64,000 nucleotides of DNA from Thioalkalivibrio sp. ALJ21 (lineage in GTDB: Bacteria; Pseudomonadota; Gammaproteobacteria; Ectothiorhodospirales; Ectothiorhodospiraceae). The translations under genes were made by a program, and so were the position numbers. Where the stretch lies: NCBI RefSeq assembly GCF_000378605.1, contig NZ_KB905155.1, positions 310,001 to 374,000 on the forward strand, in the 5' to 3' direction. The notes under the pieces were generated by a model, which searched no databases, was not told the origin of the DNA, and saw only the letters and a list, made by a program, of their open reading frames with translations. Of the stretch, positions 1 through 64,000 are shown piece by piece (positions within the stretch are counted from its first letter, which is position 1; each line of letters begins with the position of its first letter).

Positions 1-1
1 C

Positions 2-1186
2 AACAACGTCTCGAATGCCGGCACCACGGGCTTCAAGCGCTCGCGCGCCGAGTTCGGTGACGTCTTCGCCCAGAGCTTTGGTGGCGTCAGCCAGACCGCG
101 ACCGGTGGTGGCTCGCGTCTGATGGCTGTGACCCAGCAGTTTTCGCAGGGACGCACGGAGTTCACCGAGAACGGCCTAGATCTCGCGATTGATGGTGAGG
201 GCTTTTTCGTGATGAACGATGGTGGCAATCGTGTTTATACGCGCGCTGGCGAATTTCAGGTAAACCGTGAAGGCAACTTGGTGAACAATCAGGGTCAGCA
301 GCTGCAGGGCTATCCGCCGATCAATCCGGGCAGCACGGATACCGATTTCAACACTGGACAGCTTGGGGATTTGCGTCTCCAGACTGGGGCCTCTGCGCCA
401 CAGGCTACCAGTGAGATCGAGGCCTTGGTGAACCTTCAGTCCGGCGCTGTACCCCCGGAAGAGGCTTTCGACTTTGATGACCCGGATACCTACAACTACT
501 CCACCTCCCTGACGGTTTACGACTCACTGGGGACATCTCGGGATGCTCGGCTCTACTTCGTTAAATCCGAAGACGGACGCGAGTGGGATGCTCATATCCG
601 AGTGAATGACGGTGTCGATAGCGACGGAAATACGACCTACTTTGAAGGAGGCCCCTTCGAGCTCGATTTTGACCCAAATGGTCAATTGTCCAGCGATTCC
701 GATTTCAATTTTACGACTGGTGATTTTGAGAACGGAGCCGCGGCACTGGATATTGACATTGATTTCACAGGAACCACTCAGTTTGGTGGTGACTTTGCGG
801 TGAACGACCTTGGTCAGGACGGGTTCGCGTCGGGTCGTCTGACCGGTGTCGACATTGATTCCAGTGGCGTGGTGTTCGCGCGCTTCACCAATGGCCAATC
901 TTCCGTTCTAGGGCAGGTCGCTCTGGCCAACTTCACCAACCCACAGGGCCTGGAGCAGCTGGGCAACAACAACTGGGCCGAGACCTTTGCGGCCGGTGAT
1001 CCAGTGTTTGCCTCTCCGGGTACCGGCAATCTGGGCCAGATCCAGGCCGGCGCCCTGGAGGCCTCGAACGTCGATATCGCTCAGGAGCTGGTGAATCTGA
1101 TCACCGCGCAGCGCAACTTCCAGGCGAACGCGCAGACGATCTCCACGGCCGATCAGGTCACCCAGACCATCATCAACATCCGCTAG
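2..1186 (+). CDS. flgE: Flagellar hook protein FlgE, 5'-truncated by the window
   Basis: Hook subunit, exported by the flagellar type III system and polymerised into the hook. The reading frame is open from base 2, before the first ATG at 122. The first residues read NNVSNAGTTGFKRSRAEF, the N-terminal signature of rod/hook proteins, so only the extreme N-terminus is missing. The C-terminus (ELVNLITAQRNFQANAQTIS near 1086-1145) is the matching D0 coiled-coil segment. 394 residues are visible. The middle (about 480-830) is AT-richer than the flanks and lies in the surface-exposed, variable hook domain. flgF follows after 29 bp on the same strand. Confidence 0.95.
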   Translation, partial: NNVSNAGTTGFKRSRAEFGDVFAQSFGGVSQTATGGGSRLMAVTQQFSQGRTEFTENGLDLAIDGEGFFVMNDGGNRVYTRAGEFQVNREGNLVNNQGQQLQGYPPINPGSTDTDFNTGQLGDLRLQTGASAPQATSEIEALVNLQSGAVPPEEAFDFDDPDTYNYSTSLTVYDSLGTSRDARLYFVKSEDGREWDAHIRVNDGVDSDGNTTYFEGGPFELDFDPNGQLSSDSDFNFTTGDFENGAAALDIDIDFTGTTQFGGDFAVNDLGQDGFASGRLTGVDIDSSGVVFARFTNGQSSVLGQVALANFTNPQGLEQLGNNNWAETFAAGDPVFASPGTGNLGQIQAGALEASNVDIAQELVNLITAQRNFQANAQTISTADQVTQTIINIR

Positions 1187-1215
1187 GTCAGGGACAGGGA
1201 TACGAGGGCACAGGC

Positions 1216-1956
1216 ATGGATCGATTCCTCTACATCGCGATGTCCGGCGCGAAGGAGACCATGCACGCGCAGGCGGTAAACAACCACAACCTGGCGAATG
1301 CCAATACCGACGGCTTTCGTCAGGCGCTGGCCAACGCCAATACCGTGCCCGTGCGCGGGCCGGTGTTCGACTCGCGTGACTACGCACAGCTGGGCACCGA
1401 CGGCACGGACTTCTCCAAGGGCCAGATGCAAAGCACGGGGCGCGATCTCGACATCGCAATCGAGGACCAGGGCTTTATCGCGGTGCAGGGTCCGGATGGC
1501 GAGGAAGGTTACACCCGTGCGGGTTCCCTGCATGTGGATGCGTTCGGGCTCTTGCGCACCGCACAGGGGCACCAGGTCCTGGGGGATGGCGGCCCGATCG
1601 CGATCCCGCCGTCGGAGAAGATCGAGATCGGCACGGACGGCACGATCAGCGTGCGCCCGCAGGGGGTGGGTCCGGAGGCCCTGGCCGCGATCGAGCGTAT
1701 CCGCCTGGTGAACCCGAACGTGAACGAACTGGAGCGCGGCGATGACGGCCTGTTCCGCATGGCTGATGGCGGCGAGGCGCCGCCGGATGCCGAGGTGCGG
1801 GTGGTCTCGGGCATGCTCGAGGGCAGCAACGTGAACACGGTCGAGGCGCTGACCCGGATGATCGAGCTGTCTCGCCACTTCGAGATGCAGGTGAAGATGA
1901 TGGACAGCGCCAACACGCTGGAACAAAGCAGCAACCGGCTGCTGGGCCTCGGCTGA
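1216..1956 (+). CDS. flgF: Flagellar proximal rod protein FlgF
   Basis: Rod component, 246 aa, a normal FlgF length. It starts MDRFLYIAMSGAKETMHAQA and then NNHNLANANTDGFR, the rod-protein signature. The C-terminal segment (LEGSNVNTVEALTRMIELSR) is the usual second half of the D0 domain. It sits between flgE and flgG in the standard order. The start is the first ATG after flgE and gives the expected N-terminus. The long open frame on the opposite strand is a high-GC shadow. Confidence 0.96.
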   Translation: MDRFLYIAMSGAKETMHAQAVNNHNLANANTDGFRQALANANTVPVRGPVFDSRDYAQLGTDGTDFSKGQMQSTGRDLDIAIEDQGFIAVQGPDGEEGYTRAGSLHVDAFGLLRTAQGHQVLGDGGPIAIPPSEKIEIGTDGTISVRPQGVGPEALAAIERIRLVNPNVNELERGDDGLFRMADGGEAPPDAEVRVVSGMLEGSNVNTVEALTRMIELSRHFEMQVKMMDSANTLEQSSNRLLGLG

Positions 1957-1991
1957 CGCGGCCCCCATTGCAGGACTGACAGGAGAACACC

Positions 1992-2780
1992 ATGAACCAG
2001 GCACTGTGGATTGCCAAGACCGGCCTCGACGCGCAGCACACGCGCATGTCGACGGTCTCGAACAACCTGGCCAACGTGAACACCACCGGCTTCAAGAAGG
2101 ACCGTGCGGTGTTCGAGGACCTGATCTACCAGACCGTACGTCAGCCGGGCGCCCAGGCCACCCAGGATCAGCAACTGCCCTCGGGGCTGCAGATCGGTAC
2201 CGGTGTGCGCGCCGTGTCCACCGAGAAGATGTTTACCCAGGGCAACCTGCAGCAGACCGACAACTCGCTGGACGTCGCGATCGAAGGACGAGGGTTCTTC
2301 CAGGTCCTGATGCCCAGCGGGGACATCGGCTATACGCGCGACGGCAGCTTCCAGCTGAATGCCGATGGCGAGGTAGTAATGTCGAACGGCTATCCGCTGC
2401 AGCCGGGCCTGTTCGTGCCGCCGGATACCCAGTCGCTGGCGATCGGCAAGGACGGGACCGTGACCGCGCAGATCCCGGGGCAGGCCGAGCCGGTGGAGCT
2501 GGGGAACATCCAGCTGGCGGACTTCGTGAATCCGGCGGGTCTGCAGGCGATCGGCGAGAACCTGTTCCAGGAGACCGCGGCCTCCGGCGTCGCCCAGCAG
2601 GCCCAGCCCGGCCTGAATGGCACCGGCACCCTGGTGCAAGGCTCGCTGGAGACGTCGAACGTGAATATCGCCGAGGAGCTGGTGAACATGATCGAGACCC
2701 AGCGCGCCTACGAGGTCAACTCCAAGGCGATTTCCGCGGCCGACCAGTCGCTGCAGTTCGTCAACCAGACGATCGGGTAG
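1992..2780 (+). CDS. flgG: Flagellar distal rod protein FlgG
   Basis: Distal rod subunit, 262 aa, the typical length. It begins MNQALWIAKTGLDAQHTRMS and carries VSNNLANVNTTGFKKDRAVF; the C-terminus is ETQRAYEVNSKAISAADQSL. These are hallmarks of FlgG. The start ATG is preceded by AGGAG at 1981-1985 with normal spacing. flgH begins 4 bp after the stop, so the two are probably translationally coupled. Confidence 0.97.
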   Translation: MNQALWIAKTGLDAQHTRMSTVSNNLANVNTTGFKKDRAVFEDLIYQTVRQPGAQATQDQQLPSGLQIGTGVRAVSTEKMFTQGNLQQTDNSLDVAIEGRGFFQVLMPSGDIGYTRDGSFQLNADGEVVMSNGYPLQPGLFVPPDTQSLAIGKDGTVTAQIPGQAEPVELGNIQLADFVNPAGLQAIGENLFQETAASGVAQQAQPGLNGTGTLVQGSLETSNVNIAEELVNMIETQRAYEVNSKAISAADQSLQFVNQTIG

Positions 2781-2784
2781 CGCG

Positions 2785-3483
2785 ATGAACCGGCTTGAGA
2801 CCCTGATGCGACCGATCCTGGGCCTGGCGGCCGTGGTGGTGCTGTCCGCCTGCGCCGCTACCCAGCCGACGATGCCCGGGGACAACCCGGACTACAACCC
2901 CGTGATGCCGCCGCAACCGGTGCCGCAGGCCCAGAACAATGGGGGCATCTACCAGGTCGCGCAGTCCCAGGGCCTGTTCGAGGACTACAAGGCGCGCCAG
3001 GTGGGCGACATCCTGACCGTGATCCTGGCCGAGAGCACCCAGGCGCAGAAGTCCGCCTCGACCTCTACGCAGAAGGATTCCAGCCTGGATCTGGGCAACC
3101 TGCAGGCCTTCGGTGGCCAGGCGACCCACCGCGGCCGCCCGCTGTTCGGGGCCAGCAATAACAGCAGTCGGGATTTCGACGGCTCCGGCGACTCGTCTCA
3201 GAGCAACCAGCTGGATGGCCAGATCACCGTGACCGTGGCCGAGGTGCTGCCGAACGGCAATCTCGTGGTACAGGGCGAGAAGTGGCTGGGCATCAACCAG
3301 GGCGAGGAATATGTGCGCTTTCGCGGCATCGTGCGCCCGGTGGACGTGACCACCAACAACACCGTCCTGTCGACGCAGGTGGCCAATACGCGGGTCTATT
3401 ACGGTGGCACCGGTGTGCTGGCCGACAGCAACACGCCCGGGTGGATCACCCGCTTCTTCAATAGCCCCTGGTGGCCGTTCTGA
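2785..3483 (+). CDS. flgH: Flagellar L-ring lipoprotein FlgH
   Basis: Outer-membrane L-ring subunit, 232 aa. The N-terminus is a lipoprotein signal with a lipobox ending LSAC, giving lipidated Cys23. The body contains [11 protein letters not shown] and [20 protein letters not shown], conserved in FlgH, and the protein ends in PWWPF. It lies between flgG and flgI as in most proteobacteria. Confidence 0.96.
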
Positions 3484-3497
3484 GCGGGAGAGCCGAG

Positions 3498-4694
3498 ATG
3501 CAACGAACAGGGTACAGGTGGCATCAGCGCAGCATCGCAGGGCGTGCGCTCCCCGGTCTGATGGTCGCGGTCGGGCTGCTGCTGGGCGGGATTGCCGGCG
3601 CGCAGGCCCAGACGGCGATCCAGCAGCAGGCGGCGATGCAGGAGCGCACCTACACCGAACGGGTCAAGGATGTGGCCAGTGTCTTCGGCGTGCGCGAAAA
3701 CCAGCTGGTGGGCTATGGCCTGGTCGTCGGCCTGGACGGCACGGGCGACCAGACCACGCAGACCCCGTTCACCATCCAGAGCCTGAACAACATGCTGGGG
3801 CAGCTGGGACTGACCCCGGACGCCGGCAACCCGCAGCTGCGCAATGTCGCGGCCGTGATGGTCACCGCCGAGCTGCCCCCGTTCTCCAAGCCCGGTCAGC
3901 GCATCGACGTGACCGTCTCCTCGATGGGTAATGCGACCAGCCTGAGGGGTGGGACCCTGCTGATGACGCCGCTGAAGGGTGCGGACGGTCAGACCTATAG
4001 CATCGCCCAGGGCAACCTGGTCGTGGGCGGCTTCGGTGCCGAGGGCCGGGACGGGTCGCGTATCACTGTGAACGTCCCGAGCGTCGGGCGCATTCCGAAC
4101 GGTGCGACGGTGGAGCGCGAGGTGCCGACCGCCTTTGCCCAGGGTGACCATGTGACCCTGAACCTGAACCGCCCGGACTTCACCACGGCCAACCGGCTGG
4201 TGGAGACCGTCAACGATACCTTCGGGCCCGGCGTGGCTCAGGCCCTGGACGGCTCCTCGGTGCGTGTGCGCGCACCCCAGAACCCGGATCAGCGCGTGGG
4301 TTTTGTCGCCGAGCTGGAGAACCTGCCCATCGAGCGAGGCGCGCCCCCGGCCCGGGTGATCGTGAACTCGCGCACCGGGACCGTGGTGATCGGCTCGAGC
4401 GTGCAGGTGACCCCGGCGGCGGTGTCTCATGGCAGCCTGACCGTCACCATCAGCGAGGCCCCGCAGGTCGTGCAGCCGATGCCCTTTGCCGAGGGCGAGA
4501 CCGCGGTGCAGCCGCAGACCGACATTGCCATCCAGCAGGATGACAGCACCATGTTCCTGTTCGACCCCGGCACCTCGCTGGACGAGATCGTGCGCGCGGT
4601 GAACAACGTGGGGGCGGCTCCGGGTGATCTGGTGGCCATCCTCGAGGCCCTGCGCGAGGCGGGCGCCCTGCGCGCGGAGCTGGTGGTCATCTGA
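3498..4694 (+). CDS. flgI: Flagellar P-ring protein FlgI
   Basis: Periplasmic P-ring subunit, 398 aa from the chosen start. ATG 3498 is preceded by GGGAGAG and gives a Sec signal (hydrophobic run [21 protein letters not shown] split around residues 17-37, then the mature protein). The in-frame ATG at 3471 lies inside flgH and would add a non-signal extension. Family motifs include [20 protein letters not shown] and GLDGTGDQT near the N-terminus and [20 protein letters not shown] near the end. The stop overlaps the flgJ start by one base. Confidence 0.96.
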
Positions 4695-5749
4695 TGATCT
4701 CGTCCGGCCACGACCTCTCCATGCAGGCACGCTCGGCGCTGGCCAGCGACCCGAGCGGACTGCGCGACCTCGGGCGTGCGGCCCAGGCGGGGGGAGACGA
4801 GGCGCTGGAGGCGGTCGCGCGCGAGTTCGAGGCGATGCTGATCGGCCAGATGCTCAAGCAGATGCGCGAGGCCTCGCTGGGCGACGGACTGTTCGACAAC
4901 GAGCAGAGCAAGATGTACCTCGAGATGCAGGATCAGGAATTCGCCAAGGCCATGAGTCAGGGCGACGGGATCGGCCTGCGCGAGGTGCTGATGCAGCAGC
5001 TGTCGCAGCAGAGTCAGCCGCAGGACGGACAGGGTCTTCGGGACCCCGAGCGCCTGGCGGCCCTGGACCTCCCGCAACGCCGGGGCGACCTGGATTTTCG
5101 GCGTCTGTCCGACGAACAACGCGAGCTTGAGCCGGTTGCGCCCATGCGACCCGCACGGGGCGATACCGAGGCTGGAACCGGTGAGCTCCGGCGGCTGGGC
5201 GGGGCGCCGAGCCCGCTGGCGATCGACTGGCCGCCGCGGGATCCGTCCGACTTTGTTGCGACACTGGAACCCCTGGCGCGGGAAGCGGCTGCCGATCTGG
5301 GCGTGGAGCCTGGCATCCTGCTGGCACAAAGTGCCCTGGAGACCGGTTGGGGGCGCCACGTGCCCTCGCGCGAGAACGGCCAGCCGAGCTTCAACCTGTT
5401 CGGGATCAAGGCCGATTCCCGCTGGGAGGGGGATCAGGTCGCCGTGGGCACCCTTGAGTACCGGGATGGTGTAGCCCAGCGCGAGCAGGCACGCTTCCGC
5501 GCGTACGCCGATCCGGCGGATTCCTTCGCCGACTACGTCGATTTCATTCGTAACAACCCGCGCTACCACCGCGCCCTGCAGGCCGGCGACGATGTTCAGT
5601 ACATCCGTGAACTGCAGGCCGCCGGTTACGCCACCGACCCCGCCTATGCGGACAAGGTGCTGCGGGTACGCGATCAGCTGTCGGGCTATGTGAATCCCGA
5701 ACCGACTCAAGCATTGGCCGAGCCGGCCGTTACCCGAAACGAGGGGTAG
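4694..5749 (+). CDS. flgJ: Flagellar rod assembly protein and peptidoglycan hydrolase FlgJ
   Basis: Rod-capping scaffold joined to a cell-wall hydrolase, 351 aa. Residues about 1-110 are the rod-binding domain (FEAMLIGQMLKQMREASLGD, then QSKMYLEMQDQEFA). Residues about 195-345 are a glucosaminidase/muramidase domain (PGILLAQSALETGWGRHV, then FNLFGIKAD) that opens the peptidoglycan for the rod. The dual-domain form is typical of beta- and gammaproteobacteria. The start overlaps the flgI stop (TGATG), indicating coupling. Confidence 0.95.
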   Translation: MISSGHDLSMQARSALASDPSGLRDLGRAAQAGGDEALEAVAREFEAMLIGQMLKQMREASLGDGLFDNEQSKMYLEMQDQEFAKAMSQGDGIGLREVLMQQLSQQSQPQDGQGLRDPERLAALDLPQRRGDLDFRRLSDEQRELEPVAPMRPARGDTEAGTGELRRLGGAPSPLAIDWPPRDPSDFVATLEPLAREAAADLGVEPGILLAQSALETGWGRHVPSRENGQPSFNLFGIKADSRWEGDQVAVGTLEYRDGVAQREQARFRAYADPADSFADYVDFIRNNPRYHRALQAGDDVQYIRELQAAGYATDPAYADKVLRVRDQLSGYVNPEPTQALAEPAVTRNEG

Positions 5750-5752
5750 ACC

Positions 5753-5809
5753 ATGTCGCAGACACGTAAATCCAGCTGGGCGAGCCTGACCGGGAGGGGC
5801 GAAGTATGA
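5753..5809 (+). CDS. Possible 18-residue leader peptide before flgK
   Basis: A short frame, MSQTRKSSWASLTGRGEV, starts at an ATG preceded by GAGGGG with about 6 bp spacing. Its TGA overlaps the flgK start codon as ATGA. It fills the 56-bp flgJ-flgK gap. The reading frame, ribosome site and stop/start overlap are seen directly. A coupling or leader role is inference, and a chance ORF is possible. Confidence 0.35.
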   Translation: MSQTRKSSWASLTGRGEV

Positions 5810-7731
5810 GTGTCTCCGGTATTGGGACCTCCGCGCTGCTGGCGTTTCAGCGCGCGATCGGCACGACCAGCAACAACATCGCCAACTCCGCGACCGAGGG
5901 CTACAGCCGTCAGCGCACTGAGCTGGGCAACCTGAGTCCGCAGTTCCTTGGGGGCTCGTATCAGGGGCAGGGGGTCGGCGTAGATGCCATCCGCCGCATC
6001 TCGGACGACTTCGTCAACACTCAGCTGCGTACCAGCATCTCCGAACAGTCCAACGCCCAGGCGAAGGCGGATCTGGCCAGGCGTATCGACAACCTGCTGG
6101 CGGACGAAGCCAGTGGTCTGGCGCCGGTCTTGCAGGGGTTCTTCGACGCCGCCTCCGACGTGGCCAATGATCCGACCTCCAATGCTGCGCGTACGGTGTT
6201 CCTGACCGAGGCCGAGTCGCTGGCGGAGCGCTTCAAGGCCATCGACGGGCGTCTGGAGGAGCAGCGGCGTATCGTGAACGGGCAGATCGAGACCAGCGTC
6301 AAGGAGATCAACCAGCTCGCCGAATCCCTGGCGGGCCTCAACCGCGAGATCGTTGCCAAGAGCACCCAGGGCACACCGAACGATCTGCTGGATCAGCGCG
6401 ATCGCGTGCTGAACCAGTTGGCGGAGAAGATCGATGTCACCACGGTCGAGCAGGACGACGGCGCGCTGAATGTGTTCATCGGCAACGGGCAGGCGCTGGT
6501 GCTGGGCGGAACCAGTCAGTCGCTGGTGGCCGAATCCTTCTCCGGCGACCCGGGCAGGATGGAAGTCGGGATTCGGTCGGGTAGCGGGGTGGCAAACGTG
6601 ACTCGCTTTCTGCAGGGCGGTGAACTCGGGGGGCTGCTGGAGATTCGCGACTCGGTCATCGACACCGCGCAGAACACACTGGGTCAGATCGCCACCCAGC
6701 TGGGACAGGCCTTCAACGAGCAGAACGCCCAGGGCCTCGATGCCGATGGCCAGATCGGTGGCGACATCTTCGGGATTGGTGAACCCGCAGTGTGGGGACG
6801 TTCCAGTAACACCGAGAGTGGTGTCCCGGGCGTCGAGATCGGAAACGCCGACGAGCTGACCACCTCCGATTACCGCTTGCGCGTAAACAGCGACGAGGAG
6901 TTCGAACTGCTGCGGCTGCCGGGCAATCAGGTGGTGGAGATGGAAGACCTCGGCGACGGTCGCTTCCGAGCCGACGGCATGATCATTGATGTGGGAGACC
7001 TCGGTGCCAACGAAGGTGACAACTGGCTGATCCAGCCCACGCGGAATGGCGCCCGCGACCTCGAGGTTGTCCTGGATGACCCGCGCGGGATCGCCGCGGC
7101 TGCGGCAATCCATGACGTCGCGGCGGCTGAGGACAATACGGGTGACGCTGTCGTCGAGGGCTTTCGGATTACCTCCACGGATTATGACCCGGACGTGCTA
7201 AAGAACGGGGCCACTGTGACGTTTGAAGACGGTGAATACTTCGTACGCAACAGCGATGGTGAAATGATCGGCCAGGCAGACCATGACGACGGCGAGCCAG
7301 TCACGATTCAGACAGAAGATGGCTGGTCGATCACCTTGAGCGGGGCCCCGGACGACGGGGATACGTTTATCGTTGAAGGGGGGCAGGACCGCCCGGGCGA
7401 CAACCGCAACATGCTCGCTATGGCTGATCTGTCCGAGGCTCGCACCCTCGAGACGGACAATGGAGACCGGCGAATCCCCGGCTTTGGCGATGCCTATAAC
7501 AGCCTGATCGCGAACGTCGGCACGCGCACGCGACAGGCCAACGTGGCGCTGGACTCCGCGAATGCCCAGCTGGAGCAGGCCAAGGCCCAGCGCGAGTCGA
7601 TCTCGGGCGTGAATCTGGATGAAGAGGCCGCCGACCTGATCCGCTATCAGCAGGCCTATCAGGCGGCCGCCCAGGTGATCCAGGTCAGCAACTCGCTATT
7701 CGACAGCCTGCTGGGCGCGTTCCGCCGTTAG
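5806..7731 (+). CDS. flgK: Flagellar hook-filament junction protein FlgK (HAP1)
   Basis: First hook-associated protein, 641 aa. N-terminal TTSNNIANSATEGYSRQRTE and C-terminal DEEAADLIRYQQAYQAAAQV are the conserved D0/D1 ends that pack in the filament core. The acidic, less conserved middle (about residues 300-540) makes it somewhat longer than the E. coli protein of about 547 aa. ATG 5806 overlaps the stop of a possible leader ORF, with GGGAGGGG about 6-14 bp upstream. flgL follows after 26 bp. Confidence 0.95.
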   Translation: MSVSGIGTSALLAFQRAIGTTSNNIANSATEGYSRQRTELGNLSPQFLGGSYQGQGVGVDAIRRISDDFVNTQLRTSISEQSNAQAKADLARRIDNLLADEASGLAPVLQGFFDAASDVANDPTSNAARTVFLTEAESLAERFKAIDGRLEEQRRIVNGQIETSVKEINQLAESLAGLNREIVAKSTQGTPNDLLDQRDRVLNQLAEKIDVTTVEQDDGALNVFIGNGQALVLGGTSQSLVAESFSGDPGRMEVGIRSGSGVANVTRFLQGGELGGLLEIRDSVIDTAQNTLGQIATQLGQAFNEQNAQGLDADGQIGGDIFGIGEPAVWGRSSNTESGVPGVEIGNADELTTSDYRLRVNSDEEFELLRLPGNQVVEMEDLGDGRFRADGMIIDVGDLGANEGDNWLIQPTRNGARDLEVVLDDPRGIAAAAAIHDVAAAEDNTGDAVVEGFRITSTDYDPDVLKNGATVTFEDGEYFVRNSDGEMIGQADHDDGEPVTIQTEDGWSITLSGAPDDGDTFIVEGGQDRPGDNRNMLAMADLSEARTLETDNGDRRIPGFGDAYNSLIANVGTRTRQANVALDSANAQLEQAKAQRESISGVNLDEEAADLIRYQQAYQAAAQVIQVSNSLFDSLLGAFRR

Positions 7732-7757
7732 GCGACTTGTGATTCGAGGGAAACCCG

Positions 7758-8987
7758 ATGCGTATCTCCACAACCCAGATCTTCCAGAGCGGGATCAACC
7801 AGATCCAGGCGGGCCAGGGCGAACTCAATCGCACCTCGCTGCAGCTGGGTTCCGGCAAGCGCATCCTGTCGCCATCGGACGACCCGAGCGGCGCGACCCA
7901 GATCAACCAGTTCGAGCGCATCATCAAGGCGACCAAGCAGTTCCAGCGGAACATGGAGAACACCCAGCCGCGCATGCAGCAGCAGGAATCATTGCTGCAG
8001 CAGGGCACCGATGCCCTGCAGCGGGCGCGCGAGCTGGTGGTCACCGGCAACAACGACAGCCAGACCGAGGAGACTCGCAAGTATCTGGCGGGCGAGCTGC
8101 GCCAGATCCGTGATGGGTTGTTCGAGATCGCGAACACGCGCGACCCCAATGGCGAGTACCTGTTTGCCGGCACCAAGTCCCAGGACCAGCCGTTCCATCA
8201 GGATGCGGATGGGGAGGTGAGCTATTCCGGGGCGTCCGGCGAGGGCAGTGTGCGCGAAGTGGCGGTATCCGCCACGCGCAAGGTTCGCCTGGGCGAGGAC
8301 GGGGCTCGGGTGTTCATGGAGATTCCCGAGAATGACGGGCGTGTCGGGGCCTCGGTCGCCACGAACAACGGCACCATGGTGCTGGAGAAGGCTGAAGTTT
8401 CCGATCGTTCGGCCTTCAATGAGAACCGCGACGAGACCTTCGAGATTGTCTTTAGTGAAGATGACGGAGAGATCACCTACACCATCGAGGATGGAGAAGG
8501 CGAGGTGTTCGATGGTCTGGGAGATCAGCCGTATGTCCCCGGGGCCGCGATCGAATTCGCCGGGCGTACCGTGGTGATTTCTGGTACCCCCGCCGATGGT
8601 GACACGATCGAATCCCGACCCGCGGAAAACGTAAGCGTCTTCGAGAGCCTGGATCGGATCATCAATGCGCTGGAAAACAGTGGCGGCGGTTCCACGGCGC
8701 GTGCGGACCTGGCATCGGCTACCAACACCGCCCTGGCGGACCTGGACGCAGCGCTTGGCAATTTTAGTGATATCCGCGCCGAGTTGGGTGGGCGGCTGAA
8801 GACCTTCGACCAGCAAATGGACCTGAACGAGGATCGCCTGCTGGACCTGGAAACCGCAGTGTCGCAGATTCGCGATCTCGACTATGCCGAGGCAATCAGT
8901 CGTTTCAACCAGCAGCAGGTGGCGCTGCAGGCCGCGCAGCAGACCTATACCCAGGTCAACCGGCTCTCCCTGTTCGACTTCATCTAG
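7758..8987 (+). CDS. flgL: Flagellar hook-filament junction protein FlgL (HAP3)
   Basis: Second junction protein, 409 aa. N-terminal MRISTTQIFQSGINQIQAGQ and GKRILSPSDDPSGATQINQF, plus C-terminal DLDYAEAISRFNQQQVALQA, are the flagellin-like ends of FlgL. An acidic central insertion (about residues 170-290) makes it longer than the roughly 317 aa of E. coli FlgL. It is the last recognisable flagellar gene of the operon. Confidence 0.95.
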   Translation: MRISTTQIFQSGINQIQAGQGELNRTSLQLGSGKRILSPSDDPSGATQINQFERIIKATKQFQRNMENTQPRMQQQESLLQQGTDALQRARELVVTGNNDSQTEETRKYLAGELRQIRDGLFEIANTRDPNGEYLFAGTKSQDQPFHQDADGEVSYSGASGEGSVREVAVSATRKVRLGEDGARVFMEIPENDGRVGASVATNNGTMVLEKAEVSDRSAFNENRDETFEIVFSEDDGEITYTIEDGEGEVFDGLGDQPYVPGAAIEFAGRTVVISGTPADGDTIESRPAENVSVFESLDRIINALENSGGGSTARADLASATNTALADLDAALGNFSDIRAELGGRLKTFDQQMDLNEDRLLDLETAVSQIRDLDYAEAISRFNQQQVALQAAQQTYTQVNRLSLFDFI

Positions 8988-9072
8988 GCAGAAGCGCCTG
9001 CGCACGGGCGCGGGCGTCTGTGCGACCATATTACGATCCCCATGAAGCGTCCCCCAGGGACGGAACCGCACA

Positions 9073-9759
9073 ATGGCCAAATACCAGGAACCCTCCGCAC
9101 CGATCCAGTACCGCTCCACCGGGCGGCCCCCGCGCTATCTGATCGTCCTGCTGGTGCTGGCGGTCATCTGGGCGGCCTTCTGGGGCGTGGTGATGCTGCA
9201 GTCCGGCGAGCCGAAGCCCGTGACCCTGAGCGAGCAGGAGCAGGTGGAGCTCGAGGCCAAGCTGCAGGCGATCTCCGCACCCGATGCACCGCGCCCCGAT
9301 CAGGCCCCCAGTGAGCCGATTGTTGATCTCGAAGCCGACGCGGAGCCGCTGATCCCCGAGCTCTACGAGGAGACCGACGAGGCGCGGATCGTCCAGTTCA
9401 GTGAGCGCGAGCTGAATGCCCTGATCGCGCGCGATCCGGACCTGGCCGGCCGGGTGGCGGTCCGCCTGACACCGGGGCAGGTGAGCACGCGCGTGCGCAT
9501 CGACGTGCCGGCGGACGTGCCGCTGATGGGCGGGCGTGTGCTGAACGTGCGCTCCGGTGTGCGCTTCGAGACCGAGGGCGAGGAACTGCGAGCCCGGCTC
9601 GTCGGTGTGTCCGTCGCCGGTATCCCCCTGCCGGATGCCTGGCTGGGCGGTCTGAAAGACGAGGACCTGCTGGCGCTGGAGCCCTTCCAGCACCTGCGCG
9701 CGGGGATCGAGAGCATCGATGTGCGCGAAGGGGAGCTGGCCCTGCATCTCGCACGCTAG
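9073..9759 (+). CDS. Membrane-anchored protein of unknown function
   Basis: 228 aa, not recognised. Residues about 22-42 form one transmembrane segment (YLIVLLVLAVIWAAFWGVVM) after a short basic cytoplasmic tail. A Pro/Glu-rich linker follows, then a C-terminal domain from about residue 95 containing FSERELNALIARDPDLAGRV and repeated beta-like stretches (VRLTPGQVSTRVRIDVPADV). That pattern loosely recalls YpmS/DUF2140-type anchored lipid-binding folds, a weak guess. It follows flgL by 85 bp on the same strand and converges on the SIMPL gene 18 bp away, so it may be the tail of the flagellar transcript. Confidence 0.7.
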   Translation: MAKYQEPSAPIQYRSTGRPPRYLIVLLVLAVIWAAFWGVVMLQSGEPKPVTLSEQEQVELEAKLQAISAPDAPRPDQAPSEPIVDLEADAEPLIPELYEETDEARIVQFSERELNALIARDPDLAGRVAVRLTPGQVSTRVRIDVPADVPLMGGRVLNVRSGVRFETEGEELRARLVGVSVAGIPLPDAWLGGLKDEDLLALEPFQHLRAGIESIDVREGELALHLAR

Positions 9760-9777
9760 CCAGCTCCTGCAGATCGA

Positions 9778-10509
9778 CTATGGGTCGACGCGCAGCGTCT
9801 CGCCCCCCAGCGCTTCGACCTTGGCGCGTACGGTGACGGACACCGTGGAGGTCCCGGCCTCCAGTGCGGGCTGGCTGGCGGACTCGTCCATCGCCCGCAT
9901 CGCCATCATCGGCTGCGGGCGGTCATAGCCGCTGTCGACGAGTTCGACCTCCACCGGGCGCAGCTCGGTGGCCCCCAGGGAACGTGCCATCGCGCGTGCC
10001 TGTTCCTTCCAGTCGTCCATGGCGGCCTCCAGCAAGACCTTGCGGTGCTCCTGCTGTGTCTCGCGGCTGAGCGAGAAGCGAATCTGACCAACGGTCAGTT
10101 CGTCTCCCTGAAGAACACCTACAAGCTCCGTCAGGCTGTCGAAATCACTGCCGACCAGTTCCAGGGTCTGCTGGACCTGCCAGGCTCTGATCTGGTCAGG
10201 TTCATCCCGGTCGTGGATGGCCTGCGTCGTGTAGCTGCGGGTCGAGGCCTCGACCGTGTCATAGTCTTCCGCGCGCGCCAGGGCCTGTTCCATACGGCGA
10301 TTCACCGTGGCTGCGGCGTCCCGCGCGTCCGGGGCACGGGCCTGGGCCTGCATCTGGACCGTCATGCGGTCATTCTCCACCTGCCGCTCGGCATGGCCGG
10401 AGAGCGTCAGTGTGGTGTTGCCATCGGCGCTGGCCAGGGCCGGGATCAGCAGCAGGGCGCTCAGCCAGAGGCATGCGACAAGGGGGCGCAGGAACGGAGT
10501 GCGGCTCAT
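9778..10509 (-). CDS. SIMPL-domain (DUF541) periplasmic protein
   Basis: 243 aa from ATG at 10509. A signal peptide (FLRPLVACLWLSALLLIPAL, cut after ALASA) precedes a DUF541/SIMPL domain. Typical features are the early TTLTLSGHAERQVENDRM strand, the alternating residue pattern, and the VSVTVRAKVEAL end. The family is envelope-located and linked to stress tolerance; its biochemistry is unclear. A longer in-frame start at 10572 lacks a ribosome site and would bury the signal peptide. It lies 19 bp downstream of egtB and may be co-transcribed. Confidence 0.82.
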   Translation of the reverse strand: MSRTPFLRPLVACLWLSALLLIPALASADGNTTLTLSGHAERQVENDRMTVQMQAQARAPDARDAAATVNRRMEQALARAEDYDTVEASTRSYTTQAIHDRDEPDQIRAWQVQQTLELVGSDFDSLTELVGVLQGDELTVGQIRFSLSRETQQEHRKVLLEAAMDDWKEQARAMARSLGATELRPVEVELVDSGYDRPQPMMAMRAMDESASQPALEAGTSTVSVTVRAKVEALGGETLRVDP

Positions 10510-10528
10510 GGGGTGATATCCGGTGGGG

Positions 10529-11731
10529 TCAGGGTTCCATCGTACGTGCGAGGCGCACGCCGGCAAAGACATGGCGTTTCTCCGGCGTGAAGAAATTGCG
10601 CATGCTGGGGCGTTTCAGTAACGGATCGCTCCAGTCGCTGCCGCCGCGCAGGACGTAATGCCGGCCGTCAAACCACGGGGCCGAGTATTCGTTGTAGGGG
10701 AAGGGGCGGAATCCGGGATAGGGCGCGAACGGATTCTCGCACCATTCCCAGACCCGGCCTGTGCCTCGCAGCGTTCCCTCGCGCTGGGCATGTTCCCATT
10801 CGTGCTCGTGGGGCAGCCGGGCGCCGGCCCACCGCGCGAAGGCCTCGGCCTCGAAGCGGGACACGCCCACCACCGGGGCATCGGGGTTGCGCTGGACCGT
10901 GCCCTCCGGCAGAACCTGCAGGCCAATGTCGGTCCCGGACCCGCGCCACCCGAGTGGGGCCTGGATGTCGTGGGCCTTGCGCCAGTCCCACCCCTCGCGG
11001 CTCCATAGTTCGGGACGGTGATAGCCGGCATCCTGTATGAAGGCTTGCCACTCCCCGTTGGTGACAGGGTCGCGCCGGATGGCAAAGGGCGCGAGATGCT
11101 TCCCGTGAACGCCCTTTTCATTGTCGAAGACCAGTACGTCGTCGCCGCCAACGGTGGCGTGCACGGCATCCCATTCGCGCCAGGATTGCGAGGTGATCTC
11201 GGGCGTCTGCAGGCGGGGCTCCGAGTGGGCAGGGGCAGCCCCCCGAAGGCGGGCAAACCAGCGCACCTGAGCCAGGGTCTCCAGGTGCATCGCGTGGTGC
11301 TGGGCAAGGAACCCCGTCAGGTACTCGTTGGCCATCAGCGGGTGGTCGAGGATCCCGGTGTGGCGGGCAAGCCAATCGCGATGCCGGAACTGTAGCCCGC
11401 GTCCCCATGGGATGAGTCGATCGAGGGCGGGCAGGCGTCCACCCCGGCGCCATTTGGGGCTGAGCTCGGGGAAATAGAGGTCATGCCAGTCCCGCGTGCG
11501 GGGTGGTGCGTGCCCGAGAATACGTTCACGCAGCCAGACGGCCTCGATGAAGTGGCAGTGGGCGTAGTGCCAGCCGATCGGGCTAAGGTCCGGGTGGTAC
11601 TGGTTACGCCAGATTTCGGTGGGTGTGCTTTCCAGTGCAGTGTTCAAGCGCTCGTGCTGACGGGCCAGGTCGTCCAGCAAGGACGAAGAAGAGACGAGGC
11701 TCGCTGGAGGGTCGAATGCTGGGGTGCTCAT
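10529..11731 (-). CDS. egtB: Ergothioneine biosynthesis protein EgtB (iron-dependent sulfoxide synthase)
   Basis: 400 aa with the EgtB architecture: an N-terminal DinB-like helical domain (1-170) and a C-terminal formylglycine-enzyme/C-type-lectin fold (about 200-400). The iron-binding HxxxHxE motif is HHAMHLE near residues 145-151, and an earlier His lies in GWHYAHCH near 53-60. The C-terminal domain shows VTNGEWQAFIQDAGY, GVSRFEAEAFARWAGARLP and VWEWCENPFAPYPGF. The enzyme joins hercynine to a thiol through a C-S bond with O2. A neighbouring EgtC argues that the donor is gamma-glutamylcysteine. Transcribed from egtC (15 bp gap). Confidence 0.93.
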   Translation of the reverse strand: MSTPAFDPPASLVSSSSLLDDLARQHERLNTALESTPTEIWRNQYHPDLSPIGWHYAHCHFIEAVWLRERILGHAPPRTRDWHDLYFPELSPKWRRGGRLPALDRLIPWGRGLQFRHRDWLARHTGILDHPLMANEYLTGFLAQHHAMHLETLAQVRWFARLRGAAPAHSEPRLQTPEITSQSWREWDAVHATVGGDDVLVFDNEKGVHGKHLAPFAIRRDPVTNGEWQAFIQDAGYHRPELWSREGWDWRKAHDIQAPLGWRGSGTDIGLQVLPEGTVQRNPDAPVVGVSRFEAEAFARWAGARLPHEHEWEHAQREGTLRGTGRVWEWCENPFAPYPGFRPFPYNEYSAPWFDGRHYVLRGGSDWSDPLLKRPSMRNFFTPEKRHVFAGVRLARTMEP

Positions 11732-11746
11732 ATCCGAGTGGAAAGG

Positions 11747-12529
11747 CTAGAGCGCGAGGAGTTCCGGTGGTTCGTCAGGATCGAGGATCAGGATGTGTCC
11801 TGAAGGGACGGGGCGCCAGCGCTCCCGGTCCGTCAACGGCTCGGAGGCGACGATTACCGAGTCCTCGGGGAAGTCGTCATCGTCGGACGTGTAGTACAGG
11901 CTGGGGCAGGGGCTGTTGATCGCATGGCGGCTGGCGACCAGACGGCGCCCGTCGGACAAGAGGACGTTGAGCAGAGCCATCTCGTCGCCGAGCCAGGTTT
12001 CCAGTGTCGAGAAAGCCTCGCCCAGGGCGCCTTCCAGCGTGGCATTCTCGTCATCTGCCAGGAACTGGCGGACCAGGGCGAACAGGTACTCGGAATCTGT
12101 GGTGCCCTGGATGCCCGCCTCGATCTCGGGCGTCAGCAGGTTCTCGATCTGCCGGCGGATCTGCGGCCTGAAGCCGCCAATGAGGCCATTGTGGCTGTAG
12201 AGCAGCCCGTCGGTGGCGAACGGCTGGGCATTGACCGTGTCGCCTCCGAACCCGGGGGTCGCACTGCGAATGGCGGAGATCCACAGCGGTTCTTCCAGTG
12301 TTTCGGCGAGCGCCTGCAGGTTCGGGTCCTGCCAGAGGGGGTCGGCACGCCGGTAGCAGCGCGCAGTGCCGTCCTCACTGAACCAGCCAAACCCGAACCC
12401 GTCCGCATTGACACGGGCGTAGACCAGCTCTTGCGGCGCAATCGCCTGCTCGATCAGATTGTGCGGTGGATCCAGCAATACCCGTCTGAGTGTCAGCGGT
12501 GGGCCCAGATAGGCTAGATGGCGACACAT
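11747..12529 (-). CDS. egtC: Class II glutamine amidotransferase EgtC-like hydrolase
   Basis: 260 aa. It starts MCRHLAYLGPPLTL, placing the nucleophilic Cys at position 2 after Met removal, as in N-terminal-nucleophile amidotransferases. SHNGLIGGF and TTDSEYLFALV are substrate-pocket motifs. In ergothioneine synthesis EgtC removes glutamate from the gamma-glutamyl-hercynylcysteine sulfoxide made by EgtB. The position between egtB and the divergent egtD supports this role over other class II amidotransferases. Its start codon is only 35 bp from that of egtD, leaving almost no intergenic DNA for two promoters. Confidence 0.92.
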   Translation of the reverse strand: MCRHLAYLGPPLTLRRVLLDPPHNLIEQAIAPQELVYARVNADGFGFGWFSEDGTARCYRRADPLWQDPNLQALAETLEEPLWISAIRSATPGFGGDTVNAQPFATDGLLYSHNGLIGGFRPQIRRQIENLLTPEIEAGIQGTTDSEYLFALVRQFLADDENATLEGALGEAFSTLETWLGDEMALLNVLLSDGRRLVASRHAINSPCPSLYYTSDDDDFPEDSVIVASEPLTDRERWRPVPSGHILILDPDEPPELLAL

Positions 12530-12564
12530 TGGCGCGGACTCGCGGTTGGGAGGTCAGGAGTTTC

Positions 12565-13629
12565 ATGGTAGCGTGCCGGGAACCCCGAAGCACGGATGTG
12601 CCCATGAAGCCCGAGAGTCCTGCCATGCCGCTCCCGGAGCGCTACACCCGTCATGTGGTGCAGGTGCGTGACCCGCATGCGGAGCTGGTGGCGGACTTTT
12701 GCGAGGGCATGCTGGAGGCACCGCGCTGGCTGCCGCCAAAGTACTTCTACGATGCCCGTGGTTCGCAGCTTTTCGATGCCATCTGCGACACGCCCGAGTA
12801 TTACCCCACGCGTCTTGAATCGGCCCTGCTGGAGTCCCGAGCGACCGAGATCGTCGAGGCCTCGGGTGCCCACACACTGATCGAGCTCGGCAGCGGGACC
12901 TCGCGCAAGACCGAGTACCTGATAGCGGCGTTGAACGAGCGTGTCGACGATCCGTATTACGTTGCCAATGATGTCTGTGGCGAGATCCTCGACGAGGCGG
13001 CCGAGCGACTACTGGGACGATTCCCCACACTCGTGATCGAGGCGCTGTGTGGTGACTATCTCGCCGCGCTTTCGGCCCTTCCAACGCTGACACCTGTCCC
13101 AGCGGCCCCGCGCCTATTCACCTTTCTCGGCGGCAGCCTGGGGAACTTCGAGGATGCGGAGGCGATCGCCCTGCTGTCCAAGATTTGCGCTGCCATGGGT
13201 GCGGAGGATCGGCTCCTGCTCGGGCTGGATCGGGTCAAGGCCATCCCCGTTCTGGAGGCGGCCTACAACGACGCGGCTGGTGTGACGGCGGCGTTCAACC
13301 TGAACCTGCTGTCCGTCCTCAATCGTGAGTTGGGAGCGGACTTTGATCCCGACGGTTTCCGCCATCGCGCCCCGTTCGTCCAGGCGCATTCCCGCATCGA
13401 GATGCATCTGGTCGCCCAGGGTGACCAGACCGTCCAGGTCTCCGAACCCGCAACCACTCTGCAGTTCGCCGATGGCGAGTCCATTCGCACCGAGATCTCG
13501 CGCAAGTTTACGCGCCCGATGGTGCAGCAACTGCTGTCCGGCGCCGGACTGGCGCAGGTGGCGGAGTGGTCGGCGCCGGACGAGGCCTACAGCCTGTTCC
13601 TGCTGGCCCCGGGGGGCGCACAGGCATGA
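12565..13629 (+). CDS. egtD: L-histidine N-alpha-trimethyltransferase EgtD
   Basis: SAM-dependent enzyme that trimethylates histidine to hercynine, the first ergothioneine step. Motifs are YFYDARGSQLFDAICDTPEY, LIELGSGTSRKTEYLIAAL (SAM loop) and LFTFLGGSLGNF, all typical of the EgtD/DUF2260 family. The start is set by AGGAG at 12556-12560 four bases before ATG 12565 (354 aa). ATG 12604 and 12625 are shorter in-frame choices that match the family N-terminus but lack a good ribosome site. The stop overlaps the sixA start (ATGA). Confidence 0.94.
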   Translation: MVACREPRSTDVPMKPESPAMPLPERYTRHVVQVRDPHAELVADFCEGMLEAPRWLPPKYFYDARGSQLFDAICDTPEYYPTRLESALLESRATEIVEASGAHTLIELGSGTSRKTEYLIAALNERVDDPYYVANDVCGEILDEAAERLLGRFPTLVIEALCGDYLAALSALPTLTPVPAAPRLFTFLGGSLGNFEDAEAIALLSKICAAMGAEDRLLLGLDRVKAIPVLEAAYNDAAGVTAAFNLNLLSVLNRELGADFDPDGFRHRAPFVQAHSRIEMHLVAQGDQTVQVSEPATTLQFADGESIRTEISRKFTRPMVQQLLSGAGLAQVAEWSAPDEAYSLFLLAPGGAQA

Positions 13630-14138
13630 GCCGGAGCCCGCGTCTCGTGCTGGTCCGACACGCCCAGGCCGGCAACGCAGGGGACTGGGAAGGTGCCGAC
13701 CGGGATCGGCCGTTGAGCGAGGCCGGCCAGGTGAGTGCCCGGCGCCTGGGGGCCTCGCTGACCCACTTGCTTCCCGGCCATGTGGAACTGCTGACCAGCC
13801 CCTACCTGCGCGCGCGTCAGACGGCGTCACCCATCGCCGAAGCACTGGGTGTGCCGGTGCGCCAGAAGAAATGGCTGGCCCCCGGGCAGGTGGCCGGCGT
13901 CGAACTGGAGGCACTGGCGGCGCGCCTGCCGGCGGACGGCAGCTTGGTGGTGGTCGGCCATGAGCCGGACCTCTCCTCGCTGGCGGGACGCCTGATGGGC
14001 TGTCCGTTGGGGGCTTCCGGGGTGCATATGGGCAAGGGTTCGGCATGCGCCCTGGGAGGCGGTCTGCCCGGTCCCATGCAATTGTCCTGGCTGTTGCCCC
14101 GCCGAGTGCTGGAGGACCTCTCGGGAGACCACGGGTAG
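13626..14138 (+). CDS. sixA: Phosphohistidine phosphatase SixA
   Basis: 170 aa histidine-phosphatase-fold protein. The catalytic RHG-like motif is LVLVRHAQAG at the N-terminus (His12). LTSPYLRARQTASPIAEAL and VVVGHEPDLSSLAGRLMG (second catalytic His) complete the active site. The short length is that of SixA rather than of phosphoglycerate mutase. ATG 13626 overlaps the egtD stop. ppx follows 2 bp after its stop, so egtD-sixA-ppx is likely one transcript. Confidence 0.9.
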   Translation: MSRSPRLVLVRHAQAGNAGDWEGADRDRPLSEAGQVSARRLGASLTHLLPGHVELLTSPYLRARQTASPIAEALGVPVRQKKWLAPGQVAGVELEALAARLPADGSLVVVGHEPDLSSLAGRLMGCPLGASGVHMGKGSACALGGGLPGPMQLSWLLPRRVLEDLSGDHG

Positions 14139-14140
14139 AT

Positions 14141-15640
14141 ATGAATATGGACGGGCAGGGCGAGACTGTCGCGGCAGTCGATCTGGGCTCCAACAGCTTC
14201 CACATGATCGTGGCCCGGCGTCACGAGGGCGAGGTCCTGAAAATGGACCGGCTCAAGGAAACGGTGCGACTGGCCAGTGGCCTGGATGGCCGCGGTCGTC
14301 TGGATGCAACGGTCGAACGCCGCGCACTGGATTGCCTCGAACGTTTCGGCCAGCGACTGCGCCAGCTACGCCAGGGCAGTGTGCGCGTCGTGGGCACCAA
14401 TACGCTGCGCCAGATGGCCGACAGTCAACGTTTTCTGGTCGCCGCGGAGCAGGCCCTCGGGCATCCGGTGGAGGTCATTGCCGGGCGCGAGGAGGCGCGG
14501 CTGATTTATCTGGGTGTGGCCCATACGCTCGCCGATGACGAGGGCCGTCGCCTGGTGATGGACATCGGCGGCGGCAGCACCGAGTTCATTATTGGCGAAC
14601 GCTTCCGCCCCATCCTCGCTGAAAGCCTGGAAATGGGCTGCGTGACCTTCACCCAGAGGCACTTCTCCGATGGCCACCTGACCCCCCGGGCGTTTGCCGC
14701 CGCCGAGCTGCATGCCGGCCAGGAGTTGCAGCCGATTGCCGCTACCTACCGCGAAGCCGGGTGGGATCAGGCGTTGGGAGCCTCCGGCACCATCCTGGCG
14801 CTGGATCGTATCGTGCGCGAGACCGGGATTGACGAGGCACCGGGCATGACGCTTGATGCGTTGCGCACCTTGCGCGAACGCATGATCGAGGTCGGGCGCC
14901 TGGACAAGCTGGAGCTGCCGGGTCTGGCCGAGGACCGGGTACCGGTGATTGCGGGCGGACTGGCAGTGCTGATCGGGGCGTTCGAGGCGCTGGGGATCGA
15001 GCGGCTGCATCCTTCCGATGGCGCCCTGCGCGAGGGGGTGATCCACGATCTCCTGGGCCGTTTCCGGCACGAGGATGTACGGGGCCTGACCATCCACAAC
15101 CTGCGTCGCCGTTTTGCCGTGGACGAGGCGCAGGCCGAGCGGGTACAGGCCATGGCGGCGCGGCTGCTGGGGGCGGTCCGGGCCCGCTGGGGGCTGGACG
15201 AGAGCGACGGCGAGCGCCTGGACTGGGCGGCCGAGCTGCACGAGGTGGGGTTGGCGCTCGCGCACAGCAAGTACCACAAGCACGGCGAATACATCCTCAA
15301 CTGGGCCGATCTTCCGGGGTTCTCGCAACCCGAGCAGCACGAACTGGCGCTGCTGGTGCGCCTGCACCGCCGCGCGTTCAAGCCGAAACTGCTCAATGAC
15401 GTACGTCAGGCGCGGGTCGAGCCCCTTCTGCGTCTGGCCAGTCTGCTGCGACTGGCGGTGCTGCTTCACCGCTCGCGCGCGCCGGAGCCGCCGCCGCTGG
15501 AGCGGCTCGAGGCACGCGAACGCGGGCTGGTGCTGGGCTTTGCCGCTGGCTGGCTGGATGCGCATCCGCTCACGCGGGCGGATCTGGAGGAAGAGGCCGG
15601 GCAGTGGGCGCGCCACGACCTTGAACTGACTTTCAGCTAG
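14141..15640 (+). CDS. ppx: Exopolyphosphatase (Ppx/GppA family)
   Basis: 499 aa. The ASKHA-fold ATPase-like domain starts AAVDLGSNSFHMIVARRHEG, followed by VDATVERR-type helices, VMDIGGGSTEFIIG and GASGTILALDRI. A C-terminal HD-like helical domain (about 310-499) contains AAELHEVGLALAHSKYHKHG. It releases orthophosphate from polyphosphate; related GppA enzymes act on pppGpp. Placement opposite ppk favours Ppx. ATG 14141 gives the family N-terminus; an upstream in-frame ATG at 14045 lies inside sixA. The last 8 bases overlap the end of ppk. Confidence 0.95.
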   Translation: MNMDGQGETVAAVDLGSNSFHMIVARRHEGEVLKMDRLKETVRLASGLDGRGRLDATVERRALDCLERFGQRLRQLRQGSVRVVGTNTLRQMADSQRFLVAAEQALGHPVEVIAGREEARLIYLGVAHTLADDEGRRLVMDIGGGSTEFIIGERFRPILAESLEMGCVTFTQRHFSDGHLTPRAFAAAELHAGQELQPIAATYREAGWDQALGASGTILALDRIVRETGIDEAPGMTLDALRTLRERMIEVGRLDKLELPGLAEDRVPVIAGGLAVLIGAFEALGIERLHPSDGALREGVIHDLLGRFRHEDVRGLTIHNLRRRFAVDEAQAERVQAMAARLLGAVRARWGLDESDGERLDWAAELHEVGLALAHSKYHKHGEYILNWADLPGFSQPEQHELALLVRLHRRAFKPKLLNDVRQARVEPLLRLASLLRLAVLLHRSRAPEPPPLERLEARERGLVLGFAAGWLDAHPLTRADLEEEAGQWARHDLELTFS

Positions 15641-17705
15641 CGAGGGTCTTGAGCAACTGCTGCTGTGCCGAATGGGGTGCTTCGTCCGCGGCCGGCTGGA
15701 CCCGCTGGTAACTCCCGTTGGCCTGCAGGGTCCAGGCACTGGCGGTATCCCGCAGGTAGTTGAAGAGTGATTCTTCCGCGACCCGGTCGCGCATCGCGGT
15801 ATCGCGAATCGGAAAGGCGACCTCCACCCGGCGAAAGAAATTGCGGGGCATCCAGTCGGCGCTGGATAGATACAGCTCGGGCTCGCCCCCATTCTCGAAG
15901 TAGAACACCCGCGAGTGCTCCAGAAAACGGCCAAGCACCGAGCGCACCTCGATGTTCTCGGAGATGCCCGGCACGCCTGGTCGCAGGCTGCAGATGCCGC
16001 GCACGATCAGCTGAATCTTCACGCCCGCCTGTGATGCGCGATAAAGCGCCTGGATGATGCCGGTCTCGTTCAGCGAGTTCATGCGCGCGACGATCCGCGC
16101 CGGCCGACCGTCGCGCGCGTTCTCGGCCTCACGTTCGATCTTCTCGCACATGGCATCGTGCAGACGGAAAGGCGCCTGGATCAGTTCGCGCAGGCGCTCC
16201 ACCTTGCCAAGGCCCGTGAGCTGTTGAAACACGCGATGCACGTCCTCGGTGAGTACCGGGTCGGCCGTCAGCAGGCCGTAATCGGTATAGGCCTTGGCGG
16301 TGCCCGAGTGATAGTTGCCCGTGCCCAGGTGGGCATAGCGGACCAGCTTGTCGCCGTTACGACGTACCACCAGGGCGAGCTTCGCATGCGTCTTGTAGCC
16401 GACCACGCCGTAGGTCACATGTACGCCCGCATCCTGCATTCGGTTGGCCAGTTCGATGTTGTCCGCCTCGTCGAAGCGGGCGCGCAGCTCGATGACGACG
16501 GTCACCTCCTTGCCCGACTGCGCGGCCTCGATCAACGTTTCGACCAGTGGTGACTGGGTGCCTGTGCGATAAAGCGTCTGCTTGATCGCCAGCACGCGCG
16601 GGTCGCTGGCGGCCTGGCGCAGGAAATCCACCACCGGCATGAACGACTGGTAGGGATGATGCAGCAGCAGGTCCTGCTCGCGGATGGAGGCGAAGATGCT
16701 TTCACCGCTGGCATCCGTGCGCGGCAGGGCGGGGATGAATGGGGGAAACTTGAGGTCGGGCCGGTCGACCAGGTCGTACACGGCCATCATGCGGTTCAGG
16801 TTGACCAGTCCGGTGACCTGGTAAAGATCGTCTGCCTCCAGATGGAACTCCTGCAGCAGGAACTGCGCGACCTCGTCCGGGCAGTTGTCCGCGACCTCCA
16901 GGCGTACCCCCGCACCGTAGTTGCGCTGGGGCAATTCGCCTTCCAGCGCGTTCAGCAGGTCGTCGATCTCCTCTTCCTGCACGAACAGATCGGAGTTGCG
17001 GGTTAGCCGGAACTGGTAGCAGCCGGTGACCTTCATACCCTTGAACAGCTCGCTGACGTGGGCGTGCAGGATGGACGACAGCAGCACGAAATCGGAATCG
17101 CCGCTGGCCACCTCGCGCGGGAGTTTCACCAGACGCGGGAGGGAGCGTGGCGCCTGGACCACCGCGCGTCCGGACTCGCGGCCGAACGCATCCTTGCCCT
17201 TTAGCGTGACGATGAAGTTCAGGCTCTTGTTCAGGATGCGCGGAAACGGGTGCGCGGGGTCGAGCCCGATCGGACTCAGGACCGGCTGCAGCTGCTCGTG
17301 GAAGAACTGGCGAACCCAGGCTTTTTGCTGCTCGCTCCAGTGCGAACGACGCACAAAATGGATGCCTTCCTCGGCCAGTGCCGGTATCAGTTCGTCGTTG
17401 AGCGCGCGATACTGATCGTCCACCAGGGCGTGCGCCCGGGGCGCGATCAGGCGCAGCTGTTCCGTCGCGGACAAGCCATCCGGTCCTGGCGCCTGGACGT
17501 TCAGGTCGATCTGCTGACGCAGCGATCCGACGCGGACCTCGAAGAACTCGTCGAGGTTGGTGGACGAGATGCTCAGGTAGCGCAGCCGCTCCAGCAGGGG
17601 AAAGCCCGGGTCGCGTGCCAGTTCCAGCACGCGCCGGTTGAATTCCAGCAGTGACAGCTCGCGGTTGAGAAAGAGCTCGGTATCGGTCACGTCGGCATCC
17701 GGCAT
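15633..17705 (-). CDS. ppk: Polyphosphate kinase Ppk1
   Basis: 690 aa, the standard Ppk1 length. The N-terminal domain begins FLNRELSLLEFNRRVLELA; the catalytic core has YAHLGTGNYHSGTAKAYTDY with the autophosphorylated His, then ARIVARMNSLNE and RGICSLRPGVPG. It reversibly makes polyphosphate from ATP and sits next to its degradative partner. It converges with ppx, the two stops overlapping by 8 bases. No Shine-Dalgarno sequence is visible before ATG 17705; instead a 9-bp stem-loop lies 5 bp upstream of it. Confidence 0.97.
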   Translation of the reverse strand: MPDADVTDTELFLNRELSLLEFNRRVLELARDPGFPLLERLRYLSISSTNLDEFFEVRVGSLRQQIDLNVQAPGPDGLSATEQLRLIAPRAHALVDDQYRALNDELIPALAEEGIHFVRRSHWSEQQKAWVRQFFHEQLQPVLSPIGLDPAHPFPRILNKSLNFIVTLKGKDAFGRESGRAVVQAPRSLPRLVKLPREVASGDSDFVLLSSILHAHVSELFKGMKVTGCYQFRLTRNSDLFVQEEEIDDLLNALEGELPQRNYGAGVRLEVADNCPDEVAQFLLQEFHLEADDLYQVTGLVNLNRMMAVYDLVDRPDLKFPPFIPALPRTDASGESIFASIREQDLLLHHPYQSFMPVVDFLRQAASDPRVLAIKQTLYRTGTQSPLVETLIEAAQSGKEVTVVIELRARFDEADNIELANRMQDAGVHVTYGVVGYKTHAKLALVVRRNGDKLVRYAHLGTGNYHSGTAKAYTDYGLLTADPVLTEDVHRVFQQLTGLGKVERLRELIQAPFRLHDAMCEKIEREAENARDGRPARIVARMNSLNETGIIQALYRASQAGVKIQLIVRGICSLRPGVPGISENIEVRSVLGRFLEHSRVFYFENGGEPELYLSSADWMPRNFFRRVEVAFPIRDTAMRDRVAEESLFNYLRDTASAWTLQANGSYQRVQPAADEAPHSAQQQLLKTLAS

Positions 17706-17710
17706 GCACG

Positions 17711-17767
17711 ACTCGGGGCAAGGGTGGGGCCCCGAGTGTAGGTATGCATTATGTCAGTTTCGTGACA
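17711..17767 (-). promoter_or_regulatory. ppk leader: 9-bp hairpin and TGTCA/TGACA inverted repeat
   Basis: ACTCGGGGC at 17711-17719 pairs with GCCCCGAGT at 17729-17737, directly upstream of the ppk ATG. Further upstream, TGTCA and TGACA (17752-17767, 6-bp spacer) form an inverted repeat. There is no T tract, so a terminator is unlikely. The hairpin could mask translation initiation or protect the 5' end. The repeat is not a Pho box, because the halves are inverted and not 11 bp apart in tandem. Function unknown. Confidence 0.35.
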
Positions 17768-17782
17768 GGCCGAGCGAAGGTC

Positions 17783-18697
17783 TCAGGCTCCACGGGTCAG
17801 CAGGAATTCCATCAGGGCCTTCTGCGCGTGCAGCCGGTTTTCCGCCTCGTCCCAGACCACGCTTTGTGGGCCTTCGAGGACCTCGGTGGAGACCTCTTCC
17901 TCGCGGTGCGCGGGCAGGCAGTGCATGAACAGGGCGTCGTCGTTGGCCAGACGCATCAGGTCGGCGTCCACGAAGAACCCGGAAAAGGCCCGGCGGCGGG
18001 CGCTCTTTTCCTGCTCCTGCCCCATGCTGGCCCAGACGTCGGTGACGACGAGGTCGGCACCCTCGGCCGCCGCGCGCGCATCGCGGGTCAGTTCGAAATG
18101 GTCGCGCGTGGCATCCACGACGTCCTCTTCCGGGTCGTAGCCCTCGGGACAGGCCGCCACAAGCTGGAAGTCCAGCAAGTGCGCGGCATACATGTAGCTG
18201 TGGCACATGTTGTTGCCGTCGCCAATCCAGGCCACGCGCTTGCCCCGGATGTCGCCCCGGTGTTCGAGATAGGTCTGCAGGTCAGCCAGCAGCTGCGCGG
18301 GATGTTCCCGGTCGGTCAGACCATTGATCACGGGAACCGAGGAGTGCTGGGCGAACAGTTCGATCTTCTCGTGCTCGTAGGTGCGGATCATCACGCAATC
18401 CACCATGCGCGAGAGTACGCGGGCGGTGTCCTCGATCGGCTCCCCGCGACCCAGCTGGGTGTCGCGCGGGGACAGGAACAGGGCGTTGCCGCCCAGTTGC
18501 TGCATGCCGACTTCGAACGAGACGCGCGTCCGGGTGGAGGACTTCTCGAAGATCATCCCCAGGGTCTTGCCGCGCAGGATGTCATCGTGGTGCTCGCCTG
18601 CGTGGGTCTGGCGCTTCAGCTCGATGGCCCGCGCCAGCACGGCGCGCGTCTCGTCCGCGGAAAGGTCATGGAATGACAGGAAATGGCGGGGTTTCAT
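17783..18697 (-). CDS. argF: Ornithine carbamoyltransferase
   Basis: 304 aa. It condenses ornithine and carbamoyl phosphate to citrulline in arginine synthesis. The carbamoyl-phosphate motif is [18 protein letters not shown], and the ornithine-side motif is [27 protein letters not shown] is also typical. ATG 18697 overlaps the argD stop (ATGA) and gives [21 protein letters not shown] longer in-frame extension to 19006 is argD shadow sequence. argD-argF form a tight two-gene operon. Confidence 0.97.
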
Positions 18698-19890
18698 GCC
18701 TGTGCCTCCTGGGATACTTCGGACGCGAGCAATGAGCCGACCAGCTCGGCCACGGTGCTGGCGATCTGCTCGACCTGGGCGTCGTCCACGATCAGTGGCG
18801 GCAGCAGCCGGATTACCCGCTGCGCGGTCACGTTGAGAATCAACCCTGCGTCGAGGGCGGCCTGAACCAGCGCCCCGGCCGGGCGATCCAGCTCGATGCC
18901 GATCATCAGTCCGCGTCCGCGTACGGCGACGACCCCCGGTTTGTCCTCGAGCCGGTCCGTCAGCCGACGGCGGAGGATCTCGCCCTGCCGTCCAGCTTCC
19001 TCGCACAGGCCCTCGTCCTGCATCACGTCCAGCACGGCCAGGGCCGCCCGGCAGACCAGGGGATTGCCACCGAAGGTGGTGCCGTGGGTACCCGGGGTGA
19101 ACAGGCCGGACGCACGGCCGGCCACCAGGTTCGCCCCGATCGGGATGCCGTTGCCCAGGCCCTTCGCGAGCGATATCACATCGGGCGTGATGCCTTCATG
19201 CTGGAAGGCAAACCAGTGTCCGGTGCGGCCGATCCCGGCCTGGATCTCGTCCAGCATCAGCAGCCAGTCGTGCTGGTCGGCCAGTTCGCGCAGGCGCCGC
19301 AGGTATCCGGGCGGGGGTACGTGGATGCCGCCTTCACCGGTGATGGGTTCGACCAGGATGGCGACCACGTCCGGATCGTCGGCCAGGGCCGCGACGGCCT
19401 CGGCATCGCCATGGGGGACGTGCACGAACCCCTCGACCAGGGGTTCGAATCCGGCATGGATCTTTTCGTTGCCGGTGGCCGACAGCGTCGCGAGCGTACG
19501 CCCGTGGAAGCTGCCGTGCATCACGATGACCTTCGGCTTCTCGATGCCGCGGCGGCGGGCATGCAGCCGTGCCAGCTTGATTGCCGCCTCGTTGGCCTCG
19601 GCGCCGGAGTTGCAGAAAAAGGCCTGTTCCATCTGCGCGAGAGCGCATAGACGCCGCGCGAGCTGTTCCTGCAAGGGGATACGGAACAGGTTCGAGGTGT
19701 GTACCAGCGTCTGAGCCTGATCGCAGATCGCATGCGCCACTTTCGGGTGGGCGTGGCCAAGGCCGCAGACCGCAATGCCGGACAGGGCATCGAGGTAGCG
19801 TTTGCCCTCGGTGTCCCAGAGCCAGGCACCTTCCCCCCGTTCGAAGGCAACCGGCAGCCGGCTGTAGGTATTCTGCAGGACGTCACTCAT
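18694..19890 (-). CDS. argD: Acetylornithine aminotransferase
   Basis: 398 aa class III PLP aminotransferase. Motifs are [55 protein letters not shown] and the PLP lysine in [20 protein letters not shown]. It converts N-acetylglutamate semialdehyde to N-acetylornithine; ArgD enzymes often also act in lysine synthesis. The start at 19890 gives [19 protein letters not shown] and is preceded by GGAGAG about 8 bp upstream. It is coupled to argF by a 4-bp overlap. Confidence 0.95.
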
Positions 19891-19911
19891 TAGCAAAGCT
19901 CTCCCAAATGA

Positions 19912-19940
19912 AGAAGCCGGCGAGCGAGCCGCCGGCTTCT
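19912..19940 (-). terminator. Hairpin terminator candidate downstream of sodB
   Basis: AGAAGCCGGCG (19912-19922) and CGCCGGCTTCT (19930-19940) form a perfect 11-bp stem with a 7-nt loop between the sodB stop and the argD start. In the leftward direction it is followed by TCATTT, a poor T tract, so termination may be partial and may allow read-through into argD. Confidence 0.6.
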
Positions 19941-19986
19941 GCCCAGGGTGCCGCACTGTGGCGGCCCCCAATCGCGTTATCGCGAC

Positions 19987-20568
19987 TTATTTCATCTGCT
20001 GGGCGACAAAATCCCAGTTGACCACGTTCCAGAAGTTTTCCAGATACTTCGGCCGCGCGTTGCGGTAGTCGATGTAGTAGGCATGTTCCCAGACATCGCA
20101 GGTCAGCAGCGGGGTCTTGCCGTCACGCATCGGATTGGCCGCGTTGGAGGTGTTGACGATCTCCACCGAGCCATCGCTATTCTGCACCAGCCAGGTCCAG
20201 CCGGAGCCGAAATTGCCGACCGCGGCCTCGTTGAACTTCTCCTTGAAGCCATCAAACGAGCCAAAGGCGCTGTTGATCGCGTCGGCCACCTTGCCGGACG
20301 GCTCGCCACCGGCGTCCGGGCCCATGCAATTGAAGTAGAAGGTGTGGTTCCAGACCTGGGCGCCGTTGTTGAAGATGCCGCCAGCCGGGGCCTTCTTGAT
20401 GATGTCCTCCAGCGAGGCGTTCTCGAATTCGGAACCGGGCAGAAGGCCGTTCAGCTTGGTCACGTAGGTCGCGTGGTGCTTGTCGTGATGGTATTCCAGC
20501 GTCTCGGCGGAGATGTGCGGCTCCAGCGCGTTCTTGGCATAGGGCAGATCGGGCAGTTCGTAGGCCAT
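19987..20568 (-). CDS. sodB: Superoxide dismutase, iron type
   Basis: 193 aa cytoplasmic Fe/Mn superoxide dismutase. Metal ligands appear in HHDKHHATYVTKLN, VWNHTFYFNCMGP and DVWEHAYYIDYRN. GAQVWNHTF with Gln just before the His motif is the FeSOD pattern. ATG 20568 has AAGGAG about 6 bp upstream; the longer in-frame start at 20643 has none. A strong hairpin follows the gene. Confidence 0.95.
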   Translation of the reverse strand: MAYELPDLPYAKNALEPHISAETLEYHHDKHHATYVTKLNGLLPGSEFENASLEDIIKKAPAGGIFNNGAQVWNHTFYFNCMGPDAGGEPSGKVADAINSAFGSFDGFKEKFNEAAVGNFGSGWTWLVQNSDGSVEIVNTSNAANPMRDGKTPLLTCDVWEHAYYIDYRNARPKYLENFWNVVNWDFVAQQMK

Positions 20569-20735
20569 GAAAGACTCCTTGTAAGAAAACATGCGAGACT
20601 GCGTCTGGCCGACCATCGGTGGCCGCGCCAGTAAACCCGTCAACGATAGTCACGTTGCCCGGGTGATGCAATTTCCGATGATGCGGCTTGGTTATCGTTC
20701 AGCCAACGTTTGCGGAATTGTGAAGGAGCCACGGC

Positions 20736-22265
20736 ATGTCCGCGCACGACGCCGATCGACAATCGGACGGCGACCCACCGTCGGCGGGTGCGAGCCCCGC
20801 CCGTAACGCCTACGCCTGGCGCGGGCGCATTGGGCTTCTCCTGGGCCCGCTCCTGATGCTCGCGTTCCTGTTTTTTCCACCGCCAGAAGGCGTTGCGCGC
20901 GAGGCCTGGTGGGTGCTCGGGTTGACCCTGTTCATGGCGACCTGGTGGATTTCCGAGGCCTTGCCTCTACCCGTCACGGCACTGCTGCCGATTGCCCTGT
21001 TGCCGCTGCTCGGCGTGATGCCGATGGACGCGGCGACCGCGCCCTATGCCAATCCCATCATCTTCCTGTTCATGGGCGGCTTTGCGATCGCGCTGGCCGT
21101 GCAGCGCTGGGGACTACATCAGCGGATTGCGCTCGCGATCGTAAGCCGGGCGGGGGACCGCCTGCATCTCCTGGTCGGGGCCTTCATGCTGGCCACGGCG
21201 GGGCTGTCGATGTGGGTCAGTAACACAGCGACTGCTGCGCTGATGTTGCCGATCGCCCTGTCCGTTCTGGCGCTGATGGATCGCGACACACACATTACGG
21301 GTGACGGCCTCGGCGCCGAGTCGCGCCGCCCCGCGCTGGCGCTACTGCTGGGGATCGCCTTTGCCGCCAACATCGGGGGCATGGCGACGATCATCGGCTC
21401 GCCGCCGAACGCACTGACCGCCGCCTATCTGGGCGATCGGCATGGCATCGAGATCGGTTTTGTGCAGTGGATGATGCTGGGCCTGCCTTTGGCCACCGCG
21501 TTGCTACTGCTGGCCTGGTGGCTGCTGACGCGCTGGGTCTTCCCGGTCCATCGCGTACGCCTGCAGGGGTTGCAGGCGATGATGGACCAGCAGCGTGCCG
21601 AGGTCGGGGCCTGGTCCCAGGCCGAGTACCGGGTTGCCGGCGTCTTCCTGCTGGTGGCGCTGGCCTGGCTGTCGCGCCCCTTCCTCGAAGATCTCCTGCC
21701 GATCCACCTGACCGATGCCGGGATTGCCATCCTCGGCGCCGGGCTGTTGTTCCTGCTGCCCTCGGGCGCCGTGGACCAGCGTCGGCTGCTGGCCTGGGAT
21801 AACACGCGCGAGCTCCCCTGGGGGGTGCTGCTGCTGGTCGGTGGTGGTCTCAGCCTGGGTTCGGCCATCGAGGCGAGCGGCCTGGCGGAGCTGGCCGCCG
21901 AGGGCCTGGGCGCCGCCCAGACATGGCCGTTGCTGCTGATTATTGCCGGGACCGTGGTGGTGACCATGTTGCTGTCGCATGTGACCAGCAACACGGCCAC
22001 CGCTGCGACGCTGCTGCCACTGGTGGCCGCGTTGGCGATGCACATGGAGATTCCGGTCGTGCTCCTCGCGATCCCTGTGGCCTTTGCGGCCTCCGTGGCC
22101 TTCATGCTGCCGGTCGCGACCCCGCCAAACGCGATCGTGTTCGCCAGTAATCGACTGCGGGTGATCGACATGATCCGTGGCGGCGCGCTGCTCTCCCTGG
22201 TGGCGATTGCCATGATTACGGTTGCGGTCTACGCCATGGCGGAGGTCATCCTGATGCAGGGATAG
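20736..22265 (+). CDS. DASS/SLC13-family anion:sodium symporter
   Basis: 509 aa polytopic membrane protein with about 11-12 hydrophobic segments. Both halves carry the family SNT signature: MWVSNTATAALMLPIALS and HVTSNTATAATLLPLVAAL. They build the two sodium and substrate sites in VcINDY-type carriers. Likely substrates are sulfate or C4-dicarboxylates; the sequence does not decide. AAGGAG lies 9 bp before the ATG. It is divergent from sodB and stands alone on its strand. Confidence 0.9.
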   Translation: MSAHDADRQSDGDPPSAGASPARNAYAWRGRIGLLLGPLLMLAFLFFPPPEGVAREAWWVLGLTLFMATWWISEALPLPVTALLPIALLPLLGVMPMDAATAPYANPIIFLFMGGFAIALAVQRWGLHQRIALAIVSRAGDRLHLLVGAFMLATAGLSMWVSNTATAALMLPIALSVLALMDRDTHITGDGLGAESRRPALALLLGIAFAANIGGMATIIGSPPNALTAAYLGDRHGIEIGFVQWMMLGLPLATALLLLAWWLLTRWVFPVHRVRLQGLQAMMDQQRAEVGAWSQAEYRVAGVFLLVALAWLSRPFLEDLLPIHLTDAGIAILGAGLLFLLPSGAVDQRRLLAWDNTRELPWGVLLLVGGGLSLGSAIEASGLAELAAEGLGAAQTWPLLLIIAGTVVVTMLLSHVTSNTATAATLLPLVAALAMHMEIPVVLLAIPVAFAASVAFMLPVATPPNAIVFASNRLRVIDMIRGGALLSLVAIAMITVAVYAMAEVILMQG

Positions 22266-22303
22266 GCTCGTCTCCCGGCCTTTCAGGCTTCCTGTGACGC
22301 CCC

Positions 22304-22330
22304 TCAAGTTTTATGCTGCGCCGCCGCTAA
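22304..22330 (+). promoter_or_regulatory. Sigma-28 (FliA) promoter of the chemoreceptor gene
   Basis: TCAAGTTT (22304-22311), an 11-bp spacer and GCCGCTAA (22323-22330) match the enterobacterial FliA consensus TAAAGTTT-N11-GCCGATAA at 7 of 8 positions in each box, with exact spacing. The start codon is 67 bp downstream. This puts the receptor in the late flagellar class. Confidence 0.88.
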
Positions 22331-22396
22331 CGTCGGTGAAATGCCGCAGCAAGGATGCCGCAGGCCCGCAAAGCCTTATTGGGGAGAGTCTTCAGA

Positions 22397-24307
22397 ATGT
22401 TCGATAACATCCGAATCGGAGTCCGGCTGATGGTCGGGATCATCACGGTGGTGCTGCTGGCCGTGATCCTGACCCTTGTGGTCGTGATGAACAGCCTTGG
22501 CACCATGGCCGATCGTGCCGAACAGCGCGAACTGACCGATCTGGCCGCGCAGCTTGTCGGTCGTCTGGACCAGGAAGCCGCGCGCGCGACCGCAATGGCA
22601 GAGACCGTGGCGAAGATCCCCGACGTGCAGGAGGCGATGGCGACGGGCGATCGCGAGCGTCTGGCCGAGATGACCGTTCCGAGTTTTGCCTCGCTCAGCG
22701 AGCAGTACGGCGTGCATCAGTATCAGTTCCATACCCCGCCGGCGACTTCCTTCCTGCGCGTTCACTCGCCCGACAATTATGGCGACGACCTGTCCGACTT
22801 CCGCCAGACGGTGGTCGACACCAACGAGAAGCGCACCCCGATCTCGGGACTTGAGGAAGGGGTAGCGGGTCTCGGGATTCGCGGGGTTGTGCCCATCGAA
22901 CACAATGGCGACCACGTCGGTTCGGTGGAGTTCGGTCTTTCGTTCGGCGACTCCTTCTTCGAGGAGTTTACGGCGGATACGAATTCACCGGTCGCGCTTT
23001 ATCTGCGCGATGGCCGTTCGTTCAGCCGTTTCCGCGGCACGATCGGCGGCGACCCGACCTTCAGCGATGCCGAAATGCGCGAGGTCATGGAGGGCGAAGA
23101 GCTGGTACGGAACGTGACCTATGAGAGTACCCCGATGGCCGTGGTCGCGCGCCCGGTCACGGACTTCTCCGGTGATGTAGTCGGTGTGCTTGAGGTCATG
23201 GTGGACCGCAGCGCGTATGTGGCGATGGCGCGCAACGCGACCGGTACCGTGGTTGCGGTCGGGGTGATTGCCGTGGCGCTGGGCGCCCTTCTGGCCTGGC
23301 TCCTGACCCGAAGCATCGTTCGTCCCCTGAACCGTACGGTGGTCCGCCTGAACGACATTGCTGGCGGCGGGGGCGACCTGACTCGCAAGCTGGAGGTTTC
23401 CGGGCGCAACGAGTTGGGAGAACTGGCAGAGGCGTTCAACAACTTTGTCGAGCAGATTCGTGGCCTGGTGTCCAGCGTCGCGGCCGGGGGCGATCAGGTT
23501 GCCGCAGCAGCGAACGAGCTGTCGGCAACCAGCGAAGAGACCAACGAGCAGGTGCGGCGACAGAAGTCGGAGATCGATCAGGTGGCCACGGCCATGAACG
23601 AGATGACGGCCACCGTGCAGGAGGTGGCCCGGAATGCGGCGGATGCCGCCGCCGCGGCCCAGAACACCGACCAGGACGCCAACGAGGGTCAGCAGGTGGT
23701 GCAACGCACCGTGGCCGCGATCAACGCGCTGTCGCAGCAGGTCGATGGTGCCGCCGAGGTGGTCAGCCGGTTGTCGCAGGATGCCGAGGAGATCAACAAG
23801 GTCCTGGAAGTGATCGGCGACATCGCCGACCAGACCAACCTGCTGGCGCTGAACGCGGCGATCGAGGCGGCACGTGCGGGTGAACAGGGCCGCGGTTTCG
23901 CGGTGGTCGCCGACGAGGTGCGTACCCTGGCCAGCCGCACGCAGGATTCGACCCACGAGATCCAGCAGATGATCGAGCGCGTGCAAAGCGGTACCCGCGA
24001 AGCGGTGCAGGCGATGGAAGATGGCCGTTCCAAGGCGCACCAGAGCGTGGAGCAGGTCAATCTGGCGGGCGAATCGCTGACCTCGATTACCCAGTCGGTC
24101 ACGCGCATCAGCGACATGAACACGCAGATCGCCAGCGCCGCCGAGGAGCAGTCGACGGTGGCCGAGGAGATCAACCGCAACGTGGCCAATGTCACCGAGG
24201 TGCTGGATCAGACCGCGGCCGGATCGGAACAGATCCGCAACGCCTCGGAGGAGCTTTCCAAGCTGGCCTCCGAGCAACAGCAGCGGGTGGGGCAGTTCAA
24301 GGTGTAA
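22397..24307 (+). CDS. Methyl-accepting chemotaxis protein with Cache-type sensor
   Basis: 636 aa. An N-terminal transmembrane helix ([20 protein letters not shown]) precedes a periplasmic domain of about 240 residues with [20 protein letters not shown] and [20 protein letters not shown], a double-Cache pattern. A second transmembrane segment lies near 285-305, then HAMP, then a cytoplasmic signalling domain with hairpin tip [23 protein letters not shown] 22397 is preceded by GGGGAGAG; the upstream in-frame ATG 22355 adds 14 non-typical residues. No C-terminal CheR-binding pentapeptide is seen. Ligand unknown. Confidence 0.94.
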
Positions 24308-24327
24308 GCCCCTTCCCAGTTGATGCC

Positions 24328-24361
24328 AAGCCCGGGTCCGGAGACGGTCCCGGGCTTTTTT
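24328..24361 (+). terminator. Rho-independent terminator of the chemoreceptor gene
   Basis: AAGCCCGGG (24328-24336) pairs with CCCGGGCTT (24349-24357), with a 12-nt loop, followed by a run of T ending at 24361. It begins 20 bp after the stop codon. Confidence 0.92.
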
Positions 24362-24370
24362 GTGGCCGGC

Positions 24371-25240
24371 TTACTGGCTCTCGGCGGGTGGAAACAGGCG
24401 CTCGCCGTTCTCCCGGGCAATCATGCGCTGTACGTTGGGTGGCAGCTGCTGGAGCCAGGCCCGGGTGCTGTCCTTCAGCACGGTAAAGTGCTCCCAGCGG
24501 GCGAGGCTGAAGGTGTCATTGCCGATCAGGAACCGGTCCGGATAGTCGAGGAACAGCTCGAACCAGTCGGCGTCGATGATGCCGCCGGGATTGATGCGCG
24601 GGTTGCGCATGGAGACATCCATGACCATGTTCGGGTGCCGGTCCAGGTAGTCACGAACCAGGGGCGGGTAGGCATAGGAACCGGCGTGCGCCCAGAGGAT
24701 GCGTACCTCGGGCTGGACGGCGTAGGCATGGTCGATCACGGCCGGATCGCCATGGATCACGATCCACAGATCCCGCTCGACTGCCAGTGCCAGCAGGTCC
24801 TCGAAGCCGCGGGCGAAGCGATCGTCGGCCTGTATATGCAGCTCCCCGATCCCGCGCCACTGGACCTGGCTTCGGTCGAGGATGGCCTCGACCTGCTCCC
24901 GCAGGCCGTCCTCGTACATCCAGTCCATCTTGCGCCCCAGACGCTGGGAGATCTCGAGAAACGGGACGATGCGCGCACCTACCTCCGGTTCCAGCGCTTC
25001 GATCAGTTTCGAGCGCGGGGCCATGATGATCGCGGACTGAATCGAATTCTCTTCGAGCGTGCGTGCAACAGCCTCTGGCGGGAAGTGTTCCATCTGCCGG
25101 TCACGGTAGTGCAGGTGGGCATCGAACAGGGGGTCAAGTGCCTGGGCGGTGGCTCCACCAAGCAGCGAGCCGAACAGCAGGGCCGCGGCCGGAAGAATGA
25201 ACAGACGGGGCAGTCTTCGAGAGCGGTTCAGGGCAGCCAT
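24371..25240 (-). CDS. Secreted amidohydrolase-family metal-dependent hydrolase
   Basis: 289 aa from ATG 25240. A signal peptide (LFILPAAALLFGSLLGGATA) is followed by DPLFDAHLHYRD, the metal-binding HxH motif at the end of strand 1 of an amidohydrolase TIM barrel. Later motifs are LWIVIHGDPA, ILWAHAGSYAYPP, NMVMDVSMRN and FLIGNDTFSLARW, consistent with the Amidohydro_2 group. Export is unusual for that group. Substrate unknown. A longer in-frame start at 25270 weakens the signal peptide. It converges with the chemoreceptor gene. Confidence 0.85.
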   Translation of the reverse strand: MAALNRSRRLPRLFILPAAALLFGSLLGGATAQALDPLFDAHLHYRDRQMEHFPPEAVARTLEENSIQSAIIMAPRSKLIEALEPEVGARIVPFLEISQRLGRKMDWMYEDGLREQVEAILDRSQVQWRGIGELHIQADDRFARGFEDLLALAVERDLWIVIHGDPAVIDHAYAVQPEVRILWAHAGSYAYPPLVRDYLDRHPNMVMDVSMRNPRINPGGIIDADWFELFLDYPDRFLIGNDTFSLARWEHFTVLKDSTRAWLQQLPPNVQRMIARENGERLFPPAESQ

Positions 25241-25329
25241 CCAGCGGGTTCCTCGGGTATGGGACCCCATTTTATACCGCGTTGTGCCGCCAGGCCTCGC
25301 GTTGGTGGTCTGTCCTTCTGGCGTCGTTG

Positions 25330-25773
25330 TCAGGCGCGGGAGTCCCCGGACACCGCGGCATCTCCGGAGCGTCCGTCCGGACGGTTCGGGTCGAAGCGCT
25401 CGCGCAGGTATTCGCCGATCGCATCCGACTCGTACAGCCAGCGTACCTGGCCGTCCGGCTCCTCAATGCGCAGGCAGGGCACTTGCAGCTTGCCGCCCTC
25501 GGTCTGCAGCTCCTCGCGGTGCGGGCCGGCCGCCTGGGCATTGCGCAACTCGATGTCCAGCGACAGCCGCTGCATGGTACGGCGGGCGCGGATGCAGAAC
25601 GGGCAGGCCGGGAAATGATACAGCGCGAGGTGGCGCGTCTGTTCGTCAACGCGGGCCTGGTCGGCGGGGTCGCGCTCGATGCCGCGCGGTCGCGACAGAC
25701 GCTCGCCAATCAGCATGAATGGGGTGAGGATCAGGCGTACGCCGCGAAAAAACCATCGGATCAGAAATCGCAT
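25330..25773 (-). CDS. Glutaredoxin/GST-N-domain thiol protein
   Basis: 147 aa. The N-terminus is hydrophobic and basic (MRFLIRWFFRGVRLILTPFM), a possible membrane anchor. A thioredoxin-fold domain follows with active site ACPFCIRARRTMQRL and cis-Pro region LQVPCLRIEEPDG, then SDAIGEYLRERF, typical of the glutathione S-transferase N-terminal/glutaredoxin fold. CPFC suggests thiol-disulfide exchange with glutathione. ATG 25773 is preferred over 25833, which falls in the spacer of the next gene. Confidence 0.85.
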   Translation of the reverse strand: MRFLIRWFFRGVRLILTPFMLIGERLSRPRGIERDPADQARVDEQTRHLALYHFPACPFCIRARRTMQRLSLDIELRNAQAAGPHREELQTEGGKLQVPCLRIEEPDGQVRWLYESDAIGEYLRERFDPNRPDGRSGDAAVSGDSRA

Positions 25774-25834
25774 GCGCGAAAGGATGCCACAAGCCCGCCG
25801 GTGGGTGACAGAGCCCGCATCGGGCGTGCGCACG

Positions 25835-26401
25835 TCAGGGCTGGCCGAAGTCGAACTCCCAGGGGTCTTCCGCGGGGGCGTCCAGCAGCGACGGGCGCAG
25901 GCGGATCACGGTGTAGCCTGCTGCCTTCAGCTCCTCCAGCCGGTCCGGTGCGGCCGTGGCCACCTCGACATGCTCGGGGAAGGCGTCGGGTTCGAGATTG
26001 CGCCAGCCGGCAAAGGTCCCGCAGACCACGACGTTGACGCCGTCATCCATCACCAGTGACTCGATCTCGGCGTGGAGCGAGCCATGTGCCGCGGCCTGGG
26101 CGCGTGTGAGGGTGAACTGCTCCGCCCCGTGGGTGACGACCGCGATCGGCAGGTCCGGGGCGCGCTGGCGCAGCACTCGGATATTCGCTTGGATCTCGGG
26201 CAGCAGCGCGCTCAGGGCCGCGCGGTCATTCTCGACAATCTCGAATGCGACGCCATCGGGGAGTTCGTCCTTCTCGAGCAGTGCCTCCACCTCGAAAGAG
26301 GGTGCGGCCTCTTCGACGTCATCCGCCGCCCACACGCCTCCAACCGCCGCGAACAGGGTCAGGCCGGCCAGGGCAAACAACGTCGAGATGAAACGCGGCA
26401 T
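25835..26401 (-). CDS. Exported DsrE-like protein
   Basis: 188 aa from ATG 26401. A signal peptide (FISTLFALAGLTLFAAVGGV, cut near VWA-AD) precedes a domain with NIRVLRQRAPDLPIAVVTHG and DDGVNVVVCGTFAGWRNL, the layout of the DsrE/DsrF-like sulfur-relay fold. One Cys is placed where DsrE-like proteins keep a reactive Cys (VVVCGTF). A periplasmic DsrE-like protein would fit a sulfur oxidiser, but family membership was judged by eye. It lies 61 bp upstream of the glutaredoxin-like gene on the same strand. Confidence 0.7.
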   Translation of the reverse strand: MPRFISTLFALAGLTLFAAVGGVWAADDVEEAAPSFEVEALLEKDELPDGVAFEIVENDRAALSALLPEIQANIRVLRQRAPDLPIAVVTHGAEQFTLTRAQAAAHGSLHAEIESLVMDDGVNVVVCGTFAGWRNLEPDAFPEHVEVATAAPDRLEELKAAGYTVIRLRPSLLDAPAEDPWEFDFGQP

Positions 26402-26491
26402 CGGGTCGCAGGGTCCGGGCATGAATGTGCTGAGCCCTATTTTGAGCCTGATCGCCGGGTGGTTGTCTACTCGGCCGGGTTTGTCGCCTTC

Positions 26492-27214
26492 CTAGTGACG
26501 ATCCCCCGTGGCCTCGGCTGCCATCTGGTCGTAACTGGTGTGGCGGACGTTCTTGCCCTTTACGAAATACACCACGTACTCGCAGATATTGCGCGCGCGG
26601 TCACCGATACGCTCCAGCGAGCGGGTCGCCCAGACGATATCCATCAGGCGTGGCACCGCATCGGGGGAGGCGGTCATCTGTTTCATCAGCTTGTGCGTGA
26701 TGGCCTCGTAGAGGCTGTCGATCTGGATGTCCTGCTGTGCGACTCGCACCGCCTGCTCGGTGTCCATGCGCGCGAACGCATCGAGCACGCCGCGCGTCAT
26801 CTCGCGCACGAGCTGGCCCATCTTCGCGATCTCGTCCATCGGTGCCTCGCGGCGGTCGGAGTCCAGCAGTTGCAAGCCCATGCGGCCCACACGCTCGGCC
26901 TCGTCGCCCATGCGTTCCAGGTCGGTGATGGTCTTGATCACCGCGATCACCAGACGCAGGTCGGAGGCCGTGGGCTGGCGACGGGCGAGGATGTGGGTGC
27001 ATTCCTCGTCGATCTCGACCTCGAGCGCGTTGACCTTGTAGTCGGAGGTCATCACGGTTTCCGCCAGTGCGGTGTCGCCCTCGACCATCGCGGTCACCGC
27101 ATCGCCGAGCTGCTGCTCGACCAGGCCGCCCATGGTCATCACCTTTTTGATGATGTCCTCCAGCTCGGCATTGAACTGCTGGGAGATGTGCTGCTTGAAA
27201 AAGCTCTTGTCCAT
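26492..27214 (-). CDS. phoU: Phosphate-signalling protein PhoU
   Basis: 240 aa, all-helical, two PhoU repeats. KVNALEVEIDEECTHILARR and ITDLERMGDEAERVGRMGLQ are the metal-binding E/DxxxD-type motifs of the first and second bundles; SLERIGDRARNICEYVVYFV is the C-terminal one. It links Pst transport to PhoR and restrains the Pho regulon when phosphate is ample. Last gene of the leftward pst operon, 26 bp after pstB. Confidence 0.97.
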   Translation of the reverse strand: MDKSFFKQHISQQFNAELEDIIKKVMTMGGLVEQQLGDAVTAMVEGDTALAETVMTSDYKVNALEVEIDEECTHILARRQPTASDLRLVIAVIKTITDLERMGDEAERVGRMGLQLLDSDRREAPMDEIAKMGQLVREMTRGVLDAFARMDTEQAVRVAQQDIQIDSLYEAITHKLMKQMTASPDAVPRLMDIVWATRSLERIGDRARNICEYVVYFVKGKNVRHTSYDQMAAEATGDRH

Positions 27215-27240
27215 GATCCGGACTCCTGATCCGAAATGGC

Positions 27241-28071
27241 CTAACCGAAGCGGCCGGTGATGTAATCCTCGGTCTGCTTCTTGGCAGGCGAGGTGAACAG
27301 GGTGTCGGTGTCGGCGTATTCGATCAGCTCGCCCATGTACATAAAGGCGGTGTAGTCGGACACGCGCGCGGCCTGTTGCATGTTGTGGGTGACGATGACC
27401 AGCGTGTAGTCCTTCTTCAGCTCGATCATCAGCTCCTCGATCTTAAGCGTGGCCAGCGGGTCGAGCGCGGAGCAGGGCTCGTCCAGCAGCAGGACCTCGG
27501 GGTCGATCGCTATCGCACGGGCGATCACCAGACGCTGCTGCTGACCGCCGGACAGGCCAAAGGCGTTCTCGTGCAGGCGATCCTTGACCTCGTCCCACAG
27601 CGCGGCACGCTTGAGCGACTTTTCCACCACCTCGTCCAGGCGTCGGCGATTCTTGACGCCCTGCAGCCGCAGGCCGTAGGCCACGTTCTCGTAGATGGAC
27701 TTCGGGAACGGGTTGGGCTTCTGGAACACCATGCCGACGCGGCGGCGCAGCTCCGGCACGTCCACGGCCTTTTCGTAGATGTCGTCGCCGTCGAGCCGGA
27801 TCGTCCCCTCGATGCGGGCGGCATCGATCAGGTCGTTCATGCGGTTGAAGCAGCGCAGGAACGTCGATTTCCCGCAGCCGGAGGGGCCGATGAACGCCGT
27901 GATCCGGTTCTTCGGGATCTGGATGTCGATGCCCTTAAGGGCCTGATCCTCGCCATAGAACAGCTTCAGGTCCTCGGCGGTTAGGCAGATCTCCTCGCTG
28001 GAGAGCCGCAGGCCGCGGTCGGGTCGGTCGCCTTGCGTCACGTTGACGGCGTGGGTAGCGGTGTCACTCAT
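27241..28071 (-). CDS. pstB: Phosphate ABC transporter ATPase PstB
   Basis: 276 aa. Walker A is [19 protein letters not shown], the signature is [16 protein letters not shown], and Walker B is [13 protein letters not shown], all in PstB form. An N-terminal extension of about 25 residues precedes the core. It is separated from pstA by 217 bp carrying a palindromic repeat element. Confidence 0.97.
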
Positions 28072-28132
28072 CTCGGGTACTCCATGGGAAACAGGGTTCG
28101 ACGCATCCCGTCCTCGCGACGGTTCGGAAAAG

Positions 28133-28259
28133 CACCGTCATCGCGAGCGCCGCAGGCGCGTGGCGATCTCCGTGGGTCGGCCCCGACGCGACCCCGGGCA
28201 GGCGTCGGGGTTGCGTCGGGAGGTTGCCGCGGCCCCTTCGGGGCCTCGCAATGACGGTG
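28133..28259. repeat. MITE-like palindromic repeat element in the pstA-pstB spacer
   Basis: The element is bounded by terminal inverted repeats CACCGTCATCGCGAG (28133-28147) and CTCGCAATGACGGTG (28245-28259), matching at 14 of 15 positions. Inside, CCCGACGCGACCCC (28182-28195) and GGGGTTGCGTCGGG (28207-28220) pair at 13 of 14. The CGTCATTGCGAG ends resemble dispersed intergenic repeats known from many proteobacterial genomes. It has no coding capacity. When transcribed it would fold into a long branched hairpin between two operon genes. Confidence 0.75.
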
Positions 28260-28288
28260 TTTGCGGGAGGCGTTGTGCATCGGGCAAC

Positions 28289-29956
28289 TCAATCGCTGTC
28301 GGCGCGGTATTTCTCGCGCAGGTAGTTGCGGATCGAGATCGCGGTCAGGTTGAGCACGATGATCAGCATCACCAGCACCAGGGCGGTGGCGTAGACCAGC
28401 GGGCGGCCGGCCTCGACGTTCGGGCTCTGGAAGCCGACGTCGAAGATATGGAAGCCCAGGTGCATGAACGCACGGTCCAGGTGCAGATAGGGGAAGTTGC
28501 CATCCAGCGGCAGGGTCGGCGCCAGCTTGACCACGCCGACCAGCATCAGCGGCGCCACCTCGCCCGCGGCACGCGCCACCGCCAGGATCAGCCCGGTCAT
28601 CATCGCCGGGGCCGACAGCGGCACGATCAGGCGCCACAGGGTCTCGGCCTTGGTCGCGCCCAGTGCCAGCGAGCCGTGACGGATGCTGGCGCCGATCCGG
28701 GTCAGGCCTTCCTCGGTGGAGACGATCACAACGGGCAGCGTCAGCAGCGCGAGCGTCAACGAGGCCCAGATAATCGCGGGCGAGCCGAAGGTTGGCGAGG
28801 GCAGGGCGTCGCGGAAGAAGATCTGGTCGATGTTGCCGCCAATCAGGTAGACGAAGAACCCAAGCCCGAACACACCGAACACGATCGACGGGACCCCGGC
28901 GAGGTTGTTGACGGAGATGCGGATGGTGCGCACCAGCGGTCCCTGCTTCGCGTATTCGCGCAGGTAGATCGCGGCGAGCACGCCGAACGGGGTCACCACG
29001 ATGGACATCAGGATAACCATCAGCACGGTGCCGAAGATCGCCGGCAGGATGCCGCCCTCGGTGTTCGCCTCGCGCGGGTAGCCGGTCATGAAGTCCCAGA
29101 AGGCGACGACATAGTGGCGTAACTTGGCCGGCACGCTCATGTCGTTTGGCCACCAGGCGTTCACGATGCGCGAGAGCGGGATCGTCGCGTGTTCCCCGTC
29201 GGCGGTCTCCAGCACGATCGCAAAGCGGCCCAATTCGTCACGCAGGGCGTTGCGTTCGGCCTCGAGTTCGGCGTAGCGGGCGTCGAGTTCCTCGCGTTCG
29301 GCGTCCAGTTCCTCCTGGCGCTGGCCGCGTTCTTCCAGCGACAGCTCTTCGGCACGCTCCACGCCGCGCTGGGCGATGCGCAGGCGCTCGAGCTCGAAGT
29401 TCACCCGTCCGATCTCGATACGCTCGATGCGCTCGATCTGCTGAACCAGCTCGCGGGTCTGCGGCATGCGTTCCTCGAACGCGGTTCGCGCCTCGCCACC
29501 CTCGGCGACCGTTTCGCCGTCTTCTTGGTATTCCCGGATGTAGCCGTAGAAATCGCCCCACTGCAGACGCTCCAGCACCACCACGTCGCGCGGGCGTTCC
29601 CATTCGGACATGAAGTCGTCCAGGTACCACTGGAAGTCGCGGCTGTCGAGGTCACGGTTGCCACGCTTGATCAGGTGGCGGACCACGATGTCCTGGCCTT
29701 CCGGCACGGTGAAGCCGGCGTCGCGCATGGCCTGGGCGGTCATGGTCTCGGAGCGCTGCAGCTCGCCCATGACGCGTCGGGGCTCGGAGTCCTGCTCGGT
29801 CTGGTATTCGAATTCGATGACCTCGGAGGGCCAGAAGAAGGACAGACCGTTCACGGCGATCATCAGGATCAGGCCGAAGACCATCACCAGTGAGGCAGCG
29901 ACCGCTCCGGCATTCAGCCAGATCCACGGGGTGCCGGATTTGAACCAATGATTCAT
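28289..29956 (-). CDS. pstA: Phosphate ABC transporter permease PstA, long form
   Basis: 555 aa, against about 300 for E. coli PstA. One transmembrane helix near residues 15-40 is followed by a periplasmic domain (about 45-265, the DUF3333-type extension) containing a charged coiled coil (ERGQRQEELDAEREELDARY). The permease core follows from about 300 with GVLAAIYLREYAKQ, ASLTLALLTLPVVIVSTEEG (EAA-loop region) and PLSAPAMMTGLILAVARAAG. It overlaps no gene and starts 10 bp after pstC. Membrane partner of PstC. Confidence 0.95.
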   Translation of the reverse strand: MNHWFKSGTPWIWLNAGAVAASLVMVFGLILMIAVNGLSFFWPSEVIEFEYQTEQDSEPRRVMGELQRSETMTAQAMRDAGFTVPEGQDIVVRHLIKRGNRDLDSRDFQWYLDDFMSEWERPRDVVVLERLQWGDFYGYIREYQEDGETVAEGGEARTAFEERMPQTRELVQQIERIERIEIGRVNFELERLRIAQRGVERAEELSLEERGQRQEELDAEREELDARYAELEAERNALRDELGRFAIVLETADGEHATIPLSRIVNAWWPNDMSVPAKLRHYVVAFWDFMTGYPREANTEGGILPAIFGTVLMVILMSIVVTPFGVLAAIYLREYAKQGPLVRTIRISVNNLAGVPSIVFGVFGLGFFVYLIGGNIDQIFFRDALPSPTFGSPAIIWASLTLALLTLPVVIVSTEEGLTRIGASIRHGSLALGATKAETLWRLIVPLSAPAMMTGLILAVARAAGEVAPLMLVGVVKLAPTLPLDGNFPYLHLDRAFMHLGFHIFDVGFQSPNVEAGRPLVYATALVLVMLIIVLNLTAISIRNYLREKYRADSD

Positions 29957-29966
29957 CGCTTATGCC

Positions 29967-32237
29967 TCAAAGGGAGCTGTATTTCTGGCGCAGGCGCTGG
30001 CGCACGATCTCGGCGACCGTGTTTACCGCAAAGGTCAGCGCGAACAGGACCAGGGCGGCCAGGAACAGGATGCGGAAATGGGTGCTGCCGACGGCGGCCT
30101 CCGGCATCTCCACCGCGATGTTCGCGGAGAGCGTGCGCATGCCCTCGAAAATGTTGAAGTTGACCACCGGCGAGTTGCCGGTGGCCATCAGTACAATCAT
30201 GGTCTCGCCCACCGCGCGGCCGAAGCCGATCATCACCGCCGAGAAAATCCCGGGGCTGGCGGTCAGCAGCACTACGCGCACCACCGTCTGCCACGGGGTG
30301 GCGCCCAGGGCCAGCGAGCCCTGGGTCAGGTGCTTGGGCACGTTGAAGACCGCGTCCTCGGAGATCGAGTAGATGGTCGGGATGACCGCGAAGCCCATCG
30401 CGATGCCGATCACGAGCGCATTGCGCTGGTCATAGGTGATGCCCTGGTCGGTCAGCCACTGGCGGGCATCTCCACTGAACATCCAGACCTCGATCAGCGG
30501 GCTCATGGACACGGAGAACCAGCCGATGGCCAGAATCACGGGGATCAGGATCGCGGCTTCCCAGCCAGCGGGTACGAGGTTGCGCAGGCTCTCCGGCAGC
30601 GCCCGTGTCCACAGAAACGCGGCGACCAGCATGCCCAGCGGCATCAGGATCAGGATGCTGGCGATCGCCGGCAGGTTGGCCTCGATGAAGGGGGCCAGCC
30701 ACAGCCCGGCGAGGAAGCCGAGGATGACAGTCGGCAGCGCCTCCATCAGCTCGATCGAGGGCTTGGTGATGCTGCGCATGCGCCGCGACATGAAATAGGC
30801 ACTGTAGATCGCCCCCATGATCGCCAGCGGGGTGGCGAACAGCATCGCGTAGAAGGCGGCCTTGATGGTGCCGATGGTCAGCGGCACCAGCGAGAATTTT
30901 GGCTCGAACTCGTCGGTGGCCGAGGACGACTGCCAGACATAGTCGCCCCCGGAGCGGCCCTCGTACCAGACCTTCTGCCACAGCACGTGGAAGGAGACCT
31001 CCGGGTGCGGATTGGACAGATCCTGCAGATGCCAGGTCTCGTGATCGTCGATGCCGATCAGCAGGCGGTTGCGCGGGTCGACATACACCCGGTGCAGCGG
31101 CTGGTCGGTGATCTGGCGTTCGATCAGGGTCCGCTGCGAGGTGGAGTAGTGGATCTTGACCTCGCCGCGGTCGTCGGCGGTCAGGAAGCCCTTGCGGATG
31201 TACTCCGGCTGGGTGTTGCGGATCGGGCCGGCATGCGACGGGAAATCGCGCACCCGGGTGATGCGGTTCACGTTGTCGTCGTCGCGTACCAGCATGTACT
31301 GAGCGACCGTGCCGTCGGAGCCCCCGACGATAATCGATACCGTGCCCAGCAGATACTCCAGCGAGGTTACCTCGGCATCATCGCCGCGGATCACGCGCTT
31401 GCTGTCGACCAGGCTGGCGCGTGAGGGGTTGTTGATGTCGAAGAAATGCAGCTGCCCCTGGTCGTCGCCGACCAGCATGTGGCGGCCGGTGATATCCAGC
31501 AGAATGCGAGTCGGCGTGGCGCCATCCGGGAGCGAGGGCAGGTCGTAGGCCGACCGTCGGACCTCGGTCTCGCCGGTCATCATCGAGGTGCGTTCCTCGA
31601 AGCGAACGAGAACGAGATTGCCGTCTTCCGTTGCGGCTGCGACGCGGATGCCGCTGGAGCCGCGCTGTATCCCAACCACCGAGATCGCGCGGCCGTCGTC
31701 GTCCACGTCCAGCAGCGCGGAGTCTTCGTCCCCCAGGGGGTACACCAGGCTCGGGTTGTACAGACGGCCTTCGGGACTGAAACGCTCGTTGTATTCGTAC
31801 TCGATGGCCAGTACCTGCCCGTTGTCCAGGCCCGCGGCCACCAGGCGCGTGCGCGGCTCGGCCGCGCTGAAGCTGGTGACCTGCACATCCTCCGGGATCG
31901 GTAGCGACTCTTCTTTCACGATGTCGCCGCTGTAGGGGCGGAAGAAGAGGGCGCGTCGGTCTTCGGTCAGGCGCACCGCCATCTCGCGATGGCGGTTCAC
32001 CGCCAGGTGGATGGTCTGCGTGTCGGCGCCGCCTGGAGCCGCGTATTCAGTGCGCGGCTCCAGGGTCGCGCCCTGGAACATGGGCAGTGTCTCGCTGGCG
32101 AGATACACGAACATCAGGGTCAGTGCACCAACCACGGCCACACCGAAAAAGCCGATGGTGTAACGGGCGGTGCGGTCCTTGGTGCGACGCCAGCGCTGGA
32201 AGCGGCCGAGCGTCGAGGTGGCGGAGAGGCTGGACAT
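29967..32237 (-). CDS. pstC: Phosphate ABC transporter permease PstC, long form
   Basis: 756 aa, about 440 longer than E. coli PstC. After one transmembrane segment (FFGVAVVGALTLMFVYLAS) comes a periplasmic region of about 400 residues with repeated beta-rich, propeller-like units (for example GRHMLVGDDQGQLHFFDINN and VRDFPSHAGPIRNTQPEYIR). The permease core follows (LSGDARQW... region, ALPTVILGFLAGLWLAPFIE, QGSLALGATPWQTVVRVVLL, GFGRAVGETMIVLMATG). The extended PstC and PstA domains may contact each other in the periplasm. It has its own Pho-box promoter. Confidence 0.95.
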   Translation of the reverse strand: MSSLSATSTLGRFQRWRRTKDRTARYTIGFFGVAVVGALTLMFVYLASETLPMFQGATLEPRTEYAAPGGADTQTIHLAVNRHREMAVRLTEDRRALFFRPYSGDIVKEESLPIPEDVQVTSFSAAEPRTRLVAAGLDNGQVLAIEYEYNERFSPEGRLYNPSLVYPLGDEDSALLDVDDDGRAISVVGIQRGSSGIRVAAATEDGNLVLVRFEERTSMMTGETEVRRSAYDLPSLPDGATPTRILLDITGRHMLVGDDQGQLHFFDINNPSRASLVDSKRVIRGDDAEVTSLEYLLGTVSIIVGGSDGTVAQYMLVRDDDNVNRITRVRDFPSHAGPIRNTQPEYIRKGFLTADDRGEVKIHYSTSQRTLIERQITDQPLHRVYVDPRNRLLIGIDDHETWHLQDLSNPHPEVSFHVLWQKVWYEGRSGGDYVWQSSSATDEFEPKFSLVPLTIGTIKAAFYAMLFATPLAIMGAIYSAYFMSRRMRSITKPSIELMEALPTVILGFLAGLWLAPFIEANLPAIASILILMPLGMLVAAFLWTRALPESLRNLVPAGWEAAILIPVILAIGWFSVSMSPLIEVWMFSGDARQWLTDQGITYDQRNALVIGIAMGFAVIPTIYSISEDAVFNVPKHLTQGSLALGATPWQTVVRVVLLTASPGIFSAVMIGFGRAVGETMIVLMATGNSPVVNFNIFEGMRTLSANIAVEMPEAAVGSTHFRILFLAALVLFALTFAVNTVAEIVRQRLRQKYSSL

Positions 32238-32281
32238 TCAGGGTCCCCTGATGCGGCGGGTGTAGGGTGCAACTGGCCGGC

Positions 32282-32336
32282 ATGCTACGGCCGCTTCATG
32301 ACAGAAACGTGACAGCCATGTGACGGACCGTTGAAC
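32282..32336 (-). promoter_or_regulatory. Pho-box promoter of pstCAB-phoU
   Basis: Four half-sites at exact 11-bp steps, read on the + strand: ATGACA (32298), GTGACA (32309), GTGACG (32320), TTGAAC (32331). On the transcribed (-) strand these are tandem TGTCAY-type PhoB repeats. A -10 candidate TAGCAT (32282-32287) lies 10 bp downstream of the last half-site. The pstC start is 45 bp further. Confidence 0.9.
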
Positions 32337-32378
32337 GCTGTATTGCGGGTCGATCGGGCGGGCAGCAAGAGGCGGGCA

Positions 32379-32410
32379 CAAAAAAACCGGGCCCCGCGAG
32401 GGACCCGGTT
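32379..32410 (-). terminator. Rho-independent terminator after pstS
   Basis: On the - strand AACCGGGTCC pairs with GGGCCCGGTT (9 of 10) around a short loop, followed by seven T (the A run near 32380-32386 on +). It lies 36 bp past the pstS stop and separates pstS from pstC, which has its own promoter. This lets the binding protein be made in excess over the membrane parts. Confidence 0.92.
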
Positions 32411-32445
32411 CGGGCCATCCGGAGATGGCCGGCGCGAGGCCTGGG

Positions 32446-33420
32446 TTATTCCAGACCGAGGTTCTTGCGCTCGCGTTCGGCCACGGCGGCCGGCAGCGGG
32501 ATGAACCCGTCACGCACCACGACTTCCTGGCCTTCCTTCGACAGCACCATCTTCAGGAACTCGGCCGCGCGCGGGGTCAGACCGTCTTCCGGGTGCTTGT
32601 TGACCATCACGTACAGGAAGCGGGCCAGCGGGTAGTCGCCGGAGGAGGCGTTGTCCGCGTTCGGCTCGTAGTACTCGCCCTCATTCTCGCCCAGCGGGAC
32701 AGCGCGCACGCCCGAGGTCATGTAGCCGATGCCGGAGTAGCCGATACCGTTCAGCGACTCGGAAACACCCTGGACCACGGAGGCGGAGCCGGGCTGTTCG
32801 TTGACCGAATCCTTGAAGTCCCCGTCGCACAGGGCGTGCTGGCGGAAGAAGCCATAGGTGCCGGAAACCGCGTTACGGCTGTAGAGCGTAATGTCGCGGC
32901 TTTCCCAGGAACCATCCAGGCCGACTTGACCCCAGCGGGTGATGTCCTCGGCCCCACCGCAGCGGCGGGTGGACGAGAAGATCGAATCGACCTGTTCGAT
33001 GGTGAGGCCCTCGATCGGGTTGTCGCGGTTTACGTACACCGCGATGGTGTCGATCGCGACCGGGACGGCGGTCATTTCGTAGCCGTGGCGCTCTTCGAAC
33101 TCGGCGTGCTCGCTGTCGCGCGGCATGCGCGACATCGGGCCGAAGTCGGCGGTGCCTTCGGTCAGGGCCGGCGGCGCGGTGGAGGTGCCGGCGCCCTGAA
33201 TCTGGACATTGACGTTCGGGTAGAAGTTCTGGAACTCCTCGGCCCACAGCGTCATCAGATTGTTCAGGGTGTCGGAGCCGATGCTCGACAGGTTGCCGGA
33301 AATCCCGGAGACCGCCTCGTAGGCCGGGATGTCGGCATCGACTTCGGCGGAGACGGTAAACGGCGTAACGGCCATTGCAGTGGCGGTGGCCAGGGCCAGA
33401 ATGCTGCGCTTCAACAACAT
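32446..33420 (-). CDS. pstS: Phosphate-binding periplasmic protein PstS
   Basis: 324 aa from ATG 33420, with GGGGAG upstream. The signal peptide ([20 protein letters not shown]) is followed by [40 protein letters not shown] (phosphate-binding loop) and [19 protein letters not shown]. It resembles the PstS-like binding proteins of the SphX/PstS2 type. A longer in-frame start at 33534 runs into the promoter and is rejected. Confidence 0.95.
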
Positions 33421-33478
33421 GGGAATCTCCCCTTGAATGGAATTCTTGCAAGGACGCTTCAAGCGACCTTGGTGGGGG

Positions 33479-33533
33479 ATTATGCGCAGCCGGGTTGACG
33501 CTCCTGTGACGGGGACATGACAGCCGTGTGACA
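33479..33533 (-). promoter_or_regulatory. Pho-box promoter of pstS
   Basis: Half-sites on + at 11-bp steps: TTGACG (33495), GTGACG (33506), ATGACA (33517), GTGACA (33528), i.e. two tandem PhoB boxes in the leftward direction. The -10 candidate CATAAT (33479-33484) is 10 bp downstream of the last half-site. The pstS start is 58 bp further. Confidence 0.93.
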
Positions 33534-33543
33534 TCGCACGGCG

Positions 33544-34866
33544 TCAGTTTTTTGCTGACTCGATGGGTTTGGTGCGGGTGATCGAGAGGGGGAACAGGCA
33601 GGTGAAGCGTGTGCCGCGTCCGACCTGGCTGTCGATCTCCAGGTGTCCGCCATGACGCGCGAGGACATGCTTGACGATGGCCAGTCCGAGCCCGGTCCCG
33701 CCGCGGCGCTGGTCACGGCCGGCATCCACCCGGTAGAAGCGCTCGGTCAGGCGGTGCAGGTGATGGCGGGCGATCCCCGGCCCCTCGTCGACCACACTCA
33801 GGCGGGCCCCGTCCGGGTCGGATTGCCAGCGAACCTCGATACGGGTCCCGGCCGGGGTGTACTTGATCGCATTGAACAACAGATTGGCGAAGGCCGAGCG
33901 TAGTTCGTTCTCGGCGCCTCGCAACTCGAGCCCGGCCTGGGTGTGAATCTCGATGCGGTGGCGCTGATCGCCGGAGAGCAGGTCCGCCTCGCCCTTCAGC
34001 GTCTGCAGCAGCGTGCCGACGTCGACCCATTGTGGCGGGCCCTGCGGGCTGCCGGTCTCCAGGCGGGAGAGGGTCAGCAGGTCGTCGACCAGCAGCTTCA
34101 TGCGTTCGGACTGCTCGCGCAGCAGCTGGACCGAGCGTGCCTTGTCCGGCTGGTCGGCCAGCTCGTCTTCCAGCGTCTCCACCACCCCGTAGAGTACGGT
34201 CAACGGCGTGCGCAGTTCGTGCGAAACATTCGCAATGAAGTCGCGCCGCATCACTTCCAGCCGGTGCAGGTGCGTGGTGTCCCGCGCCAGCAGCAGGAAT
34301 TGCGCATCGCCATAGGGCACCAGACGGAACTCCAGCTGCTGGTCGTCGTGCAGCGGGGAGGGCGTGGTCACGCTGCCCGGCGTAGTGCGCGCGCTCTCCA
34401 TAAATGCGATGAAGGCCGGATTGCGCAGCAGGTGGGTAATGCGCTGGCCCTCGTCCTCCGGCCAGTTCAGTCCCAGCAGCTGGGTGGCCATCTCGTTCAG
34501 CCATTCGATGCGCAGATCGTCATTCAGAACCACGACCGCGTCCGGCATCGCCCGGGCCGAGTCGCGATAGCGCTCGAGGTACTGGCGCAGCCGGTGCACG
34601 CGATGTTCGTGGCGCCGACGGCGGCGGTAAAGATGGTCGAAGGCCAGCCCCCAAAGCCCGCGCACATCCGGTGGTTCGCTGCGGCCGCCCTGACGCAGCC
34701 AGCGTTCCAGCAACAACAGGTGCGAGAGGTTCCAGAACAGCGCCGCCCCCAGCAGGAACGCAATCGTGGCCCAGAACTGCCCCATGCTCCAGCCGAGCAG
34801 CGCGATCGGGACACCGACCAGCAGGGTTCCCGCGATGACACCGGGCCAGGGGTTGCGTGATTGCAT
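33544..34866 (-). CDS. phoR: Phosphate-regulon sensor histidine kinase PhoR
   Basis: 440 aa. Two N-terminal transmembrane helices (GVIAGTLLVGVPIALLG and FWATIAFLLGAALFWNLSHL) precede a basic linker, then a PAS domain (DAVVVLNDDLRIEWLNEMAT). The H box is RDFIANVSHELRTPLTVLYG; ATPase motifs are NAIKYTPAGTRIEV, VVDEGPGIARHHL and RGGTGLGLAIVKHVLARHGG. Little periplasmic sequence lies between the helices, as in classical PhoR, which senses phosphate through Pst and PhoU. 45 bp downstream of phoB. Confidence 0.96.
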   Translation of the reverse strand: MQSRNPWPGVIAGTLLVGVPIALLGWSMGQFWATIAFLLGAALFWNLSHLLLLERWLRQGGRSEPPDVRGLWGLAFDHLYRRRRRHEHRVHRLRQYLERYRDSARAMPDAVVVLNDDLRIEWLNEMATQLLGLNWPEDEGQRITHLLRNPAFIAFMESARTTPGSVTTPSPLHDDQQLEFRLVPYGDAQFLLLARDTTHLHRLEVMRRDFIANVSHELRTPLTVLYGVVETLEDELADQPDKARSVQLLREQSERMKLLVDDLLTLSRLETGSPQGPPQWVDVGTLLQTLKGEADLLSGDQRHRIEIHTQAGLELRGAENELRSAFANLLFNAIKYTPAGTRIEVRWQSDPDGARLSVVDEGPGIARHHLHRLTERFYRVDAGRDQRRGGTGLGLAIVKHVLARHGGHLEIDSQVGRGTRFTCLFPLSITRTKPIESAKN

Positions 34867-34911
34867 CGGACGACCGAGTGGGGTGATGGGAGGCCGCGGC
34901 GCCGGCCGCGG

Positions 34912-35601
34912 TCAGGGAGTCTGCGAGAAACGGTACCCCGATCCGCGTACGGTTTGCACGAGGTGGTCATGCCCGGTCAGCGCCAGCGCCTTGCGCAGGC
35001 GCCGGATATGCACGTCCACAGTGCGTTCCTCGACGTACACATTGGTGCCCCAGACCTGATCGAGCAACTGGCCGCGGGTGAATACGCGGTCCTGGTGGGT
35101 CATGAAGAAGTGCAGGAGGTTGTATTCGGTCGGGCCCATCGACAGTGCCTCGCCGTTCCCGCTCACGCGGTGCGAGACCGGGTCCAGGCGCAGACCCTCG
35201 ACCTCCACCGGCTCTTCGCTGGTGATCGGCGCGGTACGCCGTAGCACCGCCTTGATGCGCGCAACCAGTTCGCGTGGCGAGAACGGTTTGGTCACGTAGT
35301 CGTCGGCACCCACATCCAGCCCGCGCACGCGGTCTTCTTCTTCGCCGCGGGCCGTCAGCATGATGATCGGGATGTCCTTGGTGATCGGGCTGGCCTTCAG
35401 CGTGCGCGCCCAGTCGAGACCGCTGGTGTCCGGCAGCATCCAGTCGAGCAGGATCAGATCGGGGGGATCTTCCAGAAGCAACGCCTTGGCTGTGCGCACA
35501 TCGCCCGCCTCGCGCACCGCGTATCCGGCCTTGTGCAGCGGCAGCTGGAGCATTTCGCGGATTGCGGTGTCATCCTCGACCAGCAGTATTTTCACAGCCA
35601 T
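34912..35601 (-). CDS. phoB: Phosphate-regulon response regulator PhoB
   Basis: 229 aa OmpR/PhoB-type regulator. The receiver domain starts [20 protein letters not shown]; the phospho-acceptor Asp is in [20 protein letters not shown]. The winged-helix domain contains [20 protein letters not shown] and the DNA-binding stretch [18 protein letters not shown]. It activates Pho-box promoters, three of which lie in this window, including its own. Confidence 0.97.
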
Positions 35602-35630
35602 GACCCATTCCCGAGTTCAGGATGCCCTGC

Positions 35631-35663
35631 ATTAGATAACAGGGATGTTACAGCTGTGTGACG
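35631..35663 (-). promoter_or_regulatory. Pho-box promoter of phoB
   Basis: Half-sites GTTACA (35647) and GTGACG (35658), 11 bp apart on +, form one PhoB box for leftward transcription. The -10 candidate TCTAAT (35631-35636) lies 10 bp downstream, the same spacing as at pstS and pstC. A degenerate ATAACA (35636) continues the 11-bp phase but overlaps the -10. phoB starts 30 bp further on. Confidence 0.85.
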
Positions 35664-35706
35664 GCGAAGGAATGGGCCGATGCCGACGGGCGCCGGGGCT
35701 GGGAGC

Positions 35707-36510
35707 CTACCCGGCCTTGAGGGCCCTGTTCTGGGCGTGCAGTTCGAACCGTTCGGAGCCCTCGAGCAGGACCATACGGCTGGCATGCCGCGACTGCTGG
35801 AGTTGGTGGCGGATGGCCAGTTCGTGCCCGGGTTTCAAGTGCGTGATGGCGATCCGTGGCTGGTGATGGAGCGCATCCAGGTCATCCGCGAGGCGGTGCG
35901 GGGTGTAATGCTTGGCGAGATCGGCCATGCCGTCCATTTCGTCCGGCAGCCCCGACTCGATCATCAGCAGATCCAGGTAGGGCAGCGCGTTCAAGGCCGC
36001 CCACAGGGCCTCGGACGACGACGTGTCCCCAGTGAAGGCAAAGCCCATGCCGTCGCTGTGCATCACGCCGTAGCCGATGGCGGGTACCGTGTGCAAGGCG
36101 GGCAGGGTACGGATCTCGCGCAAACCGATGGTGACCTGCTGATCCGGCCGGATCGGTCGAAACTGCAGCAGCGGTTGCTCGGGAGACGGGAGACAGGTGA
36201 AGTCGGGCCAGATGACCCAGTTGAACACATGCTCGCGCAGGGCCTTCAGGGTGGCCGGTAGCGCGTGGATCTGGATGGGGGGCGCATTCGGTGAATACAC
36301 CATGTCCGCGAGCATCGGCAGAAAACCGATGTGGTCGAGGTGCGAATGGGTCAGAAATACGTGACGGATTTTTTGTAATTCGTCCAAGGTCAGGTCGCCG
36401 ACCCCACTGCCGGCGTCGATCAGGATATCTTCGTCGATCAGAATCGATGTCGTGCGACGGTTGGGGCCGATGCCGCCACTAGCGCCCAATATGCGGACAG
36501 AGAGACTCAT
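35707..36510 (-). CDS. Metallo-beta-lactamase-fold hydrolase, class II cyclic phosphodiesterase-like
   Basis: 267 aa from ATG 36510. The metal motif is HVFLTHSHLDHIGFLPMLAD, in the H-x-H-L-D-H form of class II cAMP phosphodiesterases. Other ligands are in MGFAFTGDTSSSEALWAALN and ITHLKPGHE. These support a dinuclear-metal hydrolase acting on a cyclic nucleotide or similar phosphodiester. The N-terminus MSLSVRILGASGGIGPNRRT is a complete first beta strand, so the longer in-frame start at 36753 is rejected. It lies upstream of phoB on the same strand, separated by the phoB promoter. Confidence 0.82.
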   Translation of the reverse strand: MSLSVRILGASGGIGPNRRTTSILIDEDILIDAGSGVGDLTLDELQKIRHVFLTHSHLDHIGFLPMLADMVYSPNAPPIQIHALPATLKALREHVFNWVIWPDFTCLPSPEQPLLQFRPIRPDQQVTIGLREIRTLPALHTVPAIGYGVMHSDGMGFAFTGDTSSSEALWAALNALPYLDLLMIESGLPDEMDGMADLAKHYTPHRLADDLDALHHQPRIAITHLKPGHELAIRHQLQQSRHASRMVLLEGSERFELHAQNRALKAG

Positions 36511-36868
36511 GCGGGATCTGACTGCAAATGAAAATTGTGAATATCTCGGCAGACCATGCGGCAGAGACGCCTCCTTGAAGAGACGGTAGCTACGACGGAT
36601 TTCCGACGTACTTCTAACATACGTTAAGACTAGAGCAAGTCTAAGCGTGTCTGACGTGACCTGCACCACGAAAATGGCACCTGTGGTCGCGCAACGGCTG
36701 AAAAAGGTGCTAGGCATCGCGTTTTCCGCCCGGTTCCGGGCCCGTGCTGACACCCGGGATGGGTTCAGTCACGTCGCCTGGTCAGCCCGGGCAGGGGCGA
36801 CAGGGCAGAGATCGCGCGTCTGTCTCTTCCCGCGCTCGTCGGGAGTTGCTAGAATGCGCGCCTTGATT
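36511..36868. other. Gene-free spacer of 358 bp with the tRNA promoter region
   Basis: No supported coding sequence. Visible items are an inverted repeat AGACT-N6-AGTCT (36627-36642) in the likely promoter region of the leftward metallo-hydrolase gene, and a -10 candidate TAGAAT (36850-36855) with a GCGCGCC stretch after it, suitable for a stringently controlled tRNA promoter. No clear -35 box was found. Confidence 0.6.
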
Positions 36869-36944
<76 letters not shown>

Positions 36945-36953
36945 CATTCCCAG

Positions 36954-36983
36954 AAAAAAGGCCTGCTAATGCAGGCCTTTTTT
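36954..36983. terminator. Bidirectional terminator between tRNA-Ala and cynS
   Basis: A perfect hairpin: six A, then GGCCTGC (36960-36966), loop TAAT, GCAGGCC (36971-36977), then six T. It works in both directions, ending the tRNA transcript rightward and the cynS operon leftward. Confidence 0.95.
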
Positions 36984-37007
36984 CGTTTGCGGCTTGGTGC
37001 AGGTGCC

Positions 37008-37454
37008 CTACCAGCTCTTGTAGGGCAGGAACTTGCCGTTCCAGGTGATCTTCACGCGGTCGCCCTTCGGGTCCTTGACCTTGTCGATATCCATGGTGAA
37101 ATCGATCGCGCTCATGATTCCGTCGCCGAATTTCTCGTGGATTAGCGCCTTCATGGTGTCGCCGTACACGTTGATCGCCTCGTAGAAGCGGTAGATCACC
37201 GGATCGGTCGGGATGGTCTTGTCCCAGTGCTTGTGCGGGAAGGCCTGCAGCGCCTGAGCAACCTCGGGCCCGAGGCCGAGGAAGCTCGCCAGTTTCTCGG
37301 CCTGGTCCGCCTCGAGGTGGTTCATGCCATAGCAGGCGGAGGTCACATAAACCTCATGCAGGCCGGTGGCCTCGGCGATTGCGGCCCAGGTGCTACCGCG
37401 GTTCTCCTTGGCCTCGAGGATGGTGGTGGTCATGGCGGTCTTGCTGAGACTCAT
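37008..37454 (-). CDS. cynS: Cyanate hydratase (cyanase)
   Basis: 148 aa. It converts cyanate plus bicarbonate to ammonia and CO2. Catalytic residues known from E. coli CynS (Arg96, Glu99, Ser122) are present at positions 89, 92 and 115 in [20 protein letters not shown] and [13 protein letters not shown]. The N-terminal helical domain is complete. It is the last gene of a leftward operon whose first gene is an NrtA-type binding protein with a sigma-54 promoter, so cyanate is probably imported by, or produced through, that system. Confidence 0.97.
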
Positions 37455-37493
37455 CGAGTTAGTCCTCTTGGTCGTGTTGGTGGATAAGGGTGT

Positions 37494-38408
37494 TCAAACG
37501 GCCCGGATCGCGGCCCGCTCCTGTGGCGCGGCGGACTCCGAGGGTTTCGCCGGATTCACATGGCGCGGCTGGTGGCGCGGATCCAGCCCCTGGGCGGCTT
37601 CCTGCTGAGCCTCCTGGGACATGTCCTTCGCGCGGTGCACCAGGAAGTCCACCAGGTGGTTGCGGATCTTGTAGTAGGACTCGTGCTGGTGGAGCGTGGC
37701 GCGTTCGCGGGGGCGCGGAATGTCGATCTTCACCGACTCCGCGACCTTCGCATGCGGGCCGTTGGTCATCAGCAGCACGCGGTCGGCCAGCAGGATCGCC
37801 TCGTCCACGTCGTGCGTGATCATGAACACGGTCTGGTGGGTCTCCGACCAGATCTTAAGGAGCTCTTCCTGGATCACGCCGCGGGTCAAGGCGTCCAGTG
37901 CCCCGAACGGCTCGTCCATCAGCAGAAGTTTCGGTTCGATCGCAAAGGCGCGGGCAATGCCGACACGCTGGCGCATGCCCCCGGAGAGCTGCGAGGGCTT
38001 GCGGTCCATCGCATGATCCAGCCCGACCATCTTCAGATACTTCTCGGCATGGTCCAGACGCTTCTGCTTGCTCCAGTTGGGCCAGCGGGCGCGTACCGCA
38101 AACATCACGTTGTCTCGCGCCGACAGCCAAGGCAGCAGGCTGTGGTTCTGGAAGATCACGCCCTGCTCGAGGCTCGGGCCCTTGATCTCCTTGTTGTCCA
38201 TGATCACGTTGCCGTCGGTCGGCGTGGCCAGGCCGGCGAGCACGTTCAGGATGGTGGATTTGCCGCAGCCGGAGTGGCCGATCAGACAGACGAACTCGCC
38301 TTTCTGGATCTCCAGGTCCACTCCCTCGAAGACCGTCATCAGGTCGTCCGAGTCGGGCTGCGGGAAGCGCTGGCTCAGGTTCTCGATTTCGAGGAATCCC
38401 TTGCTCAT
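37494..38408 (-). CDS. ABC transporter ATPase, nitrate/cyanate/taurine type (system 1)
   Basis: 304 aa. Walker A GHSGCGKSTILNVLAGL, signature LSGGMRQRVGIARAFA, Walker B LLLMDEPFGALDALTR, all of the NrtD/CmpD/TauB class. A C-terminal extension of about 50 residues (after MSQEAQQEAAQG) is not part of the ATPase fold. ATG 38408 gives MSKGFLEIENLSQRFPQPDS; the longer in-frame start at 38555 is rejected. It lies between its permease (29 bp upstream) and cynS (39 bp downstream). Confidence 0.93.
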   Translation of the reverse strand: MSKGFLEIENLSQRFPQPDSDDLMTVFEGVDLEIQKGEFVCLIGHSGCGKSTILNVLAGLATPTDGNVIMDNKEIKGPSLEQGVIFQNHSLLPWLSARDNVMFAVRARWPNWSKQKRLDHAEKYLKMVGLDHAMDRKPSQLSGGMRQRVGIARAFAIEPKLLLMDEPFGALDALTRGVIQEELLKIWSETHQTVFMITHDVDEAILLADRVLLMTNGPHAKVAESVKIDIPRPRERATLHQHESYYKIRNHLVDFLVHRAKDMSQEAQQEAAQGLDPRHQPRHVNPAKPSESAAPQERAAIRAV

Positions 38409-38437
38409 GGTTGTACTCCTGGTTGGGTTGCGCCGAC

Positions 38438-39286
38438 TCAGTCGGCGTAGCGCACGAGTTTGGTGGCCTGGGCGAGGGAGGCATCCAGCAGGAAGCCGAC
38501 AATGCCGATCATGATGATCGCGAAGATCACGCTGGCGAGATCGAGGTTGTTCCACTCGTTCCAGATGTAGTAGCCAATGCCGGTGCCGCCCACGAGCATC
38601 TCGGCGGCGACGATGACCAGCCAGGCGATGCCGATGGAGATGCGCATCCCGGTCAGGATGGTCGGTGCCGCGGCGGGCAGGATCACGGTGAACGCCGTGC
38701 GCACCTTGGACAGCTCATGGGTCTTGGCCACGTTCAGCCAGTCATTGCGCACCGAGGCCACGCCGTAGGCCGTGTTCACCAGCATCGGCCAGATCGAACA
38801 GATGAAGATCACGAAGATCGCCGAGATGTTCGAATCGCGGATCACGAACAGGGCGAGCGGCATCCAGGCCAGGGGCGAGATTGGCTTGAGGATCTGGATG
38901 TAGGGATCGAACGCCTTGTTCAATAGCGGCGACATGCCGATCACGAATCCGAGCGGGATGGCGATCAGCGCGGCCAGGGCAAAGCCCAGCAGGACGCGGT
39001 AGATCGAGTAGGCCAGCTGGATTCCGATGCCCTTGTCGTTCGGGCCTGCGTCGTAGAACGGGTTGCTCAGTTCATTGAAGGCGTGGCTGAACACCTGCGT
39101 CGGGGCGGGGATGCCGCTGCTGGAACTGCGGTCGGTGCCACCTCCCATCAGCTGTTCGTATTCGCTCAGCTCGCCTTGCTGAGGCGCGAGGACCTCCGGG
39201 GCTGTGGCGAGCTGCCACACGCCCAGGAAGGCCACGAGCATCACCAGCGAGAGGACGGTCGCCCGGAAGTTGAGATTGCTCAACAT
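38438..39286 (-). CDS. ABC transporter permease, nitrate/cyanate/taurine type (system 1)
   Basis: 282 aa with about six transmembrane segments after a signal-anchor (VLSLVMLVAFLGVWQLATAP) and a periplasmic loop rich in Ser and Gly. The BPD_transp_1 core includes ILKPISPLAWMPLALFVIRD and the EAA-like loop WLNVAKTHELSKVRTAFTVI. It follows the binding-protein gene after 3 bp. Family members import nitrate, cyanate, bicarbonate or sulfonates, and the sequence alone does not choose. Confidence 0.92.
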   Translation of the reverse strand: MLSNLNFRATVLSLVMLVAFLGVWQLATAPEVLAPQQGELSEYEQLMGGGTDRSSSSGIPAPTQVFSHAFNELSNPFYDAGPNDKGIGIQLAYSIYRVLLGFALAALIAIPLGFVIGMSPLLNKAFDPYIQILKPISPLAWMPLALFVIRDSNISAIFVIFICSIWPMLVNTAYGVASVRNDWLNVAKTHELSKVRTAFTVILPAAAPTILTGMRISIGIAWLVIVAAEMLVGGTGIGYYIWNEWNNLDLASVIFAIIMIGIVGFLLDASLAQATKLVRYAD

Positions 39287-39289
39287 GGC

Positions 39290-40747
39290 TTAGCTCCTGC
39301 GGATTTCGAAGCTGTCGAGATAGCCTTCCGGGTCGGTGTAGTCGAACACCTTGCCCATGATCTCGAAGTTCTTGTACGTGTCGCTGGGTGCCTCGTAGCC
39401 CAGCTCGGTCATCACCTCGGCGCATTCGCTGGCCAGGAAGACGTCTTCGGACAGCTGGTTGTAGTCGAAGTCCCGATCGACATAGCCCCAGCGCTTCATC
39501 TGAGTGAGGATCCAGCTCGCCATCGAGTGCCAGGGGAACGGATCGAAGTCGATCCGGTGCGGGTCGTTCTGCACGTTCCCCAGGCCGTCGGCGTAGCGAC
39601 CGGTGAGGACCTGTTCGACCACCGACTGCGGCTGATTGAGGTAAGCGCGCGGCGAAATGGCCTCGGCGATCTCGGCCCGGTTATCGATGTCCGAACTGTA
39701 CTGCGTGGCTTCGATCAGCGAACGGAACAGCGCCCCGAAGGTATTCGGGTGCTCCTCGGCCCAGGCGGCTGAACAGGCGAAGGCGCAGCACGGGTGCCCA
39801 TCCCAGATATCCTTGGTCAGCATGTGAATGAAGCCGATCTCGTCCCAGACCGCGCGCTGGTTGAAGGGGTCGGGGGCCAGGTAGCCGTCGACGTTCTCGG
39901 CGCGCAGGTTGGCCACCATCTCCGGCGGCGGGACGACGCGGATGCTGATATCGCGATCGGGGTCCAGCCCGTGCTCGGCGACCAGGTAGCGCAGCAGGAA
40001 GTTGTGCATCGAGTACTCGAAGGGCACGGCGAAGGTGAAGCCCTTCCAGTCCTTCGGGTCCCGCTTGTCCTTGTGCTTGTTGTGCAGGGTGATGGCCTGG
40101 CCGTTGATGTTCTCCACCGCCGGCATGATGTAGTGCTCGCGCGAGGAGCCCGAGCCCAGGGTCATCGACAGTGGCATCGGCGAGAGCATGTGGGAGGCGT
40201 CGTATTCACCCGACAGCGACATGTCACGGGCGACGGCCCAGCCGGCGGTCTTGATTACGTCCACGTCAAGGCCGTGGCGCTCGTAGAAGCCCATCGGGTG
40301 GGCCATGATGATCGGCGTGGCGCAGGTGATCGGCACGAAGCCGACGCGCAGCTTGGTCTTCTCCAGCGGCCCGCCGTCCTTGATGGCGGCCTTCACCTTG
40401 TCCAGAGGCATGACCGAGCCCAGTGCCGCGGCCAGGGTGCCGCCACCCAGCATCTGCAGGAAGCGCCGGCGGTTGATCTCGTTGTGGCCGAACATGCCGC
40501 GCACCACCGCGCTTTCGACCGCGCGGTCGATCAGGGCCTCTTCGTCCAGCGTGTCCTGGGCCTTGTGCTCCGCATGGCGCGGCTCGGTCGTGGCGAATTC
40601 GCCGTTGTCCATTCGGCGTTCGAGGTTGGGGTCGGCGGTGTCGAAGCAGCTGCACTGACCTGGGCCGTGATGGCCGTGGCGGCAGGCACTGTCGTGGCGC
40701 AGATCCACGTTGGCATCAAACGGGTCGCTTAGGCTCTTGGTCGGCAT
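39290..40747 (-). CDS. NrtA/CmpA-type substrate-binding protein with Cys/His-rich pre-Tat extension (system 1)
   Basis: 485 aa from ATG 40747. Residues 1-92 form an unusual N-terminal extension with a Cys/His cluster (SACRHGHHGPGQCSCFD). A twin-arginine signal follows (NRRRFLQMLGGGTLAAALG, Arg 93-95). The mature part has KLRVGFVPITCATPIIMAHP, a periplasmic binding fold, and HPCCAFACS. Tat export implies the protein may fold or bind a cofactor before export. The closest families bind nitrate, bicarbonate or cyanate. First gene of the sigma-54 operon ending in cynS. Confidence 0.9.
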   Translation of the reverse strand: MPTKSLSDPFDANVDLRHDSACRHGHHGPGQCSCFDTADPNLERRMDNGEFATTEPRHAEHKAQDTLDEEALIDRAVESAVVRGMFGHNEINRRRFLQMLGGGTLAAALGSVMPLDKVKAAIKDGGPLEKTKLRVGFVPITCATPIIMAHPMGFYERHGLDVDVIKTAGWAVARDMSLSGEYDASHMLSPMPLSMTLGSGSSREHYIMPAVENINGQAITLHNKHKDKRDPKDWKGFTFAVPFEYSMHNFLLRYLVAEHGLDPDRDISIRVVPPPEMVANLRAENVDGYLAPDPFNQRAVWDEIGFIHMLTKDIWDGHPCCAFACSAAWAEEHPNTFGALFRSLIEATQYSSDIDNRAEIAEAISPRAYLNQPQSVVEQVLTGRYADGLGNVQNDPHRIDFDPFPWHSMASWILTQMKRWGYVDRDFDYNQLSEDVFLASECAEVMTELGYEAPSDTYKNFEIMGKVFDYTDPEGYLDSFEIRRS

Positions 40748-40811
40748 GGCGATGTTCTCCTGGGTGGACGGATTCAAAACGGGGCGGTTGTGTCGCCCAT
40801 GCCCAAGGGGT

Positions 40812-40827
40812 TGCAGAAGCCATGCCA
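40812..40827 (-). promoter_or_regulatory. Sigma-54 (-24/-12) promoter of the system 1-cynS operon
   Basis: On the - strand, TGGCATGGCTTCTGCA has GG and GC correctly spaced, against consensus TGGCACG-N4-TTGCA. It ends 65 bp before the first start codon. The neighbouring gene encodes a sigma-54 activator, and the same core TGGCA-N2-GCTTCTGCA recurs at 46068. Confidence 0.87.
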
Positions 40828-40865
40828 AGAAAGGAAATGACGAGCTTTGGGAGTTGGCGGCGAGG

Positions 40866-40913
40866 TGTCCGGCGACACTTGGTCGACACTCTGGACAGAG
40901 TGGACAAAGTGTC
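40866..40913 (-). promoter_or_regulatory. Upstream activator site cluster (GACA repeats), system 1 promoter
   Basis: GACA occurs at 40874, 40885, 40894 and 40903, spaced 11, 9 and 9 bp. Inverted repeats include TGTCCGGCGACA (40866-40877), CACTCT-N4-AGAGTG (40887-40902) and GACAAAGTGTC (40903-40913). The last recurs at 45958-45968. The cluster is 40-100 bp upstream of the -24/-12 promoter, the right place for enhancer sites. Binding by the adjacent activator is inferred. Confidence 0.65.
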
Positions 40914-40936
40914 GTTATTAAACGGCTTGATTGCTT

Positions 40937-42577
<1,641 letters not shown>

Positions 42578-42596
42578 GGCTGGGTATATGCAGAAA

Positions 42597-42639
42597 GCCT
42601 GCCAGCCCGTATTTCCTGTCGTAAGGCGGGCTGGCAGGC
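42597..42639 (-). repeat. Perfect 13-bp hairpin upstream of the activator gene
   Basis: GCCTGCCAGCCCG (42597-42609) and CGGGCTGGCAGGC (42627-42639) pair perfectly around a 17-nt loop, 20 bp upstream of the activator start. Leftward it is followed only by TTTC, so it may attenuate rather than end transcription from the second transporter operon into the activator gene. Confidence 0.7.
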
Positions 42640-42667
42640 GGTTTTGTGGTCTGTTGTGGTGCTGTCT

Positions 42668-42704
42668 GCCTCGCCGCGGGGCGTGTATTGCACCGCGGCG
42701 AGGC
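42668..42704 (-). repeat. Perfect 12-bp hairpin after the system 2 permease gene
   Basis: GCCTCGCCGCGG (42668-42679) and CCGCGGCGAGGC (42693-42704) pair perfectly with a 13-nt loop, 16 bp beyond the permease stop. There is no T tract. Together with the next hairpin it suggests processing, stabilisation or partial termination in this 143-bp spacer. Confidence 0.7.
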
Positions 42705-42720
42705 TTGCGACTTGCTAAAT

Positions 42721-43560
42721 CTAGCTCTCGGCGTGGTAGCTGCTGCGCTTGATCAGGCGCACGCAGATCGCGTCGAGCATGTAGCCGATGATGCCAATCA
42801 CCAGCACGAAGGCCGCCAGCTTGTCGTACTCCAGCGTGTCGCGGGCATCGTTGATCGCATAGCCCAGCCCGGAGGTGACACCGAGGTACTCGGCGGGAAC
42901 CAGCACGATCCAGGCCACACCTACCGCCAGGCGGATGCCGGCAAACACATCCTGGGCGATCGCGGGCATCACGATGTAGCGCAGGGTGTGGATCGGGTTG
43001 GCCCCGAGGTTGGAGCCCACCTTCAGCCACATCGGGTCGATGCGCTGGACGCCATGGGCCGTGGCATAGGTGATCGGCCAAATCGCGGCGATCGCGATCA
43101 GGAAAATGATCGCCCCGTCCCAGGTGGCGAAGGCCAGCACCGCAATCGGCATCCAGGCCAGCGGCGAGATCATGCGCAGGAACTGGAACGGCACATGGGT
43201 GATCTGCTTCAGCGTCAGGAAGTAGCCGATCATTACGCCCATCGGCACGCCGATCGCGATGGCATAGAACAGGCCCCAGCCCACGCGGTACAGGCTGGAC
43301 TCGATCGGTTTCCAGACGTTGCCGGAGCTGACCAGGTCCCAGAATGCCGCAAGGGTCGGCCCGGGGGCGAAGCTGGCGAACGCCATCGTGTCCTCGTTAT
43401 TGGCGATCAGCCAGCCGCCCCACCACCACAGGGCGAAGAGCCCGGCGATGCCCACCGTCGGGTACTGCACCCGGCGCCGGACCTGATCCGCCAGCCGCAG
43501 GAACGGGATCATCCGTTCCAGGGCCGGGTTCAGCTCGTTCATTGTGGCTTCGCGGTTCAT
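42721..43560 (-). CDS. ABC transporter permease, nitrate/cyanate/taurine type (system 2)
   Basis: 279 aa. BPD_transp_1 permease with about six transmembrane segments. Characteristic stretches are FLRMISPLAWMPIAVLAFAT, MWLKVGSNLGANPIHTLRYI (EAA-like loop) and GVAWIVLVPAEYLGVTSGLG. The start overlaps the end of the system 2 binding-protein gene by 4 bp. It has diverged clearly from the system 1 permease, so the two systems are not a recent duplication. Confidence 0.92.
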   Translation of the reverse strand: MNREATMNELNPALERMIPFLRLADQVRRRVQYPTVGIAGLFALWWWGGWLIANNEDTMAFASFAPGPTLAAFWDLVSSGNVWKPIESSLYRVGWGLFYAIAIGVPMGVMIGYFLTLKQITHVPFQFLRMISPLAWMPIAVLAFATWDGAIIFLIAIAAIWPITYATAHGVQRIDPMWLKVGSNLGANPIHTLRYIVMPAIAQDVFAGIRLAVGVAWIVLVPAEYLGVTSGLGYAINDARDTLEYDKLAAFVLVIGIIGYMLDAICVRLIKRSSYHAES

Positions 43561-44840
43561 AGCGCGATCACCTCCTCGCGCGCGAACGGCGAATCGAGGT
43601 CCACGCCGGGCGCGTCGTGCCAGGCGGTGTGCTTCTCCATCGCCTTTTTCACGAACTCGTAGTTCACCAGGTCGTCGGTCACGAAGTCGGGATCCAGGTC
43701 CTGAAGGAAGGTGGTGTCGCCACCGACCAGGGTCTCGTTCATCGCGCTGACCAGATACTTCGTGGCGGACGGATAGGGCCAGGGCGAGAAGTCGATGCGA
43801 CCGTTACCCCAGTCGGCGTTGCGGATCGCGCCGCTGTCGGCGTAGGTAGAGTCGTTGGTGTAGTTGGTCATGGCCCGTTCCACCACGCCGGCCGGCATCG
43901 GCAGGTAGCCCTTGCCGTCACGCGAGAGCAGGGTGGCGACCGCCTTCTTGTCCTCCTGGATGGTGCCCTGCGCGCGGACCACGGCGTTCATGACCTTCTG
44001 CGTCCATTCCGGCTCGCGGTCGGTCAGGCGCTCGTTCATGCAGATCACGCAGCAGGGATGGTTCTTCCAGATATCGCCGGTAAAGCGCAGCAGGTTGCCG
44101 TGGGCCAGCATCTCGCCCGCCGCGTTGAAGGGCTCGGCCACGATGAACGCATCGATGGAGCGCGCGGCCAGGGCCGGCGGCATGTCCGGCGGCGGCATCA
44201 GCATCAGGTTGACCTCGTGCGACTCGAGCGCCGCTCCCTGGTCACGGATCACCGGAGTCAGCCCGGCGTCGCGCAGGGCCATCTGCATCACCACGTTGTG
44301 CATGGAGTACCAGTAGGGCACGGCCACGCTCTTGCCGCCGAGGTCCGAGAAGTCCTTGACCTCTACGTGGCGCCCGGTGACCACGGCCGATCCGTTGATA
44401 TGGGCCCAGGACATGATCTTGACCGGGAAATCGTTCTGATAGCGCATCCACAGGGGGATGGGCTTCAACAGATGCACGAGATTGAAGCGGTTGGCGGCGA
44501 AGGATTCGATTAGCGGCGACCAGCCCCGGATCAATGTCGGATCGGCGACCTCCAGGCCCTCGTCCTCGAAATAGCCCTCGGAGTGGGCCACCAGCAGCGC
44601 GGCGGCATCGGTGATCGGGATGTAGCCGATTCGCACCACGCCGTCGAAGTCACGGGTGATCCCTTCAGGTTCTTCCAGGCCGTCCGGCTCGGCGCCGAAC
44701 AATGATCCCGGCAGGGCGAGACCGGTGCCGGCCAGCCCGCCGACCGCGGCGGTGCGCAGGAAGTTGCGCCGCGAGAAGTTGGTCGACAGTAGCTGGTCGA
44801 GCTCGCGGTCGATGTCGTGGTGGTGGTCGCAGTTGCACAT
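43557..44840 (-). CDS. NrtA-type substrate-binding protein with Cys/His-rich N-terminus (system 2)
   Basis: 427 aa. It begins MCNCDHHHDIDRELDQLLS, a compact Cys/His cluster, then a twin-arginine signal SRRNFLRTAAVGGLAGTGLA (Arg24-Arg25). The mature domain has VVRIGYIPITDAAALLVAHS, VPYWYSMHNVVMQMALRDAG and NHPCCVICMNERL, the HPCC motif shared with the system 1 protein. Export of a folded protein with a metal-binding-like leader is unusual for an ABC binding protein. AAGGAA lies about 8 bp before the ATG. Confidence 0.9.
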   Translation of the reverse strand: MCNCDHHHDIDRELDQLLSTNFSRRNFLRTAAVGGLAGTGLALPGSLFGAEPDGLEEPEGITRDFDGVVRIGYIPITDAAALLVAHSEGYFEDEGLEVADPTLIRGWSPLIESFAANRFNLVHLLKPIPLWMRYQNDFPVKIMSWAHINGSAVVTGRHVEVKDFSDLGGKSVAVPYWYSMHNVVMQMALRDAGLTPVIRDQGAALESHEVNLMLMPPPDMPPALAARSIDAFIVAEPFNAAGEMLAHGNLLRFTGDIWKNHPCCVICMNERLTDREPEWTQKVMNAVVRAQGTIQEDKKAVATLLSRDGKGYLPMPAGVVERAMTNYTNDSTYADSGAIRNADWGNGRIDFSPWPYPSATKYLVSAMNETLVGGDTTFLQDLDPDFVTDDLVNYEFVKKAMEKHTAWHDAPGVDLDSPFAREEVIAL

Positions 44841-44899
44841 GATGGTGGTTCCTTTTTTCGCGATGACGGTGACGACGGGTAACGGTTGGTTGCGGCTTC

Positions 44900-45730
44900 T
44901 CAGGCCGCGCGGATCCGCGCCTGACGACGACTGGACTCGCTTTCGGGTTCTGCTTCGGCGCGGGGTTGCACCCCGGAGCCGCCCGGGTGGCGGGTGGCAC
45001 CAAAGAACTCCATGAGCTCGCTCTTGAGATCGACGAAACGGTGGCTGGCGCGATCACGGGGGTAGGGGAGTTCCACCTTCAGCTCGGCGGTGATCGTGCC
45101 GGGGTTGGAGCCCATCACCAGCACGCGGTCGGCCATGGCGACGGCTTCGTCGATGTCGTGGGTAACAAACACCACGGAGATGCCGCGTTCGCGTGCCAGG
45201 CGAGTGACTTCGTCCTGCAGGGCGACACGGGTAAAGGCGTCCAGCGCGGAGAACGGCTCGTCCAGCAACAGCAGTTCCGGGTCCGTCGCCAGGCTGCGGG
45301 CCAGGGCGACGCGCTGCTGCTGCCCCCCCGAGAGCGACTGCACGTTCACCTCGGCCTTGTCCGCCAGGCCCACCGTGTCCAGGAGTTGATCGATGCGGTC
45401 TTTCAGACCTTTCCGGCGACCCTGGAAGATCAGCCCCAGCGAGGCGTTCTTGCGCACGGTCATCCAGGGATAGAGCGAGGGCTTCTGGAACATCATGTTC
45501 CAGCGCGGGCTCGGCTTGATCACCTGCTGGCCGTTGATGCGCACGCAGCCATCGCTGGGCAGCAGCAGCCCGGCGAGCATATGCAGCAGGGTGGATTTGC
45601 CGCAGCCACTCTGGCCGATCAGGGCGACCGTTTCGCCCGGTGCGACGGTGACCTCGATGTCCTTCAGGGTCGGGTCTTCCTGACCCGGATAGTGGTGGGT
45701 GATGTAGTCGATGGAGATGGCGGCGCCCAT
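44900..45730 (-). CDS. ABC transporter ATPase, nitrate/cyanate/taurine type (system 2)
   Basis: 276 aa. Walker A GQSGCGKSTLLHMLAGL, signature [16 protein letters not shown], Walker B LLLLDEPFSALDAFTR. Closest in type to TauB/SsuB/NrtD. First gene of the leftward system 2 operon (ATPase, binding protein, permease), preceded 66 bp upstream by a -24/-12 candidate. A C-terminal tail of about 25 residues is rich in Glu and Arg. Confidence 0.93.
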   Translation of the reverse strand: MGAAISIDYITHHYPGQEDPTLKDIEVTVAPGETVALIGQSGCGKSTLLHMLAGLLLPSDGCVRINGQQVIKPSPRWNMMFQKPSLYPWMTVRKNASLGLIFQGRRKGLKDRIDQLLDTVGLADKAEVNVQSLSGGQQQRVALARSLATDPELLLLDEPFSALDAFTRVALQDEVTRLARERGISVVFVTHDIDEAVAMADRVLVMGSNPGTITAELKVELPYPRDRASHRFVDLKSELMEFFGATRHPGGSGVQPRAEAEPESESSRRQARIRAA

Positions 45731-45795
45731 GGCATTTCCCTCGTAAGCCTGCGTTCATGTGCCGCCCGGTGGACGGCGCGTTCACAGGGGTCCTT

Positions 45796-45810
45796 ACAAG
45801 GCGCGTGCCA
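45796..45810 (-). promoter_or_regulatory. Sigma-54 promoter candidate of the system 2 operon
   Basis: On the - strand TGGCACGCGCCTTGT has a perfect -24 box (TGGCACG) and correct spacing; the -12 box is TTGT rather than TTGC. It ends 66 bp before the ATPase start, almost the same distance as the system 1 promoter (65 bp). The -12 deviation lowers confidence. Confidence 0.6.
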
Positions 45811-45948
45811 AACCTCGCGATGTGAGCCCCACAGGGTTCACGGTCCCTCCGATAAATGGCGACGTGGAGCCGTTCCGCAGGTCTTGAATCGCGGCAGGGC
45901 TGGGATATCTGTTGGTGTCGAGCAGCCTCGGGCGTCCGGTACGTCGCG

Positions 45949-45985
45949 GACAAAGACGACAAAGTGTCCGGCTTGGCCGACAAAG
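45949..45985. promoter_or_regulatory. Upstream activator site cluster (GACAAAG repeats), divergent region
   Basis: GACAAAG occurs at 45949, 45958 and 45979. The palindrome GACAAAGTGTC (45958-45968) is identical to one upstream of the system 1 promoter (40903-40913). GGAC-ACATC-GTCC follows at about 45987-45999. The block is about 83 bp upstream of the rightward promoter and about 140 bp upstream of the leftward one, suitable for a sigma-54 activator acting both ways. Confidence 0.68.
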
Positions 45986-46067
45986 CGGACACATCGTCCG
46001 GTCCGGGTGACTGGTCAATTTGTCGCGTTCAGGCGGAAATCGCTTCATGAAGCCGTTTTTCGGCGAT

Positions 46068-46083
46068 TGGCACAGCTTCTGCA
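46068..46083 (+). promoter_or_regulatory. Sigma-54 (-24/-12) promoter of the osmC-flavoprotein operon
   Basis: TGGCACAGCTTCTGCA has the invariant GG and GC at the right spacing and shares TGGCA-N2-GCTTCTGCA with the system 1 promoter on the other strand at 40812. The first gene starts 81 bp downstream. Confidence 0.9.
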
Positions 46084-46164
46084 CTGTGCTGGTCGACCCG
46101 GGGCAATCCGGGATGGTCACCCAAGCGGTGGCCGTAACCGCCAACCATCGAGAGGAGCTACACC

Positions 46165-46713
46165 ATGTCCACTGCCGAAGCCACCACCACCCTGTCCATG
46201 AACGCGCTGGAGCCGATCGACCAGAACGGTCTCAACGATCTGGCCGCCAAGGGCAAGGCCAACCCGGAGAGCATCGTCACCCTGAAGGCCACCACGGTCT
46301 GCGAGGGCAAGTTCCGCAACCTGACCTATGTGCGTGATCTGGATGCGCATGTAATCGACGAGCCGCCGCACCTGCTGGGCGACGACACCGCCCCCAACCC
46401 CTCCGAGGCCGTGCTGGCCAGCCTGGGCGCCTGCCTGTCGGTCGGCATGCACGCCAACGCCATCGACCGCGGCATCACGCTGACCAAGCTGGAGCTGACG
46501 CTGGAGGGCGACATCAACGTGACCGCCGTCTGGGGGGTGGGCGATACCGACGTCAACAAGCGGCTCGGCTTCACCGATATCCGAGTGAAGGCCCACCTGG
46601 AGGGCGATGCCAGCGAGGAGCAACTGAAAGAGCTGGTGGCCCATGCCGACTTCTGGTCGCCCGTGGCCAACACCATGCGCAACCCGGTTGGTGTCAGCGT
46701 CGAGCTGGCCTGA
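46165..46713 (+). CDS. OsmC-family protein lacking the second active-site cysteine
   Basis: 182 aa. The OsmC/Ohr fold is indicated by APNPSEAVLASLGACLSVGM, with the peroxidatic-type Cys, and by the C-terminal ADFWSPVANTMRNPVGV. In Ohr and OsmC the latter motif normally carries a second Cys (CPV); here it is SPV, so classical dithiol peroxidase chemistry is unlikely. An extra Cys lies at TTVCEGKF. GAGGAG precedes the ATG. First gene of a sigma-54-driven operon. Its partner substrate is unknown. Confidence 0.88.
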   Translation: MSTAEATTTLSMNALEPIDQNGLNDLAAKGKANPESIVTLKATTVCEGKFRNLTYVRDLDAHVIDEPPHLLGDDTAPNPSEAVLASLGACLSVGMHANAIDRGITLTKLELTLEGDINVTAVWGVGDTDVNKRLGFTDIRVKAHLEGDASEEQLKELVAHADFWSPVANTMRNPVGVSVELA

Positions 46714-46746
46714 ACCAACTGCCATCCCGAACGGGAGAGAGAACCC

Positions 46747-47886
46747 ATGTTGCAAACCCGTACTGACGAACAGACGGGGGTGTCGCCGGCCGCAGGGCCG
46801 GCGGACGCCGATGCCCCGCTGAAGGCCCTGGTGGAACGCGCATTGGCGCCGCTAACCGCCCGTATCGACCGCGAGGGCGTCTACCCCGAGAATTTCCTGC
46901 GCGAGGCCGGGCGCCTCGGCGCATTCAATCGCCACCTGGCCAGCCAGAATGCGACCGGTACTACCGACCTCGCCGGCGCGATCCGCGCGACCGAGGTGAT
47001 CTCGGCCGAGTGCATGACCACAGGCTTTGTGGCCTGGTGCCAGAACGCCTGCGCCTGGTACGCGGAGAACAGTGACTCCGACGTGCTCAAGCGCGAGGCC
47101 CTGCCGAAGCTGGCCAATGCCGAGGCGCTGGGCGCGACCGCTCTGTCGAATCCGATGAAGTGGTTCGCCAACATCGAGGAGTTGAAGCTGAATGCCGAGC
47201 GTGTCGATGGCGGCTATATCGTCTCCGGCGCGCTGCCCTGGGTGTCCAACCTGGGCGAGGACCATTATTTCGGCGCGATCTTCCGTACCACCGATGCCAA
47301 CCCGCGTCCGTTGATGGCGCTGATCAACTGTGCCGATCCCGGTTTCAGCCTGACGGCCTGCCCGGAGTTCACCGCACTGGAGGGCTCGCGCACCTTCGGT
47401 TGCCACTTCGACCGGGTGTTCGTGCCGGATGCCCATATCCTTGCGGACCCGCTGCCGGAGTACATCCGCCGCATTCGCCCCGGTTTTGTGCTGCTGCAGA
47501 TGGGCATGGGGCTGGGCCTGATCGATGGCTGCATCGAGACCATGCGCGAGTCCAACGAGACCCTCGCGCACGTGAATGGCTATCTGGATGACCAGGTCGG
47601 CGAGCTGGAGGAGGCCCTGGCGGACGCCCGCAGTGCCTGTTACGCGCTGTCGGAGACACCGTTCGATGACTCCGAGCGCTTCTTTGCCGATGTGCTGCAG
47701 ATGCGACTGACGGGCTCCGAGCTGTCGCTGCGTGCCTCGCAGTCGGCCCTGCTGCACTGCGGCGCGCGGGGCTACAAGGCGGACGCGGCGGCCCAGCGCA
47801 AGCTGCGCGAGTCGTACTTCGTCGCCATTGTGACGCCCGCGATCAAGCACCTGCGCAAGGAGCTTGCGCGGATCCACGCCCACTGA
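46747..47886 (+). CDS. Acyl-CoA-dehydrogenase-fold flavoprotein, probable monooxygenase or oxidase type
   Basis: 379 aa. N-terminal helical domain, middle beta domain with ALGATALSNPMKWFANIEEL and YIVSGALPWVSNLGEDHYFG, and C-terminal helical bundle with LRASQSALLHCGARGYKADA, i.e. the acyl-CoA dehydrogenase fold. The usual catalytic Glu region of acyl-CoA dehydrogenases is not evident, and no fatty-acid genes are near. That favours the flavin-monooxygenase branch (DszC/SfnB-like), a by-eye inference. A rubredoxin-reductase fusion two genes downstream could supply electrons. Confidence 0.8.
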   Translation: MLQTRTDEQTGVSPAAGPADADAPLKALVERALAPLTARIDREGVYPENFLREAGRLGAFNRHLASQNATGTTDLAGAIRATEVISAECMTTGFVAWCQNACAWYAENSDSDVLKREALPKLANAEALGATALSNPMKWFANIEELKLNAERVDGGYIVSGALPWVSNLGEDHYFGAIFRTTDANPRPLMALINCADPGFSLTACPEFTALEGSRTFGCHFDRVFVPDAHILADPLPEYIRRIRPGFVLLQMGMGLGLIDGCIETMRESNETLAHVNGYLDDQVGELEEALADARSACYALSETPFDDSERFFADVLQMRLTGSELSLRASQSALLHCGARGYKADAAAQRKLRESYFVAIVTPAIKHLRKELARIHAH

Positions 47887-47954
47887 ACCGGTGCCTCTCG
47901 AACCCGCGCGGCCCCGGTGAAGCCGGGACCGCGCCCCGAACGCAAGGAATCCCC

Positions 47955-48335
47955 ATGTTGGAAACCACCACCCGACTGGACCCCGAGACCGCCGTGGAAC
48001 GGCTGAAGCAGGCGATCGAAGCCCAGGGTCTGAAACTGGTCTCGCACATCAACGGCCAGGCCAACGCCGCGAAGATCGGGATCGAGGTCCCGACCGATCA
48101 GATTCTGGAGGTCTTTCACCCGAGCTACGCGGTGCGCGTATGGCAGGCCTGCAAGCCGGCCGGCATCGACATCCCGCTGCGCATCCATGTGTCGGGTGAT
48201 GGCGATGTCCTGCGTGTTAGCACGCGTTCGGCGCGCGATGTGTTCGCGCCCTGGGCGAGTCCCGAGCTCGACACCATTGGCGCGGAGCTGGATCCGAAGC
48301 TGCAGGCGATTCTGGACACCCTGGAGGCCGCGTGA
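47955..48335 (+). CDS. DUF302-domain protein
   Basis: 126 aa. [40 protein letters not shown] and [20 protein letters not shown] follow the DUF302 layout. This is a small cytoplasmic alpha/beta domain of unknown function, often near redox or sulfur genes. The stop overlaps the start of the next gene (TGATG), so the products are made together. Confidence 0.75.
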
Positions 48336-49765
48336 TGACTACCGAAACCGACGACTACAAACGCTATATCTGCAAGGTCTGCGGCTATATCTACGACGAG
48401 GCGAAGGGCGACCCCGACTCCGGCCTCGCGCCGGGCACCCGCTTCGAGGACATCCCCGACGACTGGTACTGCCCGGACTGCAACGTGACCAAGGCGGACT
48501 TCAGTCCCTTCGAGCCGCGGGCCGAGTCCACCGATGCGGTCTCCGCCGCAAGTGCCTGGAGTGGCCCGCGCGGTGACGACCCCGACGCGGTGGTGATCGT
48601 GGGTGCCGGCATGTCCGGCTGGGCCCTGGCCGAGCGCCTGCGGGAGCAGGACCCGCGCCGCACCATCCGCATGATTACCGCGGACAGTGGCGACTATTAC
48701 ACCAAGCCGCGGCTGTCGAACGCGTTTGGCCGCGAGACGGCCCTCGACGAGCTGGTCGAAGAGGGCGGGCAGCAGCGCGCGGGGCGTCTGGGTGTGGAGC
48801 TGATGCCGTTTCTGCGCGTGCTGGGTATCGATCGTGACCGCCAGCGCGTGATCACGGCACGCGGGGGCATACCCTATGGCCAGCTGGTGCTGGCCACCGG
48901 TGCCCGGCCGCGCCGCATCGATTTTCCGGGCGATGCGGCGGCCCCGCTGTCCGTGAATACCCTGGATGACTACTGTCTGCTGCGCGAGGCACTGGAAGCG
49001 CCGGGAAAGAGCCCGGCCGAGACACCGGTGGCCATCATTGGGGCGGGTCTGGTGGGCTGCGAGCTGGCCGATGACCTGGCCAGGGGAGGTTTCCCGGTCG
49101 CACTGATCGAGTGTGCCGAACAGCCTCTCGCGGGACTGTTGCCGTCGCCCATGAGTCAGGACCTCGCTGCAGCCCTGGAGAAGAGCGGTGTCGATTTGCG
49201 TCTGGGCGCGAATATCGCCCGCCTGAACCAGGGGGAGTGGGGGACGACCATCGAGCTGCAGGATGGCGAATCGGTCCAGGCCGAGGTGGTGCTGTCCGCG
49301 CTGGGCTTGGAGGGCCAGAATGATATCGCCCGGGCCGCGGGTCTGGACTGCGGCCTCGGAATCCGCGTGAATGCACAACTGGCCACCTCCGATGCGTCGA
49401 TCTTTGCCCTCGGCGACGGCTGTGAGTTTGCCGGCCGGTTGCGCCCGTACGTGGAGACGCTGCGTGACCAGGCGGCGGTGCTGGCTCGAACCCTCGGTGG
49501 AGAAGTGACGGAGTACGTGCCCGGGTCCGGTACGGTCCAGGTGAAGACGGCGAGTCTGCCCCTGAACGTGTGTCCGCCGCGCGACGTCACTCGGGGCACG
49601 TGGGTCGAGACCGAATCTACCCCTTCGGGTCGCCAGCTGGAGTTTCACGCCGACGGCGTGCTGGCCGGATTCGCGGTATCGGGGTCCCTGGCTCGGCGCG
49701 CGGCAGAGCTGGAGGCCCGGCTGGGACAACCCGTGGGCGCCGAACGCCCGCGCATGGCCAGCTAA
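48335..49765 (+). CDS. Rubredoxin fused to FAD-dependent NAD(P)H:rubredoxin reductase
   Basis: 476 aa. Residues about 8-58 are a rubredoxin: [20 protein letters not shown] and [13 protein letters not shown] supply the four iron-binding Cys. From about 80 onward is a two-dinucleotide-domain oxidoreductase: [20 protein letters not shown] (FAD), [20 protein letters not shown] (NAD(P)H) and [11 protein letters not shown]. The fusion carries electrons from NAD(P)H through FAD to rubredoxin, probably to the flavoprotein of the same operon. ATG 48335 overlaps the previous stop; a GTG one codon earlier is an alternative. Confidence 0.92.
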
Positions 49766-49897
49766 CAGGTGCGATGGCCGTTGGCGGCAAGGCCCCGACC
49801 GGCGTGGAAGAACCGAGTGCTGTGCGGGGTGTTCGTTATACTGGGGCGCTGATGCATTTACGCGATGGCCGGTCCATCGTTGGCAGGAGAGAGCGCC

Positions 49898-50524
49898 TTG
49901 GCCAGTTTTACGATCACCTTGCATGCCCGCACCGCGGACGAGCCCGAAATTCAGCGCGTGTCCGTGACCGCGGGCGGGGACGAGGAGCTGCCGGAGTACG
50001 GCCAGGTCTGGGTATGGGACATCCTCTATGCCCAGCAGCTGTTTGCCCTTGGCGAGACGCAGACGGCGCAACAGTTGAAGGAGACCCTGGAGCTGTGGGC
50101 GGTGAACATGTCCAGCAAGGTATTCCAGCCGCATGGCCACATCCTGGCGAAGGGCTACCTGGACCTGTCGGAAGACCTGAAGCTGGTCAACGGTGACGAG
50201 GAACGCCCGACCGCGGCTGACGGCGACCGCGAGATCGTCGTGACCGTGACCGGTCAGGCTGGCCAGCTGCCGGATGTCGCAGTCAACCCGGAGGCACTGG
50301 AGGCCGAGGAGCGCAAGAACCTCGTGCTGGGCCTGGGGCAGTTCTTCAACTTCGACAACCCGATGTTTGCGCGCGAGCTGCCGATCCATGTGCTCGCGAT
50401 GCGCAAGTACCACGCCGATATCCACGAGCCGCACACCCGCGAGGCCCTGGACGAGGCCCCGTTCTACGCCATTCAGAAGGCGATGGAATACTTCCAGGCG
50501 GCCAACCAGGGCACGGTGCAATAG
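49898..50524 (+). CDS. Conserved-looking protein of unknown function
   Basis: 208 aa, not recognised, no signal peptide or membrane segment. A TTG at 49898 is preferred because AGGAGAGAG lies about 5 bp upstream; it gives MASFTITLHARTADEPEIQR. ATG 49865 would add 11 residues without a ribosome site. Features include VWDILYAQQLFALGETQTAQ and a helical C-terminus (FYAIQKAMEYFQAAN). A -10-like TATACT lies at 49837. It follows the rubredoxin-reductase gene by 132 bp and may be a separate unit. Confidence 0.7.
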   Translation: MASFTITLHARTADEPEIQRVSVTAGGDEELPEYGQVWVWDILYAQQLFALGETQTAQQLKETLELWAVNMSSKVFQPHGHILAKGYLDLSEDLKLVNGDEERPTAADGDREIVVTVTGQAGQLPDVAVNPEALEAEERKNLVLGLGQFFNFDNPMFARELPIHVLAMRKYHADIHEPHTREALDEAPFYAIQKAMEYFQAANQGTVQ

Positions 50525-50550
50525 GACGTCCTGACTGCTAGGGTCGGGTC

Positions 50551-50865
50551 ATGCGCACCGTTTACACCGCCGCCGACCCGGTGATGGCCGGGTTCATCGA
50601 GAACCTCCTGCAGGAGGCCGGCATCCCCGCCTATGTCGCCCAGGCCGGGCTTTACGGCGCCGCCGGCGAGATCCCGCCGACCGAGTGCTGGGGACGGGTG
50701 ATGGTGGTGCACGAGGCCCAGGCCGAGCAGGCCCGCGAGCTGATCGTGGAGTACCTGGAAGGCGAGCCGGAGCACGACGGGAAGGAATGGAAGTGCTCGC
50801 GCTGCGGCGAGCGGATCGAGCCGCAGTTCACCCAGTGCTGGAACTGCGGGCGCGAGCGGCGCTGA
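50551..50865 (+). CDS. DUF2007-like protein with C-terminal zinc ribbon
   Basis: 104 aa. The N-terminal part (MRTVYTAADPVMAGFIENLL, then EAGIPAYVAQAG and WGRVMVVHEAQAEQARELIV) matches the DUF2007 putative signal-transducing domain. The tail EWKCSRCGERIEPQFTQCWN carries two CxxC pairs typical of a zinc ribbon. Function unknown. It lies 26 bp after the previous gene on the same strand. Confidence 0.8.
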   Translation: MRTVYTAADPVMAGFIENLLQEAGIPAYVAQAGLYGAAGEIPPTECWGRVMVVHEAQAEQARELIVEYLEGEPEHDGKEWKCSRCGERIEPQFTQCWNCGRERR

Positions 50866-50900
50866 TTCTCCACCACTAGTCTGCTACGCAGGGCGTCTTT

Positions 50901-51686
50901 CTAGCGAATCCCGTTACCCGAGCCGTACTGGGCCCGTACCCGCTGGATGTAGGTTTGGGTCTCGGGGAAGGGCGGCACGCCGCCGTGGCGTTCCACGGCC
51001 CCCGGGCCGGCGTTGTAGGCGGCCAGGGCCAGGTCCAGATCCCCGTCGAAACGCTGCAGCATCTCGGCCAGGTAGCGAGTGCCCCCGTGGATGTTCTGGG
51101 CCGGGTCGAAGCGGTCGGTCACGCCCAGGTCGGCGGCGGTGGCCGGCATCAGCTGCATCAGGCCGTGCGCACCCACCCGCGAGACGGCCTCGGGGTCGAA
51201 GCAGGACTCGACGTGAATCACGGACTGTACCAGGGCCGGGTCGACACCGTTGTGACCCGCGGCGGCGCGGATCAGCTCGGCGAACTCGCCACCGCCGCTG
51301 GCCAGGGCCTGGCGGGCCCGTTCGCCGCAGCGCGCCCGGGCTGTCGGGCGGCCGTAGGTGGCGATCAGGTTCATGTTGGCGTTTTGCTGGCGCTGGTTGG
51401 TGACCAGACGCTGGCCGTCCGGGCCCTCGAACACGAAGATCTCGCTGGGCGACCAGCTACCCCCTGAAGCCGTTCCGCTCTGGCTGGCAGAGGTGCCGGG
51501 ACGCTGGGGCGAAGGCACGGTCTCGTACTCGATGCCCTCGGGGCGCTGGTCCGTAATCACGCGGGCACCCGTGGCGTCGTAGTAGGTGTACAGCTCGGCC
51601 TGGGCGGGCAAGGCGAGGACGCCGGCGGCCAGCAGCAACGCCGGCAGTCCGCCCGCGAAACGCTTACCATATGCACGATTGCGCAA
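50901..51686 (-). CDS. Lytic murein transglycosylase (SLT domain)
   Basis: 261 aa. Signal peptide (GLPALLLAAGVLALPAQA), a DUF4124-like beta region (ELYTYYDATGARVITDQRPE), then a lysozyme-like domain with catalytic Glu in VQSVIHVESCFDPEAVSRVG, AHGLMQLMPATAADLGV and LALAAYNAGPGAVERHGGVP. It cleaves peptidoglycan glycan strands in the periplasm. Its start region faces birA, with little space between. Confidence 0.93.
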   Translation of the reverse strand: MRNRAYGKRFAGGLPALLLAAGVLALPAQAELYTYYDATGARVITDQRPEGIEYETVPSPQRPGTSASQSGTASGGSWSPSEIFVFEGPDGQRLVTNQRQQNANMNLIATYGRPTARARCGERARQALASGGGEFAELIRAAAGHNGVDPALVQSVIHVESCFDPEAVSRVGAHGLMQLMPATAADLGVTDRFDPAQNIHGGTRYLAEMLQRFDGDLDLALAAYNAGPGAVERHGGVPPFPETQTYIQRVRAQYGSGNGIR

Positions 51687-51715
51687 CCGAATCCCCCCTT
51701 GTCGCCCACGTCCGA

Positions 51716-52552
51716 ATGAACGCTCCCCAGACGACCGATCCCATTATGGCGCCGGAAACTGCGCAACTGGAAGGGCTGCTGCGCGAGGCCCTGGCGGGAA
51801 CCGCGCTGGGACTGCCGCTGGTGGAGGTGCTGGAACGGGTGGATTCCACCAATGCACGACTGCTCGACCCCGCGCAGATGCATGCCGGCCCCAGGGTGTG
51901 TCTGGCGCGCGAGCAGCTGGCTGGGCGGGGGCGGCGGGGCCGGACCTGGGTGGCGCCCCCGGATGCCGGCCTGGCCCTCTCGCTCTCCTGGCCGATTGCC
52001 GCCAACCAGCCGGTGCCTGCGGCCTATCCAGTCGGGGTGGGGATCGGGGTCATCCGCGCGCTCGAGGCGCTCGGTGTGGAGGGCCCTGGTCTCAAATGGC
52101 CGAACGACGTGGTGGTGGGCGATGCGAAGCTGGGCGGTATCCTGGTCGAGCAGCGGCTTCCCCGGTCGGATCGGCCCGGGCGCCTGGTGGTGGGGGTCGG
52201 GCTCAATCGCCGGGGTTCCGGAGCGCTCGGCCTGGATCGCGAGGTGACCGACCTGGAAGCCCTGTCAGACGGGCAGGGGCCCGACTGGCTGGCGCTGGCG
52301 GCCGAGGTGACAGGCTGGCAGATGCGCCTGCATTCGCTGCTGATGGCACAGGGGCTGGCGGCGCTGGCGGACGATCTCGACCGCCTCGATGTGCTGGCCG
52401 GCCGCCCCATCCAGGTACCGGATACGGGCCTGTCGGGCATTGCCCGGGGCATTTGCCTGGATTCGGGGCGTCTGCGCGTCGAGGATGAGACGGGCGTCCT
52501 GCATGATCTCGACGCGGGGGAAGTATCCATCCGGAGGGCTGGGCATGCCTGA
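51716..52552 (+). CDS. birA: Biotin-acetyl-CoA-carboxylase ligase (BirA) without DNA-binding domain
   Basis: 278 aa from ATG 51716. LVEVLERVDSTNARLLD, AREQLAGRGRRGRTWVAPPD (biotinyl-AMP loop) and LKWPNDVVVGDAKLGGILVE are the catalytic motifs. The N-terminal winged helix of E. coli BirA is absent, so it should ligate biotin but not repress bio genes. ATG 51671 and 51746 are in-frame alternatives; none has a strong ribosome site. The end overlaps coaX by 8 bp. Confidence 0.93.
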   Translation: MNAPQTTDPIMAPETAQLEGLLREALAGTALGLPLVEVLERVDSTNARLLDPAQMHAGPRVCLAREQLAGRGRRGRTWVAPPDAGLALSLSWPIAANQPVPAAYPVGVGIGVIRALEALGVEGPGLKWPNDVVVGDAKLGGILVEQRLPRSDRPGRLVVGVGLNRRGSGALGLDREVTDLEALSDGQGPDWLALAAEVTGWQMRLHSLLMAQGLAALADDLDRLDVLAGRPIQVPDTGLSGIARGICLDSGRLRVEDETGVLHDLDAGEVSIRRAGHA

Positions 52553-53294
52553 CTGCGCGCTGATCGACATCGGCAGTACCCGAATCAAGTGGCAGCGCCG
52601 CGACGCGGCCGGTCATGTGCTGGATGAGGGCACAAGCCTCGCGATCGAGGATTGTGCTCAGGCGCTGAAAGACGCTGGTCTGGCGATCTGGGCCGCCCGT
52701 GTCGGCAGCCCGGAGCGCCAGGCGGCGCTGGAAGACGCGGTGGGGGCGGCGGTACCCATCCACTGGGTGGGAACGCACTGGGGCGGGCGCTATGGCGTGC
52801 GCAGTGATTATGCCGAAGGCCAGCTGGGTGTGGATCGATTCTGTGCACTGGTGGCGGCCCGGGCGGAAGGGCCGGGGCCCTGCGTGCTGGTGGATGCGGG
52901 AACCGCGATTACGGTCGACCTGCTGGATGCCAAGGGTCGGCATCGGGGCGGGTACTTGCTGCCGGGGCGACAGCTGGGCTGGGATTCGCTGCAGGCCCGG
53001 CTGGCCGACCGCGTCGCTCCGCGTGATCCGGGTGACTGGCCCGAGATCCTCGACTCGACGCCGGGGCTTGGCAGCGAACCGGGCCTGGAACGTGGCCTGA
53101 TGCTCGGCCTTTCCGGCGCGGTCGACCGCCTGATCGTCGAGGCCCGCACCCACCTGGGCAATGACACCGTCTGCTGGCTACACGGTGGGGATGCATCCTG
53201 GCTCGCTGGGCAGCTCACCGAATTCGTCACCCTGCGCGAGAACCTCGTGCTGGAAGGCCTGTGGCAGATTGCACGCGCGGAGGGGGGCTCGTGA
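52545..53294 (+). CDS. coaX: Type III pantothenate kinase CoaX
   Basis: 249 aa ASKHA-fold kinase for the first coenzyme A step. DCALIDIGSTRIKWQRRDA is the phosphate-1 motif, GVDRFCALVAARAEGPGPCV and LVDAGTAITVDLLDAKGRHR are the type III signatures. birA-coaX pairing is common in gammaproteobacteria. The start overlaps birA, and the stop overlaps the next small gene by one base. Confidence 0.93.
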   Translation: MPDCALIDIGSTRIKWQRRDAAGHVLDEGTSLAIEDCAQALKDAGLAIWAARVGSPERQAALEDAVGAAVPIHWVGTHWGGRYGVRSDYAEGQLGVDRFCALVAARAEGPGPCVLVDAGTAITVDLLDAKGRHRGGYLLPGRQLGWDSLQARLADRVAPRDPGDWPEILDSTPGLGSEPGLERGLMLGLSGAVDRLIVEARTHLGNDTVCWLHGGDASWLAGQLTEFVTLRENLVLEGLWQIARAEGGS

Positions 53295-53467
53295 TGCGCT
53301 GGTTCGTCGCGCTGTTGCTGCTGGCGAATCTGGCCCTGTTTGGCTGGAGCTGGCAGCAGGGGCACTGGAACGGCGATCCTTACGCCGATGTGCCCCCCCC
53401 GGAGCGGGGTACGCAGATGCTCGACGAGAGCGATGTGCGGATTCACCCGCTCGACGGGGGCGACTGA
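53294..53467 (+). CDS. Small single-pass membrane protein after coaX
   Basis: 57 aa. The first 19 residues (MRWFVALLLLANLALFGWS) form a membrane anchor; the remainder is short and acidic with PPPERGTQ. The start overlaps the coaX stop (TGATG), supporting translation. Related genomes often carry a longer SPOR-domain protein at this place, so this may be a shortened relative; that is an inference from position only. Confidence 0.6.
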   Translation: MRWFVALLLLANLALFGWSWQQGHWNGDPYADVPPPERGTQMLDESDVRIHPLDGGD

Positions 53468-53468
53468 G

Positions 53469-55079
53469 TCAGTCGTCCAGTCCCGGGATGCCGGCGCGCA
53501 GGGCCTGGAAGCCGATGGCCACGTCGTCGGGATCGGCGCCGGGTTCGATGTGCAGCCGCGCGCGAACCTTCTCCGGATCGATGTGGGATTCTTCTACGAC
53601 CTCTTCCGGCAGACGGTGCAGCCACCAGGCCAGTGCAGCCTGACTGCGCGTCTCTGACCACGGTTCAAGGTCCGATCCGACACGCTCGGCGTGCGCCTCG
53701 AGCTCCTCGTCAAAGAACGGCTCCAGGCGGTCCAGTGCGGCGACCGGATCGGGCAGATCGGGCTTCTCGCCCTCCAGCGCCTCGATCGCGCGGGCCAATT
53801 CGAGGCGGGCGATCTCCGGCCAGATCTGTGCGGGCAGGTATCCCTCCATCGCCGGGCGCCCGTCGGCGGTGATGCCGTGCAGGAAGCCGGCCTCTGTGCC
53901 CAGGTACCGGTCCAGGGCCTGCATGGCCTCGCGCGCCCACTCCAGGGTGTCTTCGTCCTCCATGACCCGGGCCATGTTGGCCAGGGCGGCAATCGCCTGG
54001 CCGGAGCTGTCCGCATAGGTGTTGCGGTCCACCCGCGGGGGATCGGTCTCCAGCCGTTCTTCCGGGTCGAGTTGGTAGTAGTCGCGATCCGCGTACTGGC
54101 TGTTGCCGAAGCGGGACTGGTCCTCGTCCCAGAGCTGGTCGCGCAGGTAGTCGCGGATGCCGCGGGCGAATTCGGCGTGATGTTCCTTGCCGAAGCGCTC
54201 GTAAGCCTCGGCGTACAGCCAGAGGAACGCGGCGTTCTGGTCCAGTCGCTTGGAGGTCTCGAGGGCCAGGACCGGATCGCGCTGGTCCCAGTCGTGGAAG
54301 AAGAAGAATCCGCCCTCCACGCCGTCGTACAGGTCGGCGGCGATCTGGTCGAGCATCGCGGGCATGCGGTCTTCCCAGTCCTCCTCGTCGAGCAGGAAGC
54401 GATAGGTCCAGGGCTGCGGGCGCTTGCTCAGGGTGCCGAACGCCGCGCTCCCGCTCAGGCGGTGAGCGGAGCTGTCGTAGACCTCGTCGAGCATCTCGCG
54501 GAAGCGATCGAGGTCGTTGATCGCGGCGTCGTCCGGGGTGATCTCGCGGCCGGTGACCGAGAACATGTCACGCTGGGCCTCCAGGATGCCCTGCAGGTCG
54601 CGCGGATTCACATGCCCGGTAAAGCGGGTCAGCATTTCGTCCTCGTGGTTCACGATCACCACGAACGGCAGGCCACGACCGCCGTAGCGGCGAAACAGGT
54701 CAGCGCGCTCGTCGAGGTCGACCAGAACCGGAATGTAGTGCCGGTCGATCGTGTCGACCACGTCGGGGTTCTCCAGCGATTCGTCCTGGAAGTCGCGGCA
54801 CCAGGTGCACCACTGACCGTGGAAATAGAAGAAGATCGGCCGTTCGCGCTCCTTCGACTCCGCGAACAGATCGCTGTCCCAGGACTGCCAGTCGATCTGC
54901 GAGCCTTCTGGGTAGTCATCCATCTCGAAGCCGTTGTCGGGCCCGTTATCCGGGGCCTCGGCGGGACCGGCCGCGCCCTGTGCGCCAGCCGTGCCCGCAA
55001 GGCCCAGCAGGACTAGGCCCAGGACGGAGGTGGTCCACCCGCCGATGGTCGTGACTGCAAGGGATTTGTGCTCGTCCAT
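53469..55079 (-). CDS. Exported DUF255/thioredoxin-like protein
   Basis: 536 aa. An N-terminal hydrophobic segment (SVLGLVLLGLAGTAGA) suggests export. A thioredoxin-like domain (about 60-190) has FFYFHGQWCTWCRDFQDESL with the redox pair Cys91-Cys94 and GRGLPFVVIVNHEDEM with the cis-Pro. The rest (about 220-520) is helical with SKRLDQNAAFLWLYAEAYER and YADSSGQAIAALANMARVME, like the alpha/alpha-barrel half of YyaL-type proteins. Role unknown; a periplasmic dithiol function is plausible. It converges with the coaX operon, stop to stop with one base between. Confidence 0.82.
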   Translation of the reverse strand: MDEHKSLAVTTIGGWTTSVLGLVLLGLAGTAGAQGAAGPAEAPDNGPDNGFEMDDYPEGSQIDWQSWDSDLFAESKERERPIFFYFHGQWCTWCRDFQDESLENPDVVDTIDRHYIPVLVDLDERADLFRRYGGRGLPFVVIVNHEDEMLTRFTGHVNPRDLQGILEAQRDMFSVTGREITPDDAAINDLDRFREMLDEVYDSSAHRLSGSAAFGTLSKRPQPWTYRFLLDEEDWEDRMPAMLDQIAADLYDGVEGGFFFFHDWDQRDPVLALETSKRLDQNAAFLWLYAEAYERFGKEHHAEFARGIRDYLRDQLWDEDQSRFGNSQYADRDYYQLDPEERLETDPPRVDRNTYADSSGQAIAALANMARVMEDEDTLEWAREAMQALDRYLGTEAGFLHGITADGRPAMEGYLPAQIWPEIARLELARAIEALEGEKPDLPDPVAALDRLEPFFDEELEAHAERVGSDLEPWSETRSQAALAWWLHRLPEEVVEESHIDPEKVRARLHIEPGADPDDVAIGFQALRAGIPGLDD

Positions 55080-55245
55080 GGCGCACCTGGAGATTTGGGC
55101 TGCTTAATACGGTAGACCACAATCAAGGGCTTGCTGTTCCTCGGGCGACGCCTGCCTCGGTGGTAGCATGACCGTGGATCAAGCCACAGGGGATCGAGAT
55201 GCGCCTTTGCAGGGGAGGAACGGCCGCGACGAGGGGGTACCCAAG

Positions 55246-56193
55246 ATGGCGAGGGTGACGCTCCTGCTGCCCGGGTTGTTTCGGCGTGCCGAGGCGGGCT
55301 TGCCGAAGGACGGCGAGGATCCTCCGGGTATCCGTCACCTTGCCCGCTGGCTGGGCCGGGCACGCCCGCTGGCGTCCGCGCCGGCCAGCGCCCGTCAGGG
55401 CTGGGAGGTCCAGCTCGCTCGGAGGCTGGGCTTCGTGCAGCCGGATGCAGGCCCGCGCCTCTGGCTGGTCTGGCCCGTTCGGCTGACGCCGGGGATGAAG
55501 GACCTGGTCGCGGATCCGGTCTTCGAGGTCCATCAGGAAGAGCGCAAGGCGCTGTGGGAGGCGGCCCGTCCGGATCTGGAGGCGGCGGGGGCCACGCTGC
55601 GGCTGTCTTCGGGTGGACTGTGGCTCCTGGAAATGGAGGGCGAGGGGGATGGCGCGGGCGAGCCGCCCTCAACGGGCTGGGGTCGCTCGATGAGCCGGGG
55701 TGCGATGGACAGCGACGTCGCGCGCCGTCTGCAGGTCCTCAACAATGCCCTGCAGATGACCTGGTTCCAGCATCCGGTGAACCAGGCGCGCGAGCAGTCC
55801 GGGCGGACACCCGTTCACGGGCTGTGGTTCTGGTCACCGGGGCGTCCGGAGGGTGCCACGGCCGTGCGCGCGGTCTGTGGCGGCGGGCCTGTCGCGCATT
55901 TTCTGGCGGACTGGACGGCGCTCGACTGGTCCCCCGACCCGGCATCTGCTGCGGAGATGGCGCGCGATACCGTCGTGGTGCTGGATGCCCTGGCAGGCGC
56001 ACGCGACCTCGAACGCCATGCGGAGGTCATGCAGTCGCTGGCCGATGACGTCGTGCAGCCCCTGCTGCCCCTGCTCCGGAGGGGGCGCCTGGAGGCGCTG
56101 GAGTTTCACGATCCGCTCGCGCGCACCGAGCCGCCCAGGATACTGGAGCGCCGGGACAGCCTGGCCTTCTGGCGGCGCGCGCGAACCCTCTGA
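55246..56193 (+). CDS. RpfE-type conserved protein
   Basis: 315 aa from ATG 55246 (MARVTLLLPGLFRRAEAG). Its hallmark is LQVLNNALQMTWFQHPVNQA followed by TPVHGLWFWSPG, found in the conserved protein named RpfE in Xanthomonas, where it lies near prfB and the lysyl-tRNA synthetase gene. The same order (rpfE-like, prfB, lysS) occurs here; recJ, which is also there in Xanthomonas, is not in this window. Biochemical role unknown. A longer in-frame start at 55168 adds an atypical leader. Confidence 0.78.
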   Translation: MARVTLLLPGLFRRAEAGLPKDGEDPPGIRHLARWLGRARPLASAPASARQGWEVQLARRLGFVQPDAGPRLWLVWPVRLTPGMKDLVADPVFEVHQEERKALWEAARPDLEAAGATLRLSSGGLWLLEMEGEGDGAGEPPSTGWGRSMSRGAMDSDVARRLQVLNNALQMTWFQHPVNQAREQSGRTPVHGLWFWSPGRPEGATAVRAVCGGGPVAHFLADWTALDWSPDPASAAEMARDTVVVLDALAGARDLERHAEVMQSLADDVVQPLLPLLRRGRLEALEFHDPLARTEPPRILERRDSLAFWRRARTL

Positions 56194-56241
56194 CCCAGCT
56201 TGTCCGGTTGGTCCCGAGTGCGCCAGACGCCGGGTCAGGGG

Positions 56242-56250
56242 TGTTATACT
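56242..56250 (+). promoter_or_regulatory. Extended -10 promoter candidate of prfB
   Basis: TGTTATACT contains TGn directly before TATACT (56245-56250). No good -35 box is present, as expected for extended -10 promoters. The prfB start codon is 43 bp downstream. Confidence 0.55.
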
Positions 56251-56293
56251 GCGCGGCTTTTCTGCCCACCCGCACACCGGAAATCGACGCATC

Positions 56294-57389
56294 ATGGAAC
56301 TGAATCCGCTGTATACCCAGATTGATGACCTGAAAGGCCGCCTGGAAGGCCTTAGGGGGTATCTTTGACTACCCGGTCAAGGAAGAACGCCTAGAAGAGG
56401 TCCAGCGCGAACTGGAAAACCCGGACATCTGGAACGACCCGGATCGTGCGCAGGCGCTGGGCAAGGAACGCGCCCAGCTCGAGAACATCGTCGTCAACAT
56501 CCGCGAGATTGGCACGCAGCTGGACGACAGCCGCGACCTGCTGGAGATGGCCGAGGCCGATGACGATGCCGAGACGGCATCCGCGGTGGAGGCCGACGTC
56601 GCCGCCCTGACCGCAAGGGTCGAGGCGCTGGAGTTCCGGCGCATGTTCTCCGGCGAGATGGACGAGGCCAACGCCTATCTCGACATCCAGGCCGGTTCCG
56701 GCGGGACCGAGGCCCAGGACTGGGCCAACATCCTGCTGCGCATGTACCTGCGCTGGGCCGAGGCCCACGGCTTCAAGAGCGAGATCATCGAACTGTCCGA
56801 GGGCGAGGTCGCCGGCATCAAGAGCGCGACCGTGCGCATCGAGGGCGAATACGCCTTTGGCTGGTTGCGCACCGAGACCGGTGTGCACCGCCTGGTGCGC
56901 AAGTCGCCGTTCGACTCGGGCAACCGCCGGCATACCTCGTTCGCCTCGGTGTTCGCCTCGCCGGAGGTGGACGACAGCTTCGAGATCGAGATCAACCCGG
57001 CCGATCTGCGCGTGGATACCTACCGCGCCTCCGGGGCGGGCGGGCAGCACGTCAACCGCACCGAGTCCGCGATCCGCATTACCCACGAGCCCTCCGGCAT
57101 CGTGGTGGCCTGCCAGAACGACCGTTCGCAGCACAAGAACCGCGATACGGCGATGAAGCAGCTGAAGGCCAAGCTCTACGAGATGGAGATCCAGAAGCGC
57201 AATGCCGAGAAGCAGGCGGCCGAGGACGCCAAGTCCGACATCGGCTGGGGCAGCCAGATCCGCTCCTACGTGCTCGACCAGTCGCGGATCAAGGATCTGC
57301 GCACCGGCGTGGAGGTTGGCAATACCCAGGCCGTGCTCGACGGCGGCCTGGACCAGTTCATTGAAGCCAGCCTTAAGAGTGGGCTGTAA
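56294..57389 (+). CDS. prfB: Peptide chain release factor 2, programmed +1 frameshift
   Basis: RF2, about 364 aa, terminates translation at UGA and UAA. It is read as 56294-56365 joined to 56367-57389: the zero frame meets TGA at 56366 after 24 codons, and a +1 shift continues in the main frame. The stop-recognition tripeptide is SPF ([15 protein letters not shown]), and the hydrolysis motif is GGQ ([17 protein letters not shown]). The interrupted 5' end is not a mutation. lysS follows after 24 bp. Confidence 0.97.
56354..56368 (+). other. prfB autoregulatory frameshift site
   Basis: AGGGGG (56354-56359), an internal Shine-Dalgarno-like element, lies 3 bp before the slippery CTT-TGA (56363-56368). 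This arrangement is known from most bacterial prfB genes: low RF2 slows UGA recognition and favours the +1 shift, so RF2 controls its own synthesis. Confidence 0.96.
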
Positions 57390-57413
57390 CGCTTTCTTTT
57401 ACCGGGATTCCCG

Positions 57414-58904
57414 ATGACCGAGATTACCGACGAGAACAAGCTGATCGCCCAGCGTCGCGCCAAGCTGAACGAGCTGCGCGAGGCCGGCCCGGCCTTCCCC
57501 AACGACTTCCGCCGTGATGCCCTGGCGGCCGATCTGCACGCCGCGCATGACGACACCGAAGGCGAGGCGCTGGCGGGTCAGGGGATCCGCGTGACCGTGG
57601 CCGGGCGCATGATCGGCAAGCGCGTAATGGGCAAGGCGAGCTTCGTCCGCCTGCGCGACCAGTCCGGGGACATCCAGCTGTTCGCCCAGCGCGACAGCCT
57701 GCCGGAGGGCGTCTACGCGGCCTTCAAGCACTGGGACCTGGGCGACATCGTCGGCGGGCAGGGGACGCTGTTCAAGACCAAGACCGGCGAGCTGACGGTC
57801 CAGCTGGATGAACTGCGCCTGCTGACCAAGAGCTTGCGTCCGCTGCCGGAGAAGTTCCACGGCCTGACCGACCAGGAACAGCGCTACCGCCAGCGCTACG
57901 TGGACCTGATCACCAGCCCGGACAGCCGCGAGCTGTTCCGCACCCGCACCCGGATCGTGCGCTACATACGCGAGTACTTCGAACGCGAGGATTTCATCGA
58001 GGTGGAGACCCCGATGATGCAGGTGATCCCCGGCGGCGCGACCGCGCGGCCGTTCGCCACCCACCACAATGCGCTGGACATGCCGCTGTATCTGCGGATC
58101 GCGCCGGAGCTGTACCTGAAACGCCTGGTGGTGGGCGGCTTCGAGAAGGTCTTCGAGATCAACCGCAATTTCCGCAACGAGGGGCTGTCCACCCGGCACA
58201 ACCCCGAGTTCACCATGCTCGAGTTCTACGAGGCGTTCGTGGACTACCACGCGCTGATGGACCGCACCGAGACGCTGCTGCGCGGGCTGTGCGAGGACGT
58301 GCTGGGCACGACCACCATCGAGTACCAGGGCGAGACCTACGACTTCGGCCAGCCGTTCACCCGCATGACGGTGCGCGAGGCGATCCTCGAGCACAACGCA
58401 GAGATCAGCAGCGAGGACCTGGCGGACATCGACAAGGTGCGCGCCCACTGCGAGCGCCTGGAGATCCCGATCAAGCCGACCTTCGGCCTCGGCAAGCTGT
58501 GGACCGAGATCTTCGAATACACCGCCGAGAACAAGCTGCGCCACCCGACCTTCATCACCGCCTATCCGACCGAGGTCTCGCCGCTGGCGCGGCGCAACGA
58601 CATCGACCCGTTCGTGACCGACCGCTTCGAGCTGTTCGTCGGCGGACGCGAGATCGCCAACGGCTTCTCCGAGCTGAATGACCCCGAGGACCAGGCCGAA
58701 CGCTTCCAGGCCCAGGTCGCGGAGAAGGACGCCGGCGACGACGAGGCGATGCACTATGACGCCGACTACATCCGCGCCCTGGAATACGGCCTGCCGCCCA
58801 CCGCCGGCGAGGGCATCGGCATCGACCGCCTGGTGATGCTGCTGACCGACAGCGCCTCGATCCGCGACGTGCTGCTGTTCCCGCACCTGCGCCCGGAGGC
58901 CTGA
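57414..58904 (+). CDS. lysS: Lysyl-tRNA synthetase, class II
   Basis: 496 aa. An OB-fold anticodon-binding domain (about 55-150, [20 protein letters not shown]) precedes the class II core. Motif 2 is [20 protein letters not shown] and motif 3 is [20 protein letters not shown]. It charges tRNA-Lys in the cytoplasm. Second gene of the prfB-lysS pair, as in E. coli. Confidence 0.97.
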
Positions 58905-59015
58905 AGCCGCCCCTTCTCCGCCGAGATTGGGCCGACGGGCAAGCCGATTGCGGGAACACCGGGAAACCCTGTCGGTCGCATGGCTGTGGTTTCACGGAAA
59001 GAACGGGAGGTTGTC

Positions 59016-60161
59016 ATGGCAAATTACGGTCCTGTCTGGCGCAGTCTGGTTGGTACTGCGGCCGCCACGGCGCTGCTGGCCGGTGGTGCCCAGGCCGGCG
59101 AGACGGTCGAGTCCGGCATCAGCACCGAATACGAACAGTTCGATCTGGTGCGGGTTGCGGGCGATCTGGAACACCCGTGGTCGGTCGCGTTCCTGCCCGG
59201 TGGCGGCTATCTGGTCACCGAGCGTACCGGCGCGCTGAAGCACATCCGCAGGAACGGCGAAGTCCGCGAGGTGGCAGGTGTTCCGGATGTAGTGGCCCGT
59301 GACCAGGGCGGGCTGCTGGATGTGTCGCTTCATCCGGATTTTCGTGACAACGGCTGGGTATACCTGACCTACTCCTCTGGTGACGAAGACCAGTCCTACA
59401 CCGCGCTGGGGCGTGGCCTGTTGGAGGATGGCGAGCTGCACGACTTCGAGAAGCTCTTCGAGCAGGATCGTGGGGGCAGCAATCATGGACACTTTGGTTC
59501 TCGCCTCGCCTGGCTCTCCGATGGCACCCTGCTGATGACCATCGGCGACCGCCGCCAGGAGGAGCCAGCCCAGGACCTGTCCAGCCACACCGGCAAGCTG
59601 TTGCGCCTGACCGAGGACGGCGAGGCCCCGGCAGACAACCCGTTTGCCGACCGTGACGACGCCCAGCCGCACATCTATGCCTACGGCCTGCGCAACTCGC
59701 AGGGGCTGGTGGTCGATCCCGCCGATGACACGATCTGGCTGACCGACCATGGCCCACGTGGCGGGGACGAGCTCAATCGGATGGAGGCTGGTGGTAACTA
59801 CGGCTGGCCCGGTGTCACCCGCGGACGGGAATATCCGACCGAGCGCCCATTTGGCGATGCCCGTCAAGCGGACGATGTGATCCCCCCGGTCTATGAGTTC
59901 CTGCCCACGCTGGCGCCCTCGGGTCTGGCGCTGGTCACCTCGGATCGCTTCGAGGCCTGGGAGGGTAATCTGCTGGCCGGCGGCCTGCGCGCCGAGCGTA
60001 TCCTGCGCATCGTGATCGAGGACGACGAGGTCGTGCACATGGAGGAGCTGCTGCATGGAAAGATCGGGCGCATCCGCGATGTGCGCGAGAGCCCGAACGG
60101 ACATATCTACGTGCTGACTGACGAGTCCGACGGCGGGCTGTACCGGATGGAAGCCCGCTAG
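59016..60161 (+). CDS. Exported PQQ-dependent sugar dehydrogenase family protein (Asd/YliI-like)
   Basis: 381 aa from ATG 59016, with GGGAGG 5 bp upstream. The signal peptide (LVGTAAATALLAGGAQA) is followed by a soluble glucose dehydrogenase-type beta-propeller: DLEHPWSVAFLPGGGYLVTE, GLRNSQGLVVDPADDTIWLT and GPRGGDELNRMEAGGNYGWP. It is likely a periplasmic aldose sugar dehydrogenase using PQQ; substrate not defined. A hairpin terminator follows. Confidence 0.9.
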   Translation: MANYGPVWRSLVGTAAATALLAGGAQAGETVESGISTEYEQFDLVRVAGDLEHPWSVAFLPGGGYLVTERTGALKHIRRNGEVREVAGVPDVVARDQGGLLDVSLHPDFRDNGWVYLTYSSGDEDQSYTALGRGLLEDGELHDFEKLFEQDRGGSNHGHFGSRLAWLSDGTLLMTIGDRRQEEPAQDLSSHTGKLLRLTEDGEAPADNPFADRDDAQPHIYAYGLRNSQGLVVDPADDTIWLTDHGPRGGDELNRMEAGGNYGWPGVTRGREYPTERPFGDARQADDVIPPVYEFLPTLAPSGLALVTSDRFEAWEGNLLAGGLRAERILRIVIEDDEVVHMEELLHGKIGRIRDVRESPNGHIYVLTDESDGGLYRMEAR

Positions 60162-60200
60162 CACCACCGGTCTTGGCTGCTACCAAGGTCCGGACAGTAG

Positions 60201-60228
60201 AAGGCCCTTCCCGAGCGGGAAGGGCCTT
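60201..60228. terminator. Hairpin terminator between convergent genes
   Basis: AAGGCCCTTCCC (60201-60212) and GGGAAGGGCCTT (60217-60228) form a perfect 12-bp stem with a GAGC loop, followed by GTT rightward and CTACTG leftward. T tracts are weak, but the position between two converging genes supports a shared terminator. Confidence 0.75.
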
Positions 60229-60241
60229 GTTCGTTGCGGGC

Positions 60242-60745
60242 CTAGAACAGGTCGTCGGCAATGGCCTCGATGCCGGCCTCGGCGCACTCGTGGTCGACTT
60301 CACCACTTGGGGCACCGGAGACGCCAATGCCACCGATGATGCTCCCGTTATCGGTGATCTGCACACCACCGCCCAGGATGGTCACATTCGGCAGGTGCTG
60401 AATGCCGTAGCCGAGCTCGCCCGGCATGGTCATTTCGCGCAGCTCCAGGGTGTCGGTACGGAAGCTGACCGCTGTCCAGGCCTTCGACACGGCGGTATCG
60501 ACGGTATGGGCACCGGCGAAGCGGTCGCGTTTCACGGCCTGGGTTACACCGTGACGATCCACAACGGCCACCGCGACCTGGGTATCCCGATCACGACAGG
60601 CCTCCACGGCTGCCTCGACCGCTTTTACGGCCAGTTCGGGGAGGAGCGTCGGGGTATTGAAGGTGCCCTCGCTGCTTTGCGCCGGGCTTGCGGCGAATAC
60701 CAGGGCGCCGGCGAGGAACAGAGGGGTGAACTTGGTGATACGCAT
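60242..60745 (-). CDS. Secreted GlcG/HbpS-family protein
   Basis: 167 aa from ATG 60745, with AAGGAG upstream. The signal peptide (FTPLFLAGALVFAASPAQS) precedes a GlcG/HbpS domain: AVEAACRDRDTQVAVAVVDR-like helix and strand, KRDRFAGAHTVDTAVSKAWT, and LGGGVQITDNGSIIGGIGVS. Family members include extracellular haem-binding HbpS; others have no known ligand. It stands alone, converging with the sugar dehydrogenase gene. Confidence 0.85.
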   Translation of the reverse strand: MRITKFTPLFLAGALVFAASPAQSSEGTFNTPTLLPELAVKAVEAAVEACRDRDTQVAVAVVDRHGVTQAVKRDRFAGAHTVDTAVSKAWTAVSFRTDTLELREMTMPGELGYGIQHLPNVTILGGGVQITDNGSIIGGIGVSGAPSGEVDHECAEAGIEAIADDLF

Positions 60746-60948
60746 GGCGGTACTCCTTTGTTTGGATCCCATCTGTTATCTAGTCATTGATCGGGTGTTC
60801 CGCAATGGCGCTAGGTGTGATCTCTCAACAGGTTGTCCACGGGGCGAACACAGTTGGCGAAACCCGTGCGTGATACGTGATGTTTGCGCGTGGATCGGGC
60901 ACGGTCGTGCTGTGAGTGCAATCGTCCACAGCGCGCGGAGGAAACAGG

Positions 60949-62034
60949 GTGGAGCACATTAGGCCCAGGGAGGGCAGGCGCCTGGAAGGGGTCGATGTGG
61001 CTCGTGCGCTGGCCATGATCGGCATGCTGATGGTGCATGTAGGGCCCACGCGCCTGGAGTCCGTCGCGGGGCAGTGGTATGCGTTGCCGCACGGGCGGGC
61101 GTCGGTGTTGTTCATGCTGGTAGCCGGGGTCGGGATCTCGTTTCTGGCGGCCTCGCGGCGTGTCGCGGCCGAGGGCCTGGCCGGTCAGCTCCTGTGGCGG
61201 GCGCTGTTGCTGTTCCCGCTGGGCCTGGCCCTGCAGGCCATGCAGGATGAGCTGAACGTGATTCTGCAGACGTACGCGCTGTTCTTTGTGCTCTCGATCG
61301 GGCTGGTACGGTTGCATACCTTCGTTCTCCTCCTGATCGGCCTGGTGGCCTTCACCCTGGGCCCTCCGCTGTATCTGTATGGTCAGATGCTGGATCCCGA
61401 TACGTTCCAGCGGGTCGGCATAGGACCCAACAACCCGCCGGGCGTGATACTGCACGCCCTGCTGTTTTCGGGCCCCTATCCGCTGGTGACCTGGATCGTG
61501 CCCTTCCTGGTGGGTCTGTGGCTGGGTCGCTGCGATCTGCGCAGCGACGTGCTGCGTTTGCGGATGCTGCTGGTCGGGGTTCTGGTCGCAGGGGTGGCCT
61601 GGGGCCTGCATGTGGGGCTCTTTGCGTGGTGGGGCGAGCCGGGCGTGGGGCTGCGCTGGGCCGATCTGGCCGACATGAAGGCCCACAGCCAGCGTCCGCT
61701 TTGGCTCTTGAATGCGACTGGAGTGGCCGTGGCCGTGCTTGCCGTGAGTCTGGTGGCGGCGGATCGTCTCGGGCGTGCGCTGTGGCCGCTGGTCGCAACG
61801 GGCCAGCTGGCGCTTACCTTCTACGTGCTGCACCTGGTCGTGATCGCCCTGTGGCGCGACGAACTGGTCTTCAAACAGGAGGTCGGGCCCGCGCTGCTGG
61901 TGGCGGGGGCCTTCACCGGGCTGTTCATGCTGTTTGCGGTGGGCTGGCGCCGGCTGTTCCGCAAGGGTCCCCTGGAGAGCCTGCTGGTCGTGCCGTGGAC
62001 ATGGAGGCGCTCGCCGAAGACCGGATCAGGCTGA
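60949..62034 (+). CDS. Multi-pass membrane protein, DUF418/DUF1624-like
   Basis: 361 aa with about 9-10 transmembrane segments. The opening RRLEGVDVARALAMIGMLMV followed by HVGPTRLE, and the C-terminal TGQLALTFYVLHLVVIALWR, are typical of DUF418/DUF1624-type acyltransferase-like membrane proteins. GTG 60949 is chosen because GGAGGA lies 6 bp upstream; an ATG at 60916 has no ribosome site. The last 9 bases overlap the end of the next, opposing gene. Substrate unknown. Confidence 0.8.
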   Translation: MEHIRPREGRRLEGVDVARALAMIGMLMVHVGPTRLESVAGQWYALPHGRASVLFMLVAGVGISFLAASRRVAAEGLAGQLLWRALLLFPLGLALQAMQDELNVILQTYALFFVLSIGLVRLHTFVLLLIGLVAFTLGPPLYLYGQMLDPDTFQRVGIGPNNPPGVILHALLFSGPYPLVTWIVPFLVGLWLGRCDLRSDVLRLRMLLVGVLVAGVAWGLHVGLFAWWGEPGVGLRWADLADMKAHSQRPLWLLNATGVAVAVLAVSLVAADRLGRALWPLVATGQLALTFYVLHLVVIALWRDELVFKQEVGPALLVAGAFTGLFMLFAVGWRRLFRKGPLESLLVVPWTWRRSPKTGSG

Positions 62035-62790
62035 TGCGCGAGACTGCTGCGCCAGGCCGCGTGTGGCCTGACGGAATACCGGTCGCAGCGGCTTGTTGAG
62101 GAAGGTTCGCGCCCGGCTCGGGGCAATGCCCTGATGGTGACAGAACAAGGCCAGCGCATAGACGAGATCGTCGCGCCCGAGCGATGCCTGGCGTTCTGCG
62201 CTCGGGGCACTGCACGAGCCACAGCCACCAACCCGCACGTGGAAGGCCGTGTTGGCGAGCATCACGCCGAATCCCATCTGTGTGGCCAGCAGTTCGGCCA
62301 CATGCCCCTCGTTGCCGGCCTGCGAGGGGGCAGGTTCTTCCGAGGTGGGGAGCAGTCTCAGCGCGATCTCGCGGGCAAAGTGCCCGATCAGGGCCTCGTT
62401 CTCGCCGACCAGCCGGGGGTCGTACGGAATCGGGATGGATTCGGGCCGGGGTGTGTGGTCCCAGGACCCCATCGGTACCGGGTCGTCCAGGAGGTCGTCC
62501 GGTTGCGCGAGCCGAAACGGGCCGTCGGCAAAGCCGGAATGGCTGCATACGGCGTCGAACACGATCTGCGCCATCCCGTGGCGGGTATCGGCCTGCCCGG
62601 GGAAATGCTCGCGAATCGGCAGGACCAGGTGGGCCTGGCCGAGCGGGCGCGCCCAGACGGGTTGGCGTCGCGCCCACAGGGTTACGGCGCGGACCCACTG
62701 GCGGGCCTCGGTGTCGGGTTCGGGGGCGCGCTGGAACAGACGCGGGATCAGCGAGAGCATCGCGGGCGGCAGGTTTGGGTGTCCCTCCAT
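62026..62790 (-). CDS. Protein of unknown function with a Cys-containing GGCGSC motif
   Basis: 254 aa from ATG 62790; ATG 62760 and TTG 62856 are alternatives, none with a good ribosome site. Not recognised. Notable stretches are ELLATQMGFGVMLANTAFHV followed by RVGGCGSCSAPS, a possible metal or disulfide site, and LGRDDLVYALALFCHHQGIA. No signal peptide or membrane segment. It converges on, and overlaps by 9 bp, the upstream membrane protein gene. Confidence 0.7.
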   Translation of the reverse strand: MEGHPNLPPAMLSLIPRLFQRAPEPDTEARQWVRAVTLWARRQPVWARPLGQAHLVLPIREHFPGQADTRHGMAQIVFDAVCSHSGFADGPFRLAQPDDLLDDPVPMGSWDHTPRPESIPIPYDPRLVGENEALIGHFAREIALRLLPTSEEPAPSQAGNEGHVAELLATQMGFGVMLANTAFHVRVGGCGSCSAPSAERQASLGRDDLVYALALFCHHQGIAPSRARTFLNKPLRPVFRQATRGLAQQSRASA

Positions 62791-62857
62791 TGTGCGCCAG
62801 GGCAGGGTGTTTTGCAGGTCCTTCTGGAAACACGGTTCGGTGTTCCCTTGACGCAAG

Positions 62858-62885
62858 AAGGCCCGGGCCGAGCGGCCCGGGCCTT
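62858..62885 (-). terminator. Hairpin terminator after the first DUF2892 gene
   Basis: AAGGCCCGGGCC (62858-62869) and GGCCCGGGCCTT (62874-62885) form a perfect 12-bp stem with loop GAGC, 14 bp beyond the DUF2892 stop. Leftward it is followed by CTTGCG, a weak T tract. Confidence 0.7.
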
Positions 62886-62899
62886 GCCAGATGGCGGGT

Positions 62900-63103
62900 C
62901 TAGTTGAAGGCCTCGCCGGGCTTGACGCCCATGGCCTTCAGGATCATGGCCAGCGGGCAGAAGCCGGTGAAGGCCGACTGCAGCAGGTTGAAGCCGACGA
63001 ACAGGGTCAGCAGCAGCCACCAGGGGCTGAATACCCAGGCCAGGATGGCACTGATGATGACGACGGTGCCGGCAAAGGCAAGGACAATGCGATCGATGCT
63101 CAT
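62900..63103 (-). CDS. DUF2892 small inner-membrane protein, copy 1
   Basis: 67 aa. Two transmembrane segments (RIVLAFAGTVVIISAILAWV and PWWLLLTLFVGFNLLQSAFT) and the family end GFCPLAMILKAMGVKPGEAF, with a conserved Cys. Such modules occur alone or joined to rhodanese domains (YgaP type). It is a close paralogue of the next gene upstream. A 16-bp palindrome lies 20 bp before its start. Confidence 0.9.
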   Translation of the reverse strand: MSIDRIVLAFAGTVVIISAILAWVFSPWWLLLTLFVGFNLLQSAFTGFCPLAMILKAMGVKPGEAFN

Positions 63104-63123
63104 GGGGGTCTCCCGGGTTATCT

Positions 63124-63139
63124 ATTAGACAACTCTAAT
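63124..63139. promoter_or_regulatory. Operator-like palindrome upstream of DUF2892 copy 1
   Basis: ATTAGA-CAAC-TCTAAT is a perfect inverted repeat with 6-bp arms, AT-rich against a GC-rich background. It lies 21-36 bp upstream of the start codon and overlaps the likely promoter. Size and position suit an ArsR-type repressor site; the regulator is not in this window. Confidence 0.55.
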
Positions 63140-63165
63140 ATGTGCCCGCGGACACAGAAATACAA

Positions 63166-63187
63166 GGGCCCATCGATCAATGGGCCC
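63166..63187 (-). terminator. Hairpin terminator after the second DUF2892 gene
   Basis: GGGCCCAT (63166-63173) and ATGGGCCC (63180-63187) form an 8-bp stem with a 6-nt loop. Leftward it is followed by TTGTATTTCTG, a T-rich tail. It separates the two DUF2892 genes, so copy 1 needs its own promoter. Confidence 0.75.
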
Positions 63188-63211
63188 GTGCACGTGTCGA
63201 AGCAGGTCGGT

Positions 63212-63415
63212 TCAGTGGAAGATCTCGCCGGGTTTCATGCCCAGGCTCTTCAGCACCATGGCCAAAGGGCAGAATCCGGTAAAGGCAGACTGGATCAGGT
63301 GGACGCCGATAAAGATCGTCAGTAGCAGCCACCATCCACTGGCGGCCCAGGTCAGCAAGGCACTGATCAGGACGACGATCCCGGCGAAGACCAGGAAAAA
63401 GCGATCAAGGTTCAT
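63212..63415 (-). CDS. DUF2892 small inner-membrane protein, copy 2
   Basis: 67 aa from ATG 63415. Same layout as copy 1: two transmembrane segments (FLVFAGIVVLISALLTWAAS and WWLLLTIFIGVHLIQSAFT) and end GFCPLAMVLKSLGMKPGEIF. The two are similar over the whole length, indicating tandem duplication. A longer in-frame start at 63442 adds nine residues without clear support. It lies between gltA and copy 1 on the same strand. Confidence 0.9.
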   Translation of the reverse strand: MNLDRFFLVFAGIVVLISALLTWAASGWWLLLTIFIGVHLIQSAFTGFCPLAMVLKSLGMKPGEIFH

Positions 63416-63502
63416 GGACGTTCCCTCCCTTGCGTCCTTCATTTAACCAGTAGATAGCACTGGCGCAGTCGAACGGCAAGGAGGGGAACCTGCGGAGCCG
63501 GC

Positions 63503-64000
63503 CTAGCGTTCCTCGATTGAGGTGTACTGGCGAGAGGGGTGCCCGGTATAGAGCTGGCGCGGGCGCCCAATGCGCGATTCCGGGTCCTGCATCATCTCGT
63601 TCCAGTGCGAGATCCAGCCGACCGTACGGGCGAGGGCAAAGATCACGGTGAACATGTTCAGCGGGATGCCCATCGCGCGCAGGATGATGCCGGAGTAGAA
63701 ATCCACGTTCGGATAGAGCTTGCGCTCGATGAAGTAGTCGTCCTCCATCGCGATACGCTCCAGTTCCATCGCGACGTCGAACAGCGGCTGGTTGTCGGCG
63801 CCCATGTCGCCCATCTCGGCCAGCAGTTCGTGGCACATCTTGCGGATGATCTTGGCGCGCGGATCGTAGTTCTTGTACACGCGGTGGCCGAAGCCCATCA
63901 GGCGGAACGGGTCGTTCTTGTCCTTCGCGCGGGCGACGAAGTCCTGCACGCTCTTGTCCGAGTTCACGATCTCCTCGAGCATGCGCACGACCTTTTCGTT
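63503..64000 (-). CDS. gltA: Citrate synthase, 3' part, cut by the window edge
   Basis: The C-terminal 165 residues of a type II (GltA-like) citrate synthase; the frame stays open to base 64000. [20 protein letters not shown] holds a catalytic His, and [33 protein letters not shown] and [15 protein letters not shown] are conserved. It condenses oxaloacetate and acetyl-CoA in the TCA cycle. The remainder lies beyond the right edge. Confidence 0.96.

Follow-up and report, generated by a model that had tools for sequence, protein, structure and literature searches.

PstC and PstA, the two permease subunits of the phosphate importer PstSCAB in Thioalkalivibrio sp. ALJ21, carry large inserts, and importers of this long type are a widespread gammaproteobacterial subtype of PstSCAB. 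By analogy with another ABC importer, these inserts may serve as an accessory periplasmic docking platform for the phosphate-binding protein PstS that is retained in cells with long Pst as their sole Pst, a reading to which we assign a probability of about 0.45. Two of the inserted modules, a propeller in PstC and a coiled coil in PstA, are separable and were lost independently in one family, here denoted f11.

Pst is the principal high-affinity importer for phosphate and provides the input to the Pho regulon. The window, i.e. the whole stretch of 64,000 nucleotides that we analysed, contains on its minus strand, according to its ORF list, the gene order phoB, phoR, pstS, pstC, pstA, pstB, phoU:

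34912..35601, minus strand: phoB-like response regulator, an ORF immediately preceding phoR, identified by sequence and location
33544..34866, minus strand: phoR, sensor kinase (TIGR02966, 418.7 bits; cut-off 334.2)
32446..33534, minus strand: pstS, phosphate-binding protein, 362 aa (TIGR02136, 265.6 bits; cut-off 206.6)
29967..32237, minus strand: pstC, ORF of 756 aa, phosphate ABC permease with the propeller insert (TIGR02138, 202.8 bits; cut-off 196.45)
28289..29956, minus strand: pstA, ORF of 555 aa, phosphate ABC permease with the beta domain and coiled-coil insert (TIGR00974, 234 bits; cut-off 193.45)
27241..28071, minus strand: pstB, ATPase (TIGR00972, 419.9 bits; cut-off 343.2)
26492..27214, minus strand: phoU (TIGR02135, 236.7 bits; cut-off 130.25)

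PstC, PstA, PstB and PstS all exceeded the curated NCBIfam cut-offs and lie in one operon with phoU, which identifies the system as a Pst importer. It appears to be the sole Pst of its genome as far as these searches show; a medium-class PstC query (see below) matched only the window PstC and PstA there.

The first-pass annotation had described about 400 extra residues with beta-propeller-like repeats in PstC, a coiled coil within the extension of PstA, and insertion of both at the same topological place. All three descriptions were borne out by structure predictions (AF2), built with 57 and 50 relatives of the window PstC and PstA, respectively. The extra residues, about 390 in PstC and about 240 in PstA, occupy the loop that succeeds the first transmembrane helix (TM1); in both models, TM1 is followed directly by the insert (PstC: helix 6-54, strands 58-408, TM2 450-481; PstA: helix 9-41, insert 46-291, TM2 303-338). 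The Pfam family PF00528 is confined to PstC 473-750 and PstA 323-550. Neither insert exceeded any Pfam family cut-off, and Pfam found nothing of note in PstA outside the PF00528 region. Because the N-termini of the proteins are rich in Arg and Lys, both inserts should lie in the periplasm according to the positive-inside rule. In PstC, three features were delimited:

31014..32069, minus strand: predicted seven-bladed WD40-type beta-propeller, putatively periplasmic, between TM1 and TM2 (PstC residues 57-408; AF2 model, Foldseek, VIA)
30891..31013, minus strand: junction from the propeller to TM2, the best conserved part of the insert (PstC residues 409-449; mean conservation 0.748 vs 0.391 in the propeller)
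30438..30677, minus strand: extra transmembrane hairpin in the permease core (PstC residues 521-600; helices 522-546 and 560-577; a gap in the medium class)

The PstC insert is confidently predicted to be a WD40-type propeller of seven four-stranded blades. The model has 28 strands, with a per-block pLDDT of about 84-96 over PstC 61-410. The top Foldseek matches were WD40 propellers (eIF3i, 3zwl, E = 5.9e-15), and VIA superposition of the predicted model on WD40 domains gave Z scores up to 28.5 over 296 residues. The insert thus shares the seven-bladed fold of eIF3i, Ski8 and Ciao1 (Z = 26-28.5), but it is only about 8-15% identical to them in the matches listed. It also falls under every Pfam WD40 cut-off, the best of the sub-threshold scores being 20.5 bits against a cut-off of 90 (PF23414). 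Unlike these proteins, PstC has its propeller set in a loop of a membrane permease. The extra transmembrane hairpin, a third feature overlooked by the first-pass annotation, covers at least 80 aligned residues in the measured operons.

The PstA insert was divided as follows:

29501..29824, minus strand: predicted periplasmic beta domain, first half (PstA residues 45-152; AF2 model, pLDDT about 80-95)
29228..29500, minus strand: predicted antiparallel coiled-coil hairpin (PstA residues 153-243, helices 154-201 and 207-242; AF2 model; coiled-coil matches only)
29093..29227, minus strand: predicted periplasmic beta domain, second half, leading to TM2 (PstA residues 244-288; AF2 model)

PstA 45-290 was thus modelled as a beta domain split by the hairpin (pLDDT about 80-95); the permease core of PstA was poorly modelled. 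Foldseek gave nothing significant for the PstA insert (best E = 0.35), and the VIA alignments were mainly with coiled coils, among them SMC and Rad50, at Z scores up to 10.7. The membrane fusion proteins MacA, AcrA and EmrA likewise combine a beta part with an antiparallel helical hairpin. However, the hairpin alone aligned in the MacA and EmrA matches (Z = 6.9-8.2; MacA Z = 8.2 over 79 residues), no better than the SMC or Rad50 coiled coils.

Pst permease pairs showed three architectures, short, medium and long; among 20 further operons that we read, one (L274) was long. Short pairs have a PstC of 320-341 aa and a PstA of 285-296 aa. The permease cores of PstC and PstA in Escherichia coli PstSCAB (PDB 9k3s, 9k3x, 9k3y) align with those of the window, but the E. 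coli proteins, with 319 aa and 296 aa, are too small for a propeller, a coil or the extra transmembrane hairpin. With 756 and 555 aa, the window proteins fall outside this insert-free E. coli type (PstC about 320 aa, PstA about 296 aa). Medium pairs (PstC 405-506 aa, PstA 385-458 aa, for complete genes with a plausible start) resemble long pairs in that both permeases are extended, PstA also after TM1, and in that the cores are homologous. One medium pair, L270, scored 103.8 bits for PF12501 (DUF3708) in PstC and 171.6 bits for PF11812 (DUF3333) in PstA. With L270 as a control, both families were rejected as identities of the long-type inserts: the window PstC did not match DUF3708 at E values up to 1, and PstA did not match DUF3333. 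A profile comparison of the PstA inserts gave no alignment, i.e. no detectable homology between the long and medium forms. The medium-type PstC extension, unlike the long-type insert, is N-terminal with many hydrophobic stretches; medium PstC has a gap in place of the extra transmembrane hairpin and is homologous to long PstC in the core alone. DUF3708 and DUF3333 correlate and are prevalent in Alphaproteobacteria, according to the accessible part of a metagenome study (PMC3597751).

Among 47 genomes sampled from the order, the PstC insert was found in 39 and the PstA insert in 38. The joint pattern is not due to chance: 38 of these genomes have a completeness of at least 90%, and 36 of them have both inserts and two have neither. 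In a sample of 299 genomes from the phylum, 48 have the PstC insert, 51 the PstA insert and 47 both, all carriers belonging to the Gammaproteobacteria, the class of the window. HMM searches in this sample indicated PstC alone in G264 and PstA alone in G280, G096, G132 and G306; when the operons were read, G264 and G280 proved long in both genes and the discordance in G096, G132 and G306 proved real. In a sample of the class, long-clade PstC occurs in 127 of 379 genomes and 101 of 268 genera, with full-size frames except in G096 (380 aa), G191 (367 aa), G456 (split) and G578 (882). An annotation or frame artefact behind the inserts was ruled out with 80 titled loci (many from Pseudomonas, Stutzerimonas, Methylobacter and Marinomonas), which gave 72 complete pairs, all 72 full in both genes.

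We measured 220 operons (221 less L372, in which PstC is split in two frames). One batch of 120 loci lost 11: ten were cut by contig ends or had an incomplete PstA or PstC, and L370 lay just under the 200-bit limit and was read by eye instead. L188 and L288 contain no PstC-PstA pair. The beta halves of PstA are present in all 220 measured operons. The 166 outside family f11 all have both a propeller (343-449 aligned residues) and a coil (60-96 residues; below 80 in four of the 166). The question raised in the first-pass annotation, whether the two extensions always occur together, is therefore answered in the affirmative for these operons, but f11 contains propellers without a coil and coils without a propeller. 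G191, from family f20, represents a separate loss of both propeller and coil, read by eye.

The f11 sample comprised 81 genomes, 54 of them with long-clade PstC; 54 operons from 51 genomes were measured, and the long-PstC genomes G349, G366 and G416 were left out of this measurement. A full propeller is combined with a full coil in 20 of the 54 operons, with a short coil in three and with no coil in six. Half propellers occur with a short coil (9/54) or without a coil (2/54). The propeller is absent in 14 operons, half of which (seven) retain a short coil and half (seven) have neither module. The half propellers examined keep strand 1 and strands 14-28, most of strands 2-13 being gone, so that the f11 propeller apparently shrinks by three blades at once, from seven to four to none. 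In a tree of the joined permease cores (quick method, without bootstrap), 39 f11 operons, including every one with propeller or coil lost, form a cluster whose support is starred. Across the tree as a whole, three changes are required for the propeller state and six for the coil state. Inseparability of the propeller and coil, a candidate explanation for their joint occurrence, was refuted by these operon states. The first-pass annotation had suggested that the two partner permeases could build a joint platform, which it regarded as refutable by independent distribution of the extensions. Such a distribution is what f11 exhibits; because of the independent losses, the modules are no obligate single unit and need not touch each other.

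These losses coincide with a second Pst. All 31 f11 operons that lack the coil or have lost at least half of the propeller come from genomes that contain another PstC. The other PstC is a medium-class match in 28 of the 31 (in G096 the match falls in a short open frame, 166 aa long, and in G411 in a frame with a stop), and G354, G389 and G400 possess a second, full-size long operon. G191 also holds a second Pst, of the short type. Conversely, all 12 single-Pst f11 genomes, whose single status was confirmed by TIGR02138, have PstC frames of 760-802 aa, and the ten of them that were measured are all full/full. The f11 pattern suggests that selection retains the inserts where the long Pst is the sole Pst of the cell. 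Redundancy only permits the loss, because among the 42 f11 genomes that have a second Pst, 11 still carry a PstC frame of at least 685 aa, three of them with a short coil; one of the 11, G349, is known by its PstC frame, its operon not being among those measured. Since the f11 losses fall in one clade, the link between losses and a second Pst rests on few events. The propeller and coil are not needed for persistence of the permease.

The retention of phoU bears on the idea that the inserts tune Pst-PhoU-PhoR signalling rather than uptake, sensing the state of PstS or phosphate and shifting the conformation of the permease. Outside f11, phoU lies beside 155 of the 161 full/full operons other than that of the window; in f11 it lies beside 51 of 54, in line with this idea. 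However, phoU is retained in all 31 operons with propeller or coil lost, some long operons (L147, L148, L150) have no phoU nearby, and PhoR has, to our knowledge, no periplasmic sensor domain. We therefore regard a role limited to signalling as unlikely.

Conservation, weighted over 181 full operons, is uneven along both proteins. The PstC means are 0.795 and 0.85 in the core parts and 0.527 in the transmembrane hairpin, compared with the junction and propeller values given above. In PstA, the means are 0.45 and 0.479 in the beta halves, 0.422 in the coil and 0.856 in the core. The propeller body is conserved far less than the permease core (0.391 vs about 0.8), which we count against a docking platform. 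Among the propeller loops, those of the chain-entry face average 0.442 and those of the other face 0.324 (p = 2e-4 residue-wise and 0.063 loop-wise), the faces being assigned from strand order rather than coordinates. The contrast is strongest in the C-terminal half of the propeller (0.503 vs 0.343). This better conserved half is the one retained by the shortened forms. Entry and exit of the chain lie on the same face of the propeller, from which we infer that this face, the more conserved one, points at the membrane.

Weak conservation of the propeller body and stepwise loss in f11 would both be expected if the inserts were ancient and almost neutral decorations that came with the operon and were lost or retained by drift. 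Drift is nonetheless improbable enough that we give it little weight: the inserts are near full length in all 166 measured operons outside f11, the PstC frame is full-size in all 12 single-Pst f11 genomes, and the junction and one propeller face are conserved.

A large periplasmic loop in a permease has a precedent in the maltose importer, in which the P2 loop of MalF contacts the maltose-binding protein. Like the Pst inserts, P2 belongs to the permease of an ABC importer and is a large loop in the periplasm; it differs in being another loop with another fold and in one subunit only. From this analogy, and from the placement of both inserts at the same periplasmic site in the two partners, comes the putative role in docking PstS. 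The PstA beta domain would be the basal part of a docking collar for PstS, and the propeller and coil would be accessory arms that help to capture PstS or to couple it to transport and to PhoU/PhoR signalling. A more detailed form of the docking proposal, which we put forward tentatively and consider somewhat less probable, is a built-in platform in which the propeller and the PstA arm would sit on either side of the entry and hold PstS or gate it, and which would be kept where the cell has no other Pst and dismantled modularly after a second Pst takes over, three blades being lost together.

WD40 propellers commonly serve as scaffolds for protein binding. The WD40 fold of the PstC insert and the long hairpin at the end of the PstA insert would also suit a different partner in place of PstS, such as the cell wall, a phosphatase in the periplasm or a phosphate porin of the outer membrane, with the coil reaching out and the propeller acting as a scaffold to bring phosphate to the importer. 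Such a partner seems to us a doubtful explanation, as the conserved face of the propeller is the chain-entry/exit face on the membrane side and no partner gene is known, a weaker point given that the operons were inspected for pst and pho genes alone.

The PstC of Pseudomonas aeruginosa is presumably of the long type. In this species, levels of the PstA and PstC proteins increase when phosphate is limiting, according to the available portion of one study (PMC9769906). A literature search, mostly outside subscription journals, found no paper describing the PstC propeller or the PstA insert, and the solved Pst structures that we found are those of the short E. coli type. Of the genomes sampled from the Gammaproteobacteria, one in three has a form with more than 600 extra periplasmic residues and no Pfam model to cover them, as do many named pseudomonads. 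The f11 deletion series, with a propeller of seven, four or no blades and a coil that is full, short or absent, offers a direct way to test what the inserts do. If the platform reading is true, these genomes would provide a set of naturally occurring deletions in a single ABC importer.

The core of PstC contains an extra transmembrane hairpin that is found in the long Pst clade, including its propeller-less forms, and is absent from the medium class. Two other genes on the same strand were assigned by eye.

30438-30677, minus strand: extra transmembrane hairpin of the PstC core, long Pst clade
25330-25833, minus strand: small glutaredoxin-like protein with a CPFC motif
35707-36753, minus strand: metallo-beta-lactamase-fold hydrolase adjoining phoB

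Divergent long operons with a shorter PstA coil (60-71 residues) were found outside family f11 at four loci (L132, L133, L274 and L371), the first three of which form the deepest branches of the midpoint-rooted tree of joined permease cores. At the f9 loci L147, L148 and L150, neither phoU nor pstS was found near the long pstCAB genes within the stretches fetched. At L372 (genome G456), long PstC is made up of two frames (591 and 172 aa) split at the core, which may reflect a real break or a sequencing error.

Three f11 genomes (G400, G354 and G389) carry two long-type operons each (L364, L365 and L366 with L326, L329 and L330). Each pair consists of a full-size operon, which in the tree falls nearer to the window's group, and an operon with a half propeller and a short coil. 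At five f11 loci (L325, L326, L337, L341 and L343), the PstC propeller is cut down to strand 1 and strands 14-28. These reduced propellers probably have four blades, and possibly represent a natural four-bladed WD40 derivative.
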